Origin: Cyclobacteriaceae bacterium
Lineage (GTDB): Bacteria; Bacteroidota; Bacteroidia; Cytophagales; Cyclobacteriaceae
Length of the DNA: 55,403 nucleotides
Assembly (NCBI GenBank): GCA_020436085.1
Contig: JAGQYM010000029.1
Span: 1 to 55,403, forward strand
Reading direction: 5' to 3'
The notes beneath the pieces are model-generated. The model had not been told where the DNA came from, made no database searches, and saw only the letters and a list, made by a program, of their open reading frames with translations. The position numbers were made by a program, and so were the translations under genes. Positions 1-55,403 of the stretch are shown one piece after another. The stretch's first letter is position 1; each line of letters starts with the position of its first letter.

Positions 1-617
1 CTTACCAATGCCTGCCCGATGAGGTGAAGCGCTACTTCCCCGTTAATCATCCTTTTATTAAGTGATGCTCCAGACACAAATCTCTCCTGTTCGGGATCGT
101 TGTTATAAATCATGTTCTGCCAGTCAAGCCATAGGTCAAAAAATAGCCCATCTTTTATTGTCTGAAATTGCACTCCTGTTTCCAACCTGTCATTCATCAC
201 CCTTTCAAAATCGTAAAGTGGCTCAATTAAGCGGTGATTTAAGCTGCTTTCCAGGTTGCCAAAAAGCAAGGCCATATTGCCTTTAGTGATCTTGAGGGTA
301 AGGGTTGGGGCTATGGTTGAGAAATCATTGTTACCAAAATCTTTATGGAAAAAGGCCCCCGCATCCAGTCGCACGCTTTTAGATATATTGTAGCTCACGT
401 AAGGATTGAACTGGTAGCCCAGCAACGTGTAGCCTTCTATGATTGTATCGAAGTATTCGTTGTTCTTGGAAAAACCCAAAAAATTAACACCCAGAAATAG
501 CTTCCCCGAGTCAGCTTCCTCCACGACCAGTCGATCCTCAAACATTTGATTGTTCAATTGGGCCCATAGCGGCAGACAGGCAAGACTCAAAAAAGTTATC
601 AGGGCAGCCTTTTGCAT
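1..617 (-). CDS. Outer-membrane beta-barrel-like protein, partial (C-terminal part beyond window edge)
   Basis: An open frame runs on the minus strand from ATG at 617 to the window edge, about 205 codons without a stop. It opens with a signal peptide (MQKAALITFLSLACLPLWAQ), so the product is exported. The rest alternates short polar and aromatic strands (LGVNFLGFS, YTLLGYQFNPYVSYNI, RLDAGAFFHKDF, TLTLKITKGNMALLFGNL), as in an outer-membrane beta-barrel. I do not recognise the family. The gene is divergent from recA with a 187-bp spacer. The 3' end is missing, so length and termination cannot be judged. The alternation and signal peptide make a real gene likely; the function is unknown. Confidence 0.75.
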   Translation of the reverse strand, partial: MQKAALITFLSLACLPLWAQLNNQMFEDRLVVEEADSGKLFLGVNFLGFSKNNEYFDTIIEGYTLLGYQFNPYVSYNISKSVRLDAGAFFHKDFGNNDFSTIAPTLTLKITKGNMALLFGNLESSLNHRLIEPLYDFERVMNDRLETGVQFQTIKDGLFFDLWLDWQNMIYNNDPEQERFVSGASLNKRMINGEVALHLIGQALV

Positions 618-673
618 AATCTATTAAAGTGCAAATTAAAGCAGTTATTGCTTAAACCTTAATGGTTAATGAA

Positions 674-687
674 TTCCGTGAACGGAA
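674..687. repeat. Palindrome TTCCGT-GA-ACGGAA between divergent OM gene and recA
   Basis: Perfect 6-bp arms around a 2-bp centre. It lies 57 bp upstream of the outer-membrane gene start and about 80 bp upstream of the recA -7 box. It could be an operator for either gene. It does not match the E. coli or Bacillus SOS boxes as I know them. Confidence 0.4.
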
Positions 688-767
688 GGAAAAAATCAGC
701 TCTAAAACAACTTCCAATCGAAATGCGAACCTTGGCGAATAAGCACTGAAATGGTAATTTCATCCCC

Positions 768-775
768 TACTTTTG
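768..775 (+). promoter_or_regulatory. recA -7 promoter element (TACTTTTG)
   Basis: Exact match to the Bacteroidota -7 consensus TAnnTTTG, 29 bp upstream of the recA ATG. This places the transcription start near 782 and gives a short leader. I see no convincing -33 TTG at the usual spacing. Confidence 0.55.
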
Positions 776-804
776 AATAATTACACTTTTAATCTAACAC
801 GTAT

Positions 805-1830
805 ATGAGCGACAACAAGGAGAAACTGAAGGCACTGCAACTTACCATCGATAAACTGGAGAAAACTTATGGTAAGGGTGCGGTCATGAAATTGAGTGAT
901 GAAAAAATTGTCGACATACCCGCCATTTCTACCGGATCGCTAGGTCTGGATTTGGCGCTTGGCATTGGTGGTATTCCTCGCGGCCGCGTGACGGAGATTT
1001 ACGGACCTGAATCGTCTGGAAAAACAACACTCACAATGCACTGCATTGCTGAGGCGCAGAAAAAAGGTGGATTGGCAGCCTTTATCGATGCAGAACATGC
1101 CTTTGACAAGAGCTACGCAGAGAAACTTGGAATTGATACTGAGAACCTACTGATCTCGCAGCCTGACAACGGCGAGCAAGCTCTTGAAATTGCTGAGCAT
1201 CTGATTCGCTCCGGAGCGATTGACATTATTGTAATTGACTCGGTGGCGGCATTGGTGCCCAAGGGCGAACTCGAAGGCGAGATGGGCGAGAGCAAAATGG
1301 GCCTTCAGGCGCGACTCATGTCACAAGCTTTGAGAAAATTGACAGGTACCATCAGCAAGACGGGATGCGCTTGTGTGTTTATCAACCAGCTTCGCGAGAA
1401 GATTGGAATCATGTTTGGCAATCCTGAAACAACAACTGGTGGAAATGCTTTGAAGTTTTACGCTTCCGTTAGGCTCGACATCAGAAGAATAGGTCAGATA
1501 AAAGAATCGGCAGACGATATTACCGGAAACCGCGTCCGTGTGAAAGTGGTGAAAAACAAAGTAGCTCCTCCTTTCAAGGTCGTAGAGTTTGATATCATGT
1601 ATGGGCGGGGGATTTCCAAGTCAGGTGAAATACTTGACATCGGAGTTGAATTGAACGTGGTACAAAAGTCAGGTTCATGGTTCAGCTACGATGGAAATAA
1701 ACTGGGTCAGGGTCGTGATGCGGTGAAGCAGCTGATTGAAGACAACCCAGAACTGATGGACGAACTTGAAAAGAAAATCAAAGAGAAAATCTCCGGTGTA
1801 GCTAAAGCACCAGCTGAAGTAGAGGAATAA
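805..1830 (+). CDS. recA: Recombinase RecA
   Basis: RecA forms filaments on single-stranded DNA, drives homologous strand exchange and activates the SOS response in bacteria that have one. The 341-residue length is normal. Walker [10 protein letters not shown] is at residues 67-75, followed by the family hallmarks FIDAEHAFD, a Walker B-like [12 protein letters not shown], and the L2 loop region [19 protein letters not shown]. The acidic, lysine-rich C-terminus ([10 protein letters not shown] to AEVEE) is typical. No intein or frameshift is present. A -7 promoter box lies just upstream and a strong terminator just downstream, so it is probably transcribed alone. Confidence 0.98.
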
Positions 1831-1850
1831 ATCTAATTCGGATAATTATT

Positions 1851-1880
1851 AAAGGCTGTGCCAAAGGCACGGCCTTTTTT
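1851..1880 (+). terminator. Rho-independent terminator of recA
   Basis: Stem GGCTGTGCC / GGCACGGCC (one G-U pair) with an AAA loop and a run of six T. An AAA before the stem can pair with the T run, so it may also work for the convergent permease gene, whose stop codon (1879-1881) sits in the T tract. Confidence 0.85.
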
Positions 1881-3141
1881 ATGACCTGATCGCCTCCACA
1901 GGATCAAGCCTTGCTGCCAACGCTGCCGGCACAATACCCGAAATCACTCCGATAGCACAGGACACACCAAGGCCAAGCACTATGTTTTTAAAACTCAGAA
2001 TCACTTCGAGGCTTCCAAATGGAGCGAACGTGAGAAGGAACACGAGGAAGATTCCCGTGAGGCCTCCGATCAAACTGAGGAAAATGGCCTCAAACAAAAA
2101 CTGAAAAAGGATGAAGTAGTTTTTCGATCCAAGGCTTTTCTGAAGTCCGATGATACTGGTTCGCTCTTTTACCGATACAAACATGATATTGGCTATACCG
2201 AATCCTCCAACAAGTATCGAGAATCCACCGATGATCCATCCGGCAACTCCCACCACATCAAACAATCCACTGATCACGTTTGCCAAAGCTTCAGGTCTAT
2301 TTAATGCGAAGTCATCTTTTTCAGTAGGCCGAAGTCCACGCCTGCTTCTCAACTGCCCCCTCATCTCATTTTCCAATTCCACGAGACCGACATCAGACTC
2401 TCTTCCTTTCACACCAATTCGTGATGAAGTTTCATTCCACGCACCCGTTCCGGTTTGGTATAATCTCCTGAATGCATTGTAAGGTATGATACATCCAAAG
2501 TCACTGCTGGGTGTGCCAAGAAAACTCTGACCTTCACGTTTCTGAACCCCAACAACAACAAACTTTGAGTTTTTTATTTTAATTGTTTCTCCAATTGCCG
2601 TTCTATTAGGAAACAATGCCTTTGCCACCTCGTTGCCCAGGATAGCTACTGTCCTGCCTCCCTCTATCTCATCGAACGTAAAGTATCTTCCCTCTTCTAC
2701 ATTGATTTCAAAAACATCATCATACCCATCGCTTGCACCTCTCAAACCAATTTGTCCAATGCTACTGCTTCCCCTACGGATTACTGCATTACCTCTTGCA
2801 GCAAAAATGGTAATGCCGCTATGGTTTTGAAGGTTGGTCTGTAAAAACTTAAACTCATTATAAGACGCATTAGGACGCTTCCAATAATCCCACCATTTGT
2901 ACTCCTCACCTCCATCGCTTCCTGGAAAAGGCCACTTTTCGGCATAAATCACGCCCGACCCGAGGAAGGAGAAACTGTCTTTTATATTCCTCTCCAGTGA
3001 ATCCACGATGGTGAATACAGCGATAATGGCAAAAATGCCGATCGTAACCCCCAGCAGGGATAGCACAGTACGCAAAAGGTTTACCCTGAGGGCACGAAAT
3101 GCGAAGCGAAAACTTTCAAAAATCAGTCGAAATGTGAGCAT
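1879..3141 (-). CDS. ABC transporter permease, MacB/FtsX type
   Basis: A 420-residue inner-membrane permease with the MacB layout. It has an N-terminal transmembrane helix at about residues 22-46 (LLRTVLSLLGVTIGIFAIIAVF), a large periplasmic MacB_PCD domain (about 50-280), and three C-terminal helices with the FtsX signature (VGGFGIANIMFVSVKERTSIIGLQKSLG and the closing GIVPAALAARLDPVEAIRS). Such proteins couple a cytoplasmic ATPase to export or mechanotransmission across the envelope. No ATPase gene is adjacent, so the partner must be encoded elsewhere. It is convergent with recA. Substrate unknown. Confidence 0.9.
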   Translation of the reverse strand: MLTFRLIFESFRFAFRALRVNLLRTVLSLLGVTIGIFAIIAVFTIVDSLERNIKDSFSFLGSGVIYAEKWPFPGSDGGEEYKWWDYWKRPNASYNEFKFLQTNLQNHSGITIFAARGNAVIRRGSSSIGQIGLRGASDGYDDVFEINVEEGRYFTFDEIEGGRTVAILGNEVAKALFPNRTAIGETIKIKNSKFVVVGVQKREGQSFLGTPSSDFGCIIPYNAFRRLYQTGTGAWNETSSRIGVKGRESDVGLVELENEMRGQLRSRRGLRPTEKDDFALNRPEALANVISGLFDVVGVAGWIIGGFSILVGGFGIANIMFVSVKERTSIIGLQKSLGSKNYFILFQFLFEAIFLSLIGGLTGIFLVFLLTFAPFGSLEVILSFKNIVLGLGVSCAIGVISGIVPAALAARLDPVEAIRS

Positions 3142-3204
3142 GCTTACCCGTTAGACGATAGGATCGAAAATGAGTTACAAAAGCCATTAATTAAAACAAA
3201 TCCT

Positions 3205-3212
3205 TATTTTTG
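3205..3212 (+). promoter_or_regulatory. queA -7 promoter element (TATTTTTG)
   Basis: Exact TAnnTTTG. The implied transcription start is near 3219, which leaves about 36 nt before the ATG at 3255 but only about 9 nt before the upstream ATG at 3228. This favours the downstream start for queA. Confidence 0.55.
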
Positions 3213-3254
3213 CAACCTTGATTTAAAATGCCCTTTTTGGGCCCGCTGCAAACT

Positions 3255-4301
3255 ATGAAGTTATCCAAATTTAAGTTTGATCTCCCTAATAATCTCATCT
3301 CTTCACACCCAGCCGAAAACCGTGATGAATCACGTTTGATGGTTCTTCACCGCGACAGCGGCAAAATTGAGCATAAAGTGTTCAAAGATGTAGTGGATTA
3401 CTTTGATGAAGGAGATTTGCTGGTGGGTAACGATACCATGGTTTTTCCAGCAAGGCTTTATGGCAGAAAAGAGAAAACAGGTGCCAAAATAGAGGTGTTT
3501 TTGCTTCGTGAGTTGAATGCGGAAATGCACCTATGGGATGTGCTGGTAGACCCTGCCCGCAAGATCAGGGTAGGCAATAAACTCTACTTTGGCGATGGTG
3601 ATCTGGTAGCCGAAGTAATCGATAACACGACATCAAGGGGACGCACAATTCGTTTTCTTTTCGATGGCGATTCAGAGTCTTTCAGCAAAGTGGTTGAGTC
3701 ATTGGGCGAAACTCCCCTTCCAAAATACATCAAGAGAAAAATTGAGCCCGCTGACAAAGAGCGATTCCAAACAATTTATGCTAAAAACAAAGGTGCCGTT
3801 TCTGCTCCTACAGCAGGAATGCACTTCACTAAGCAATTGATTAAGCGTCTCCAGATCAAAGGCGTTGATATGACATTCATCACGCTTCACATCGGTCTTG
3901 GTACATTCCGCCAGGTGGATGTGGAAGACTTGACGAAGCATAAGATGGACTCTGAAAACTTTATTGTGGGCAAAGAGTGCGTGGATCTTGTGAACAAAGC
4001 TTTGGAAGCAAAGAGCAAAGTATGTGCTGTGGGTACTACCACCATGAGAGCCCTTGAGTCATCCGTTTCTGCAGGCAATCGCCTTAAAGAACGCGAAGGC
4101 TGGACTGACAAATTCATCTTCCCTCCTTACGATTTCAAAATTTGCAGCGCAATGATCACCAATTTCCACATGCCTGAGTCAACTTTGCTTATGATGGCAG
4201 CAGCATTTGGTGGTTATGATCAGGTAATGCACGCCTACCAGGTAGCAAAGAAAGAAAAGTATAAATTCCTCACCTATGGTGATGCAATGTTGATTGTTTA
4301 A
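3255..4301 (+). CDS. queA: S-adenosylmethionine:tRNA ribosyltransferase-isomerase QueA
   Basis: QueA transfers and isomerises the ribosyl group of SAM onto 7-aminomethyl-7-deazaguanine in tRNA, giving epoxyqueuosine at wobble position 34 of GUN anticodons. The protein has 348 residues from the ATG at 3255, whose start [15 protein letters not shown] matches the family N-terminus. An in-frame ATG at 3228 would add nine untypical residues. Family motifs are visible: [14 protein letters not shown], the [10 protein letters not shown] region, [21 protein letters not shown]-like [11 protein letters not shown], and the C-terminal [20 protein letters not shown] terminator follows. Confidence 0.96.
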
Positions 4302-4322
4302 CACCAACATGAATTACAAAGG

Positions 4323-4350
4323 AAGCTTCAGAATATCTGGAGCTTTTTTT
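4323..4350 (+). terminator. Terminator after queA
   Basis: Stem AGCTTCAG / CTGGAGCT (one G-U pair), loop AATAT, then seven T. It lies between queA and ispD and separates the two transcripts. Confidence 0.75.
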
Positions 4351-4375
4351 ATTTTGACCAACCTTCAATAAAAAA

Positions 4376-5056
4376 GTGACGGAATACGCCCTAATAGTAG
4401 CCGGAGGCAAAGGAACGCGCATCAAGAGCAAAGTACCCAAGCAATTTCTTGAGCTTGAAGGTAAGCCTGTGCTCCTTCACACGCTTGAAGCATTCCTCAG
4501 ATATTCTAATCAAATAAAAATCATACTCGTACTTCCGGAAGAAGATTTCCCGATATGGACTGAACTAAGTACCAGGTTTCAATTCAACGTACCGATCACG
4601 CTTCAAAAGGGAGGTGACACAAGATTTCAATCTGTAAAATCCGGATTAAGTAAAATAGACGGTGAAGGTCTGGTCGCTATTCACGATGGCGTAAGGCCCC
4701 TTGTCAGCGCTGACATCATTGCCGCATCCTTCCGATTGGCAGCTGTTCATCAATCGGCAGTGGCTGCCGTTCGACTCAAAGAATCTATTCGCATGACCGA
4801 TCAGGATACGACAAAAGCGGTAGACCGATCCCGTTTCAGATTGATTCAAACCCCTCAGACCTTTGATATTGGGCTTATAAAAAAAGCCTACGAAATGAAG
4901 GAAGACACCACACTAACTGACGATGCCAGCGTGGCTGAATATGGCGGGCATCGTATTTCTTTATTTGAGGGAAGTTATGAGAACATCAAGATCACCACGG
5001 CCGAAGATTTAGTGATTGCTGAAGCACTTTTGGCGCACAGAAATAAAAAAGGCTAA
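4376..5056 (+). CDS. ispD: 2-C-methyl-D-erythritol 4-phosphate cytidylyltransferase IspD
   Basis: IspD joins CTP and MEP to make CDP-methylerythritol in the non-mevalonate isoprenoid pathway. The 226-residue length is normal. The nucleotide-binding N-terminus YALIVAGGKGTRIKSKVPKQF (about residues 4-24) and later IHDGVRPLV and TDDASVAEYGG are family signatures. Translation appears to begin at GTG (4376): it opens directly on the conserved N-terminus and no upstream ATG is in frame. Another enzyme of the pathway, Dxr, is encoded at 21672-22838. A weak hairpin overlaps the stop codon. Confidence 0.95.
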   Translation: MTEYALIVAGGKGTRIKSKVPKQFLELEGKPVLLHTLEAFLRYSNQIKIILVLPEEDFPIWTELSTRFQFNVPITLQKGGDTRFQSVKSGLSKIDGEGLVAIHDGVRPLVSADIIAASFRLAAVHQSAVAAVRLKESIRMTDQDTTKAVDRSRFRLIQTPQTFDIGLIKKAYEMKEDTTLTDDASVAEYGGHRISLFEGSYENIKITTAEDLVIAEALLAHRNKKG

Positions 5057-5075
5057 CGTTCCCGCTAGCCTTTCT
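5045..5075 (+). terminator. Probable terminator overlapping the ispD stop codon
   Basis: AAAGGCTAACG and CGCTAGCCTTT form a stem with one mismatch around TTCC. The ispD stop TAA lies in the 5' arm. The short T tract (TTTCTC) makes it a moderate candidate; the flanking A run could let it work in both directions for the convergent DUF2795 gene. Confidence 0.5.
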
Positions 5076-5093
5076 CAAAAATGTTAATTGGCA

Positions 5094-5315
5094 CTAATAC
5101 TCATCCTCGTTGAAGAAGAAGTCCTCCTTCGTGGGATAATCGGGCCAAATTTCCTCAATGCTTTCATAAGGTTGTCCGTCATCTTCCAACTCCTGCAAAT
5201 TCTCCACTACTTCCAATGGCGCACCAGACCTGATAGAGAAGTCAATCAACTCATCTTTAGTAGCCGGCCAGGGTGCATCTTCCAGATAAGAAGCTAATTC
5301 GAGTGTCCAATACAT
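5094..5315 (-). CDS. Small acidic DUF2795 family protein
   Basis: A 73-residue cytosolic protein, MYWTLELASYLEDAPWPAT..., with an acidic aromatic tail (EEIWPDYPTKEDFFFNEDEY). It matches the DUF2795-type small proteins common in Bacteroidota, which have the core WPATKDELIDFSIRSGAP followed by ENLQELEDDG. The function is unknown. It has an unusually clear Shine-Dalgarno-like GGGAGG 8 nt before the ATG and a good upstream promoter, which suggests strong expression. It is convergent with ispD and divergent from ettA. Confidence 0.85.
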   Translation of the reverse strand: MYWTLELASYLEDAPWPATKDELIDFSIRSGAPLEVVENLQELEDDGQPYESIEEIWPDYPTKEDFFFNEDEY

Positions 5316-5318
5316 AGT

Positions 5319-5330
5319 CGTCCTCCCTTT
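5319..5330 (-). promoter_or_regulatory. Shine-Dalgarno-like ribosome binding site of the DUF2795 gene
   Basis: Reads AAAAGGGAGGAC on the minus strand, a few nt before the ATG at 5315. Strong SD motifs are rare in Bacteroidota, so this one is worth noting. Confidence 0.5.
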
Positions 5331-5340
5331 TAATTTTTCG

Positions 5341-5371
5341 CAAAAATAGAATTTAATTGATTAAAACAAAC
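5341..5371 (-). promoter_or_regulatory. Promoter of the DUF2795 gene
   Basis: On the minus strand: TTTG (5370-5367), 18-bp spacer, then TATTTTTG (5348-5341), an exact TAnnTTTG -7 box. The distance to the ATG is 26 bp. Confidence 0.6.
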
Positions 5372-5500
5372 ACGGTTCATTTTTAATCCCCGAAAGCAAA
5401 AAACACTCCGTTTTTACCCGAAATAAACATTTACAAGAGCAAACTTCATGGGCTGGGTCAAATTGATCATATTAGCGACTCTAAAATAGGATTGATCTAA

Positions 5501-7183
5501 ATGGCGGACGAAAAGATTATTTTCTCGATGACTGGGGTAAACAAGATTTACCCACCCAACAAACAAGTTCTCAAAAACATTTATCTCTCATTTTTCTACG
5601 GAGCCAAGATTGGCGTCCTGGGTCTTAACGGATCTGGTAAGTCTTCATTGTTGAGAATTATTGCCGGCATCGACAAGGAGTTTCAGGGCGAGGTCGTATC
5701 TGACCTCAGTTTCTCTGTTGGATTGCTTGAGCAGGAACCTCAGTTGGACAAGACAAAGACGGTAAAACAGATCGTGGAGGAAGGGGTTAAGGAGACTGTT
5801 GACCTGCTGAAGGAATTTGAGGAAATCAACAATAAGTTTGCTGATCCCGAGATCATGGACAACCCTGATGCGATGGAGAAATTGATCAATCGTCAGGGTG
5901 AGGTACAAGAAAAACTTGATGCCACAGAAGCATGGGAACTGGACCACAAACTGGAGCGCGCAATGGACGCACTTCGTTGCCCTCCACCCGATGCAAGTGT
6001 AGAACATCTTTCCGGTGGTGAAAAAAGAAGAGTAGCGTTGTGTCGCTTGCTGCTACAGGAGCCTGATGTGCTTTTGCTTGATGAACCTACAAACCATCTT
6101 GATGCTGAATCCGTGCACTGGCTTGAGGAACACTTACGTCAGTACAAGGGTACCATCATTGCCGTTACTCACGATCGTTATTTTTTGGATAATGTTGCTG
6201 GGTGGATTCTTGAGTTAGATCGCGGGGAAGGTATACCCTGGAAAGGGAATTACTCATCGTGGCTGGATCAGAAATCGAAACGACTCGCACAGGAAGAAAA
6301 GACTGAATCCAAGAGACAAAAAACACTTGAGCGAGAGCTTGAGTGGGTACGCATGGGGCCGAAGGGTAGACATGCGAAGGGTAAGGCTCGTTTGAGCGCT
6401 TACGAAAAGTTATTAACACAGGAAGCAAAAGAGAAAGAAGAAAAACTCGAACTCTTTATTCCACCCGGTCCGCGACTCGGCAATAAAGTAATAGAGGCGA
6501 ACGGTGTTGCAAAAGGATATGGTGACAAGCTTCTGTATGAAAATTTAACATTTTCTCTACCTCCTGCCGGTATCGTAGGCATTATCGGACCGAACGGTGC
6601 CGGTAAGACTACACTATTCAAAATGATCATTGGCAAAGAGAAGCCGGATGCCGGTACATTTAGCGTAGGTGAAACAGTTCAAATCGCCTATGTTGACCAG
6701 GAACATGATGACCTTAAGCCAGATGATTCCGTTTGGCAGGCAATCACCGATGGCAGCGAGCTTATGGACCTGGGTGGAAAGCAAATCAACTCAAGGGCAT
6801 ACGTCAGTAAATTCAATTTTGGAGGAACAGACCAGCAGAAGAAAGTAAAAGAGCTATCAGGTGGTATGCGTAACCGTGTGCACCTCGCAATAGCTTTGAA
6901 GCAAGGAGGCAACTTATTGCTTTTGGACGAACCTACTAACGACCTTGATGTGAACACGCTTCGCGCTCTGGAAGAAGCTTTGGAGAACTTTGCTGGCTGC
7001 GCTGTAATCATCTCTCACGATCGCTGGTTCCTCGACAGAGTTTGTACACACATTCTGGCATTTGAGGGAGATTCGCAGGTGTTTTGGTATGAAGGTACCT
7101 TCAGCGAATACGAGGAGAACAAGAAGAAGCGACTGGGTGACGATCAGCCACACCGAATTCGTTACAAGAAGCTCGTTAAGTAA
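5501..7183 (+). CDS. ettA: ABC-F protein EttA (energy-dependent translational throttle)
   Basis: EttA binds the ribosomal E site and gates the first elongation steps according to the ATP/ADP ratio. This 560-residue protein has two ABC ATPase domains and no membrane segments. Domain 1 has Walker A GLNGSGKSS at 41-49, signature LSGGEKRRVALCRLLL and Walker B LLLDEPTNHLDAES. Domain 2 has Walker A GPNGAGKTT, signature LSGGMRNRVHLA and Walker B LLLDEPTNDLD. Between them lies the basic ABC-F linker (about residues 250-320) with ERELEWVRMGPKGRHAKGKAR, typical of EttA. It has its own strong terminator. Confidence 0.95.
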   Translation: MADEKIIFSMTGVNKIYPPNKQVLKNIYLSFFYGAKIGVLGLNGSGKSSLLRIIAGIDKEFQGEVVSDLSFSVGLLEQEPQLDKTKTVKQIVEEGVKETVDLLKEFEEINNKFADPEIMDNPDAMEKLINRQGEVQEKLDATEAWELDHKLERAMDALRCPPPDASVEHLSGGEKRRVALCRLLLQEPDVLLLDEPTNHLDAESVHWLEEHLRQYKGTIIAVTHDRYFLDNVAGWILELDRGEGIPWKGNYSSWLDQKSKRLAQEEKTESKRQKTLERELEWVRMGPKGRHAKGKARLSAYEKLLTQEAKEKEEKLELFIPPGPRLGNKVIEANGVAKGYGDKLLYENLTFSLPPAGIVGIIGPNGAGKTTLFKMIIGKEKPDAGTFSVGETVQIAYVDQEHDDLKPDDSVWQAITDGSELMDLGGKQINSRAYVSKFNFGGTDQQKKVKELSGGMRNRVHLAIALKQGGNLLLLDEPTNDLDVNTLRALEEALENFAGCAVIISHDRWFLDRVCTHILAFEGDSQVFWYEGTFSEYEENKKKRLGDDQPHRIRYKKLVK

Positions 7184-7210
7184 AAAACGCCCTTATCGTT
7201 ATATAAGACT

Positions 7211-7245
7211 AGCAAATGCTTAACTGCATTTGCTTTTTTATTTTT
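7211..7245 (+). terminator. Terminator after ettA
   Basis: Perfect 9-bp stem AGCAAATGC / GCATTTGCT, loop TTAACT (6 nt), followed by TTTTTATTTTT. It lies only 19 bp before the next start codon. Confidence 0.88.
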
Positions 7246-7263
7246 ACCAAATAGACACAACCT

Positions 7264-7632
7264 ATGAAACCACTTTACACCATTGTGTTGCTCACACTCT
7301 CCAACACCTTCATGACGTTTGCCTGGTATGGTCATTTGAAATTCAAAGAAATGAAATGGAGCCAGAACCTTCCGCTAATAACGGTGATCCTCATTAGCTG
7401 GGGAATCGCGTTTTTTGAATACCTCCTTCAGGTGCCAGCTAATCGAATTGGTTTCAAAAATTATGGTGGCCCATTTTCGCTGGTGGAACTAAAAGTCCTT
7501 CAGGAAGTCATTACCCTGATTGTGTTTCTTATTTTTTCGTTGTTCCTGTTTAAGAGCGAAACCTTTCGCTGGAATCATTTTGTAGGTTTCCTTCTCCTAA
7601 TTGGTGCCGTGTATTTTATATTCAAAAAATAG
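7264..7632 (+). CDS. DMT-superfamily membrane protein (DUF486)
   Basis: A 122-residue inner-membrane protein with four predicted helices (about 5-22, 35-54, 75-97, 101-119). The sequence FMTFAWYGHLKF, then LISWGIAFFEYLLQVPANRIGF, then SLVELKVLQEVITLIVF is characteristic of the DUF486/DMT family of small-multidrug-resistance-like proteins. Substrate unknown. The gene converges on the M20 peptidase gene with a 9-bp gap; a shared hairpin contains both stop codons. Confidence 0.9.
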   Translation: MKPLYTIVLLTLSNTFMTFAWYGHLKFKEMKWSQNLPLITVILISWGIAFFEYLLQVPANRIGFKNYGGPFSLVELKVLQEVITLIVFLIFSLFLFKSETFRWNHFVGFLLLIGAVYFIFKK

Positions 7633-7650
7633 AGCTTGCCTCTATTTTTT
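7624..7650. terminator. Bidirectional terminator holding both convergent stop codons
   Basis: AAAAAATAGAG (7624-7634) pairs perfectly over 11 bp with CTCTATTTTTT (7640-7650) around CTTGC. The plus-strand TAG stop (7630-7632) lies in the left arm and the minus-strand TAG stop (7644-7642) in the right arm. The A/T tracts provide a U run in either direction. Confidence 0.75.
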
Positions 7651-8952
7651 TCGTTCGGTACTGATCTTCTCCTGACTTAGTCTATACATGAGCACCGCAG
7701 CACGCTTTGCCTGAATCGCAATCGTTCTTGGGTCTGCTGTTTCGTTTACCGTATGTCCACCAGCGCTGCCCGGTCCCAGGCCGTCCATCGCCATCTCCAC
7801 GTAAGGAGCCGTGAACGAGATATCGGCAGCACCTGCATCACGAGGATTCACAGCACGCACCTCTCCAAAGCCCAGATCCAAACTCACTTTACTGAATCTG
7901 GCAAGCAGATCGTAGTTACCTTGCACCGGTGCAAGAGGAGGATAGCCTTCACCAAATGTGATCTCTGCCTTGGTCTGAGGTCGATGCTCCGCTACGATTT
8001 TAGTCATCGTCTCTTGTGTCATCTTCAGCTGCTCAGGAGAGATAGCACGGATGTCACCGGTGACGACTGCATTCTTTGCCACGATGTTACTCTTGCCGTA
8101 AGCGCTTCCTCCATCCATATCCCTGTCATGATCAACACTTGTACCGCCAAGTATCATCCCAGGATTAAATGTCAGGTTCTCTTCTTTTGAAAGTGCTTCA
8201 TAAAAACCATTTACAATCCTTGCTGTCTCATATATCGCGCCCGCGCCAATATCTTTTGTAAAAACCTGCGATGAGTGTGCTGGCACACCCTCCACGTTCA
8301 GCTGCCAACCTGACGAGCTACGCCTTGCCACAACGGCCGTCTTTGGATTTCCGTCTCCATCTTCAAATCCAATCGCGATATCTGCTTTCTTAGCAGCTTC
8401 AATAAGATCTCTCCTTGCCAAACTCAAAGGCTTACCGCTTAGCTCTTCATCACCCGTCATCACGATAATAATATTCATGTCCTTCAGGGCACCGGATTCT
8501 TTGAGTGCCTGCATGGCCTGAACTATAATCACATCACCACCCTTCATATCACCAACACCCGGCCCACTTACAGTTGAGTCATTTACAGTTTTAAATTGTT
8601 GGAATGGGCTTGCTAACTCGAACACGGTATCAAGGTGTCCGATGAGCAACATTGTTTTACCTTTTCCTCTGTGCTCGGCCACCAGATGACCTGATCGTCC
8701 CCATTCTTTTCCGTCAATCCATTTTGTTTCAAAACCGAGCGCGTCAAGTTTTGCTTTAAAAATCATTCCCACTTTTTTCACACCGTCAAAATTCATGGAG
8801 CCGCTGTTGATGTTAACAACCTCCTCCCAAAGTTTCAAAGCTTCATGGTGATGGGCATCGACTGATGTCACAATTTTTTTCTCAGTCTTGGAAACTTGAG
8901 CTGTGGCAATTAAACAAACGTTTAATAGTAGCAATGTGAAAATGAAACGCAT
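7642..8952 (-). CDS. Secreted M20 family metallopeptidase (glutamate carboxypeptidase-like)
   Basis: A di-zinc exopeptidase of the M20 family, closest in layout to carboxypeptidase G2. It has a signal peptide from ATG 8952 (MRFIFTLLLLNVCLIATAQ); an ATG at 8973 would add seven residues ahead of it and is less likely. Metal-site and catalytic motifs are visible: LLIGHLDTVF (His and Asp), GPGVGDMKGG (bridging Asp), MTGDEELSG (catalytic Glu pair), and a C-terminal GGHTVNETAD (His ligand). About 436 residues. It is probably periplasmic and degrades peptides or folate-like acyl-glutamates, but the substrate cannot be fixed from sequence. Confidence 0.88.
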   Translation of the reverse strand: MRFIFTLLLLNVCLIATAQVSKTEKKIVTSVDAHHHEALKLWEEVVNINSGSMNFDGVKKVGMIFKAKLDALGFETKWIDGKEWGRSGHLVAEHRGKGKTMLLIGHLDTVFELASPFQQFKTVNDSTVSGPGVGDMKGGDVIIVQAMQALKESGALKDMNIIIVMTGDEELSGKPLSLARRDLIEAAKKADIAIGFEDGDGNPKTAVVARRSSSGWQLNVEGVPAHSSQVFTKDIGAGAIYETARIVNGFYEALSKEENLTFNPGMILGGTSVDHDRDMDGGSAYGKSNIVAKNAVVTGDIRAISPEQLKMTQETMTKIVAEHRPQTKAEITFGEGYPPLAPVQGNYDLLARFSKVSLDLGFGEVRAVNPRDAGAADISFTAPYVEMAMDGLGPGSAGGHTVNETADPRTIAIQAKRAAVLMYRLSQEKISTERKK

Positions 8953-9047
8953 AACATTAGTGATTTGGCTCACAAAATAGTTGATAATGATTCTCTTTGC
9001 AATGCTTTACAAAAAGGGTTAATTGTATCCGATTATTTTTTCATCGC

Positions 9048-9521
9048 ATGGAAGCTGCCACAAAACAATACACATTTGTAAAGGGATCGAGGGAAGTAGT
9101 ATTTAACTTCTGCGAAACGATAAGTGCTGAACACTTCACCAAGCCTGTTGAGAATTTTGGCCGAGGAAGTATCTGTGGCACTCATGCACATGTAGCTGAC
9201 ACTTACATTCACTGGATAGGCAAGTTTGCGCTCGAGAAGGAGATTGAATATTTGAGCCGTCAGAATATAACAGATGTCGAAACACTTCGTGGCGAGTTTA
9301 TCAAAGTAAACAAACTTGTTGAAGAGTTCTTTGAAAAATTCTATGATGACGCTGATGAACTGCTCGAACGCAATTTACCGAACCGAGGAAAGGTTGGATT
9401 CACACCACTTAAGTTATTCACTCACGTAATCACGCACGAATTCCATCATAAAGGTCAGATGATGTCGATGGCGAGAATTAATGGATATACCCCTCCTGAC
9501 ACTGATTTGATAAGATTTTAA
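9048..9521 (+). CDS. DinB family protein
   Basis: A 157-residue four-helix-bundle protein of the DinB/YfiT superfamily, a group of metal-binding proteins that includes thiol-dependent transferases. The start at ATG 9048 (MEAATKQYTFVKG) is preferred over an upstream ATG at 8997 that adds an untypical basic stretch. Histidines expected to bind the metal occur in GTHAHVADTYIHW and ITHEFHHKGQMM. The substrate is unknown. The stop codon interlocks with that of the convergent DUF4249 gene (4-nt overlap). Confidence 0.88.
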   Translation: MEAATKQYTFVKGSREVVFNFCETISAEHFTKPVENFGRGSICGTHAHVADTYIHWIGKFALEKEIEYLSRQNITDVETLRGEFIKVNKLVEEFFEKFYDDADELLERNLPNRGKVGFTPLKLFTHVITHEFHHKGQMMSMARINGYTPPDTDLIRF

Positions 9522-10651
9522 TCAACCCACTGAGGAGGCTTCACAGTCGTTGAGTGCAGAAATATTTGAGAACCAGTTGACCAGAGCCCGCAATTAGTTT
9601 GAGGAGGTTGAATTCGATATTGTGGTACGCGGATACTGGCATCCCTGCTCCCAACTATAAATGCCACCTTGGTATGAATTGATGTGGCATAGAAAAAGCC
9701 ACCAGCCTCCTGAGCGCTATTAATCGAACGAATATTCGTCCTCGCCTTTCCTAGTGCGGGCTGAAACAAACTTTCGACTCCTTGCTTTTGATCTCTAAAC
9801 ACCTTCCAGTACTCATACGCTTCCCGAGTCAAACTCATCTGATCGACTTTGAGCATATATCGATCTCGTGAAAAACTATATTCATTAAAATCCACATAGC
9901 CCATTTCAACTTTTTTGAAAGTTCCATCAGTCTTCGCTGCGTTGTCATTCAGGTGAGGGGCGGACTCCGGTTCCGAGACGTAGGATACACAACATGTACA
10001 TTCACGAACGAGCACAAGACCATTTTCATTGACTGAGTATCCGCTACAAGGCAATGGTTCGGGCCCGCCAGGAAACGAACAACAATTGCAGTTCGCCTTG
10101 TTGAGGTGCGGAAATGTCTCCAATGAGAAAATGCCAGTATAACGCCAACGCGCGTAGCCTCCCTCTGGTAAAGTAGAAGCATTCATAAAAACATTGAACC
10201 CGTATGCTGTCGGGCCACTTTCTGGCTTAGACGACACGAATTGATAGTAAACACTATCTACCTTGCCCGTTGGCAATATTTCCTCCGGATCGGATTCGAA
10301 CATGGTCCCATCCATCAGCTCAATTCTTATAAAATACTTCTCACCCACGGTACCTCGCATTCCGTCTGGGTCACTTTCATACAAACCATCCCCTTTGTAA
10401 GTCATCAACTCCTCACTTTTATCTTGATTGATAAGCAAAACCGATTTCGCTTCTACTGGAATAGGATTGTTCAGTATGCCATCCACTGCTGATGATCGAA
10501 CCATTGTCACTTGATAGGGCCCTTTTTCATCGGAGATATAGCCGTCAACTATTAGAGTTCCCTCACCCTGGTTGACAGTGGCCGTATCCAGGCGGTCAAT
10601 ACAGCCCTCGAGAACGAGCAGAAGAATTACTATTTTAGAAAAAGACCGCAT
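9518..10651 (-). CDS. DUF4249 family lipoprotein
   Basis: A 377-residue surface or periplasmic lipoprotein. Starting at ATG 10651 it has a lipoprotein signal (MRSFSKIVILLLVLEGC, Cys17); ATGs at 10675 and 10660 are less suitable. The sequence LIVDGYISDEKGPYQVTMVRS and the following PTGKVDSVYYQF match DUF4249, a Bacteroidota family often encoded beside TonB-dependent receptors. No receptor gene is adjacent here. A cysteine-rich segment (CNCCSF, then LPCSGY, then ECTCC) lies near the middle. Function unknown. The stop overlaps that of the DinB gene. Confidence 0.85.
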   Translation of the reverse strand: MRSFSKIVILLLVLEGCIDRLDTATVNQGEGTLIVDGYISDEKGPYQVTMVRSSAVDGILNNPIPVEAKSVLLINQDKSEELMTYKGDGLYESDPDGMRGTVGEKYFIRIELMDGTMFESDPEEILPTGKVDSVYYQFVSSKPESGPTAYGFNVFMNASTLPEGGYARWRYTGIFSLETFPHLNKANCNCCSFPGGPEPLPCSGYSVNENGLVLVRECTCCVSYVSEPESAPHLNDNAAKTDGTFKKVEMGYVDFNEYSFSRDRYMLKVDQMSLTREAYEYWKVFRDQKQGVESLFQPALGKARTNIRSINSAQEAGGFFYATSIHTKVAFIVGSRDASIRVPQYRIQPPQTNCGLWSTGSQIFLHSTTVKPPQWVD

Positions 10652-10732
10652 TGCTACCATGAAGGTAACAATCAACGAGTCTTCATTTCTCCCCCTCGAA
10701 ACGTGAAATTTTAAAAATTAGGGAATTTAAAA

Positions 10733-11653
10733 TCAGACAATTTCCTCACCCGGTTTTGTCTTCCAGCGCTCATGCATCCAAACCCACTGCGTAGGATGTG
10801 CCCTCACTTGCTCTTCAATGAAAGCCGTATAATTCTGAGTATTCGCAACCATATCGCCCTCCTCATCGCCAGTCAACACCGTAGGGATCTCAGGGAGAAT
10901 GTGCATATGTTGCATGCCATCGTCTCCTAAAAAAATATAAGTAGGCACGACAGCCGCACCGGTCTTCATAGCCAATATCGCAGCACCAACGGGAGTAGCA
11001 GCCTTCATCCCAAAGAAATTGACAAACCTGCTTTTCACTTTCGTGTCCTGATCTATGAGTATTGCCACAGAACCTCCTGTTTTCAATGCCTTAATCAATC
11101 GCAGCGTTTCTTTGCCACGTTCTACCGCTACAGCTCCATACGCGTTTCGATAGTCAAACAGAAGCTCATTAAGTCTCTCATCTTTAAGCGGAGTGCCAAT
11201 GATATTAGGCTTCAGACCTCTTAATGCCATGTTGGTAATTTGAATATCAAAAGCTCCAAGATGACAAGTCAAAAAAATAACACCTTTACCTTTTGCAGTT
11301 GCGACATCGAAATTTTCTATACCATGAGTTACAAGAAAACGATCAAGGTCCTTCATCGTTTTCACTTTCCGTGCCCGCAATACATCTCCGGCATTCTTAC
11401 CCAACATCCTAAACACTTCTTTACTCATGGCCAAAATTTCTCTCATCGACATCTCGCCACTGAAAGCCAGGCCAAGATGGAGAATCACCAACTCTCTGGT
11501 TTTATTTGCAAATGAATAAGCTAACCTACCCAGCCCTCCACAGAATGCGAGCCACAACTTCCGAGGGATCAAATTGGAAATGAATATGAGAAAGCGGACG
11601 AAGTAGTATACTACACTGTACTTGACGCGTTTTCTCAAGGGACGTTTTGCCAT
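10733..11653 (-). CDS. LpxL/HtrB-family lipid A lauroyl/myristoyl acyltransferase
   Basis: A membrane-associated acyltransferase of the lysophospholipid acyltransferase superfamily, expected to add a secondary acyl chain to lipid A. The HX4D catalytic motif is visible as HLGAFD, followed by KPNIIGTPLKDERLNELL, the substrate-site GKETLRLIKALKTGGSVAILIDQD, and RFVNFFGMKAATPVGAAILA. A hydrophobic N-terminal segment (YYFVRFLIFISNLIP) anchors it. The start at 11653 (MAKRPLRKRV) is preferred; one at 11665 adds four residues. About 306 residues, normal for the family. Confidence 0.9.
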   Translation of the reverse strand: MAKRPLRKRVKYSVVYYFVRFLIFISNLIPRKLWLAFCGGLGRLAYSFANKTRELVILHLGLAFSGEMSMREILAMSKEVFRMLGKNAGDVLRARKVKTMKDLDRFLVTHGIENFDVATAKGKGVIFLTCHLGAFDIQITNMALRGLKPNIIGTPLKDERLNELLFDYRNAYGAVAVERGKETLRLIKALKTGGSVAILIDQDTKVKSRFVNFFGMKAATPVGAAILAMKTGAAVVPTYIFLGDDGMQHMHILPEIPTVLTGDEEGDMVANTQNYTAFIEEQVRAHPTQWVWMHERWKTKPGEEIV

Positions 11654-11722
11654 AGTAAGTCGCAAGATAAGTCAGCATTCGCTAAATTCAGCCTTTAACA
11701 ATATTTTCTCTTTATATCGAAG

Positions 11723-12223
11723 ATGAAGATCCTTTACGTTGTTCGTCACGCCAAATCAAGCTGGGACGATCCTGACCTTCGCGATTTCGACCGACCACTG
11801 AATGAACGTGGTGAACGTGATGCACCCAAGATGGCGCGAAGGTTGAAGGAACGAGAAATTGTTCCTGATCTTATGCTTAGCAGTCCTGCAAACAGAGCAC
11901 TAACCACTTGCAAAACGATTGCTGATATTCTAGGCTACGATCAGAAAAGAATAAAAACTGATCAGAAAATTTATCATGCGAGTGAGGATGAGCTTTTTGA
12001 AGCGGCCGCTGCGTGCAGTGACAACTTCGATGAAGTGATGATTTTCGGACATAATCCAGGTCTTACCGATTTCGTCAACGAACTTCTGAATGAAAGAATC
12101 ATGAACGTGCCTACGTGTGGCATTGTTGCTGGCAAACTTAAAATCAATTCCTGGAAAGAAATCAAACCTGGTTGCGGGAAGCTTTATTTTTTTGATTTTC
12201 CGAAAAAGAACTTGAAAAAATAG
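11723..12223 (+). CDS. SixA-type histidine phosphatase
   Basis: A 166-residue histidine-phosphatase-superfamily protein. The catalytic RHG-like motif is RHAKSSW (His9), followed by DFDRPLNERGERDAPKMARRL; the second catalytic His is in MIFGHNPGLTDF. This pattern matches SixA, which removes phosphate from phosphohistidine on phosphotransfer proteins, though many Bacteroidota members have unknown targets. It is divergent from the acyltransferase gene and ends 2 bp from the stop of the convergent DUF4421 gene, with no clear terminator between. Confidence 0.9.
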   Translation: MKILYVVRHAKSSWDDPDLRDFDRPLNERGERDAPKMARRLKEREIVPDLMLSSPANRALTTCKTIADILGYDQKRIKTDQKIYHASEDELFEAAAACSDNFDEVMIFGHNPGLTDFVNELLNERIMNVPTCGIVAGKLKINSWKEIKPGCGKLYFFDFPKKNLKK

Positions 12224-12225
12224 TA

Positions 12226-13248
12226 TTACAAACCAATAGGAAGTAATTCTGTTGCCTTTCGTTTCAAAATCCCCTCTTCGGGAAAACGATAACCGGTCAC
12301 AATCCGAAACACAGCTGCCCCATTTTGCAATGTGATATTATCATAGTTGACATTTCTTGATTGTGTGGTGATACTTAAGCCCGCAAAAAATTTGTGAGTA
12401 TTATACCCGACCCCTATCCTTCCCTGTGAGAAAGCATCGATTTTGATATCGTTGTGATCTCTGTCTGCGTCAGTGTAAGAAAGCCAATAGTGCGCGGGGC
12501 CTAATGTCAATGTCAGGTTCACAAAAAATCTTTTCATCACAAAGGTGTGACTGTATCCCGGGCCGACCCCAAGCGAAGTAAACCTTATTCTGCTAACTGT
12601 AGCCCCGGGGCCCCAACTGACCCATTGTGGCGCGGGTACAAGCGCTGAGTCAGCAGACAACGTAAATGTTGAGAGTACACCGCTGATGATAAATGATCCC
12701 CGGCTATTCTTTTGTCTTTCACTAAATAGGTAAGGCGCCTTAAGTGAAAACCGCTCGTGGTTAAAAATATATCCAAATGAAATCCCGTGGTTTGAAATAT
12801 CAATATCACTTCTTTGTGGAAAGGGCTGACCTTTCGGGACAACGATATCAGATGACTCTCTGTAAAAACCATTGTACCGAATGAAAGAAGCGTCAGCAAA
12901 CCACCTGCGTGTGATCCCGGCAATTTGAAAACCTCTAATATCACTTTCACCGAAAAGCCTCTCACTTTTGGCGCCCAAAGGCACAGCGAAAGCAAAACGA
13001 ATGTTAACATCAAACAAGTTGAGATTCGCGCCTAGGGCATAAGAGGTATTAGACTTGTATTCTATTTTCTTTTTGTTATCAAGAGACGATACAACGCTAA
13101 AGTCGATGCTATTACGCTGCAACAACGGACCCAAAAAGAAATAGTCACTGTAGGATTCTATGTTGTCCTGCCTGAGAGAATCCTGTTCTATGGCCAAAGA
13201 TTCAAGGCAGACAAACGTTAAAATCAGTATGGCAATGGGCTTGGCCAC
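12226..13248 (-). CDS. DUF4421 family outer-membrane beta-barrel protein
   Basis: A 340-residue exported protein with a signal peptide (MAKPIAILILTFVCLESLA) and alternating beta-strands. The sequence YKSNTSYALGANLNLFDVNIRFAFAVPL and the later RIGVGYNTHKFFAGLSI match DUF4421, a Bacteroidota outer-membrane barrel family of unknown role. It starts at GTG (13248), whose first base is the last base of the hslU stop (TAGTG), so translation is probably coupled to hslU. It is the last gene of the lon-porQ-hslU group. Confidence 0.85.
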   Translation of the reverse strand: MAKPIAILILTFVCLESLAIEQDSLRQDNIESYSDYFFLGPLLQRNSIDFSVVSSLDNKKKIEYKSNTSYALGANLNLFDVNIRFAFAVPLGAKSERLFGESDIRGFQIAGITRRWFADASFIRYNGFYRESSDIVVPKGQPFPQRSDIDISNHGISFGYIFNHERFSLKAPYLFSERQKNSRGSFIISGVLSTFTLSADSALVPAPQWVSWGPGATVSRIRFTSLGVGPGYSHTFVMKRFFVNLTLTLGPAHYWLSYTDADRDHNDIKIDAFSQGRIGVGYNTHKFFAGLSITTQSRNVNYDNITLQNGAAVFRIVTGYRFPEEGILKRKATELLPIGL

Positions 13249-14645
13249 TACAGAATATACTCACTTAGATCTTTGTTTTTAACCAAACCGCTGAGTTTCT
13301 CGCTCACCATGTCTTTCGTGATAACAATGTGTGAGTTCGGTTGAATTTTGTCTGGCACATCGAACAAAAATTCATTCAGCAATTTACTGATTACTGTGTG
13401 GAGTCTTCTGGCTCCAATGTTTTCGATCTCAGCATTGATTTCAAATGCAGTCTGAGCGATAGAATCTAAAGCCGATTCTTCAAATTCGATCGTTACACCT
13501 TCAGCCTCAAAAAGCGCTGTATACTGTTTGGTCAGTGCATTTTTGGGTTCCTTCAGAATGCGAACAAAATCATCTTTGGTCAGGTTGTTCAACTCCACTC
13601 GAATCGGGAATCGTCCTTGAAGCTCAGGAATCAAATCCGAAGGTTTTGAAATATGGAAGGCTCCTGCCGCAACGAACAAAATATGATCCGTCTTTACCAC
13701 TCCGTGTTTTGTGTTCACTGTGCTTCCCTCAACAATAGGGAGCAGATCACGTTGTACTCCTTCGCGACTTACATCAGGCCCACCCTTCTTTCCTGATCCA
13801 GACGCTACCTTATCAATCTCATCTATAAAAATAATACCGGAATTTTCTGCAACTCTTACGGCTTCTTCTTTTACTTCATCCATATCAATCAATTTGGCTG
13901 CCTCTTCTTCCAGCAATAGTTTTCGCGCCTCACTAACGGTGACCTTCCGTTTCTTGGCCTTTTTCGGAAGCATTCCACTGATCATATCCTGAAGATTCAT
14001 CATCGATGCCTCATCCATCATTCCAGCTCCAATCATTCCGATACCGGGTCCGCTCTTTTGGTTGACCTGAATGTCGATTTTGCGATCATCCATTTCGCCA
14101 TTCTTGATCTTCTCTCTAAAAAGGTTTCTCGTCCTTTCGTTGAGTTCTGCATCTGATGTCGGTGAGTCTGAGGTTGCATCACTGAAAGGCTGCTGAACCG
14201 GTTTAATTGTTGGGCCTTTGAGCGGTGGTATCAAAGCATCAAGAATGATCTCATCCACAATGGCAGCTGCCCTCTCCTTTACTTGTTCCTTCTTACGTGC
14301 CTTGATCATATTTACAGCTTGCTCCACCAGGTCGCGCACCATACTCTCCACATCACGGCCCACATAACCGACTTCTGTAAACTTTGAAGCCTCAACTTTC
14401 ACAAATGGTGCGTCAGCAAGTTTTGCAAGTCTTCTTGCGATCTCCGTCTTACCCACCCCCGTGGCTCCAATCATCAAAATGTTGTTCGGTACAATTTCGG
14501 TTTGGATTTCAGATTTCACACTCATGCGCCTCCACCTGTTACGAAGAGCAATGGCTACATTTCTCTTCGCATCGTTTTGTCCAATAATGTATTTATCAAG
14601 TTCCTCTACGATTTGACGTGGCGTCAAATATTCTGAATTCATCAT
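13248..14645 (-). CDS. hslU: ATP-dependent protease ATPase subunit HslU (ClpY)
   Basis: HslU is the AAA+ unfoldase that feeds proteins into the HslV peptidase. The 465-residue length is normal. The N-terminus LTPRQIVEELDKYIIGQNDAKRNVAIALRNRWRR is diagnostic. Walker A is GATGVGKTE (about 60-68), GYVGRDVESMVRDL is the pore-loop region, Walker B is GIIFIDEIDK, and the C-terminus EYIL matches the tail that inserts into HslV. An I-domain with low conservation spans about 110-240. hslV, often adjacent in other bacteria, is not present in this window. It starts 4 bp after the porQ stop. Confidence 0.97.
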   Translation of the reverse strand: MMNSEYLTPRQIVEELDKYIIGQNDAKRNVAIALRNRWRRMSVKSEIQTEIVPNNILMIGATGVGKTEIARRLAKLADAPFVKVEASKFTEVGYVGRDVESMVRDLVEQAVNMIKARKKEQVKERAAAIVDEIILDALIPPLKGPTIKPVQQPFSDATSDSPTSDAELNERTRNLFREKIKNGEMDDRKIDIQVNQKSGPGIGMIGAGMMDEASMMNLQDMISGMLPKKAKKRKVTVSEARKLLLEEEAAKLIDMDEVKEEAVRVAENSGIIFIDEIDKVASGSGKKGGPDVSREGVQRDLLPIVEGSTVNTKHGVVKTDHILFVAAGAFHISKPSDLIPELQGRFPIRVELNNLTKDDFVRILKEPKNALTKQYTALFEAEGVTIEFEESALDSIAQTAFEINAEIENIGARRLHTVISKLLNEFLFDVPDKIQPNSHIVITKDMVSEKLSGLVKNKDLSEYIL

Positions 14646-14649
14646 ATTA

Positions 14650-15648
14650 CTACTTCCGTATAATTAATTTTTTAGTATCAACATTCAATGAGACCTGGTA
14701 GGCGCCTCCAGCGACATAACCCGATCGACTGAAAGACAGTGAGAACCGATTTACCTTTGCTAGTGCTCCAATCGAAAAGCCAGCGCCTCCTCCCGCACCT
14801 TCCAACTTCAACTCCTGATGTCTTAAAAAGTTGTAGCCGAGAAGAAGTGATACATTCTTATGAATCAATAATTCACCGCCAAAGGTAAGATGGCTAAGGA
14901 CCTTATCCAATGTTCCTGGAGGATCGGTCACATCAATCTCATAAGGGCTATTATATTCTGTGAGGTGATACGTAGTCGCTGAAAATCGAAGTGGCATGTG
15001 TTCTGGCTTATAAGTAACACCCGCTTGCACATCAAAAGGAATTGAACTCGAACTCGTTGTGGAAAACTCTTTCGTTACAACACCAACATTCTTGATCACC
15101 AGGCCAATTGTAAAATCCTTTTGCGGATGAACAAACAAACCTCCTACATCAAGAGAGATACCACTTGCCCGATAACCAGCAAGATTGGAAAAGACGCCTT
15201 TCAAATTGGCACCGAACCTGAATTGATTGATCTGATGCGATTTCCCAATGGCAAGCACAGTTTCACCCGAGCTAAACGAACCCGTAGGCGTACCAAACAA
15301 ATCATATCCATCCACATTCCCGAGACTTAGATGACTCACCCCAAATGAAATCAAGCCAATGGAACGAAAGTCGTTTTGGAAAGCAAAACTGGTAAATCCA
15401 GTACCAGCAAAATAAAAGAGGTGACTCACCGATAGCGACCCATCAAGTGTATCTGATGAAAGTGATGGGTTATTTTGGAACTGAGCAACCGATAGTTGAT
15501 CGTCCGAAACATTTACTCCACTCACTCCGGATATCTCTGCACTTACTGGCAACGACAGCGTAGGAAAAGAGGTAGTAGCAGACTGACCCCAACCTCTATG
15601 ACACAGTGCTAATGTGAAAAAACAAATACCGAAAAATACCCTCCTCAT
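14650..15648 (-). CDS. porQ: Type IX secretion system protein PorQ
   Basis: A 332-residue outer-membrane barrel with a signal peptide (to about GWGQ, residue 22). The N-terminal pattern TTSFPTLSLPVSAEISG..NVSDDQLSVAQFQNNPSLSS matches the PorQ family (PorV-like fold, NPSLL-type motif). The C-terminus (GGAGFSIGALAKVNRFSLSFSRSGYVAGGAYQVSLNVD) is typical. PorQ forms part of the T9SS attachment complex that links cargo to A-LPS in Porphyromonas. It sits between lon and hslU on one strand, with gaps of 33 and 4 bp. I am fairly sure of the family but not of its exact role here. Confidence 0.85.
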   Translation of the reverse strand: MRRVFFGICFFTLALCHRGWGQSATTSFPTLSLPVSAEISGVSGVNVSDDQLSVAQFQNNPSLSSDTLDGSLSVSHLFYFAGTGFTSFAFQNDFRSIGLISFGVSHLSLGNVDGYDLFGTPTGSFSSGETVLAIGKSHQINQFRFGANLKGVFSNLAGYRASGISLDVGGLFVHPQKDFTIGLVIKNVGVVTKEFSTTSSSSIPFDVQAGVTYKPEHMPLRFSATTYHLTEYNSPYEIDVTDPPGTLDKVLSHLTFGGELLIHKNVSLLLGYNFLRHQELKLEGAGGGAGFSIGALAKVNRFSLSFSRSGYVAGGAYQVSLNVDTKKLIIRK

Positions 15649-15681
15649 TCAGGGCAAATTAACAAGGAAGCAATTCCAAAA

Positions 15682-18141
15682 CTAGCTCTGTTTGGCCTCG
15701 GTGAACTCAAAGTGAAGAGGATTATCAACCTTATCTTTCATCAACGCTATCTTTAACACTTGATCTACCGTGTCTACGAAATGAAATTTCAATCCTCGCA
15801 GATAGCTTTTTTCAATTTCGTTGATATCTCTTTTATTCTTCGCACTCAAAACAATCTCCTTAATACCACTTCGTTTTGCTGCCAATATCTTCTCTTTGAT
15901 ACCACCTACGGGTAGCACCTTTCCACGAAGCGTGATTTCTCCCGTCATGGCAAGTTTTGATTTTACTTTCCTTTGTGTAAAAATTGACGCTAATGAAGTT
16001 AGCATTGTGATGCCCGCAGATGGTCCATCTTTAGGGATCGCCCCTGCCGGCACGTGCACATGCAAGTCATATTGCTGAAATGCTTTATGATCAATTTTGA
16101 GATCGGCTGCATGTGATTTGAGATATGATAACGCAGCTACTGCAGATTCTTTCATCACATCACCCAACTGCCCAGACAACGTAAGCACGCCCTTACCCTT
16201 ACTTAAACTTGATTCTACAAAAAGAATGTCACCTCCGACTTGTGTCCATGCAAGACCCGTCACCACACCTGCGGTTTTATTATCCTGATAGAGTTCGTCA
16301 TCAAAGATTTCCGCACCCAATACCTTAACAACAAATTCTGGCGTGATGGATTTCGGTACGTCTTCTTCCATCGCAACGGACTTCGCTACGTGCCTGATCA
16401 CAGATCCGATTCTACGTTCAAGATTACGAACTCCAGACTCTCGCGTATAGCTCTCGATAATTTTTCGAATCGCAGTGAGTTCAAACTTAATCTTATGACG
16501 CTTCAATCCGTGCTCCTCCATTTGCTTGGGCACAAGATGTCGCTTCGCAATCTGCTCCTTCTCCTCAACGGTGTAACCAGAGATATCAATAACCTCCATT
16601 CTATCTCTCAGCGCAGGATGTATTGTCTCAAGTGAATTGGCTGTCGCAATAAATAAGACCTTTGAAAGATCATATTCCACTTCCAGATAGTTATCTGCAA
16701 AAGTGCTGTTCTGTTCCGGATCCAGAACTTCCAACAAAGCTGATGATGGATCGCCTCTGAAATCGGAACGTACCTTATCAATCTCATCTAAAATGAAAAC
16801 CGGATTAGATGATTTCGATTTTTTAATGTTCTGCAAAATCTTTCCGGGCATCGCACCCACATAAGTTTTCCGGTGACCGCGTATCTCTGCCTCATCATGT
16901 ACGCCACCCAATGACATGCGTGTGTACTTGCGTTGCAATGAAGTAGCTATCGACTTTCCCAATGATGTTTTTCCGACACCGGGAGGACCATGAAGGCAAA
17001 GAATTGGTCCCTTCATGTCTTGCTTCAATTTCAACACTGCCAGATACTCCAATATCCGGTTCTTAACTTTTGTCAATCCGAAATGATCCTTGTCCAGAAT
17101 GCGCTTCGCTCTCTTTAAATCAAAGTCGTCATCTGTGCCTTCATTCCAGGGAAGGTCAAGCATGAACTCGACATAGTTCATCGCCACAGGAAACTCAGCC
17201 GCCTGCGGATTAATGCGCTGCAGTTTGTCAAGTTCCTTATTGAAATGCTCCGCTACCTCCTTTGACCACTTCTTTTCTTTGCCAAGGGCACGAAGCCGCT
17301 CAATCTCTTTGTCCGGCCCATCGAAACCCAGTTCATCCTGCAACACTTTAATTTGCTGACGAAGAAAGTAATCACGCTGCTGCTGGTCTATATCGGTATG
17401 AACCTTCTTTTGAATCTCATATTTAATCTCCAGCATCTGGATTTCCTTCAACATGTATTTCAACAGAAGGGTACCTCGATCAATAATTTTACTTGTTTCA
17501 AGAATCTTCTGTTTATCCGTTACCTCCACATTCAGATTTGAGCTGAGGAAATGGATAAGGAATGACGTGCTATGAATATTGTCCAACGCTACCTGAGCTT
17601 CCTGGGGAATCTCCGGGTTGAGTTTCAAAATTTTTGAAGCTGCATCTTTTAGCGATTGCACGAGCGCCTTCACTTCGTGTGACTTCAAATCTTCTTTTTG
17701 ATCAGACTTGAGTTCAATACGGGCTGTGAGATAAGGATCTTCATTTAGAAATTCGCGTACTGCAAATCGGTTCTTTCCCTGTATAATAATGGTCGTATTC
17801 CCATCAGGCAGCACCAACATCTTGATAATCCTCGCAACCGTTCCAAATCTGTAAAGATCTTCGGCTGTCGGTTCTTCTGTATTTTTTGTTTTCTGCGCGA
17901 TGACGCCCACAATCCGATTTCCCTGATAAGCTTTCTTAATCAAACGGATTGACTTTTGACGGGTCACGGTAATAGGTATCACTACACCAGGAAAAAGAAC
18001 AGTATTCTTTATTGGAAGTATTGAGATTTCTTCGGGAATGTCTTCCGGTTTGAGATCCGACTCTTGTTCGGGGTTGATCATTTGGATCAACTCTTCTGAG
18101 TCGTCTTGCACTATCGGAGCGATTTCTAGGGACTTAAACAT
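15682..18141 (-). CDS. lon: ATP-dependent protease Lon
   Basis: Lon degrades misfolded and regulatory proteins. From ATG 18141 ([14 protein letters not shown]) it has about 819 residues; an ATG at 18159 would add six. Domains in order: N-terminal LON substrate-binding domain ([19 protein letters not shown], about 40-240), a coiled-coil linker ([20 protein letters not shown]), AAA+ module with Walker [10 protein letters not shown] and Walker [10 protein letters not shown], and a protease domain with catalytic Ser in [11 protein letters not shown] and Lys in [14 protein letters not shown]. It leads the lon-porQ-hslU-DUF4421 group. A 15-bp palindrome lies 12 bp upstream of the start. Confidence 0.97.
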
Positions 18142-18152
18142 ATTGTAACAAC

Positions 18153-18167
18153 GTGCCAAATTGGCAC
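18153..18167. promoter_or_regulatory. Palindrome GTGCCAAATTGGCAC in the lon leader
   Basis: Perfect 7-bp arms around one base, 12 bp before the lon ATG and inside its predicted 5' leader. A TTGGCACC half-site recurs at 18277-18284, near the divergent OmpA start. A repressor site or leader hairpin is plausible. Confidence 0.5.
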
Positions 18168-18185
18168 CTTAATGCGCTTTAGATA

Positions 18186-18216
18186 CAAATTTTAATATGT
18201 GGTCTATATTGGTCAA
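18186..18216 (-). promoter_or_regulatory. Candidate lon promoter
   Basis: On the minus strand: TTG (18216-18214), 19-bp spacer, then TAAAATTTG (18194-18186), one base longer than the TAnnTTTG consensus. It lies 45 bp before the lon ATG. Confidence 0.4.
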
Positions 18217-18297
18217 TCACAATGCCAAAGCCTTAATTATGTATGAAAATTGCTTAAACTTATGATTTAAGTTGACTTGGCACCGTTTACAGATTTA

Positions 18298-20268
18298 GTG
18301 AAAAAGACGCCATTAATCGCCATTTGCCTACTTCAGCTACTTCTAGGTACTGAAGGACTAGCCCAAAAACGGCAAAAAAAGCTGAAAAGCGCTGGTGTCG
18401 TTACCCTTGAAGATTCGATCACCACATTCAGCCAGTCTGACATATTCGACTTCCCCAACCTCCAAAAAGTTCGATTTTATCAAAACGCAAAAGAATTGGA
18501 AGAAATCCAGCGGCATGACAATGCTGGATTACAGGACAAACTATACCTCGCCCTGAAAAGCTATGTGCGAAAATTCGGGATAGAAAATTTTAGCAAAAAC
18601 GCCCCTATGCTCTGGCGACTTGCAAAATTATCAGAGACTCAAGGTCCGCCCGGTGAGTCCATTCTGCTCTACAAATTGATTTTAAAACATCACCAGCAGG
18701 GAATTAATATCAAGGAACTGTTTCATGTGTACGACTCCATTGAGACTGATAAAAAGGAATACTATGTTCCACTCGATTACTACTATGAGTTAGTCGCGCT
18801 GCGCAGAGAAGTAGACACACTGCAACCTCCACAATCAGTGCTTATCAATATGGGCGATGACATCAATTCTCTAAAAGAAGATTATGGCCCAACAATCGGA
18901 AATGTAGATGACATTCTGCTTTTCACATCAAAACGAAACGTTAGGTATGTAGCGGGCGAAAGAGTTGTTAATGAAGATTTGTTCTTTAGCCTCACCGAAC
19001 CCGGAGGGTATTGGGGAAAAGCTCATGAGTTTTCAACAATCAATACTAGTTACAATGAAGGCTCAGCATGTCTGAGTAAAGATGGTAAGTACCTAATCTT
19101 TTCAAGGTGCAACGCGCCAGGTTCAATCGGCAATTGTGACCTTTATGTAAGTGAGCTCGGGGCAGATAGCGTGTGGAGCGCAGCAAAAAATCTTGGCCCC
19201 ACGGTAAACAGCACTGGGTGGGATTCTCATCCAAGCCTTACACACACAGGCGATACGCTTTATTTCGCTTCCAACCGAGTTGGTGGATTCGGGTTATCCG
19301 ATATTTATTTTTCAACCAAAGACACGAAAGGCAACTGGACACAAGCACAAAACGCTGGCCCGATTGTTAACACGCGTAACAGTGAAGTGAGTCCGTTTTT
19401 TCATCACAAGTTCAACGTGCTTTACTTCAGTTCAAACGGACAGCCATTGAACTTCGGTGAATTCGATATCTACAAGTCTTATTATCGCACCAATTATTGG
19501 TCGGATCCAAAAAACATCGGGCCCCTGGTAAATGGTGCGGGCAGTGAATACTATTTTACCATCGACTCAGAATCAAAAAATCTTTACTACGCCAAATCTT
19601 CGGAAGAAGACCTCGCCAATCTGGATTTGTATTCCTTCCCTGTTCCGATGGAAGCACAACCAGAAGCAATTGTAGCGCTAAAGGGGTCATTAAAAAACAG
19701 CCACACGGGTCAGCCTCTGAAAGGTATCGTTTCGATAATAGACCTCGATGAAGGTGTAGAGGTGTCACCAAAATATCTGCGCGAAGATGGATCGTTTGAT
19801 TTTGAATTGATCAACAGGCGCAACTACCTGCTCATCATTCAGGGTGATGACTTTTTCAGAATTGAAGAATTGTTTTTCCTGGATGGCGAAATGCAAATGG
19901 ACAGAGAAGCAGATCCAATTGAAAGCAAAATCGAATTTGAATCGCTGGAATTTGAAAACGGTAAAGCCAACATTCTTGAAAGCATGCATCGAGATCTGGA
20001 TAAGGTGGCAAACTTTCTGATTGACCACCCACGCTTGAATATGAGAATCTCCGGCCACACCGACTCTGCCGGTCGCGAAGAAGCTAACCTTAAACTCTCA
20101 CAAGACCGCGCAGACGCAATCAAACGTTACCTGACCGAAGAATTTGGAATTGATACAAATCGGGTAGAAGCTATTGGTTACGGAAGCTCAAAGCCAATAG
20201 TTGAAGAGATCACCGACAAGGACCGGCAACTCAATCGAAGAGTTGAGTTTGAAATATTTAGAAATTAA
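18298..20268 (+). CDS. OmpA-family protein with PD40 propeller and CRD domain (PorE-like architecture)
   Basis: About 656 residues, exported. I place the start at GTG 18298, because MKKTPLIAICLLQLLLGTEGLAQ then forms a standard signal peptide; a TTG at 18277 would add seven residues. Order: helical N-terminal region (about 40-170, TPR-like), a PD40/WD40-like beta-propeller (CLSKDGKYLIFSRCN, THTGDTLYFASNRVGGFGLSDIYF, about 190-430), a carboxypeptidase-regulatory-like beta domain (LKGSLKNSHTGQPLKG, about 455-530), and a C-terminal OmpA peptidoglycan-binding domain (ISGHTDSAGREEANLKLSQDRA). This order is known from PorE of the type IX system. Divergent from lon-porQ. PorE identity is an inference. 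Confidence 0.85.
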   Translation: MKKTPLIAICLLQLLLGTEGLAQKRQKKLKSAGVVTLEDSITTFSQSDIFDFPNLQKVRFYQNAKELEEIQRHDNAGLQDKLYLALKSYVRKFGIENFSKNAPMLWRLAKLSETQGPPGESILLYKLILKHHQQGINIKELFHVYDSIETDKKEYYVPLDYYYELVALRREVDTLQPPQSVLINMGDDINSLKEDYGPTIGNVDDILLFTSKRNVRYVAGERVVNEDLFFSLTEPGGYWGKAHEFSTINTSYNEGSACLSKDGKYLIFSRCNAPGSIGNCDLYVSELGADSVWSAAKNLGPTVNSTGWDSHPSLTHTGDTLYFASNRVGGFGLSDIYFSTKDTKGNWTQAQNAGPIVNTRNSEVSPFFHHKFNVLYFSSNGQPLNFGEFDIYKSYYRTNYWSDPKNIGPLVNGAGSEYYFTIDSESKNLYYAKSSEEDLANLDLYSFPVPMEAQPEAIVALKGSLKNSHTGQPLKGIVSIIDLDEGVEVSPKYLREDGSFDFELINRRNYLLIIQGDDFFRIEELFFLDGEMQMDREADPIESKIEFESLEFENGKANILESMHRDLDKVANFLIDHPRLNMRISGHTDSAGREEANLKLSQDRADAIKRYLTEEFGIDTNRVEAIGYGSSKPIVEEITDKDRQLNRRVEFEIFRN

Positions 20269-21668
20269 CCTCCCGTGAAGAGTTTGGCGATGTCGTTGTA
20301 GAAAACAAATACCATCAACACCAAAAGCAACGCCATTCCAATCTTAAGCGCAGTTTCGAAAAACTTCTCAGATGGTTCACGCCCGCTGATCATCTCGTAA
20401 AGCAGGAACACAACGTAACCTCCATCAAGCGCTGGTATTGGCAACAGGTTCATAAACGCAAGTACCATCGACAGCAATCCCGTCATTCTCCAGAATCGCT
20501 CCCAGTCCCATTCCGTTCCAAAAGCCTGCGCCATACCGATCGGTCCCGACAAAGATTTTTGAAAAGAGATGTCTCCAGAGAATATTTTCTTAAATGCTTT
20601 TAGCTGAAGAAAAATTACACCAAAAGCGCGCTCAGTACCAAGGCCGATTGATTCACCAAAACCATAGTTGATATACGCCAACTGATCCTTGTCCAGCCCT
20701 TTGGCCATAAAGCCAATTGCACTGTAGCCCTTGAAACTTTCATTGAATGACAGGATCTCATCTCCGCGCTTAACCTTAAATGAGATCGAATCCCTCGTTC
20801 CCGCCTTTACGATTGCAAAAACTTCGTCATGATAGTTTACCGGTTGACCATCTACTTCAACAAAACGGTCACCAGGCTGAAGACCCACTTTGCTGCTGAT
20901 ACTTTGTGCTTCACGCTCTGGCTCGTTCCCGATTTTAAATGGAGCCTTTTCGGATACCCGACCTACAATTGCTGGAATTCTCGGAATAAGGAAATTGGAA
21001 ATCGCGTCCTTGCGATTAAAGTTTTCGATAAAGTTTGAAGGGATAGGAATTGTCACCTCCTGACCGTCTCTCAATACTGTATAATATGAATTCTGGGAAA
21101 GCAATACATCCGGCTTCGCTACGTCCTGAAAGTCGGTAAAATCGTTGCCATTGATTTTGATAATCTTATCCCCCGTCTCAAAGCCAATCTGTTGTGCCAA
21201 CTCAAGTGCTTCAACTCCGCCATTTTCGTTGATCAGGTCTTTGGGAATGTAGGTATCACCTAGAAAGTATGTAAGGCCAATAAAAATCAGCACACCTGTA
21301 ATCACATTAACGATGATTCCACCCAACATCACAATCAAACGCTGCCAGGCTGGCTTAGCTCTGAATTCCCAGGGTTGAGGCTCCTGCTTCATCTGCTCCT
21401 TATCCATACTCTCATCTACCATCCCGGCAATCTTCACATATCCGCCAAGCGGAAACCAACCTACGCCATACTCAGTGTCACCCTTTTTGTATTTGAACAA
21501 AGAAAAATTGAGGACGTTAGCCATCGGAAAAAGGAAATCAAAGAAGAGATAAAATTTCTCCACTTTGATGTTAAACATCCTTGCAGTGATGAAATGTCCC
21601 CACTCGTGAACCGTTATTAAAATCGAAAGGCTCAGCAGAAGCTGGGCCGCCATTATCATTCCTTCCAT
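20265..21668 (-). CDS. rseP: Site-2 zinc protease RseP
   Basis: An intramembrane metalloprotease that releases membrane-held regulators, such as anti-sigma factors, after a first cut in the periplasm. It has 467 residues. HExxH is HEWGH at 21-25 in the first helix; the third zinc ligand is in NLLPIPALDGGYVVFLLYE near the C-terminus. Two periplasmic PDZ regions lie between (about 150-230 and 235-325, with GLQPGDRFVEVDGQPV). It is 3 bp downstream of dxr. The stop interlocks with that of the convergent OmpA-family gene. Confidence 0.95.
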   Translation of the reverse strand: MEGMIMAAQLLLSLSILITVHEWGHFITARMFNIKVEKFYLFFDFLFPMANVLNFSLFKYKKGDTEYGVGWFPLGGYVKIAGMVDESMDKEQMKQEPQPWEFRAKPAWQRLIVMLGGIIVNVITGVLIFIGLTYFLGDTYIPKDLINENGGVEALELAQQIGFETGDKIIKINGNDFTDFQDVAKPDVLLSQNSYYTVLRDGQEVTIPIPSNFIENFNRKDAISNFLIPRIPAIVGRVSEKAPFKIGNEPEREAQSISSKVGLQPGDRFVEVDGQPVNYHDEVFAIVKAGTRDSISFKVKRGDEILSFNESFKGYSAIGFMAKGLDKDQLAYINYGFGESIGLGTERAFGVIFLQLKAFKKIFSGDISFQKSLSGPIGMAQAFGTEWDWERFWRMTGLLSMVLAFMNLLPIPALDGGYVVFLLYEMISGREPSEKFFETALKIGMALLLVLMVFVFYNDIAKLFTGG

Positions 21669-21671
21669 TTC

Positions 21672-22838
21672 TTACTTAATTCTATATTTTTTAACCAACT
21701 CTTTCGCCACCGACCTTGCCTCCTGATCAGACTTCACGTAATCATCATAAGTCGGGTGAGCAACGAAACTTATTTTATCCATACATTTCTCCACCACAGG
21801 AGACATGTCAAGAAAACCAATATTATCGCTCAAAAATTCCGCCACAGCCACCTCATTTGCTGCATTGAGCACACATGGCATATTGCCACCGAGACGCAAG
21901 GCCTCAAAAGCCAGCGCAAGATTACGAAAAGTTTCTGTATCCGGCCGTTCGAAAGTGAGCGATGGGTATTTGGAAAAGTCAAATCGCTCGAAATCGGACT
22001 TCAGGCGCTCCGGGTACGACAGTGCGAACTGAATAGGCAAACGCATATCCGGTAGCCCAAGTTGCGCCTTGATCGATCCGTCTTCAAATTGAACCATAGA
22101 ATGGATAATGGATTGAGGATGGACTGCCACTTCAATTTGATCCGCACTTAAACCAAACAGCCACTTGGCCTCAATTACCTCAAGTCCCTTGTTCATCAAC
22201 GTTGCAGAGTCAATGGTGACTTTTGCTCCCATCGTCCAATTGGGATGCCGCAGTGCCTGCGCCTTGGTTACGTTCGCAAGGTCTGCTCTTGTCTTACCCC
22301 TGAATGGACCTCCGGACGCGGTTAAAATTATCTTCTCAATCTTGTTTTCAAACTCGCCAACGATACATTGAAAGATCGCTGAGTGCTCCGAGTCCACAGG
22401 ATAAATATTCACACCTTTTTCGCGAGCCAGTGAAGTAATCAATTCTCCCGCCACCACAAGTGTCTCCTTATTCGCCAGCGCAATAGTCTTTCCCGCTTCA
22501 ATAGCTTTGATCGTTGGCCGAAGACCTGAGTAGCCAACCAGTGCAGTCAACACCAGGTCTATTTCATCCATCTGCACGACCGAAGCCAACGCATTCTCTC
22601 CTGCGTAAACTTTAATTTGTAGGGGATCAAGTGCGTCATGCACTTTTTGGTAATGTGATTCGTTCACAATCACCACCACATTTGGTTTGAATTTTGTAGC
22701 CTGCTCAATTAGAAGATCAGCATTGTTCTGCGCGCTCAGTACCTCCACTTCAAAATGATCTGAATGACTGGCGATAACCTCCAGTGCTTGTGTTCCTATA
22801 CTCCCGGTGGAACCTAGGATCGCGATGGATTTCTTCAT
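21672..22838 (-). CDS. dxr: 1-deoxy-D-xylulose 5-phosphate reductoisomerase
   Basis: Dxr converts DXP to MEP using NADPH, the committed step of the non-mevalonate isoprenoid pathway. The 388-residue length is normal. The NADPH-binding GSTGSIGTQALEVI is at about 9-22; further signatures are ALANKETLVVAG, YPVDSEHSAIFQC (metal and substrate binding), TASGGPFRGKT, HPNWTMGAKVTIDSATLMNKGLE and VHPQSIIHSMV. It overlaps the GT2 gene by 4 nt (ATGA) and precedes rseP, an arrangement that is common in bacteria. Confidence 0.97.
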   Translation of the reverse strand: MKKSIAILGSTGSIGTQALEVIASHSDHFEVEVLSAQNNADLLIEQATKFKPNVVVIVNESHYQKVHDALDPLQIKVYAGENALASVVQMDEIDLVLTALVGYSGLRPTIKAIEAGKTIALANKETLVVAGELITSLAREKGVNIYPVDSEHSAIFQCIVGEFENKIEKIILTASGGPFRGKTRADLANVTKAQALRHPNWTMGAKVTIDSATLMNKGLEVIEAKWLFGLSADQIEVAVHPQSIIHSMVQFEDGSIKAQLGLPDMRLPIQFALSYPERLKSDFERFDFSKYPSLTFERPDTETFRNLALAFEALRLGGNMPCVLNAANEVAVAEFLSDNIGFLDMSPVVEKCMDKISFVAHPTYDDYVKSDQEARSVAKELVKKYRIK

Positions 22839-23848
22839 GAGTGCACTATAAAAAATTTTAATTTACGATAATGCTGACCAAACAAAATCATCCTAATCGA
22901 TTTCATTGATGCCATCAAGGCAACGTAAAACAAAGCAAGAATATTTTTTATGTGCAATGGCCGAAGTTGACATGCCTTCAAGGAGCTTCGAACTGACAAA
23001 CTAAACATCCCCCAATACAAATGAAAGAACGCAGCCCTAAAATGAATGAGGGAGGGATCAACTTCAAACTCTGTCAATAATTTTTTTTCAATAGCAAGTA
23101 ATTGCTGAACATCCCCTGTCATTATACAATCAGCTTTTTGCTCTTGACGCTGTCTTGCGAGAAAACCAATTAGTTTATCAACAATGGCAAATCTCGGTGA
23201 AAAATTTCGCCTTGATACGGAGTCAGGAACTATCCGATATAAGTAAAGAGCCTCACTAATATTTGTCGACTTGCCAACATCGGTTAACCTGGCGCACAAA
23301 TCGGCATCTGCATGATGATCACTAAAATAGTGTCGATAAAACTCGCCCATTCCCGCAATTGCTGAAGTTCTCATCACTGTTGTCGGTCCATGAAACATAG
23401 ATTTCTCTGTAATATCTTTTTTAATTTCAGTCCAATCAGAGGAAATGTTAGCAGTAAGTATCACAAAACCACTTTCGTTAATAGCGTGGTAAGACGTACC
23501 GCACATCACTAAATCTTTATCACCATCAAGTAGATCAATTTGCTTTTGTAATCGCGCAGGTGCTGATATGTCATCCGCATCCGTTACTGTTACGAATTCT
23601 GTCTGAACCTTGGTGATGAATTGATTAACAATGGCAACCCTGCCAATGTTTTGTTCCAAATCAAATATCCTCATGCGCGAGTCGTGGAAAGAGCGGGCCA
23701 TGTCCGAAGTATCATCTTGAGACCCATCATTCAGTATCCACAGTTCAAAATCTCGAAATGTCTGATTTAATAAACTTTCAATAGCCTCGGAAATATACAA
23801 CGCAGCATTGTACGCTGGCATCAGAATGGTAAGGCGAGGCGAAGTCAT
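22835..23848 (-). CDS. Family 2 glycosyltransferase
   Basis: A 337-residue GT-A fold glycosyltransferase. The N-terminus RLTILMPAYNAALYISEAIESLLNQTF, then WILNDGSQDDT, and the metal-binding VTDADDISAPARL (DxD-like) define GT2. A hydrophobic stretch near the C-terminus (HIKNILALFYVALMASMKSIRMILFG) could associate with the membrane. The sugar donor and acceptor are unknown; cell-surface polysaccharide or glycolipid synthesis is usual. It lies between the GH3 gene (2-bp gap) and dxr (4-nt overlap), so the three are probably co-transcribed. Base composition is more A/T-rich than in its neighbours. Confidence 0.9.
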   Translation of the reverse strand: MTSPRLTILMPAYNAALYISEAIESLLNQTFRDFELWILNDGSQDDTSDMARSFHDSRMRIFDLEQNIGRVAIVNQFITKVQTEFVTVTDADDISAPARLQKQIDLLDGDKDLVMCGTSYHAINESGFVILTANISSDWTEIKKDITEKSMFHGPTTVMRTSAIAGMGEFYRHYFSDHHADADLCARLTDVGKSTNISEALYLYRIVPDSVSRRNFSPRFAIVDKLIGFLARQRQEQKADCIMTGDVQQLLAIEKKLLTEFEVDPSLIHFRAAFFHLYWGMFSLSVRSSLKACQLRPLHIKNILALFYVALMASMKSIRMILFGQHYRKLKFFIVHS

Positions 23849-23850
23849 GT

Positions 23851-25347
23851 TTATAAAACAAACGCTCGCAAATTGTCTGCGATCTTCCTGTCATTCGATA
23901 GCCTCGGCACTTTGTTTTGCCCACCCAGCTTACCTTGTGACTTCATGTATTCTATAAATGCGTTTCGTTTGAGATTCGTAATCTTCAAAGTCTGCAGGAT
24001 GCTACCGGAGATTAAATCATCATAATAAACATTGAGTCCTCTCAATTGCTCATCTAGCAACTGTGAAAATGATTCCATATCATGTGGAGGTTGGGCAAAC
24101 TCAATTAGCCATTCGTGGTGCGGCAGCCCGCTTTCTGGCGTTACTTGTGGCGCCACGGTAAACTCTACAAGTTCTACCTCAGGAAATTGTTTCATCGTAT
24201 TCTTCATCGCCTTTTCTACCTCCTCACCTATCACGTGCTCACCAAAGGCTGAAATGAAATGTTTAATTCTACCGCTAACAACAATTCGATACGGGTTCTT
24301 AGAAACAAACTTGACGGTATCTCCGATTGAGTAGCCCCACAGCCCAGCGTTGCTATTTATAATTAACGCGTAGTTTTTGTCAAGCTCAACTTCTTCAATT
24401 GACAATCGAGTTGGGTTCTCGTTGAAAAATTCGTCTGCTGGAATAAACTCATAAAAAATTCCTGAATTCAATAACATGAGCATGCCGTGCTCTCTTTGTG
24501 AATCCTGATAGGCAATAAATCCTTCTGATGCAGGATAAAGCTCTATTGAATCAATCGGTTTGCCAATCGACTCAAATAATTTTGCCCGATAAGGTTCGAA
24601 GTTCACTCCTCCATATACAAACAGTGAGAACTCCGGGAAAACATCTTTGATCTTCTTTCTCGTCCTGCCTTGTATTCTGTCAAAATACATTTGAACCCAT
24701 GGAGGAATACCTGAAATCAAAGTCATGTTTTGACTCAGCGTCTCATCGATAATCTTCTCCAATTTTTCCTCCCAATCTTCAATGCAATTAGTTTCATAAC
24801 TCGGCATTTGATTGCTTCTCAAATAACCTGGTACGTGGTGATTCACAATTCCCGAAAGGCGCCCTGTGTTGATCCCTCCTTTTTTATCAAGCTCCGGGCT
24901 GCCGGAAAGAAATATCAACTTGCCATCCAGGAATTGACCTTTACCCGTTTCATGAACGTAACTCAGCAAAGCATTCCGAGCACTATTGATATGGTTTGGA
25001 ATGGAATCTTTGGTAACTGGAATATATTTCGTGCCTGAGGTCGTGCCTGACGTCTTTGACAAGTAGGCAGGTTTACCTGGCCACAGAATGTCGGGTTTCC
25101 CTTCGGTAACCTGAGTGATATATTGTTTTAGATCTTCGTAGTCACGAACCGGAACTGCCTTCTTGAAATCTTCATAAGTTTTTAGGTCAGCGAAATGATG
25201 ATCTTTACCAAACAATGTCGAGGACGCCTTTCTTATATTCTCGACCAACATCTGTTGCTGAAAGGCTGGTGCATTAGTCGACCATTTGCGTGTTTCTGAC
25301 GCAATTAGAGCAGCAAATGGTTTTGACAAAAAAGATCTGAATCCCAT
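23851..25347 (-). CDS. GH3 auxin-responsive promoter family protein (acyl-adenylate/amide synthetase-like)
   Basis: A 498-residue member of the GH3 family in the ANL adenylating superfamily. Plant members conjugate amino acids to acyl hormones; bacterial substrates are mostly unknown. I start it at ATG 25347 (MGFRSFLSKPFAALIA), the usual family N-terminus; an ATG at 25443 would add 32 untypical residues. Visible motifs: YLSKTSGTTSGTKYIPVT (ATP P-loop), ELYPASEGFIAYQD, NSNAGLWGYSIGDTVKFVS and VVSGRIKHFISAFGEHVIGEEVEKA. It leads the GT2-dxr-rseP group and is divergent from the first HtrA gene. Confidence 0.92.
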   Translation of the reverse strand: MGFRSFLSKPFAALIASETRKWSTNAPAFQQQMLVENIRKASSTLFGKDHHFADLKTYEDFKKAVPVRDYEDLKQYITQVTEGKPDILWPGKPAYLSKTSGTTSGTKYIPVTKDSIPNHINSARNALLSYVHETGKGQFLDGKLIFLSGSPELDKKGGINTGRLSGIVNHHVPGYLRSNQMPSYETNCIEDWEEKLEKIIDETLSQNMTLISGIPPWVQMYFDRIQGRTRKKIKDVFPEFSLFVYGGVNFEPYRAKLFESIGKPIDSIELYPASEGFIAYQDSQREHGMLMLLNSGIFYEFIPADEFFNENPTRLSIEEVELDKNYALIINSNAGLWGYSIGDTVKFVSKNPYRIVVSGRIKHFISAFGEHVIGEEVEKAMKNTMKQFPEVELVEFTVAPQVTPESGLPHHEWLIEFAQPPHDMESFSQLLDEQLRGLNVYYDDLISGSILQTLKITNLKRNAFIEYMKSQGKLGGQNKVPRLSNDRKIADNLRAFVL

Positions 25348-25496
25348 GACCTGTAAAAGTAAAAAAGTTGGAGTGACCAATAATTGCCCACCCTGACATT
25401 TCTTCAGTCCTTTAGCTTTGGGACTATATTTGCTTTCTGGCAAAAAGTAAAAACCAGAATTGGAATAAAACCGTTGTTTGTAGTAAACGAAGTCAG

Positions 25497-26930
25497 ATGA
25501 ATACGTTAAAGACTCTTGTCATTGGATTTATTGCCGGATTGGCAGGCTCATACACTTTTATGAAATATGGAGTTGATACCGGCCAGCTGCCGGGCCATAC
25601 AGACGATACTACCTTTAATGTCGCCTCCTACAAACCAGAAGATGCTTACCGACCTACGATCATTAACCCTTCGGCAACGGCTACTCTGGCAGGTGTTGAC
25701 TTCAGTGATGCGGCCGCCAAAGCCACCCCAAGCGTAGTGTATATCAATAGTATCTCTCAAAGCGGTGCATCCTACTCCTACTGGGATATGCTTTTCAATG
25801 GTAGATCACAAACACAGGTGAGCTCTGGTTCAGGAGTAATTTTCACAAGCAATGGTTATATCGTTACCAACAATCACGTGGTAGAGGCTGCAGAGAAAAT
25901 TCAAGTTATCTACAACAAGAAAGTATACGAGGCCGAACTGATTGGCACAGACCCTTCAACAGACCTTGCTGTTCTTAAAATTCAGGAAACCAATCTGCCA
26001 GCCGTTACACTTGGCAGTTCCACAAATCTTTCCGTAGGTGAATGGGTGATAGCAGTCGGAAATCCGTTTTCACTTTCCTCCACAGTTACTGCAGGAATCG
26101 TGAGTGCCAAAGGAAGACGAATCAATATCGTAGAAGACAAGTTTCCCATTGAGTCATTCATTCAAACTGACGCAGCGATCAATCCGGGAAACAGCGGTGG
26201 GGCTCTCGTCAATAAGAATGGTGAACTCGTGGGAATAAATACCGCGATTCTTTCCCGCACAGGTTCGTACACGGGCTATGCATTTGCTGTTCCCATTGAC
26301 ATCGCAAGAAAAGTCGTTGAGGATTTGGTGAAATATGGCATCGTACAAAAGCCGTTCTTCGGGGGCAACGTGGTAGAGTACGATTTTCAAAATGCAGAGA
26401 AGTACAATCTCAACACGAACGTAAAAGATTTCAACGGGGTGCTTCTGGCCGAACTCGAAAAGCAAGGAGCTGCAATGAATGCAGGCTTGAAACTTGGTGA
26501 TATCATCACAAAACTTGGTGATGCAGAGATCAACAGCAAAAGTGAATTCGAGGAAGAACTCAGTCATCACTCACCTGGAGATAAGCTGTCGGTTACGTAT
26601 CTGAGAGACAATAAGGAAGGTAACACCACGATGACTCTCGTTAATCGAGATGGCGAAACCAGCCTGATCAAACGGAAGTTTTACAATGACGCAACACTTG
26701 GTGCAACTTTGGAAGCGGTAGAATACGGAGTGAAGGCGTTCAAAATTACGGGTGGCTTATTTAAGAAAATTGGTATACCAGAAAATTATACCATCATTTC
26801 AATAAACCGGCAACGGGTGAAAGACCCACAAGAGGTGATTGAGTTCTTTAATAAATACAAAGGGAGAGTGATTATTTACGGGGTGACCAGCTCGAAGCAG
26901 GAGCTTCCGATGTCGTTTTACCTACAGTAG
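25497..26930 (+). CDS. HtrA/Deg-family periplasmic serine protease (copy 1)
   Basis: A 477-residue trypsin-like protease, membrane-anchored or secreted through an N-terminal hydrophobic segment (TLVIGFIAGLAGSYTFM). The catalytic triad is His127 (NNHVVEA), Asp156 (STDLAVLK) and Ser233 (NPGNSGGAL). A PDZ domain follows (about 315-395, LLAELEKQGAAMNAGLKLGDIITKLGDAEI). A C-terminal region (about 400-477) resembles a diverged second PDZ. It should degrade or refold damaged envelope proteins. A second HtrA gene of nearly equal length is at 37083. Its stop is 1 bp from that of dnaA. Confidence 0.94.
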   Translation: MNTLKTLVIGFIAGLAGSYTFMKYGVDTGQLPGHTDDTTFNVASYKPEDAYRPTIINPSATATLAGVDFSDAAAKATPSVVYINSISQSGASYSYWDMLFNGRSQTQVSSGSGVIFTSNGYIVTNNHVVEAAEKIQVIYNKKVYEAELIGTDPSTDLAVLKIQETNLPAVTLGSSTNLSVGEWVIAVGNPFSLSSTVTAGIVSAKGRRINIVEDKFPIESFIQTDAAINPGNSGGALVNKNGELVGINTAILSRTGSYTGYAFAVPIDIARKVVEDLVKYGIVQKPFFGGNVVEYDFQNAEKYNLNTNVKDFNGVLLAELEKQGAAMNAGLKLGDIITKLGDAEINSKSEFEEELSHHSPGDKLSVTYLRDNKEGNTTMTLVNRDGETSLIKRKFYNDATLGATLEAVEYGVKAFKITGGLFKKIGIPENYTIISINRQRVKDPQEVIEFFNKYKGRVIIYGVTSSKQELPMSFYLQ

Positions 26931-26932
26931 GT
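26920..26932. repeat. Short palindrome across the htrA/dnaA convergent stop codons
   Basis: ACCTAC-A-GTAGGT spans the htrA TAG (26928-26930) and touches the dnaA TAA (26934-26932). It has no U run, so terminator function is uncertain. Confidence 0.35.
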
Positions 26933-28368
26933 TACGAAACCATTCTCAACTTCAGCTTCTTACTCAACTCATCTACTGAGTTTTTGAAGTTGGAGTCAGC
27001 TTTCATCATGTCCTCCACTGATTCAAGGGCATGAATCACGGTGCTGTGATCCCTTCCTCCGAAGTTTTCACCAATCAAAGCCAATGTCAGTTGAGTATAG
27101 CGCTTGCAGAAGTACATAGCCACCTGGCGTGGAATTACGATCTCGCGCTTTTTTACTTTGGCCTTCAAAGAATCGAGGCTTACTTTAAAATAATCTGCGA
27201 CCGTTTTTTGAATGAAATCTACACTGACATCAGACTGGATTTCTTTCACGATGTTTTTCAACACCTCCTTCGCAAGTTCAAGATCGATTTCTTTCTTCAG
27301 CAGCGTGGCGTGAAACATTAAAGAGTTCAGAACACCCTCCATGTCGCGCAGGTTGGTATCGACACTATAGGCCAGGTATTCGGCAACCTCCGTTGGTATG
27401 TCAATACCATCAGATTCCATTTTATTGTGGATGATGGCAAGCTTGGTTTCGAAATCGGGCTCTTGGAGATCGGCAGTGAGCCCCCACTTAAATCTGGACA
27501 ACAATCGCTCCTGGAACCCTTTGAGGTCACGTGGAGGACAATCACTGGTCATGATGATTTGTTTGCCCGATTGGTGTAACTGATTGAAGATATGGAAGAA
27601 CATTTCCTGCGTCTTCTCACGTCCCGCCAAAAACTGAACATCATCCAGGATCAACAGGTCGACCTGCAGATAAAAATTCTGGAAGTCCTGAAGTTTATGG
27701 TTTTGAAGTGCGTTCAGGAACTGGTTCGTAAAATCGTTTTGATCTACATACAATACGATCTTCTCAGGAAGATTCTTTTTGATTTCATTTCCGATTGACT
27801 GCACAAGGTGCGTCTTTCCCACTCCTACACCACCATAGAGCATCAGTGGGTTAAATGATGTGACACCGGGTTTCTTTGCCACGGCCACACCAGCAGATCT
27901 CGCCAATCTATTACAATCTCCTTCAACGAAGTTCTCAAACGTGTAATTGGGGTTGAGTCTTGAATTGACTGTTTGAGGATTGAGCGCTCTAAAACTAAAA
28001 GGAGAATAGTCATCAAGATTTCCATTCCCATTCTGAGGCTGAGTCCCGTTAGCGCGTTTCATTCCACCACCGTTGGGATAGTTCACCATCAATGGTGGGT
28101 TCTGATTGTTACCGCTGTCTACGATGACCGAGTACTCTAAGCGCCCTGAATCGCCTAAGACACCATGAACTGCCTTCTTAAGTACTGGCACATAATGTTC
28201 CTCAAGCCATTCGTAGAAGAATTGAGATGGCACTTGAATGGTAAGCACGCTGCCTTCTGTGCGTAACGGAACAATGGGCTTAAACCACGTGTTGAAATTT
28301 TGCTCGTCTACCTCCTTTCGAATAATCTCGAGACAGTCATTCCAAATGGTGCCGCTTTCAACTTCCAT
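26932..28368 (-). CDS. dnaA: Chromosomal replication initiator DnaA
   Basis: DnaA binds DnaA boxes at oriC and opens the duplex. The 478-residue protein has all four domains: domain I (WNDCLEIIRKEVDEQNFNTWFKPI, 9-32), a glycine/asparagine-rich linker (about 100-135), the AAA+ domain with Walker A GGVGVGKTHLVQSIG and Walker B LLILDDVQFLAG, and the C-terminal DNA-binding domain with GGRDHSTVIHAL. It is followed 1 bp away by the convergent htrA gene. Upstream is a 392-bp gene-free region with inverted repeats, but I found no good DnaA boxes there, so oriC location is not established. Confidence 0.97.
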   Translation of the reverse strand: MEVESGTIWNDCLEIIRKEVDEQNFNTWFKPIVPLRTEGSVLTIQVPSQFFYEWLEEHYVPVLKKAVHGVLGDSGRLEYSVIVDSGNNQNPPLMVNYPNGGGMKRANGTQPQNGNGNLDDYSPFSFRALNPQTVNSRLNPNYTFENFVEGDCNRLARSAGVAVAKKPGVTSFNPLMLYGGVGVGKTHLVQSIGNEIKKNLPEKIVLYVDQNDFTNQFLNALQNHKLQDFQNFYLQVDLLILDDVQFLAGREKTQEMFFHIFNQLHQSGKQIIMTSDCPPRDLKGFQERLLSRFKWGLTADLQEPDFETKLAIIHNKMESDGIDIPTEVAEYLAYSVDTNLRDMEGVLNSLMFHATLLKKEIDLELAKEVLKNIVKEIQSDVSVDFIQKTVADYFKVSLDSLKAKVKKREIVIPRQVAMYFCKRYTQLTLALIGENFGGRDHSTVIHALESVEDMMKADSNFKNSVDELSKKLKLRMVS

Positions 28369-28558
28369 TACAAGATCTAAAGTACCGTTGTGTTTGTTCT
28401 TCTTTGTTCCCGGTTAGGGAAAGGGAGACAAAGGTGTAAAAAAATCGAAGAACAAAAAACCGAAACGGCACTTGAATATTTGAAAAAATATTTTCGTGAC
28501 AACATCTAAAACCAAAGTAAAAAAATTGTATAAGTCCTAACTAAGATTCAACCCACGG

Positions 28559-28605
28559 GATCAATAGAATATTTTGTCTGCTTTCAATTAAATATTCTAT
28601 TGATC
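28559..28605. repeat. Inverted repeat 1: 16-bp perfect arms
   Basis: GATCAATAGAATATTT (28559-28574) and its exact complement AAATATTCTATTGATC (28590-28605) flank a 15-nt loop. No T run follows in either direction, so it does not look like a simple terminator. Confidence 0.85.
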
Positions 28606-28606
28606 T

Positions 28607-28639
28607 TGACGAATACTGATGGTACCATCAGTATTGTCA
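28607..28639. repeat. Inverted repeat 2: 24-bp perfect palindrome with paired flanks
   Basis: AATACTGATGGT (28612-28623) is followed directly by its complement ACCATCAGTATT (28624-28635). Outside it TGAC (28607-28610) and GTCA (28636-28639) also pair, leaving one bulged G at 28611. A spacer-free palindrome suits a dimeric DNA-binding protein or cruciform better than an RNA hairpin. Confidence 0.85.
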
Positions 28640-28673
28640 GGGTTTTAACCCAGACAAAGCGAAGCTTTCGTCT
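28640..28673. repeat. Inverted repeats 3 and 4, back to back
   Basis: GGGTT-TT-AACCC (28640-28651) is followed at once by AGAC-AAAGC-GAA-GCTTT-C-GTCT (28652-28673), a 9-bp stem with one bulged C and a GAA loop. AACCCA (28647-28652) can alternatively pair with TGGGTT (28708-28713), which would enclose repeats 4 and 5. Confidence 0.7.
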
Positions 28674-28683
28674 ACCTGTTGGG

Positions 28684-28709
28684 CAAATTATGCTCTAATG
28701 CATAATTTG
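28684..28709. repeat. Inverted repeat 5: 10-bp perfect arms
   Basis: CAAATTATGC (28684-28693) and GCATAATTTG (28700-28709) with loop TCTAAT. A sixth repeat, GGTTC (28710-28714) and GAACC (28723-28727) around the palindromic TCAATATTGA, follows directly. Confidence 0.8.
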
Positions 28710-28760
28710 GGTTCAATATTGAGAACCAGTCATTTAAAGCATCAGGTCAAAAATAAATTC

Positions 28761-29843
28761 ATGTCAGACGCTCTTTTTAATTCATTTCCAGGGAGTGACA
28801 AGAAGGCTTGGAAGGAAGCAGCACAAAAGGAGCTTTCGGGAAAGGACCCATTTACAGAATTAACATTTGAGACCGGGTCGATAACTCTCAAACCTTATTA
28901 TGATGAATCAGACACCGATGACTTACAGCCCGAAACACTTGATGTAGCTCAGGACATCTATTTGGGGCCACGAGGCTGGTTTAACACGCCTAAAATATTG
29001 GTTCAGGATGAAAGTGAGTCGAACAAAACTGCCCTTAACCACTTGAACAATGGCGCTGACGCTCTTCTTTTTGAAATCAACACGCCTGTTAGCCTTGACA
29101 AACTCTTTTCAGGAATTAACCTTCCTTACTGCGGTGTGTTCTTCATGGTCGATGCCGCACAATCAGCATTGATAACCGATTTCGAACAATATGTAAAGGG
29201 TAAACAAGTGGATACCTCGCAGTTAATTGGCGGATTTTTTTGGACCTCTCCTATTTCATCTAATATAGTTGCAAACTCAAATACCATAAAGCATTGGAAT
29301 CGATTCAATCCCCTTGGTATTGTAGTGAAACCGAACAGCGACCCGTCAGTAGAAATAGCGGAAGCTCTTTGGGAAGCTGCAACGGTAATAGCAGACACTG
29401 GTAAAGATTCAGTCTCCAAGATCTGTTTTTCAGTAAACACGGGCACTGACTTCTTTTCAGACATTGCCAAGCTCAAATGCCTTCGCAGGCTTTGGCAGCA
29501 AATTCAAGGTGCCTATAACGTAACTCAAACTCATTTGCATATTCATGGCATATCCTCGTCATGGACAGACGAAAAATATTCGCCTAATGGCAACATGATC
29601 AAAAGTACCACCTCAGCACTTAGCGCTGTTCTTGGTGGGTGTGATTCAATAACAGTAGAGTCCGAGGATGTCAAAAGTTCATTCAAAGAGCGTGTTGCAA
29701 GAAACGTATTAAATATTCTTCGCGAAGAGTCGAAACTTAATCAGCCAGCCGACCCAATTGCTGGCTCATACTTTCTCGAAGATTATATCGAGCAGCTTTC
29801 GCAAACTGCCTGGCAACGATTCCAAGATCTCGTAAAGTCATGA
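28761..29843 (+). CDS. mutA: Methylmalonyl-CoA mutase small (beta) subunit, short form
   Basis: The non-catalytic partner of the B12-dependent mutase that interconverts methylmalonyl-CoA and succinyl-CoA. I start at ATG 28761 ([31 protein letters not shown]), the family-like N-terminus; an ATG at 28698 adds 21 untypical residues inside an inverted repeat. The protein has 360 residues and covers only the TIM-barrel-like part, ending at [23 protein letters not shown]. The C-terminal cobalamin-binding-like domain of full-length small subunits (about 600 residues) is absent. It overlaps mutB by 4 nt (ATGA). Confidence 0.88.
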
Positions 29844-31957
29844 AGCCAGACTTTTCAAAAATTGCTTATAACCAATTCCCTGGCCACGAGGCAAATCACT
29901 CAGGATTTGCATCAATGCAATCACCAGAGCAAATCACGATTTCTCCAACCTACAAAAAATCGGACTCTGACCAGAACAGTTTCACAGCCGGTGTCCCACC
30001 GTTTCTAAGAGGGCCCTATGCCACAATGTATGCCGTCCGCCCCTGGACAATACGACAGTACGCTGGATTCTCGACTGCTAAGGAATCAAATGAATTTTAC
30101 CGAAAAAATCTTGCAGCTGGCCAAAAAGGTCTTTCTGTTGCTTTCGACCTGGCAACACACCGCGGGTATGACTCTGACCATCCGAGAGTAGCTGGCGATG
30201 TAGGTAAGGCCGGTGTCGCCATTGATTCAATTCTGGACATGAAAATTTTATTTGATCAGATTCCACTTGATCAAATGTCGGTTTCAATGACGATGAATGG
30301 AGCTGTAATTCCAATCATGGCATTTTACATTGCAGCTGCCGAGGAAGAGGGAGTAAAGAAGGAACACCTGAGCGGTACCATTCAGAATGACATCTTGAAG
30401 GAATTTATGGTGCGCAACACCTACATCTATCCCCCCGCTCCTTCTATGCGTATTGTGGCGGATATATTTAAATACTGTTCGCAAAGCATGCCGCGCTTCA
30501 ATTCTATTAGCATAAGTGGCTATCATATGCACGAAGCTGGCGCTCCTGCACACATTGAACTTGCCTATACACTTGCCGATGGACTAGAGTACATCCGTTC
30601 AGGCATCAAAGCAGGTATAGCGATTGATGACTTTGCCCCGAGGCTTTCGTTCTTCTGGGGGATTGGTGTGAATTTCTTTATGGAGATTGCAAAGATGAGA
30701 GCTGGGCGGTTGCTGTGGTCGAAAATTGTAAAACAATTCGATCCAAAGAATCCGAAGTCCATGGCATTGCGTACGCACTGTCAGACCTCTGGATGGAGTC
30801 TCACTGAACAAGATCCCTACAACAACGTAACACGTACATGTATCGAAGCATTAGCGGCAGCACTGGGTGGCACGCAATCGTTGCACACCAATTCGCTGGA
30901 TGAAGCCATCGCATTACCCACTGACTACTCAGCAAGAATAGCCAGGAATACTCAAATCTATCTTCAAAAAGAAACTGGAATTACGAAAGTTGTTGACCCC
31001 ATGGGTGGCTCTTACTACGTGGAATATTTAACCAATGAACTTGTAAAAAGAGCCTGGAAACTAATTGAGGAAGTAGAGGAGTTGGGCGGCATGACCGCTG
31101 CGATCGAAAGTGGCATCCCTAAAATGAGAATTGAAGAAGCCGCTGCAATCAAGCAGGCACGAATCGATTCGGGAAAGGATGTGATCGTAGGCGTGAATAA
31201 ATACCAAACTGATGAAGCTCCCGACTTTGAGATTAGAGAAGTAGACAACACGCAGGTACGGAAAGAACAAATAGCGAGACTAGAGCAACTCAAAAAAGAT
31301 CGAAATCAAGCTGAAGTTGATGATGCGCTCAATGCAATTACAAAATGTGCGGAGTCAGGTGATGGCAATTTACTTGACCTTGCGGTCAACGCAGCCCATA
31401 AGCGAGCTACACTTGGAGAAATCTCTGACGCGATGGAAAAAGCATTTGGCAGATACAAAGCAACCGTCAAATCTATTTCTGGTGTATATTCAAGTGAAAT
31501 GAAGTCCGACAAAGAATTTGATGAGGTAAGAAAGCTCTCCGATCAGTTTGCGGAATCAGACGGACGAAGGCCAAGAATTCTTGTTGCCAAAATGGGTCAA
31601 GACGGTCATGACAGGGGAGCAAAAGTAATTGCCACAAGTTTCGCAGATCTGGGCTTCGATGTAGATATCGGCCCCCTATTTCAAACTCCGGCTGAGGTGG
31701 CTAAACAAGCCAGCGAAAATGACGTGCACGTTGTCGGTGCGTCAAGTCTGGCTGGCGGCCATAAGACGCTGATTCCGGAACTAAAAAAAGAACTCGAAAA
31801 AATAGGGCGCCCAGATATCCTGGTTGTCGCAGGCGGAGTAATTCCCCAGCAAGACTATGAGTTTTTGCACAATGCAGGAGTAGACGGTGTCTTTGGTCCG
31901 GGCACCCCGGTGGCACAATCGGCCAGGCTAATTCTTGAGAAACTGCTGTCGCGGTAG
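29840..31957 (+). CDS. mutB: Methylmalonyl-CoA mutase large (alpha) catalytic subunit
   Basis: The adenosylcobalamin-dependent catalytic subunit, used in propionate metabolism. It has 705 residues, the usual length. The N-terminal TIM barrel binds CoA ([30 protein letters not shown], then [20 protein letters not shown]). The C-terminal domain has the base-off B12 motif DGHDRG with axial ligand His590, followed by [16 protein letters not shown] and [15 protein letters not shown]. It is translationally coupled to mutA. No G-protein chaperone (MeaB) or epimerase gene is in the window. Confidence 0.97.
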
Positions 31958-31974
31958 GCAAATTCATTTCCCGG

Positions 31975-31990
31975 TTGTGAAATGTCACAA
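31975..31990. promoter_or_regulatory. Palindrome TTGTGA-AATG-TCACAA upstream of the TPR-CHAT gene
   Basis: Perfect 6-bp arms, 4-bp spacer, 18 bp after the mutB stop. A further half-site TTCACAAC is at 32030-32037. The half-sites resemble those of Crp/Fnr-family regulators, but the 4-bp spacer differs from the 6 bp of classical CRP sites. Confidence 0.4.
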
Positions 31991-32148
31991 ATTTGACTGT
32001 AAAGCGTCATGTTAATATTGGCATTCCACTTCACAACTAATTTCTGAATTGCTTAACTTTAATTTTTGGTGCATGTATCAAAAACATTCGGACATTCGTT
32101 GCCTGTCGTGCACTAAATTCAGAAGTATAATTCGATAAATATTTTAAC

Positions 32149-35100
32149 ATGATACGGAACATTCGCCTGTTGTTGATTATTCTCCTGTTCACAAGCCAAT
32201 TGGTGTTGGCACAAAGCAAGTGGGATAAAATGATTGATAAGGCCGAAGCATCCTATGTGATTGGGGACTATGCGAAGGCAAATAAGAATCTTGCCAAATT
32301 CAATAAGAAGTCAACCAAAAAGCTCGGAAAACAAAATGAGTACACCCCTACTTATCACCTGCTGGTAGCCAAGTATCAGCTTGCCGCTGGTCAGGTTATC
32401 GATTTCGAATCAAGCGTGCTCAATGCGATCAACGCGAGCAAGATGATCAACCAAGAGGACAGCAAAAAACACGGATTGCTGCTCATCGACATTGCAGAAC
32501 TTTATAACCAGAATGGTGCCTTTCGTCAGGCAAAGGATTATCTCGACCAGGCAAAATCTATTTTAGATAAGGGAGCATTCTTCGACAAACTAGTCGAAGC
32601 GCGCTGGAGCATTGATCGCGCGGAGACTTTGTGTGGTCAGGGCTTTTACAATGAGGCCCTGGAAATCCTGAAAGAGTACGATGCCTATTTTTCAGGAAGA
32701 GCACTGAAGCAAGAAACCTATGTGGATGAAAATGGAAATTTGAAGAGCCGAAAATTGAGTAACGAAGAGGTGGAGGAGCGATTCAACGAGTATGCCAACT
32801 ACGCCACACTTTTGGCAAGAGTATATGGTGATCGTGGAAGCCTTATCAGTGCAGACTCTGCGTTCGTTGGAGCCACTACGTGGATTGACAAAAACCTGGG
32901 AACAGCAAGCCTTGCCTATGTGGAGAATCAATTGCTTCACGCGCGCATGCTGATTGAGAACGGAAATGAGTCGGGGTTGCCACGCGATCTCGAATTTAGC
33001 CGCACTCTCAACACGCTTAAAATCAAACACAAGCCTTCACATTACATGGCAGTGGAGATTTACGAAGAGTACCTCAAGCAACTTTTGAATTCTAACAGCT
33101 CCGCCCGCTACCTGAACACAAAACTTGAGTTTGAAAAGATGATCAACAGCAGTTTTGACAAGGGAAGCATCTACTCCGTACGCCTGAAGGCAGTTGACTT
33201 CGATTCAAAAAAGAGTAAGGACAGAACAAGAAATCTGGAGAATGATGCGATGAACATGCTGTCTAATACTGCGGGTTTGCCAAGAAATAATGTTACCACC
33301 ATACACGTTCTCGAGTTTCTCCACGACCTTGCTATTCAACAGAAAAAGTATGCCAATGCCGAGAAGTACCTCGATGATATTGTAAAAATAAAAACTGAAC
33401 TCTACGGAGCGGATGCACCACAAACACACCTCGCAAAAATTCACGTTGCCAATTTCTACGTTGATAACACCAATAAACTAGCTGAGGCAGCAAAAATTTA
33501 CGAGGAAAGTTTTACTAATGTAGTGGAGAAGGAAATTGGAGACTGGCACAAGGATCACCTTGACATCCTTAATCACCAGGCCGCTTTGTTTGAACTTACG
33601 GATAAATACAAGGAAGCGCTTGCGGCACTTGAAAAAGCTGAGAACGTAGCACGCGGAAAATACCAGGACGATGACTACCAATATGGCGTAGAGCTTAATG
33701 GAAGCGCCAGACTTCGATTAAAACTGGGCGAATACGAAAAGGCAGAAGAAAACATCAACAAAGCCCTGACCATACTGGAGCCGTTCCGCAAAGACGATGA
33801 AAAGAAAATCTACCTGATCGGAGCCATCGAAACTCAGGCCACACTGTTTGGAATCAAGGGTATGTTTGATGAGGCTGAAGACGCTCTTGATCGCTCTGGC
33901 CGAATGATCTCGAAATCCGATGCCGTTGGTATTGATGATCTCAGTACGGCAAAAGAATTGTCAAGTCTGTTCATCCAGTTAGGTAGGTATTCCACTACCG
34001 AAAAGCTACTTACCGAGTTGATCAGTGAATATGAAAAACTCTACGGTTCAAACTCAATCCGTTTGATTGACCCACTGGTAAACATGGGGCAACTGACACT
34101 GGCAGAAGGTGACTACACTGACGCTGAGAAAATTGCACTGAGAGTAAACGGTGTAGCACGAGACGTTTATGGTGAGAAGTCAACAAAGACAGCCCCAACT
34201 CAAAAGTTGCTCAGCGATATTTACTACACAATAGGTGACTACGAAAAGGCTGAAGTTAACATCCAAAAAGCACTTGAGAGTCAGCAGCGTCAATTCGGAA
34301 GGAACCATGTTGATGTAGCAAAATCATTATCACAGCTTGCTCTAATCAAGTTTTACAAAGGAGATGATCCTAAAGCTGTTGAGAAACTTCTTGTTGAAGC
34401 TCGGGATATCATGGGCAACAAGCTCGGGAAAGAAAATCCTCAGTATGCCGACATCCTGAAGAACGTGGCCATTCTGAACATCGCGCAAAAGAAGTATGAT
34501 GTTGCATTCAGCTCACTCACCCAGGCCGAAGCCATCTGGCGCGCAAAAACCGGTTCAAAAAACAACATCAACGCAGCCAGCATCTATGCCCTTACCGGTG
34601 ATGTGTATTATGAGATCAAGAACTACAAAAAGTCAGAGGAGTTTTACGACAACGCGAAATCAATCTATGAAAGGTCCTTCAACAGGTCACATCCAGAATA
34701 TGTGAAAGTGCTCTCGAAGCTTGCTAAGGTGTATTACATGGAAAAGGACTATAAGAAAGCCAAGCGAAATATTGAGGATGCTCTGGCCAACTACGAAAAC
34801 TTCTTAAAACAATTCTTCCCAGCCTTAAGCGAGCGCGAAAAGGCAAAATACTGGAACACGATCAAACCAGACTTTGAGTTTTACAATACGCTTGCGTTTG
34901 GGCAATTGGAGGATTTCAGGGATTTGAGTGGCAAGGTTTACAATTATCAATTGCTCACCAAAGCACTGTTACTTAGCTCCTCAATCAAGATGAAGGAACG
35001 CATTCTAAACAGCAATGATGAAGCGCTTAAATCAAGCTACAATGAATGGGTGCAGAAAAAAGAAGTGCTGACCAACGCACTATCGATGAGCACGCAACAG

Positions 35101-36360
35101 CTAACGGAGAATAGTATTGATCCCGGAGCTCTGGGTAACGAAGTCGAGAGACTTGAAAAAGAGCTAAGTGAAAAGTCTGAACTTTTCGGACAGGATTTCG
35201 ACAATAAGCGTATTACTTATGAGAACGTACAGAAGTCGCTGGGCAAAAATGACGTTGCACTAGAGATGGTGCGCTATCGCTATTTCAATCACAGCTTCAC
35301 CGATTCTGTGATTTATGTAGCGCTCTACCTTAGAAATGACAACGCAAGACCTAAAGTAGTTGAGCTGCCGGAAGGGCATCGAATGGAGACAAGGTTCTTC
35401 AAATACTATCGCAACTGTATCACCGGAAAAATTACCGACCAGTACTCCTATAAGGTGTTTTGGGAACCGATCCAAACCAGCATCGGACAGTACACCACAC
35501 TATTTATGTCGCCTGATGGTGTGTACAATCAGTTGAACCTTGAGGCTGTGCCAACACCTGATGGAAAGTATGTGATCGACAACTCGAACATAGTGATTGT
35601 AAGCAACACGAAGGACTTGTACTTGCGGAAGATCAAATCGAAGCAACAGGGTACTTCCAACACGGCAACTATGTTTGGCAACCCTACTTTTTACCTCACC
35701 GCCTCTGCTGGAAATATTCCTTCGCTGCCAGGAACAGAGAAGGAAGTTGACGAACTTCAGAAACTGCTGAATACACAAGGGTGGAAAACCAATGAGTACA
35801 CGGAAAAATTGGCAAGTGAAGAGCAGGTAAAAGAACTGGAAAGTCCAAAGATATTCCACATCGCTACCCATGGGTTCTACACCCCTGCGGACGAAACCAC
35901 AACAATTGCTGACTCTGAAAATGAAGCGGAGTTGACTGAGAATCCGCTATTGAAAACCGGTTTGCTATTGAAGGGTGCTGGAGACCTGCTTGAGAAGACC
36001 AAGTACAATTACAACATGGAGAGTGGAATCCTCACTGCGTATGAGGCCATGAGCCTGAACCTTGACAAAACAGATCTTGTGGTTCTAAGCGCGTGTGAAA
36101 CTGGTCTGGGCGAGATTTCAAACGGAGAGGGTGTCTACGGTCTTCAAAGAGCATTTCTGGTGGCTGGCGCAAAAACCTTGATCATGAGTATGTTTAAAGT
36201 GGATGATGCAGCCACGCAAAAACTTATCCTCAATTTCTACCGGAAATGGCTAACCACCGGTAACCTGCGTCAGTCGTTCGTAGATGCCAAGAAAGAACTT
36301 CGCAACGAATACCCGGAACCGATATACTGGGGAGCCTTCATGATGATCGGCCTGGAATAG
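32149..36360 (+). CDS. Secreted TPR-repeat protein with C-terminal CHAT (caspase-like) protease domain
   Basis: A 1403-residue protein with a signal peptide (MIRNIRLLLIILLFTSQLVLAQ), so it acts outside the cytosol. Residues about 25-890 are tetratricopeptide repeats (KYKEALAALEKAENVA, GEYEKAEENINKALTILEP, GDYEKAEVNIQKALESQQRQFG, KNYKKSEEFYDNAKSIYE). A helical linker follows (about 890-1050). The CHAT domain (about 1080-1403) has catalytic His1241 in HIATHGFY and Cys1316 in LSACETGLGE, then GVYGLQRAFLVAGAKTLIMSMFKVDD and the terminal PIYWGAFMMIGLE. Both catalytic residues are present, so a cysteine protease is predicted. Targets are unknown. It stands alone between mutB and hsp20. Confidence 0.93.
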   Translation: MIRNIRLLLIILLFTSQLVLAQSKWDKMIDKAEASYVIGDYAKANKNLAKFNKKSTKKLGKQNEYTPTYHLLVAKYQLAAGQVIDFESSVLNAINASKMINQEDSKKHGLLLIDIAELYNQNGAFRQAKDYLDQAKSILDKGAFFDKLVEARWSIDRAETLCGQGFYNEALEILKEYDAYFSGRALKQETYVDENGNLKSRKLSNEEVEERFNEYANYATLLARVYGDRGSLISADSAFVGATTWIDKNLGTASLAYVENQLLHARMLIENGNESGLPRDLEFSRTLNTLKIKHKPSHYMAVEIYEEYLKQLLNSNSSARYLNTKLEFEKMINSSFDKGSIYSVRLKAVDFDSKKSKDRTRNLENDAMNMLSNTAGLPRNNVTTIHVLEFLHDLAIQQKKYANAEKYLDDIVKIKTELYGADAPQTHLAKIHVANFYVDNTNKLAEAAKIYEESFTNVVEKEIGDWHKDHLDILNHQAALFELTDKYKEALAALEKAENVARGKYQDDDYQYGVELNGSARLRLKLGEYEKAEENINKALTILEPFRKDDEKKIYLIGAIETQATLFGIKGMFDEAEDALDRSGRMISKSDAVGIDDLSTAKELSSLFIQLGRYSTTEKLLTELISEYEKLYGSNSIRLIDPLVNMGQLTLAEGDYTDAEKIALRVNGVARDVYGEKSTKTAPTQKLLSDIYYTIGDYEKAEVNIQKALESQQRQFGRNHVDVAKSLSQLALIKFYKGDDPKAVEKLLVEARDIMGNKLGKENPQYADILKNVAILNIAQKKYDVAFSSLTQAEAIWRAKTGSKNNINAASIYALTGDVYYEIKNYKKSEEFYDNAKSIYERSFNRSHPEYVKVLSKLAKVYYMEKDYKKAKRNIEDALANYENFLKQFFPALSEREKAKYWNTIKPDFEFYNTLAFGQLEDFRDLSGKVYNYQLLTKALLLSSSIKMKERILNSNDEALKSSYNEWVQKKEVLTNALSMSTQQLTENSIDPGALGNEVERLEKELSEKSELFGQDFDNKRITYENVQKSLGKNDVALEMVRYRYFNHSFTDSVIYVALYLRNDNARPKVVELPEGHRMETRFFKYYRNCITGKITDQYSYKVFWEPIQTSIGQYTTLFMSPDGVYNQLNLEAVPTPDGKYVIDNSNIVIVSNTKDLYLRKIKSKQQGTSNTATMFGNPTFYLTASAGNIPSLPGTEKEVDELQKLLNTQGWKTNEYTEKLASEEQVKELESPKIFHIATHGFYTPADETTTIADSENEAELTENPLLKTGLLLKGAGDLLEKTKYNYNMESGILTAYEAMSLNLDKTDLVVLSACETGLGEISNGEGVYGLQRAFLVAGAKTLIMSMFKVDDAATQKLILNFYRKWLTTGNLRQSFVDAKKELRNEYPEPIYWGAFMMIGLE

Positions 36361-36380
36361 GCTATAAGTCAAATTTTCAC

Positions 36381-36442
36381 GTCATAATGTCTGTAGTTTA
36401 CCTGATTGGGTAGCCAAATGCAGACATTATGACCTGTTTTTT
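36381..36442 (+). terminator. Long-stem terminator after the TPR-CHAT gene
   Basis: GTCATAATGTCTG (36381-36393) pairs perfectly over 13 bp with CAGACATTATGAC (36421-36433). The 27-nt loop contains a small inner pairing (TACC/GGTA). A T-rich tract (TGTTTTTTG) follows. The stem is longer and the loop larger than in ordinary terminators. Confidence 0.6.
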
Positions 36443-36469
36443 GCTCGATATTGCTCCGGCATACTTTTC
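36441..36469 (+). promoter_or_regulatory. Candidate hsp20 promoter
   Basis: TTG (36441-36443), 18-bp spacer, then TACTTTTC (36462-36469), one mismatch from TAnnTTTG. Its -33 element overlaps the T tract of the preceding terminator. Confidence 0.35.
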
Positions 36470-36482
36470 AATGATAGGATAG

Positions 36483-36503
36483 ACATCAACGAAAAATTGA
36501 TGT
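36483..36503. promoter_or_regulatory. Inverted repeat ACATCAA-N7-TTGATGT in the hsp20 leader
   Basis: Perfect 7-bp arms, 24 bp upstream of the hsp20 ATG. It is not the CIRCE (HrcA) element. It could be an operator or a leader hairpin that melts with temperature. Confidence 0.45.
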
Positions 36504-36527
36504 TAAACCTTAAAAAAATTAATTGCT

Positions 36528-36956
36528 ATGAGCATTATCCGTTATAATCCAGCCGACTTCGTTCCTACCACTTTCAGTAGCATTATCGACAAGTTTTTCA
36601 ATGAGTCCATGCAGAAATCAGGCATGAACACATTCGTACCAAAAGTCGATATCAGCGAAAACGACAAAGCATTTGAATTGCAGGTGGAAGTACCAGGGAT
36701 GAACAAAGAGGATTTCAAAATTGAGGTCAACGACAATTACCTCACCATCAGTGGAGAGCGTAAGCTGTCTTCAGAGAAGAGGGAGAAAAACTTCCACTCA
36801 ATTGAAACCAGCTATGGCACATTTACAAGATCATTCACATTACCTGAAAACGTGAATGCTGATAAGATCAACGCCAAATACAACAATGGTATTCTGGAAT
36901 TGACTGTGCCTAAGGATGAGAAGAAAGTATTAAAGTCAACAATCAAGGTAGACTAA
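36528..36956 (+). CDS. Small heat shock protein (Hsp20/alpha-crystallin family)
   Basis: A 142-residue ATP-independent chaperone that holds unfolding proteins. The alpha-crystallin domain spans about 35-135 (PKVDISENDKAFELQVEVPGMNKEDFKIEVNDNYLTISGER, then YGTFTRSFTLPENVNADKINAKYNNGILELTVPK). The N-terminus (SIIRYNPADFVPTTFSSIIDKFF) is the type common in Bacteroidota. It has a leader with an inverted repeat and a very strong terminator, so it is a single-gene unit, next to an HtrA protease gene that may serve the same stress. Confidence 0.96.
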   Translation: MSIIRYNPADFVPTTFSSIIDKFFNESMQKSGMNTFVPKVDISENDKAFELQVEVPGMNKEDFKIEVNDNYLTISGERKLSSEKREKNFHSIETSYGTFTRSFTLPENVNADKINAKYNNGILELTVPKDEKKVLKSTIKVD

Positions 36957-36980
36957 GGTTGGTTTGTGGGTTGATTGTGC

Positions 36981-37008
36981 GCCCCGGGCATAGCCCGGGG
37001 CTTTTTTA
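36981..37008 (+). terminator. Strong terminator after hsp20
   Basis: GCCCCGGGC / GCCCGGGGC, a perfect 9-bp G/C stem with loop ATA, followed by six T. Confidence 0.95.
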
Positions 37009-37082
37009 TTTACGCCTATCCTTTTAGCCAGATTGTCGTTACCTTTAGAAAGATTCGTTCCGCGGGCTGAAATCAGAAGCGC

Positions 37083-38519
37083 ATGAAAAAATCACTCTTA
37101 ATACTTACTGTTTTAGTGTCGGCATTTATTGGCGCTACGCTTGGGGTCATTTTCACCATTCGAAATGTGGACATTCTGAGTCCATCGTACAACTCGGTTG
37201 AAGACAGGCAGGCTAGGCAGGTAAGTTATTCCAAGGACACACTTTTTCACATTCCCAAAGGCCTTCAATTCGAATCAGCCGCAAGGCAAATTACTCCGGC
37301 TGTCGTCCATATTAGAACAACTTATGGCTCTGGCGAATTCAGCCTTAATCCTTTGCAACAATATTTGAACCCTCCTGCAAGGTCATCCGGATCAGGCGTG
37401 ATATTGACCGATGACGGGTTCATCGTAACCAACAGCCACGTGATCGAGGATGCGACACGAATCGAAGTTGTGATGACGAATAACCAACGCTTCTATGCAA
37501 AACTGATCGGCAAAGATCCGAGCACAGACCTGGCTCTCCTCAAAATCAAAGCAAGAAATCTTCCCTTTGTAAAGTATGGCGACTCGGATGGCGTAGTGCC
37601 CGGACAATGGGTACTTGCTATCGGAAATCCTTTTGACCTCAATTCAACGGTGACCGCTGGTATTATCAGCGCTAAGGCAAGAAACATCGGCATTCTGCGA
37701 GATCGCAATAACCTACAGGTAGAATCTTTTATTCAGACTGATGCCGCAGTGAATCCTGGTAATAGCGGAGGCGCGCTCGTCAACTTAAAGGGAGAACTGA
37801 TTGGGATCAATTCCGCTATCGCTACTTCAACCGGCAATTATGCTGGATACTCATTTGCAATTCCAGTAGCACTGGTTAAAAAAATTGTTGATGACCTTCT
37901 TGAATTTGGCGAAGTGCAACGTGGACTTCTTGGTGTGCAAATCGTTGACGTTTCGGCAGACCTTGCTGAGAACCGCGACCTGGATGTGGTGCAAGGAGTT
38001 TATATAACAAGAGTAAACACTGGCAGCGCTGCAGACGATTCGGGAATGGAGACAGGTGATGTAATTGTGGGTATCAACAACCACCCGGTTGGTAGTGTGT
38101 CTGAACTTCAAGAGTGGGTAGCACGAAACAGACCTGGCGAAATAATAACGGTCACCTTTAGAAGAAACGGTGAAGAGAAATCCGTACAGACTGTGTTGAA
38201 AAATTTTGAGGGAACCAGTAATGTGCGAAAGAGGGAGATAGAATTCGAGATGGAAGGCGCCATATTTGAAGACCTCTCCTATCGCGAATTAACAAAACTC
38301 AACATCGATGGAGGCGTGCTCATCGCGAGCCTGGAAGCTGGCAAATGGAAAAAAGCTGGTATCAAAGAGGGTTTTATTATCACACACATTGACAAAGTGC
38401 CAGTAGACAACGTTGAAGACCTGAACAGAATTGTTGTTAACAAACATGGAGGCATGCTGGTGGAAGGCCTTTACGGTAATGACAACGATGATAAAGAAGT
38501 TTATGGCGTGGATTGGTAG
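37083..38519 (+). CDS. HtrA/Deg-family periplasmic serine protease (copy 2)
   Basis: A 478-residue HtrA protease with an N-terminal anchor or signal (SLLILTVLVSAFIGATLGVIFTI). The catalytic triad is His119 (TNSHVIED), Asp149 (STDLALLK) and Ser228 (NPGNSGGAL). The first PDZ domain is at about 275-365 (GVYITRVNTGSAADDSGMETGDVIVGINNHPV). A second PDZ-like segment is near the C-terminus (GVLIASLEAGKWKKAGIKEGFIITHIDKVPV). It differs clearly from the copy at 25497, so this is not a recent duplication. It follows hsp20 after a terminator and should have its own promoter. Confidence 0.94.
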   Translation: MKKSLLILTVLVSAFIGATLGVIFTIRNVDILSPSYNSVEDRQARQVSYSKDTLFHIPKGLQFESAARQITPAVVHIRTTYGSGEFSLNPLQQYLNPPARSSGSGVILTDDGFIVTNSHVIEDATRIEVVMTNNQRFYAKLIGKDPSTDLALLKIKARNLPFVKYGDSDGVVPGQWVLAIGNPFDLNSTVTAGIISAKARNIGILRDRNNLQVESFIQTDAAVNPGNSGGALVNLKGELIGINSAIATSTGNYAGYSFAIPVALVKKIVDDLLEFGEVQRGLLGVQIVDVSADLAENRDLDVVQGVYITRVNTGSAADDSGMETGDVIVGINNHPVGSVSELQEWVARNRPGEIITVTFRRNGEEKSVQTVLKNFEGTSNVRKREIEFEMEGAIFEDLSYRELTKLNIDGGVLIASLEAGKWKKAGIKEGFIITHIDKVPVDNVEDLNRIVVNKHGGMLVEGLYGNDNDDKEVYGVDW

Positions 38520-38559
38520 CCATAGTTAATACAATACTTCTGCCATTAGTCCCTTCGTC

Positions 38560-38591
38560 TTGCCTATTCTGATAAATCCTGATTAGCTTTG
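38560..38591 (+). promoter_or_regulatory. Promoter of the ALDH7-type gene
   Basis: TTG (38560-38562), 21-bp spacer, then TAGCTTTG (38584-38591), an exact TAnnTTTG box, 25 bp before the ATG. Confidence 0.6.
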
Positions 38592-38616
38592 TGGCCCACA
38601 AAAAGTACATCAGGGA

Positions 38617-40158
38617 ATGAAGAATTTCGGCATCAAAGAAGCACTCACCACTTTAGGAATTAAGTCAAGCAATCCGGGAGTATCCACTGGTCAAAAATGG
38701 CTGACCTCAACAGGCCCAACGCTTGAATCCTATTCACCAGCTGATGGAAAACTTATCGGAAAGGTAAAAGCAGGTGATGAAAAATCATTTCAAAAAGCAG
38801 TAGAGCAGGCACACCAGGCTTTTTTGGAATGGAGATTGGTACCAGCCCCAAAGCGTGGAGAAATTGTGCGTCAGATTGGTGAAGCGCTTCGAAAAAACAA
38901 AGAGCCTCTGGGTAAGCTTGTGTCCTATGAAATGGGCAAATCGTACCAGGAAGGTTTGGGCGAAGTTCAGGAAATGATTGACATCTGTGATTTTGCAGTC
39001 GGGCTTTCCAGGCAACTGAATGGCTTGACGATGCACTCTGAACGCCCTCGTCATCGTATGTATGAGCAGTACCATCCTCTTGGTGTGGTGGGAATTATCT
39101 CAGCCTTTAATTTTCCGGTTGCTGTGTGGTCGTGGAATGCCATGATAGCCTGGGTATGTGGTGATACTTGTATCTGGAAACCGAGTGAAAAAACTCCACT
39201 GTGTGGAATTGCTTGTCAAAATATTGTAGCGAAGGTTTTCAAGAAGAATAACGTTCCTGAAGGAGTATCTTGTCTAGTCAACGGAGACTACAAAGTGGGC
39301 CAACTCATGGCGAGTTCTGAAATGGTTCCCCTAGTATCTGCAACTGGGTCCATTCGCATGGGCAAGGCAGTAGCGCGGACAGTGAGTGAACGGTTGGGTA
39401 GACCGTTGCTTGAGCTTGGCGGAAACAACGCGATCATTATTTCAGAGAATGCAAATCTTGATATGGCAATCAGAGGAGCGTTGTTTGGTGCTGTTGGGAC
39501 TGCCGGTCAGCGTTGCACCTCAACGAGACGATTGATCATTCATGAAGATGTATATGATGAAGTGAAAGAGCGTTTGAAGAGTGCTTACGGAAAACTTAGC
39601 ATTGGTAATCCACTCGATCCGGAAAACCATGTTGGACCACTTATTGATAAACTAGCGGTGAAACTGTACCAGGCCGCTTTGAAAAAAGTGAAAGATGAAG
39701 GCGGCACCTTTGCTGTATCGGGAGCGGTATTGAAGGGAAAAGGCTACGAGTCAGGTTGTTATGTTAAGCCCGCGATCGCGGAAGTAAAGAATAGTTACCA
39801 GATCGTGCAGGAAGAAACCTTTGCTCCTATTCTATACTTAATCAAATACAAAAAGCTTTCTGAGGCACTGCAATATCAAAATGGCGTGAAACAAGGTCTT
39901 TCTTCAGCCATCATGACCAACAACCTCCAGGAAATGGAGCAATTTTTATCACACGAAGGTTCAGATTGTGGTATCGCTAACGTAAACATCGGGACGTCTG
40001 GGGCCGAAATAGGTGGAGCGTTTGGTGGCGAGAAAGAGACTGGTGGCGGTAGGGAATCCGGATCAGATTCATGGAAAGTGTACATGAGAAGACAAACCAA
40101 CACGATTAACTTCGGTAATGACTTACCACTGGCTCAAGGCATCAAATTCGATATCTAA
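38617..40158 (+). CDS. Aldehyde dehydrogenase, ALDH7 type (L-aminoadipate-semialdehyde dehydrogenase-like)
   Basis: A 513-residue NAD(P)-dependent aldehyde dehydrogenase. The N-terminus (LTTLGIKSSNPGVSTGQKWL) and overall pattern resemble ALDH7A1/AmaB, which oxidises alpha-aminoadipic semialdehyde in lysine catabolism. Key motifs: YHPLGVVGIISAFNFPVAVWSWN (cofactor binding), LLELGGNNAIII (general base Glu), GTAGQRCTSTRRLIIHE (catalytic Cys), and EETFAPILYLIKY. No other lysine-degradation gene is nearby, so the substrate is inferred only from resemblance. It has its own promoter and precedes the response regulator gene. Confidence 0.9.
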   Translation: MKNFGIKEALTTLGIKSSNPGVSTGQKWLTSTGPTLESYSPADGKLIGKVKAGDEKSFQKAVEQAHQAFLEWRLVPAPKRGEIVRQIGEALRKNKEPLGKLVSYEMGKSYQEGLGEVQEMIDICDFAVGLSRQLNGLTMHSERPRHRMYEQYHPLGVVGIISAFNFPVAVWSWNAMIAWVCGDTCIWKPSEKTPLCGIACQNIVAKVFKKNNVPEGVSCLVNGDYKVGQLMASSEMVPLVSATGSIRMGKAVARTVSERLGRPLLELGGNNAIIISENANLDMAIRGALFGAVGTAGQRCTSTRRLIIHEDVYDEVKERLKSAYGKLSIGNPLDPENHVGPLIDKLAVKLYQAALKKVKDEGGTFAVSGAVLKGKGYESGCYVKPAIAEVKNSYQIVQEETFAPILYLIKYKKLSEALQYQNGVKQGLSSAIMTNNLQEMEQFLSHEGSDCGIANVNIGTSGAEIGGAFGGEKETGGGRESGSDSWKVYMRRQTNTINFGNDLPLAQGIKFDI

Positions 40159-40164
40159 CTCACC

Positions 40165-40195
40165 TTGGAAATCATAGGGTTTACCACTACTTTTA
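40165..40195 (+). promoter_or_regulatory. Candidate promoter of the response regulator gene
   Basis: TTG (40165-40167), 20-bp spacer, then TACTTTTA (40188-40195), one mismatch from TAnnTTTG, 18 bp before the ATG. Confidence 0.45.
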
Positions 40196-40213
40196 AAAGA
40201 TAAACTTTTCCAA

Positions 40214-40621
40214 ATGTCCGCGAAAAAATATCGCACTGTAATGCTCATCGATGATAATGAAATTGACAACCTCATTAATCAAAAGATGATTGAAGCAGCC
40301 GCAATTGCTGAAAACATCTACACACACACGGGCGCTAAGAGTGCGATCGAGTTTTTAAGAAACATGGAGAAGTTGGAAATAGCTGATCAGGTGTTGCCTA
40401 ACGTGATCTTCCTCGATATCGATATGCCGCTGATGGACGGCTTCCAGTTCCTCGATGAGTTTGAGAAGCTTTCTAATGCGACCAAGAAGATGTGCAAAAT
40501 TGTGATGCTCACTTCATCAATTAATCCTCAGGACTTCAACCGTTCTAAGAAATACAACAACGTTAAGCTTTATTTGAACAAGCCGTTATCCAGTGACAGT
40601 ATTCAAAAAGTAAACGTCTAG
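40214..40621 (+). CDS. Single-domain response regulator (CheY-like receiver)
   Basis: A 135-residue receiver domain with no output domain. The acidic pocket is LIDDNEID (about 11-18), the phosphoacceptor is Asp68 in VIFLDIDMPLMDGFQF, the conserved Thr/Ser is in IVMLTSS, and the Lys is in YLNKPLS. Such stand-alone receivers usually relay phosphate from a hybrid kinase or bind a partner directly. No histidine kinase gene is in the window. It converges on the 479-residue unknown gene with a 3-bp gap. Confidence 0.93.
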   Translation: MSAKKYRTVMLIDDNEIDNLINQKMIEAAAIAENIYTHTGAKSAIEFLRNMEKLEIADQVLPNVIFLDIDMPLMDGFQFLDEFEKLSNATKKMCKIVMLTSSINPQDFNRSKKYNNVKLYLNKPLSSDSIQKVNV

Positions 40622-40624
40622 TTT

Positions 40625-42064
40625 TTACAGCGACACAAGGCTGTCCACAAATTTATCATCCATCCGTATAAGCAGCGTTGGCGCAAAGTAGTTGACCTTC
40701 ACTCCTTGCAACTTCGGAACCAATTGTGAAATTTTCTTGCGCTTGTCTTTCTTTGATTCGCTCACCGCGATTTTAAGAATCTTAATGAAGTAAAGAATAT
40801 TCTCACAGGCATGTTTGCCAAACAAGCGAATCTGTCTTTGTATGCTATTGGCCAATTGGTTGAAAAGCTCAAAATCGTTGAGCATACAATACTGCAACGC
40901 CAGTAAAGTCTTCACTTCCATTTGAGCAAAAGGATACTTCTTCAAGCTGACCTCGTTGAGTAGTGTGTTGATGATTTTGGCTGATTCCTCGTACTTACCA
41001 ACGTAGTAGCTCGACAGAGCCCGGTACATCGTAAATACTGTATGTCTTGGAACGTCCAATGTATCAGGTTCGAAGTCAATGAAAAGACTTTCGTTTTCCG
41101 CATAAAGTTCATTCTCAGTTCCCAACCTCAGACATCTTTCAATCTTAGACACCAGTACCTGTGCAGGGAATGTGTAATGAGGGTAATTGACCAACAGATT
41201 AGCAATCGCATCGTTTACCTCCTCAAAATATTTCTCAGCCTGTCTGTACACTTTGTAATGATTGTAGTATTCCAGCTTCAGGAATTCGAAGACAAGGTTG
41301 AGGTGATAGTAAAGTGGATCCAGGTTATAGTTATCAAATATCTTTTGAACGTGGTCAAAAATATCTTCTATCGACTCACCCTCCATTGAATCTTCGGTCT
41401 CGACAAAGAGGCGATGATGAATGAGCATACAACTCTGATACACATAGAGACGATGTGATTCATAGAGGTGCGCCACATTTTGCATCTCTTTCATCAGAAG
41501 CACCAAACCCATCTTTTCAGTCTCATCACCAGAAAGAAGATAACTACCATACTTCTTGAAATACTCTGCAAGAAGATCTTCTGCCTTATCCACGGCCAGC
41601 ATGTAGGCCACGTGACGGTTGTAAAGTTGCGAATATGTGAAGTGTTCGGGGCTGTTGATATGAATCTTCTTCAGCGACTTATACACAACCGTAAGCTCGT
41701 TGGCCAGGTCATAGTCGATGAGTTCCTTCTCCAATTTTTTAAGCGTAGCAATGGATATCGTACGCTTCTTGGTGAAAAGCACTTCATTGAGATTAGCTAC
41801 CTTTCTCAGAATGTCGGTGCGGGGGCTTTCCATTTGCTCCAACAGGTGTTCCTCAATCTTCTGATTCAACCTCGATCTCAGTGTATAGTAGGCATTGGCA
41901 TTTACTTCCAATTCCACCATAATCTTCGAATCAGACAACTGTCTCTCCCTAAGTGCTTTTAACAGGTAAGCCGACTTCTCAGCATTGCTCTCAATCAGCG
42001 AATCGTAGATAGCTTTAAAATCCTTCTCCGAAAGCTGCTTGACAATATTTTTCAGTTTAGCCAT
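40625..42064 (-). CDS. Uncharacterised helical protein, 479 residues
   Basis: I do not recognise this protein. It has no signal peptide and no clear membrane segment, and it is strongly helical and charged. The N-terminus (NIVKQLSEKDFKAIYDSLIESNAEKSAYLLKALRERQLSD, then ELEVNANAYYTLRSRLNQKIEEHLLEQ) looks like a small helical, possibly DNA- or protein-binding module. The rest (about 110-440) resembles irregular TPR-like helix pairs (YRQAEKYFEEVNDAIANLL, YEESAKIINTLLNEVSL). Proteins of this kind occur in Cytophagales without a known role. The tight convergent junction with the response regulator gene gives no functional clue. Confidence 0.75.
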   Translation of the reverse strand: MAKLKNIVKQLSEKDFKAIYDSLIESNAEKSAYLLKALRERQLSDSKIMVELEVNANAYYTLRSRLNQKIEEHLLEQMESPRTDILRKVANLNEVLFTKKRTISIATLKKLEKELIDYDLANELTVVYKSLKKIHINSPEHFTYSQLYNRHVAYMLAVDKAEDLLAEYFKKYGSYLLSGDETEKMGLVLLMKEMQNVAHLYESHRLYVYQSCMLIHHRLFVETEDSMEGESIEDIFDHVQKIFDNYNLDPLYYHLNLVFEFLKLEYYNHYKVYRQAEKYFEEVNDAIANLLVNYPHYTFPAQVLVSKIERCLRLGTENELYAENESLFIDFEPDTLDVPRHTVFTMYRALSSYYVGKYEESAKIINTLLNEVSLKKYPFAQMEVKTLLALQYCMLNDFELFNQLANSIQRQIRLFGKHACENILYFIKILKIAVSESKKDKRKKISQLVPKLQGVKVNYFAPTLLIRMDDKFVDSLVSL

Positions 42065-42229
42065 TAGACCGAGTTAGGTAACGTGAAAAGTTACGAAAAT
42101 TATAAAAGAGTGCAACAACCACTCGAATATGGGTCCTCATCAGTCGATTCTGAAAAGTCCACTTCAGATTTATAAATCACAATATTGAGTGGGATAATCG
42201 CGGGTATCTTTATCATCAAACTCATAAAT

Positions 42230-42577
42230 ATGAAAGCCTTTATACTGATTTGTATCACCCTATTTTTTTCTAATGATCAAGGCTATTCCATTAAAGGGGA
42301 TACTATCACATTCAGATACGCTAATGACGGAACAGGTATGGAAGTATTTCTGTCTGGCAACTTTAATGGTTGGAGTAAAGATGCCAGTTGGCAAATGAAG
42401 TACAAGGAGGGAGAAGGTTATGAACTATCAGTTCCCATAAGCATGGTTCGAAAGCCCAATCAATCATTCTACGAGTTCACTTTTCGTGTGAATGACAAGC
42501 TGCTGGACGCACCCTCAAATGCCCCAAACGTCATTCATTGCGCAGGGTACGGTTCACGGTACGTCATCCGTTTCTAA
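42230..42577 (+). CDS. Small secreted protein with glycogen-binding (AMPK1-CBM/CBM48-like) domain
   Basis: About 115 residues. From ATG 42230 it has a signal peptide (MKAFILICITLFFSNDQGYS); an in-frame ATG at 42185 adds 15 residues that spoil it. The remainder is a single Ig-like carbohydrate-binding fold of the CBM48/AMPK-beta type: TITFRYANDGTGMEVFLSGNFNGWSKDASWQMKYKEGEGYELSVPI, with the hallmark GNFNGWS, then YEFTFRVNDKLLDAP. No catalytic domain is attached. It may bind alpha-glucans in the periplasm; this is an inference from the fold. Confidence 0.82.
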   Translation: MKAFILICITLFFSNDQGYSIKGDTITFRYANDGTGMEVFLSGNFNGWSKDASWQMKYKEGEGYELSVPISMVRKPNQSFYEFTFRVNDKLLDAPSNAPNVIHCAGYGSRYVIRF

Positions 42578-42599
42578 CAAGTCTTAGATTGAGGGGAAG

Positions 42600-42673
42600 T
42601 GGAGCATATCGGAGTCGAACCGATGACCTCTACAATGCCATTGTAGCGCTCTAGCCAGCTGAGCTAATGCCCC
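42600..42673 (-). tRNA. tRNA-Ala (anticodon GGC)
   Basis: A 74-nt cloverleaf on the minus strand. The acceptor stem GGGGCAT/ATGCTCC includes the G3-U70 pair that identifies tRNA-Ala. The anticodon stem CTACA/TGTAG closes the loop ATGGCAT, so the anticodon is GGC (codon GCC). The T arm contains GGTTCGACTCC. The discriminator is A, and CCA is not encoded. It is a lone tRNA gene with its own promoter. Confidence 0.96.
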
Positions 42674-42708
42674 TAAAGAATTGCCTCAAACCCATCCGGT
42701 TTGGAAGG

Positions 42709-42738
42709 CAAATATATTTCAAAAAAACAATCATCCAA
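42709..42738 (-). promoter_or_regulatory. Promoter of tRNA-Ala
   Basis: On the minus strand: TTG (42738-42736), 19-bp spacer, then TATATTTG (42716-42709), an exact TAnnTTTG box, 36 bp upstream of the mature tRNA 5' end. Confidence 0.65.
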
Positions 42739-42770
42739 GAAATCTACCAACGCCCAGGGATTTATGAGAA

Positions 42771-42884
42771 ATGGCCGAACGTCAAGCTTACACCATGCGT
42801 TATTATATTGACAGCATCATTATCATTCATGACAATCGTCATTTGGTTTTTGATGAGGTAGACTTAGGTTTAGATTTACAATAA
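42771..42884 (+). CDS. Possible 37-residue small protein upstream of the universal stress gene
   Basis: ATG at 42771 opens a frame for MAERQAYTMRYYIDS, then IIIIHDNRHLVFDEVDLG, ending at TAA 42884, 10 bp before the next gene. It has a plausible small-protein composition, with a short hydrophobic core and an acidic end. It may be chance. Nothing identifies a family. Confidence 0.25.
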   Translation: MAERQAYTMRYYIDSIIIIHDNRHLVFDEVDLGLDLQ

Positions 42885-42894
42885 CACATAGCTC

Positions 42895-43725
42895 ATGAAG
42901 AATATTCTTGTTCCAACTGATTTTTCTGAGAACGCCAACACAGCTATCGAGTATGCCGCGGAGCTAGCAAGTCACACAGGCTCCAAAATTTCAGTCATTA
43001 ATATTTACACTCCTGCTGTTACAAAGTCAAATATTATTAGCCCGCTCATTCAAAAAGAGATCAGCGCAGCAGAAGAAGGTGCAAAAACAAAATTGAATGT
43101 GATCAAAACGGCTGTCACTGAGCAATTTCCTGGCGTTAGTTGTGAAACAAGCTTTGCCACAGGACCAGTGGTAACTTCAATAGAGACACTTGCACAGCAG
43201 TTGAACGCTGATATGATTGTGATGGGAACGCGAGGTGCCACTGGGATGGATAAGATTTTATTCGGAAGTAACACAGCGCATGTGATCGAGGGATCAAGTT
43301 GTCCGGTCCTTGCCATTCCAAAGGAAGTCCCATACCGAAAACCCACCAAAATTATACTGGCCACTGATTTTGCAAATGAAGAACTGGGACACATACCCAA
43401 ACTAGTAAACCTTGCCAGAGCCCTTGGAGCTGAGATATTAATGACACATATCACTACAGATCAAGAAGCTATGCAATCCGAAGAAATGCTGAAGAGAAAT
43501 TTTGCCAAACGAGTAGCCGATGCCACTGACTACACGTCTATTTCATATATGATAAAATATGAGGACGACATTGCCAGGGCACTTCAAACGGCAGTGAGTC
43601 AAGTTGATGCAGACTGGATTGCCATGCTCACACACCACAGAAATTTTTTCGAAAAAATTTATAACCCGAGTATGACTAAGGCGATGGCCTATCAGACTAA
43701 AATACCGTTGCTTGCACTCAAATAA
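42895..43725 (+). CDS. Universal stress protein, tandem UspA domains
   Basis: A 276-residue cytosolic protein with two UspA domains (about 1-145 and 150-276). The first is intact: ILVPTDFSENANTAIEYAAELA, and the nucleotide-binding GTRGATGMDKILFGSNTAHVIEGSSCPVLAIP. The second begins KIILATDFANEEL but lacks a clear G-2X-G-9X-G(S/T) signature (WIAMLTHHRNFFEKIYNPSMTKAMAYQTKIPLLAL), so only the first half is likely to bind ATP. The gene converges on cutC and overlaps it by 8 nt. Confidence 0.92.
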   Translation: MKNILVPTDFSENANTAIEYAAELASHTGSKISVINIYTPAVTKSNIISPLIQKEISAAEEGAKTKLNVIKTAVTEQFPGVSCETSFATGPVVTSIETLAQQLNADMIVMGTRGATGMDKILFGSNTAHVIEGSSCPVLAIPKEVPYRKPTKIILATDFANEELGHIPKLVNLARALGAEILMTHITTDQEAMQSEEMLKRNFAKRVADATDYTSISYMIKYEDDIARALQTAVSQVDADWIAMLTHHRNFFEKIYNPSMTKAMAYQTKIPLLALK

Positions 43726-44464
43726 CTACTGATTCCGCCAAGCTTCTAATTGAGCGAACCATTTCCGGATCGACTGTGCGAACCACATACTCAGATCCAC
43801 TACCGGAGCCCATTCCTGAAATTTTGGTATTGACGAAACTCATGTTGCTCGGCCTTACGCTGGCTGCTGAGAAGTGAATTTCATCCGCTCGCGTTGTTTC
43901 AATAAGTTGTTTTACGTTGTTAGCGCGTACTCCGGAGCCTGCCATGATCTTTATTCTGTCGCCAGCTTTACTTTTCAGCTGCCTTATCAGTTCAGCTCCT
44001 TCGATGGCTGTCGCGCATTGCCCTGAAGTAAGTATTCGATCAAACCCCACCTCAATACAGTCTTCCAGCGCCTCAAAAGGATCTCGTGTCATGTCAAATG
44101 CGCGATGACAGGTTACCTTCAGTGGCTTTGCAATTCGAATCAACTCTGCACATCTTTTTTTGTCAATTGTTCCGTCTGTATTCAGAATACCAAACACTAC
44201 ACCATCGACACTTAGTTTTTGGCACTGATACAAGTCCCGTTTCATGATATGAAATTCATAGTTGGAGTATAGAAAGTCTCCACTCCTGGGCCGAATCATC
44301 ACATAAACATCCATGCTGATATTTTGCCTTACCTGCTCGATCATGGCATGAGATGGCGTGGTGCCGCCTTCGCCAGGACTATCGCACAGCTCGATTCGAT
44401 CTGCTCCACCCTCTTGCGCCCTAAGCGCAGACTCCATATTATAAACTACCACCTCACAAATCAT
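43718..44464 (-). CDS. cutC: CutC family protein (copper homeostasis protein CutC)
   Basis: A 248-residue TIM-barrel protein. The N-terminus MICEVVVYNMESALRAQEGGADRIELCDSPGEGGTTPSHAMIEQV is highly characteristic, followed by VYVMIRPRSGDFLYSNYEF, VTCHRAFDMTRDP and RILTSGQCATAIEGAELI. CutC is named for copper tolerance in E. coli, but its biochemical role remains unclear. It overlaps the upstream glycosylasparaginase gene by 11 nt, so the two are co-transcribed. Its stop overlaps the end of the convergent universal stress gene. Confidence 0.94.
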   Translation of the reverse strand: MICEVVVYNMESALRAQEGGADRIELCDSPGEGGTTPSHAMIEQVRQNISMDVYVMIRPRSGDFLYSNYEFHIMKRDLYQCQKLSVDGVVFGILNTDGTIDKKRCAELIRIAKPLKVTCHRAFDMTRDPFEALEDCIEVGFDRILTSGQCATAIEGAELIRQLKSKAGDRIKIMAGSGVRANNVKQLIETTRADEIHFSAASVRPSNMSFVNTKISGMGSGSGSEYVVRTVDPEMVRSIRSLAESVVI

Positions 44465-45431
44465 AGTGGCTAGCTGAGTCGAGTAGTTCGTTGTCTATAT
44501 TATTTGATTTCACCGCATACGTGAAACCCATCTGGAGTGCGTAAGCTCCGTATTCACCTTGCTTGCTGATCGCTAGAAATCCTACCTGAATATCTTTTGA
44601 CTTCTCACCATATCTTTTCACGATTCGGCCAACCGCTTCTTTACACGCTTGCTGTGGCGAACGCCCCTGGCGCATCAACTCCACTACAAGATGTGAACCC
44701 ACCATCTTTATTACTTCTTCACCGACTCCAGTCGAAGTTGCAGCTCCTATTTCGTTATCAACATATAGACCAGCCCCGATTATTGGTGAGTCACCCACTC
44801 GTCCCCGAAGTTTATAAGCCATGCCGCTGGTGGTGCACGCTCCAGATAAATTGCCCTCGGCATCCATTGCAACCATACCAATGGTATCATGATTTTCAAT
44901 ATTGGCAACTGGTTTATACTCCGATGTCTTTAACCATTCTTTCCACGCGGCTTCCGATTCAGGTGTAAGCAAGTTTTGTTTTTCAAATCCTTGTTCCAAC
45001 GCAAATTGAAGAGCACCTTCTCCCACCAACATCACATGCTGTGTCTCCTCCATTACTTTCCTCGCGACCGAAATGGGGTGAACGATGTGTTCCAAACAAG
45101 CCACGGCCCCACAGTTGGCATGCTCATCCATAATGCATGCATCCAGTGTCACCCTTCCTTCACGATCGGGCAAACCACCGAGCCCAACACTACTTTCAGT
45201 TGGGTCACCTTCGGGAACTTGAACTCCTTTTTCAACCGCATCCAGTGCTCTGCCACCTGTTGATAAAATCTTCCATGCTTCGCTATTAGCTGCAACTCCA
45301 AAATTCCACGTTGACACCACGATGGGCCGAACTGCCTCCTTCTTTTCCTCAGTAGCACAAGATGGTACCAATGGCATCGACAGAGCAGCCGCACCGTATC
45401 CGATAAACTTTCGTCTGGTTGTTTTATTCAT
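44454..45431 (-). CDS. N4-(beta-N-acetylglucosaminyl)-L-asparaginase (glycosylasparaginase)
   Basis: An N-terminal-nucleophile hydrolase of 325 residues that splits the GlcNAc-Asn linkage of N-glycopeptides. The precursor self-cleaves before Thr183 in NHDTIGMVAMD, which becomes the nucleophile; substrate-binding RVGDSPIIGAGLYVDNEIGAATSTGVGEE follows. The N-terminus carries a Tat-like signal (TTRRKFIGYGAAALSMPLVPSC), with a possible lipobox Cys, so it is exported folded. It could take part in glycoprotein degradation; no endoglycosidase gene is adjacent. It lies between the NlpC/P60 gene and cutC on the same strand. Confidence 0.93.
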   Translation of the reverse strand: MNKTTRRKFIGYGAAALSMPLVPSCATEEKKEAVRPIVVSTWNFGVAANSEAWKILSTGGRALDAVEKGVQVPEGDPTESSVGLGGLPDREGRVTLDACIMDEHANCGAVACLEHIVHPISVARKVMEETQHVMLVGEGALQFALEQGFEKQNLLTPESEAAWKEWLKTSEYKPVANIENHDTIGMVAMDAEGNLSGACTTSGMAYKLRGRVGDSPIIGAGLYVDNEIGAATSTGVGEEVIKMVGSHLVVELMRQGRSPQQACKEAVGRIVKRYGEKSKDIQVGFLAISKQGEYGAYALQMGFTYAVKSNNIDNELLDSASHYDL

Positions 45432-45442
45432 CTTAGTAATGT

Positions 45443-45952
45443 CTAATCAATAATTCTCCGGGCAAATCGAAAGCGCTTCAGATAATAATCAGTGTAAAGG
45501 TTGGTCTCAATCACTCCAACGCTGGAGGAAGCATGAATAAACTTAACACTCTCCTTTCCTTTCACATCCGTAACAAGGCCAACGTGTGTGATTTGCCTCC
45601 TCTTCTTTCCGGTAGCAAAAAATACGAGGTCTCCTTCTCTCAGTTCTTTAATTTTAATTTTCTCGCCCATTAAAGCCTGATCTGCAGATTCGCGCGGCAG
45701 AGAGATATCAATAGCTCGGAAAGAATTGATGAGTAAACCGGAACAGTCCATTCCTGAGCGTGTCGTCCCTCCCCATTTGTAAGGTGTACCAATAAATGTT
45801 CTCGCAGTGCCTATGACGGTATCGACCTGTTTTTCCCTGAGCTTGGCTTTGCGTGACGCAGCGCAACCGGTTGCGATTAAAAAAATGAGAAAGAGAACCC
45901 AGGCTCGATAAAAACAGAATTGAGTAATTTTGAAGCCCGATAGGAAATGCAC
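45443..45952 (-). CDS. NlpC/P60 (C40) peptidase lipoprotein
   Basis: A 169-residue cell-wall cysteine peptidase that cuts peptidoglycan stem peptides. It has a lipoprotein signal ([12 protein letters not shown], Cys30). The catalytic Cys70 is in [14 protein letters not shown], the His in [10 protein letters not shown], and the third polar residue, His, in FIHASSSVG. The [12 protein letters not shown] region before the catalytic His is usual. The length fits a single-domain enzyme with no SH3 targeting domain. It is 11 bp upstream of the glycosylasparaginase gene and divergent from glcD. Confidence 0.93.
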
Positions 45953-45972
45953 GACTTAAAGATACAAATTTG

Positions 45973-47412
45973 ATGGCTTACGAGAACGAAACAGTGACAT
46001 TAGATTCAACCATTTCATCAAACATCATAGAAGCAATTGAAGCCATTGTCGGCAAAGAAAATGTGCTGGCCGAGGAATCGATTTTAATTGAATATGGCCA
46101 TGACAAAACGGAGGATTTGGTTTTTCTTCCCGATCTGGTTGTAAAGCCTGGCAATACGGCTGAAGTAAGCGAAGTACTAAAAATCTGCAACCAGCATAAA
46201 ATATTTGTGACACCACGCGGAGCAGGAACAGGATTGGCCGGTGGTGCACTGCCTGTGCAAAAAGGTATCATCCTCTCAATGGAAAGATTTAATAAGATCA
46301 TCAACATTGACGAGTTAAATCTCCAGGCAACAGTAGAGCCGGGTGTCATTACCGAAATATTTCAAAACGCTGTTAAAGAAAAGGGGCTATTCTATCCTCC
46401 TGATCCTTCCAGCAAGGGCTCATGCTATTTAGGTGGAAACCTTGCCAACAATTCTGGCGGACCGAAAGCAGTGAAGTATGGCGTAACACGTGACTACGTC
46501 ATCAACATGGAAGTGGTGCTGCCTACCGGAGAAGTGATATGGACTGGCGCTAATGTGATGAAAAATTCTACCGGCTACAATCTCACGCAATTAATGTGTG
46601 GAAGTGAAGGAACCCTTGGCATCATTACCAAGATTGTTTTCAAGCTTAGAGGTTACCCACAAAAAAATATTCTACTTCTGATCCCCTTCACCACAAATGA
46701 AGAGGCCTGCAGGGCCATTGCCGCAATTTTTGTGGAAGGCATTCAACCCTCAGGTGTGGAATTTTTTGAGAGAGAAGCGGGAATCAAAACCATAGATTAT
46801 TGTGAACAAGTATTGAATAGTCCAGTGACCACACAACTTCCGGAAGACATGGGTGCTTATCTGTTGTGCGAACTGGATGGCAACGATGAAGAATTGCTGA
46901 TGCGTGATGCTGAGAAAGTGATGAAAGTTGCAGAACGATTCTCCATTGGTGAAGTATTGTTCGCTGATAGTGCTGCACAGAAAGAAGAGTTATGGAAAGT
47001 GCGTAAGAATATTTCTCCAGCTGTCAACTGGAAAACAGTCACTAAATCAGACGATGTTGTTGTGCCACGCTCCAATCTCCCCAAACTCGTTACGGGTATT
47101 AAAGAAATAGGAAAGCAGTACGGTTTCAATACCGTGTGTTTTGGTCACCTGGGTGACGGTAATCTACACATCAATTTCTTACGCGAAGGACTTACAGATC
47201 ATGAGTGGGAAACGAAAATTCCAGAAGGAATTGGAGAGGTCTTTAAACTCGTGGTGAAGTTGGGCGGAACGCTTTCTGGTGAGCATGGTGTTGGCATCAC
47301 AAAACGACCTTATATGAACATTGCAATGAGCGAGATCAACCTCAACCTCATGAGGGGCATCAAAAACGTATTCGACCCAAATGGCATTCTTAATCCTGGA
47401 AAAATATTTTAA
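45973..47412 (+). CDS. FAD-linked oxidase, glycolate/D-lactate dehydrogenase GlcD type
   Basis: A 479-residue flavoprotein that oxidises a 2-hydroxy acid such as glycolate or D-lactate. The start is ATG 45973 (MAYENETVTLDST). The FAD-binding PCMH domain is at about 40-215 (VVKPGNTAEVSEVLKICNQHKIFVTPRGAGTGLAGGAL, then YPPDPSSKGSCYLGGNLANNSGGPKAVKYG). The C-terminal FAD-oxidase domain has CFGHLGDGNLHINFLR and GTLSGEHGVGITKRPYM. The iron-sulfur partner GlcF is not encoded here. It heads a same-strand group with the DUF1080, asnB and DUF4260 genes. Confidence 0.93.
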   Translation: MAYENETVTLDSTISSNIIEAIEAIVGKENVLAEESILIEYGHDKTEDLVFLPDLVVKPGNTAEVSEVLKICNQHKIFVTPRGAGTGLAGGALPVQKGIILSMERFNKIINIDELNLQATVEPGVITEIFQNAVKEKGLFYPPDPSSKGSCYLGGNLANNSGGPKAVKYGVTRDYVINMEVVLPTGEVIWTGANVMKNSTGYNLTQLMCGSEGTLGIITKIVFKLRGYPQKNILLLIPFTTNEEACRAIAAIFVEGIQPSGVEFFEREAGIKTIDYCEQVLNSPVTTQLPEDMGAYLLCELDGNDEELLMRDAEKVMKVAERFSIGEVLFADSAAQKEELWKVRKNISPAVNWKTVTKSDDVVVPRSNLPKLVTGIKEIGKQYGFNTVCFGHLGDGNLHINFLREGLTDHEWETKIPEGIGEVFKLVVKLGGTLSGEHGVGITKRPYMNIAMSEINLNLMRGIKNVFDPNGILNPGKIF

Positions 47413-47415
47413 GTC

Positions 47416-48138
47416 ATGAAGTTCCTATTTCCACTCACTCTGCTTTTGATTTGGTCTTGTCAAACTAAACCTAAAGAAGATGCTGTCCAGGAGTCATCAA
47501 CAGCAGCTACATTAACTCCAGACCAAGTTGCCGAGGGTTGGAAACTCTTGTTTGATGGACAAAGTCTGATTGGGTGGAGAACATATCAAAACCAACCAAA
47601 CAACAGTTGGCGCGTAGAAAACGGAACTCTCCATTGCCTGTCTTTCGATTCGGCTGAGCAACGCGCTGATTTGGTGACGATCGATCAATACGAAAACTTC
47701 GAACTACAGTTTGACTGGAAGATCGGATACCAGGGCAATAGCGGAGTCATGTTCAGGGTTTCAGAAGAGTTTGATCAACCTTACCTGACGGGTCCGGAAT
47801 ATCAACTGCTGGATGATGTTGGCTATCCAGGCGAATCAAAGGACGTCAATAAGACCGGAGCCAATTTCGATATGCAAGCACCTGAATCAAAAGCCGCTAA
47901 GGCACAAGGTGAGTGGAACACCTCGCGCTTGCTGGTAAATGGAAATCATGTAGAACACTGGCTCAACGGAGTAAAAGTTCTAAGCTACGATATCGGATCA
48001 GAGGAATGGCAACAACAAAAAGCCAACTGCAAGTGGAAAGATGTCGACTCTTACGGCTCGAATACAGTTGGTCACATCGACCTGCAAGATCACTCGATGG
48101 AAGCATGGTTTAGAAACATCATGCTCAGGACCCTGTAG
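47416..48138 (+). CDS. DUF1080 (3-keto-disaccharide hydrolase-type) lipoprotein
   Basis: A 240-residue exported lipoprotein (MKFLFPLTLLLIWSC, Cys15). The DUF1080 jelly-roll domain spans about 35-240: GWKLLFDGQSLIGWRTYQ, WRVENGTLHC, FELQFDWKIGYQGNSGVMFRVSE, GPEYQLLDD, and a C-terminal GHIDLQDHSMEAWFRNIMLR. Members include 3-keto-glucoside hydrolases. It begins 3 bp after the glcD-type gene and so is co-transcribed with it. Substrate unknown. Confidence 0.92.
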   Translation: MKFLFPLTLLLIWSCQTKPKEDAVQESSTAATLTPDQVAEGWKLLFDGQSLIGWRTYQNQPNNSWRVENGTLHCLSFDSAEQRADLVTIDQYENFELQFDWKIGYQGNSGVMFRVSEEFDQPYLTGPEYQLLDDVGYPGESKDVNKTGANFDMQAPESKAAKAQGEWNTSRLLVNGNHVEHWLNGVKVLSYDIGSEEWQQQKANCKWKDVDSYGSNTVGHIDLQDHSMEAWFRNIMLRTL

Positions 48139-48187
48139 CACCTCTGCCCTAGCAGATTTTCTTTTTGAATTTTCTACATTGCACACC

Positions 48188-50086
48188 ATGTGTGGCATCA
48201 CAGGCATTTTTGCTTTCAATCTGGTCGGCAAATTCAACATGATCAATGTGACGGCCGCCACCATGGCTCTGGCAAAACGCGGTCCTGATTTTCAAGACAT
48301 TTATACAGATAGTTGGGTAGGATTAGGTCATCGAAGACTTTCTATCATTGACACCAGTCAGGCTGGCCATCAGCCCATGTGGGATGATGGCAAAAGGTTT
48401 TGCATAATCTTTAATGGAGAGATTTTCAACTATCGGGAACTGCGGGAAGAACTTAAACAACGTGGCATAAGCTTTCGATCCGACTCAGATACGGAGGTCT
48501 TGCTCCAACTCTTTATTCTTGAAAAAGAGAATTGTTTGCAGAGATTGAACGGCTTCTTTGCCTTTTGCATTTATGACCTGCAGGAACAGAGTCTCTTTCT
48601 GGCGCGAGATCGATATGGCATAAAGCCACTTCTCTTTTTGATGGACGAGGACAAATTCATCTTCGGCTCTGAGATGAAGGCGTTGATACATTATGGCATA
48701 GAAAAAAAGATCGACTATGCTTCTCTCCATGCCTACCTCCAACTGAACTACATTCCCGGGCCGGATTCTATTTTCGTCACCGTTAAAAAACTGCAGCCGG
48801 GACATTACCTAAAAGTACAAAGAGGAAAACTTGATCAACAACGATTCTACACCCTTCCAACTAACGGAGATTCAACACCTCTGACCTACGAATCAGCAAA
48901 GGATAAATTCAAAACACTTCTGGAAGAATCGGTCAAAAAACGTTTGGTTGCAGATGTTCCGCTTGGATCGTTTTTGAGTGGAGGTCTTGACTCTTCTATT
49001 GTCGCTGGCCTGGCAGCCAGGCACAAACCAGATATTCATACTTTCAGTATTGGCTATAAGGACGAACCGTTCTTTGATGAAACTGACTATGCGAAGCTTG
49101 TAGTCAAGCATTTCAACACAAGCCACACCGTATTCTCATTGAGCAATGATGACCTTTACAGTCATCTTCATTCCATTCTTGATTACATCGATGAGCCTTT
49201 CGCTGATTCTTCTGCGATAGCCGTTTACATTTTGAGTCGCGAGACGCGTAAACATGCAACGGTAGCGTTGTCGGGTGATGGCGCTGATGAGCTATTGGCA
49301 GGGTACAATAAACACGAGGCCGCCTTCCTCATGCTCAATGCAGGTTGGAAAGAAAAAGCTGTAACAAGTCTTGGCGGTCTGTGGAGCGCACTGCCAAAGT
49401 CACGTAACTCAACGCTCTTCAATAAATTCAGGCAACTGGATCGATTTGCGAGAGCGATGAAGCTAAGTCCGACTGACCGCTACTGGCAGTTGGCCACTTT
49501 TGCAAGTGACGCTGAGAGTCGAGATCTTCTTTCACCAAAATCTAAAGAGCAACTTGATGACCAGTTGTTCCAAAACAGGAAGCGGGGCTGGCTCAGTGAA
49601 ATTAGAAATGCAGACTCGATCAATGCATTCCTTCGTAATGACCTCCACCTGGTATTGACAAACGATATGCTGACTAAGGTTGACTTAATGTCAATGGCCA
49701 ATGGTCTGGAAGTACGCGTGCCTTTCCTTGATTATGAATTGGTAAATTTTGTAACAAACCTACCTGAGGAATTTAAGATCAACCGCCAGTTACGAAAGCG
49801 AATAGCCCAGGATGCATTCAAGGAAACGCTACCTGCAAAACTGTACAATCGTCCGAAGAAAGGGTTTGAAGTCCCATTACTGAAATGGTTCAGAACAGAA
49901 ATGAAGTCATTGATCAACGATGACTTGCTTTCGCAAAGGAGAATTGAAGAGCAAGGAATATTTAACTATCAGTCAGTAAATGCGCTCAAGAAGCAACTTT
50001 TTTCCGGAAACCCCGGGGACGTTCACGCAAGAATATGGGCACTCATTGTTTTTCAATGGTGGCATAAAAAGACAATAAGCAGTTAA
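48188..50086 (+). CDS. asnB: Asparagine synthase (glutamine-hydrolysing)
   Basis: AsnB makes asparagine from aspartate, glutamine and ATP. The start is ATG 48188 because Cys2 (MCGITGIFAF) must be the N-terminal nucleophile of the class II glutaminase; upstream in-frame codons belong to the overlapping DUF1080 region. The protein has 632 residues. The glutaminase domain (2-200) shows LAKRGPDFQDIY, RRLSIIDTSQAGHQPM and FNGEIFNYRELREELK. The synthetase domain has the pyrophosphate loop PLGSFLSGGLDSSIVAGLA and SGDGADELLAGYNKHEA. Its length fits the amidotransferase type often used in surface polysaccharide loci, so the acceptor may not be free aspartate. Confidence 0.94.
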   Translation: MCGITGIFAFNLVGKFNMINVTAATMALAKRGPDFQDIYTDSWVGLGHRRLSIIDTSQAGHQPMWDDGKRFCIIFNGEIFNYRELREELKQRGISFRSDSDTEVLLQLFILEKENCLQRLNGFFAFCIYDLQEQSLFLARDRYGIKPLLFLMDEDKFIFGSEMKALIHYGIEKKIDYASLHAYLQLNYIPGPDSIFVTVKKLQPGHYLKVQRGKLDQQRFYTLPTNGDSTPLTYESAKDKFKTLLEESVKKRLVADVPLGSFLSGGLDSSIVAGLAARHKPDIHTFSIGYKDEPFFDETDYAKLVVKHFNTSHTVFSLSNDDLYSHLHSILDYIDEPFADSSAIAVYILSRETRKHATVALSGDGADELLAGYNKHEAAFLMLNAGWKEKAVTSLGGLWSALPKSRNSTLFNKFRQLDRFARAMKLSPTDRYWQLATFASDAESRDLLSPKSKEQLDDQLFQNRKRGWLSEIRNADSINAFLRNDLHLVLTNDMLTKVDLMSMANGLEVRVPFLDYELVNFVTNLPEEFKINRQLRKRIAQDAFKETLPAKLYNRPKKGFEVPLLKWFRTEMKSLINDDLLSQRRIEEQGIFNYQSVNALKKQLFSGNPGDVHARIWALIVFQWWHKKTISS

Positions 50087-50129
50087 GGTGATTTAACAAT
50101 TTTCAGACGCAGGTCGTCATCGCATTCTT

Positions 50130-50492
50130 ATGAAAAATATTTTAAAACTGGAGGAAGTCGCTATGCTTGGTCTGGCCATCTACCTCAATTCCTTTCTTCC
50201 ATTTCCAACCTGGGTATTCTGGGCTCTCTTTCTCGCACCAGACATTGGCATGTTGGGATACATGGTGAATCCGAAAGTTGGTGCGATCACGTACAACCTG
50301 TTCCATCACAAGGGAATCGCCATCGCGTGTTATCTGGCCGGATATTTTTTAGTCGTTCATGAACTCACGTTAGTCGGAGTGATTTTGCTCGGACATAGTT
50401 CTTTCGATCGAATATTGGGATATGGCTTAAAGTTCAGTGACAGTTTCCAACATACGCACATAGGTATGATTGGAAAGAATGCTCAGTCCTAG
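50130..50492 (+). CDS. DUF4260 family membrane protein
   Basis: A 120-residue inner-membrane protein with about three hydrophobic segments. The pattern LEEVAMLGLAIYLNSFLPFPTWVFWALFLAPDIGMLGYMVNPKVGAITYNLFHHKGIA and the terminal GYGLKFSDSFQHTHIG define DUF4260. Conserved His and Asp residues (FHHKG, LAPDIGM, HTHIG) could bind a metal, but the function is unknown. It is 43 bp after asnB and ends 2 bp from the glnS stop. Confidence 0.9.
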   Translation: MKNILKLEEVAMLGLAIYLNSFLPFPTWVFWALFLAPDIGMLGYMVNPKVGAITYNLFHHKGIAIACYLAGYFLVVHELTLVGVILLGHSSFDRILGYGLKFSDSFQHTHIGMIGKNAQS

Positions 50493-50494
50493 CC

Positions 50495-52156
50495 TTATCC
50501 CTTTTTCTGTTCCTTCGCCCACATATCGCGCAGCGTGACTGTACGATTGAATACCAGTTTGTCGGGTGTTGATTCCTTGTCAAGACAGAAATAGCCGGTA
50601 CGCATAAACTGAAAGCGATCGTCAGCCTTGGCATTTCTAAATTCCGGTTCAACCCAAGCCTTTTGGATTTTTAGTGACTCCGAATTCAAATGATTTTTAA
50701 AATCATCTTCTATCGCTCCCATATCCTCGGTATTGAAAAGTCTGTCATACAACCGAACCTCAGCCTCCACCGCATGGGCAACACTTACCCAGTGTATTAC
50801 ACCTTTCACACTCAGTCCTGAAGTATCGGATCCGCTTTTGCTCTCTGGAAAGTAAACGCAACGCAGTTCCGTTACACGACCATCGCTATCTTTAATTACT
50901 TCCTCACATTTAATTATATAGGCACTTTTCAATCTTACCATTCCACCAAGAGAAAGCCTGAAATATTTCTTGGGTGGATTCTCCATAAAATCATCCCGCT
51001 CGATGTAAAGTGCATTTCCAAAAGGAATCTCTCTTGATCCCGTTGATTCGTCCTCCGGATTGTTCTCACTTGGAAGTTGCTCAGTCTTACCTTCAGGGTA
51101 ATTTGTAATCACTACTTTAATAGGATCCATCACCACCATTCGTCTCAAGGCAATTTTGTTGAGGTGATCGCGACCGCAAAACTCCAGCAAACCAAAGTCG
51201 ATCATATTATCTCGTTTGGCCACGCCAATACGTTCACAGAAGTCACGTATACTTTCAGGAGTAAAGCCACGTCTGCGAATACCGCTGATCGTTGGCATTC
51301 TGGGGTCATCCCAACCACTTACAATCTTTTCATTCACCAATTGCAAAAGTTTGCGCTTGCTCATCATGGTATATGTCATGTTGAGCCGGGCAAATTCATA
51401 TTGCCGGGAAGGAAATATCTCAAGACTGTTAATCAACCAATCATACAATTCGCGGTGCGGCACGAACTCTAGTGTACAAATACTGTGGGTTACTCCCTCA
51501 ATCGAGTCACTCTGTCCATGGGCAAAATCGTACATGGGATAGACACACCATTTATCTCCGGTGCGATGGTGATGAGCATGCTTGATTCGGTAAAGTACAG
51601 GATCTCGCATCAACATGTTGGTATGCGCCATGTCGATCTTTGCTCTCAGTACTTTTGAACCATCTTTGTACTTCCCGTCCTTCATTTCAGAAAACAACTG
51701 CAAGTTCTCTTCAACGCTTCGATCACGAAAGGGGCCGTTAACCCCTGGCTTAGTGGGCGTTCCTTTTTGCTCCGCGATCTGATCGCTTGTACTGTCATCC
51801 ACATAGGCAAGACCCTTCTCTATTAGCCTTACTGCAAATTCGAATAGTTGATCAAAATAGTCAGAGGCATAGCGTTCATTGGCCCACTCAAAACCCAGCC
51901 AGCGAACATCGTATTTGATGCTGTCCACATATTCTGTCTCCTCCGTGACCGGATTGGTGTCATCGAAACGGAGATTGGTACTTCCATTGAAATCTTTGGC
52001 TAGCCCAAAGTTGAGGCAAATGCTCTTAGCATGACCAATGTGCAAATAGCCATTAGGCTCCGGAGGAAACCGTGTGATAATCTCCTGGTATTTACCAGCC
52101 TTCAGATCACGGTCAACGATCTCTTCTAAAAAATTAGGCCCTTTTTCCTCCGCCAT
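50495..52156 (-). CDS. glnS: Glutaminyl-tRNA synthetase
   Basis: A class I aminoacyl-tRNA synthetase that charges tRNA-Gln. The 553-residue length is normal. The ATP-binding motif is HIGH (39-42) in RFPPEPNGYLHIGHAKSICLNFG, and the second is MMSKRKL (KMSKS-type). LRFDDTNPVTEETEYVDSI and RRRGFTPESIRDFCERIGVAKRDN are GlnRS signatures. The C-terminal anticodon-binding beta-barrels are complete. Having GlnRS means glutaminyl-tRNA need not be made by the GatCAB route. Confidence 0.97.
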   Translation of the reverse strand: MAEEKGPNFLEEIVDRDLKAGKYQEIITRFPPEPNGYLHIGHAKSICLNFGLAKDFNGSTNLRFDDTNPVTEETEYVDSIKYDVRWLGFEWANERYASDYFDQLFEFAVRLIEKGLAYVDDSTSDQIAEQKGTPTKPGVNGPFRDRSVEENLQLFSEMKDGKYKDGSKVLRAKIDMAHTNMLMRDPVLYRIKHAHHHRTGDKWCVYPMYDFAHGQSDSIEGVTHSICTLEFVPHRELYDWLINSLEIFPSRQYEFARLNMTYTMMSKRKLLQLVNEKIVSGWDDPRMPTISGIRRRGFTPESIRDFCERIGVAKRDNMIDFGLLEFCGRDHLNKIALRRMVVMDPIKVVITNYPEGKTEQLPSENNPEDESTGSREIPFGNALYIERDDFMENPPKKYFRLSLGGMVRLKSAYIIKCEEVIKDSDGRVTELRCVYFPESKSGSDTSGLSVKGVIHWVSVAHAVEAEVRLYDRLFNTEDMGAIEDDFKNHLNSESLKIQKAWVEPEFRNAKADDRFQFMRTGYFCLDKESTPDKLVFNRTVTLRDMWAKEQKKG

Positions 52157-52277
52157 TGAATGTCAAATTAATTAATGTCGCAAATCTATGAAGGTCGAAA
52201 CAAATGCGTGTTACCGTCAGGCTGATATTCACGCGGGAATGATAATTTTTTAGGAACTTTGTTGTAATTCCATTTGA

Positions 52278-52850
52278 ATGGACAACCAAAAACTCTATAT
52301 CAAGAACATGGTATGCGACCGCTGCAAAATGGTGGTTAAGCAGGAGTTAGACAGATTCGAGATTGACATAGATTCAATCCAACTAGGCGAGGTAAAGCTT
52401 AGGCATTCAATTGGTGAGGACACGAAAGGGAAGCTAAAGGACTCCCTTCATTACCTTGGATTTGAGCTGCTGGATGATCAAAAGTCGCAACTTATCAGTC
52501 AAATCAAGGGATTAATTATTGATCTGGTTCACAGAGCCAAAGAAAAAAACATCAAGGTAAAATACTCGGTCTTTATTTCACGGGAGGTAGGTAAAGACTA
52601 CGCTTACCTTAGCAATCTATTTTCCGAGATTGAAGGAACAACCATAGAGCAGTATACCATTCATCAGAAAATTGAAAGAGCAAAGGAACTGCTTGTCTAT
52701 GGCGAAATGAACATCAGCGAAATTGCAACTTCACTTAACTACAGCAGCGTGGCACACCTCAGCAACCAATTCAAAAAAGTCACCGGTCTCACGCCAACTC
52801 ACTTCAAAACGATGGGACTAGATAGGAGAAAGCCGTTAGACAAGGTTTGA
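52278..52850 (+). CDS. AraC-family regulator with N-terminal HMA-like CxxC module
   Basis: A 190-residue transcription factor. The N-terminus (YIKNMVCDRCKMVVKQEL, Cys13 and Cys16) resembles heavy-metal-associated domains that bind Cu(I) or similar ions. The C-terminal AraC helix-turn-helix (about 100-182) includes YLSNLFSEIEGTTIEQYTIHQKIERAKELL, then MNISEIATSLNYSSVAHLSNQFKKVTGLTPTHFK. It lacks the usual cupin sensor domain. Such compact fusions are common in Bacteroidota and probably regulate metal export, though no metal transporter gene is adjacent. It is divergent from glnS. Confidence 0.9.
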   Translation: MDNQKLYIKNMVCDRCKMVVKQELDRFEIDIDSIQLGEVKLRHSIGEDTKGKLKDSLHYLGFELLDDQKSQLISQIKGLIIDLVHRAKEKNIKVKYSVFISREVGKDYAYLSNLFSEIEGTTIEQYTIHQKIERAKELLVYGEMNISEIATSLNYSSVAHLSNQFKKVTGLTPTHFKTMGLDRRKPLDKV

Positions 52851-52921
52851 CTACAAAACGAAGTGGTTTGTCAACACTAAAAATCTGAAGTAGATATGCC
52901 GTGAAGGTAACGCATAAAATA

Positions 52922-52952
52922 AGTCCCGCTGTGTATTTACAGCAGCGGGACT
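52922..52952 (-). terminator. Terminator of the secreted DinB gene
   Basis: AGTCCCGCTG (52922-52931) and CAGCGGGACT (52943-52952) form a perfect 10-bp stem. On the minus strand it is followed by TTATTTTATG. It is 12 bp after the DinB stop, and may also stop the convergent regulator transcript. Confidence 0.8.
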
Positions 52953-52964
52953 CAAGACACACAT

Positions 52965-53582
52965 TTAGATCGGAAAGCCAGGATCGGCAACCACACCATC
53001 TAACTGTACCATATGCCGCTGCGTGTGGGCTGAAATAAACATGAGCCAGTGATATCCATTCACCTCACCTATAGGGCCAAATACTTCGTAGTATGCTTTT
53101 ACAGGCTTATCAAGTGACTTCACATAGGTTATAGTTTCATCACGTCTCTTTTCAAATGCTGCAATAAATTCTTCGGGACTTGAGATAGTACCTTCCGGTG
53201 CAACCGGTTCTGGTGCTTGAAATTTCTTTTCACGGCCCACGATAAAGGCTATCATTTCTTCGCCCTTCTCTTTGTATCCAGGCATCAACTCTGGCTTGTG
53301 CGACATTGCGTCAATATTATCGACACGTCTCAACACAACTGCCTCTGCTTTCAAAATGTGCTCGCAGATTTCAGCGACAGACCAGACTTCCGGGGCCGGT
53401 TTATAAGTCCACTGTTCTGATGTGAGCGACTTTACTTTTTCAACAAGCTCTCCCCGAGTTCTTTTGAGATAGGTGGTGATCGCTTTACGATCTTCCTTTG
53501 TTAGCGTTTCCGGTTCGGTGCCGAAAGACGAGGCCATTAGCCACAAGCACAAGACCAAGGTGGTAGTAATTATTTTATTCAT
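52965..53582 (-). CDS. Exported DinB-like protein
   Basis: A 205-residue protein with a signal peptide (MNKIITTTLVLCLWLMASSFG). The mature part is a DinB/YfiT-type four-helix bundle: LVEKVKSLTSEQWTYKPAPEVWSVAEICEHILKAE, then GYHWLMFISAHTQRHMVQLDGV, with His residues in EHI and AHTQRH placed as metal ligands. It is the second DinB-type protein in the window (the other at 9048 is cytosolic) and shares little sequence with it. Function unknown. Confidence 0.88.
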   Translation of the reverse strand: MNKIITTTLVLCLWLMASSFGTEPETLTKEDRKAITTYLKRTRGELVEKVKSLTSEQWTYKPAPEVWSVAEICEHILKAEAVVLRRVDNIDAMSHKPELMPGYKEKGEEMIAFIVGREKKFQAPEPVAPEGTISSPEEFIAAFEKRRDETITYVKSLDKPVKAYYEVFGPIGEVNGYHWLMFISAHTQRHMVQLDGVVADPGFPI

Positions 53583-53683
53583 ATCCGTAAATGGTTTTTA
53601 AGCCATCTTACGGTGTGGTCTATCTTTCGGACGGGCATTTTAGGTATGTCCGATTGAATGGTAGGCATTTCGACCCTGAATGG

Positions 53684-54493
53684 TCAGTTTACATACCACT
53701 GCTTCAGGTTCTTGCTGCGGTATCTACTGACGATAACTGACTCCTTGAGGTGACTCACTTCCAATCTCAGCTTTCCGTTTAAATCTTTTTTCAAGGAACG
53801 GATGGCAAAGCGCGACAAAATCACTTGGCGATTAGCTCTGAAAAACTGGTTCGAGAGTTTTTCCTCGATCTCACCCAGTGACTCAAACTGCGTAGTCAAC
53901 CAATTGCCATCTTTATCAACCAGAAACACACAACCGTTTTTGTGAATGAGGTACGCGATCTCGTCTTCACCAAAAGGGATCAGTTCGTTGCCCCTCAAAA
54001 TGATCAGGCCACTTGCCTTAGTGGCAACCTGATTAAGAGTCACCGGGCGATCGCGTTTTGACTTAACCAACTCCAGCACAATAAAGACTGCAGTCTCAAT
54101 AGTGGTGATCAGAAGACAGATACTCAGTAATGAAATAAAACGAAAAGGATCTGGCGCATAACGAAAAACCAACATCTGAATTCCGCTCAAAACAATAAAT
54201 ATTGCCGTGCAAGCGACAAGATTGGTCTTCAGAATTCGCCAAATACCTGCCAAGTCAAAATGGCAACCAAAGCGCCCAGAAAGTCTCTTGAAATTCCATG
54301 TGTTGGTCTCGCAGATAAAAATCCCGTAGATGACAAATATCGCGAACGGTAAAACCGGAAAGCGGTAGTCTTCGGTAAATGGCACGTGCTGATACGAAAT
54401 CAAGTGTGTCATTATGAAAGCCAGTGCGACCATAAGTGCGCGCCTGATTGTATTGTTAGACACTCCGCTAAATGACGGGATTGCGAGAATCAT
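53684..54493 (-). CDS. Membrane-bound LytTR-domain transcription regulator
   Basis: A 269-residue protein with about four hydrophobic helices in the N-terminal half (ALMVALAFIMTHLISY, FPVLPFAIFVIYGIFIC, LVACTAIFIVLSGIQMLVF, ISLLSICLLITTIETAVFIVLELV). A C-terminal LytTR DNA-binding domain follows (about 160-262: GNELIPFGEDEIAYLIHKNGCVFLVDKDGNWLTTQFESLGEIEEKLSNQFFRANRQVILSRFAI). It would bind DNA from the membrane and sense a membrane or external signal directly, without a receiver domain. It is 101 bp upstream of the exported DinB gene on the same strand, a likely target. Confidence 0.88.
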   Translation of the reverse strand: MILAIPSFSGVSNNTIRRALMVALAFIMTHLISYQHVPFTEDYRFPVLPFAIFVIYGIFICETNTWNFKRLSGRFGCHFDLAGIWRILKTNLVACTAIFIVLSGIQMLVFRYAPDPFRFISLLSICLLITTIETAVFIVLELVKSKRDRPVTLNQVATKASGLIILRGNELIPFGEDEIAYLIHKNGCVFLVDKDGNWLTTQFESLGEIEEKLSNQFFRANRQVILSRFAIRSLKKDLNGKLRLEVSHLKESVIVSRYRSKNLKQWYVN

Positions 54494-54601
54494 AAGTTAA
54501 TCTTAAAGAGCTTTTGCAATCGATCCTACATAATCTACGAGAAACGATCTGACTGATACTAAAATCCCTGAAGCCGAGGTATAAAAAACACGTATATGGG
54601 C

Positions 54602-54943
54602 TCAATTATACCATACCGCATACCTCTTCCGTCTGAGTTCCAGCGCCAACATTTCTTCCATTTTAAGTGCTTCTGCCCTGGTCTTCAACGGTGGAATATG
54701 ATTGTAGAGACTTGGCCTGAGGTACCGGCCGTACTTCTGCACAATATTGGACGAGAGTTTGTGGCCCTTTTTATTTCTATAGCCGGAGCGGTGTTGTTCA
54801 AATCGTTCTTGTGGCGTTTTACTGGTCATGCCTACATATAGACACTCCAGTACACCATTGAATTGCGGATTAGCTTCACGAAACCGGGTGCTTTCGGTAA
54901 ATACCTTCCTGGATAACTCGATAACATAGACGCAGTAAGGCAT
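54602..54943 (-). CDS. Stand-alone GIY-YIG nuclease-family protein
   Basis: A 113-residue protein with the GIY-YIG fold only. The two half-motifs are CVYVIEL (about 4-10) and LYVGMTS (about 35-41), separated by an unusually long insertion. The conserved Arg is in PQERFEQH and a likely metal-binding Glu is in EALKMEEMLALELRR. Stand-alone family members include structure-specific nucleases, but many are uncharacterised. It starts 2 bp after the homocysteine methyltransferase gene and is probably co-transcribed with it. Confidence 0.82.
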   Translation of the reverse strand: MPYCVYVIELSRKVFTESTRFREANPQFNGVLECLYVGMTSKTPQERFEQHRSGYRNKKGHKLSSNIVQKYGRYLRPSLYNHIPPLKTRAEALKMEEMLALELRRKRYAVWYN

Positions 54944-54945
54944 AA

Positions 54946-55403
54946 CTAATTTGAAAGACTCTCTCTCATCTTTGCGATATGCTCCGGCCCTATCCTACAG
55001 CAGCCGCCAATGATATCCACACCCAGCGAAAGCCACTCTTGAGTCATTTTCGCAAACGCATCAGGATCTGACAATCCAAGCCATGTCTTGGTGTCAGCAT
55101 GATACACTTCTCCGGAGTTCGGATAGATCACAATTTTCTTGTCGCCAGCATGCGCCTTCAACTCTTTAATCAAACCTGAAATATACTGGGGTGCTGTACA
55201 ATTAACTCCTAGCGCAAAAACACTGGGATGATCAGACAAATAAGCTGCACATTCAGCGATGAGAGTTCCATCATTTAGGTGCTTTTCATCTTTACAGGAA
55301 AAAGTAATCCATGCACTTTTTTTGGTTCGCTTGAGAATGTCAGCCAACACTTTAATCTCCTGAAAATCTGGCATCGTTTCGCAAGCAAAAAAATGGGCAC
55401 GTG
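54946..55403 (-). CDS. Homocysteine S-methyltransferase family protein, partial (N-terminus beyond window edge)
   Basis: The C-terminal 152 or so residues of a zinc-dependent methyltransferase that makes methionine from homocysteine and a methyl donor such as S-methylmethionine. The frame stays open through the window edge: codons before the ATG at 55374 encode RAHFFACET, which continues into MPDFQEIKVLADIL as the family motif. Further signatures are ALGVNCTAPQYI (first zinc Cys) and GGCCRIGPEHIAKMR (the Cys pair). The start is not visible. The GIY-YIG gene follows. Confidence 0.92.
   Translation of the reverse strand, partial: RAHFFACETMPDFQEIKVLADILKRTKKSAWITFSCKDEKHLNDGTLIAECAAYLSDHPSVFALGVNCTAPQYISGLIKELKAHAGDKKIVIYPNSGEVYHADTKTWLGLSDPDAFAKMTQEWLSLGVDIIGGCCRIGPEHIAKMRESLSN

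Follow-up and report, generated by a model that had tools for sequence, protein, structure and literature searches.

The hairpin array between dnaA and mutA in a Cyclobacteriaceae genome is very probably an old MITE copy with ends matching IS1380-family transposons

Dispersed palindromic repeats that lie between genes include REP/BIME, ERIC, RUP and bcr1, the last of which is associated with a 5-bp TTTAT duplication. The array of hairpins described here, situated between two genes presumed, as in a preliminary description of this DNA, to be dnaA and mutA, belongs to a family that is likewise dispersed, palindromic and intergenic and that differs from those repeats in its end sequences and partners. 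The array is very probably an old copy of a MITE, a kind of element that is already known, with ends matching those of IS1380-family transposons. Prokaryotic MITEs, as characterized in one review (PMC10969869), resemble the window's element in being short, gene-less and intergenic and in having terminal repeats, a target duplication and predicted stem-loop transcripts; unlike them, the window's element contains five separate, near-gapless hairpins with arms that differ between copies, and its family has ends that are common to several phyla and interiors that are not alike. MITECca01 of Cardinium is similarly a MITE thought to be maintained by an intact parental IS, but the parent is an IS982-family element and the MITE is reported from one Cardinium strain only (PMC9769881). 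MITEPye1 of Paracoccus yeei, a low-copy, mostly intergenic MITE with a predicted stem-loop RNA, differs in being related to IS1182 and in occupying another host group (PMC11578231).

The IS1380 family (NCBIfam NF033539, Pfam PF13701) shares with the window's element terminal repeats starting CCCA, 5-bp direct repeats and, in the IS1380-type elements of related genomes, the same target preference, whereas the element lacks a transposase gene, is 160 bp long rather than ~1.4 kb, and is similar to IS1380 members at its ends only. One member, IS1247, is listed with inverted repeats of 16/13 and direct repeats of 5 bp (PMC3281130). The papers that could be searched, which included few subscription titles and leave absence unproven, contained no report of an IS1380-derived MITE family or of a family with IS1380-type ends. 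The family is unusual in how widely its ends are shared, in the length that recurs among its members and in the hairpins that are exchanged within the window's lineage.

The window, by which we mean the whole stretch of 55,403 nucleotides analysed (contig C113 of a 4.42-Mb assembly, G000, comprising 191 contigs), had been described as containing six inverted repeats at 28559-28727, and all six are present in the sequence. Repeat 1 has 16-bp perfect arms (28559-28574/28590-28605), repeat 2 (28607-28639) has one bulge and contains 12-bp perfect arms (28612-28623/28624-28635), repeat 3 is GGGTTTTAACCC (28640-28651) and is followed by repeat 4 (28652-28673), repeat 5 has 10-bp arms (28684-28693/28700-28709), and repeat 6 (28710-28727) has GGTTC/GAACC arms. 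The 221-nt stretch 28540-28760 has a predicted fold of -72.6 kcal/mol on either strand, compared with shuffled means of -40.7 on the + strand (z -7.0) and -40.9 on the - strand (z -7.8), and none of 200 shuffles matched it on either strand, indicating that the hairpins are real and that the dnaA-mutA spacer does hold structure far beyond chance. The interior of the element, with 20 bases trimmed from each end, still folds with z -4.3.

A search of the window's own genome with 28535-28735 returned 12 matches at E <= 10, including the further copies, on other contigs, that the preliminary description had suggested looking for: one on C22 (83% identity), one on C33 (82%) and one on C107 (78%), the remaining matches being weak or parts of the window's own palindromes. 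Comparison of the four copies with each other and with relatives placed the boundaries at CCC...GGG, outside which lies a 5-bp direct duplication. The window's copy is 160 bp long with TTCAA/TTCAA and encodes no gene of its own, the C22 copy has the same length (160 bp) with TTAAA/TTAAA, the C33 copy is 102 bp with TTAAA/TTAAA, and the C107 copy is 141 bp with TTTAA/TTTAA. The duplications are thus exact in four of four copies, those of C33 and C107 being weaker evidence because their boundaries were set by eye and, in C107, at ends degraded to CC/GG. With these boundaries (Table 1), the six repeats do not form one unit: repeats 1-5 fall inside the element, and repeat 6 lies mostly outside, being composed of the element's last two bases, the target duplication and flanking DNA. 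Likewise, AACCCA (28550-28555) and TGGGTT (28708-28713), proposed earlier as an alternative pairing, are indeed there; they are the two ends of the element, each extended by two bases of the target site. Although the left end of the window's copy is degraded, other family members have both terminal repeats.

A relative with the same divergent dnaA-mutA pair, G025 (locus L248; a distant relative, with MutA 46% identical), contains the empty site GATTCAATATTG. Its spacer runs uninterrupted as AAAAAAATTGTATAAGTGTAAACTTAGATTCAATATTG, where the window has AAAAAAATTGTATAAGTCCTAACTAAGATTCAA (GATTCAA), the element and then TTCAATATTG, the last being the part of repeat 6 that is found in the uninterrupted site. 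The likely start of mutA in the window, the ATG at 28761, is 44 bases downstream of the right duplication, and the longest form of the ORF begins at 28698, within the element. We sought mutA in 60 genomes of the genus, found it in 53, and used 30 loci, the window's included; DnaA-like peptide motifs lie opposite mutA in 28 of these 30, again counting the window's own. Our script delimited the spacer in 21 of the 29 relatives' loci (nine of all 30 lacked a delimited spacer, two because no dnaA was seen and seven, the window's among them, because no mutA start was), and the end motif, allowing up to 4 mismatches, occurred in none of the 21, of which two (25 and 496 nt) are perhaps mis-delimited and in any of which a strongly degraded end would escape detection.

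Table 1. Positions of the element, its parts and its neighbours in the window. The + strand of the element is the strand on which it was aligned to other copies and is otherwise arbitrary.
Feature	Position	Strand	Basis
dnaA, divergent neighbour	26932..28368	-	ORF list; DnaA-like peptide motifs
Left target site duplication, TTCAA	28547..28551	.	Identical to 28712-28716; G025 has TTCAA once here
MITE copy, 160 bp, CCCACGGG...ATAATTTGGG	28552..28711	+	Ends and 5-bp duplication as in three own-genome copies and in elements elsewhere
Left terminal repeat, degraded: CCCACGGGATCAATAG, motif CCCARATTATGCAWTAG	28552..28567	+	Comparison with the motif
Hairpin 1, left terminal, 16-bp perfect arms	28559..28605	.	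C22 and G024 copies have different arm sequences here
Hairpin 2, TGACGA-arm-loop-arm-TTGTCA, one bulged base	28607..28639	.	Arm covariation, 11 distinct 33-nt modules
Hairpin 3, central, GGGTTTTAACCC	28640..28651	.	Other copies have GGGTTTAACCC or GGGTTAACCC
Hairpin 4, AGACAAAGCGAAGCTTTCGTCT, one bulge	28652..28673	.	Mostly conserved in C22 and four G024 copies
Hairpin 5, right terminal, contains most of the right terminal repeat	28684..28709	.	Sequence
Right terminal repeat, intact: CCCAAATTATGCATTAG (minus-strand reading)	28695..28711	-	Exact motif match; IS1380-type elements have the same ends
Right target site duplication, TTCAA	28712..28716	.	Identical to 28547-28551
Flank outside the element, outer part of repeat 6	28717..28727	.	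Adjoining TTCAATATTG in the uninterrupted site of G025
mutA, neighbour	28761..29843	+	ORF list; relatives

The family extends well beyond this genome. The 201-base query matched 12 of 58 genomes, the window's own included, and many genomes, belonging to several phyla, contain the end motif CCCARATTATGCAWTAG. Preceded by AA and with up to 2 mismatches, the motif was present in 39 of 62 genomes of the genus, reaching counts of 168 in G024, 73 in G032 and 67 in G033; when the pattern was reversed as a control, 0 or 1 matches were obtained on each strand. Exact matching across genome records yielded at least 120 stretches, and the matches listed carry labels that include Bacteroidetes, Flavobacterium, Tenacibaculum, Helicobacteraceae, Sulfurimonas, Sulfurospirillum, Calditrichota, Chitinivibrionales and Opitutales; since many of these records are draft metagenome bins, an individual case could reflect contamination, and the labels are no tally of the distribution. 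From loci among the matches listed, we extracted at least 79 distinct elements with both ends, at least one of which is not a MITE (L110 is a piece of an IS, with 100 bases at 80% identity to L217). Exact 5-bp duplications flank 47 of the 79, compared with 15.8 on average and 31 at most in 20,000 re-pairings, although many of these elements are related and hence not independent; the other 32 lack an exact duplication. The left target is something other than TTAAA/TTTAA in 29 of the 79, and the duplication is exact in 15 of those 29. Complete elements with exact duplications come from records titled Chitinivibrionales, Tenacibaculum, Opitutales, Helicobacteraceae, Calditrichota and Sulfurimonas, among others. 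A search of plasmid and phage collections with a 170-bp stretch in distant mode gave no match, and the two stretches of viral contigs that contain the end motif held no complete element that our script could find. Elements L171, L106, L143, L174 and L182 (42, 53, 66, 74 and 74 bp) consist of little beyond the two ends, have exact 5-bp duplications and are possibly the smallest members of the family. A 183-bp member (L021/L142, TTCAA/TTCAA) abuts, as if inserted there, a transposase-like reading frame that we take to resemble IS1182.

Among the end-motif loci in genome records and viral contigs, the search for long elements (0.7-8 kb) with both ends returned a single weak far end, and we therefore sought the partner by transposase family instead. 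We tried IS1380 because its members have ends beginning CC and make duplications of 4-5 bp. Pfam PF13701 matched in nine of 60 genomes of the genus, above the cut-off in six (G024, G033, G034, G035, G074 and G080); it had no match in the window's own genome, where no resident transposase of this family was therefore found. The PF13701 elements are ~1.4 kb long and have ends such as CCCAGATTATGCATTAG, CCCAGATTACGCATTAG and CCCAGATTTTGCAGTAG. In related genomes, both ends were identified in 17 distinct IS loci (hand count, allowing up to 5 mismatches), 13 of which have exact 5-bp duplications, among them TTTAT (L219), TTGAA (L231 and L234), ATGAA (L245) and GTGAA (L242), and four of which (L217, L222, L226 and L229) do not. 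The transposases of three partners had NCBIfam transpos_IS1380 scores of 267, 246 and 228 bits (cut-off 180) and passed the NCBIfam cut-off for IS1380 only, on which ground we rejected an origin from IS1634, IS4 or IS701.

Across the 60 genomes, end motifs had a median of 32 where PF13701 was above the cut-off (n=6) and of 1 elsewhere (rank test, p = 1.2e-4, after subtraction of 36 motifs for the IS copies of G080 itself, although its ~20 full-length copies would make 40 equally fair). In 22 further element-holding genomes from other lineages, IS1380 matches (E <= 0.001) occurred in eight, two of them over the cut-off. Ends matching those of the family lay beside the IS1380 matches in four of the eight (G085, G089, G092 and G101), and none were seen beside those in G087, G094, G095 and G100, of which G100 is over the cut-off. 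No PF13701 match was found in the motif-rich genomes G032 (73 motif matches) and G029 (18). Given these two genomes and the ends missing beside some matches, there is no strict link between the family and a transposase resident in the genome, although multicopy IS may drop out of draft assemblies. Together, the end motif, the duplication and the partner transposase allow unlabelled repeats in other genomes to be annotated.

The assignment of the array to a MITE thus draws, at the level of sequence, on the boundaries, the terminal motif, the 5-bp duplication, the uninterrupted site in G025, the other copies in the same genome and the IS1380-type counterparts, and of the proposals made in the preliminary description it is the small palindromic mobile element that fits the target duplications, the other copies and the empty site. 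In the mechanism we envisage, a full-length element would supply an IS1380-family transposase, which would bind the terminal repeats CCCARATTATGCAWTAG of the MITE, move the MITE as DNA and join it to TTCAA cut with a 5-bp stagger; repair of that cut would leave the TTCAA duplication. The IS1380 transposase is the likely mobilizer because elements encoding it carry the same ends and 5-bp duplications. A transposase outside IS1380 that also makes 5-bp duplications, as Tn3-type elements do, would accommodate G032 and G029, and we consider it improbable given that IS1380-type elements in several genomes share both the ends and the kind of duplication. The window's copy is probably an immobile fossil, given its degraded left end and the lack of a recognizable PF13701 transposase in its genome.

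The other proposals would give the array a function at this locus. If it regulated mutAB as a structured leader RNA or in the manner of a riboswitch, hairpins in the transcript would control expression, and the strong fold and the covariation of the arms (below) agree with such a role, as does the position of all four own-genome copies, each of which has a reading frame starting no more than 100 bases downstream (in the window, measured to the ATG at 28761). However, the array is bounded by target duplications, the site in G025 is uninterrupted, and the end motif is missing from the 21 delimited spacers of relatives. Searching Rfam with 28300-28900 down to E 10 gave five chance-level matches, all far below the gathering score, so that no known RNA family was identified. 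Nor is the family found in front of one gene or pathway: the 43 elements with enough flank, own copies included (8 more were dropped because their flanks were too short), lie in 24 tandem, 9 convergent and 7 divergent spacers, with 3 not assignable, and a dedicated leader RNA does not fit elements in all gene orientations. No bias in gene context was evident among the 43, none of which lies inside an ORF, weak evidence since insertion itself breaks the frame. We therefore regard the leader RNA as very improbable. A role as a multi-site dnaA operator or as an origin-related structure, suggested by the adjoining dnaA and the palindromes, is extremely improbable, because no end was found in the 21 delimited spacers of relatives, other copies sit on other contigs of the same genome, and the extremes of the window's cumulative GC skew fall near 1859 and 55359 and not at the array. 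The array is not a dedicated switch for the neighbouring genes, and a candidate regulatory RNA or origin element is replaced by a mobile-element explanation that can be tested. The hairpins are the interior of the window's MITE lineage; any role they have would most likely belong to the element's own life, for example in holding its ends together, or alternatively as a fold of single-stranded DNA or of read-through transcripts, and any effect on mutA or dnaA would be at most incidental.

Covarying arm substitutions, which the preliminary description had proposed looking for, were found for one hairpin of the window's lineage, hairpin 2, in which pairing is kept while the arms change. These substitutions, like the further copies in the genome, run against the refuting condition given in that description. 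The module of hairpin 2, TGAC(A/G)A...T(C/T)GTCA, has 38 distinct pattern matches, some of them due to chance. A one-base bulge stands at the same place in 14 of the 23 distinct matches of up to 37 nt; the other nine include three that pair fully or otherwise, with the bulge absent or different (the loci named being L030, L035, L038 and L039), three 24-nt sub-matches, one chance match elsewhere in the window and the unpaired module of C107. In a set of 11 distinct 33-nt modules, pairing holds for 92.9% of cells, compared with a shuffled mean of 87.3 (0 of 500 shuffles as high). Both sides change in four pairs (6 of 500 as high) and in nine cells (0 of 500), with a covariation score of 0.208 against a mean of 0.092 (0 of 500), whereas further pair types are unremarkable in number (94 of 500). 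These fractions, obtained with the poorly paired C107 module retained, are not probabilities, since the copies are related. When the partners were slid out of register, every measure of pairing and covariation dropped. The pairing could be maintained either by selection or by template-switch repair. Replication-linked repair of quasi-palindromes by template switching, which is compatible with the MITE explanation and bears only on why the hairpins persist, would keep the hairpins without selection, would likewise yield apparent covariation, and fits the wholesale replacement of arms with pairing retained; simple palindrome repair, however, should erase the bulge that is kept at the same place in those 14 matches. 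We consider such repair quite possible, leaning slightly against it.

Whether the interiors derive from an IS1380 element was addressed by blastn of the 79 elements and four genus elements against four IS from the genus. Matches were obtained for 79 of the 83 queries and, except for L110, extended over no more than 53 bases, with similarity at the ends only. Because these matches are short, the MITEs do not appear to be simple deletion products of the IS seen here, and "IS1380-ended" is a safer label than "derived by deletion". We clustered the interiors of 72 elements longer than 100 bp (from the matches listed) and of the window's own element after trimming 20 bases per end, which gave 20 clusters, and folded one representative of each. 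Whole representatives had z below -3 in 14 of 20 clusters (median -5.2), compared with one of 19 flanks; the trimmed interiors did so in six of 20 (median -1.8), compared with none of 19 flanks (median -0.1). A general hairpin rule is thus not established, since the folding of whole elements stems largely from their paired ends; hairpin-rich interiors occur in the window's lineage and some others, but not in all. A member of 160-170 bp is present in 10 of the 20 clusters and, in the window's cluster, is the window's own element. It is conceivable that the array is a selected architecture, in which elements sharing little but their IS1380-type ends converge on ~160-170 bp, with a hairpin-rich interior in at least several lineages, a structured spacer of that length being best suited to the IS1380 transposition complex or to a host factor; the window lineage's exchangeable hairpins would then be modules of the architecture. 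Having begun by rating this reading as doubtful, we now hold it to be unlikely, because only the six interiors fell below z -3. The exchanged arms with pairing kept and the length of ~165 bp raise the directly testable question of whether a DDE transposase favours short passengers that contain internal hairpins, or passengers of a set length.

Several further features of the family and the locus were observed. Two clusters, L096/L102 (164 and 205 bp) and L097/L113 (162-165 and 218-222 bp), each contain two sizes, as if one module had been gained or lost. Several longer elements of the window's lineage, such as L043 and L126, have at each end a hairpin made of the terminal repeat and its inverted copy, such that long elements of this type resemble two minimal elements flanking a core. 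Upstream of dnaA, at 28423-28444 in minus-strand reading, lies a conserved box, TTTTTTTACACCTTTGTCTCCC, which is possibly a promoter or leader element of dnaA. When up to 3 mismatches were allowed, its core, CACCTTTGTCTCCC, was present with 0-2 mismatches in all 28 loci that have dnaA, the window's own among them, and is retained even though the adjacent MutA is only about 35-47% identical; in many loci the core is preceded by TTTTTTGTTCTTC. The only tRNA found in the window is a tRNA-Ala (GGC anticodon) at 42599-42673 on the minus strand.
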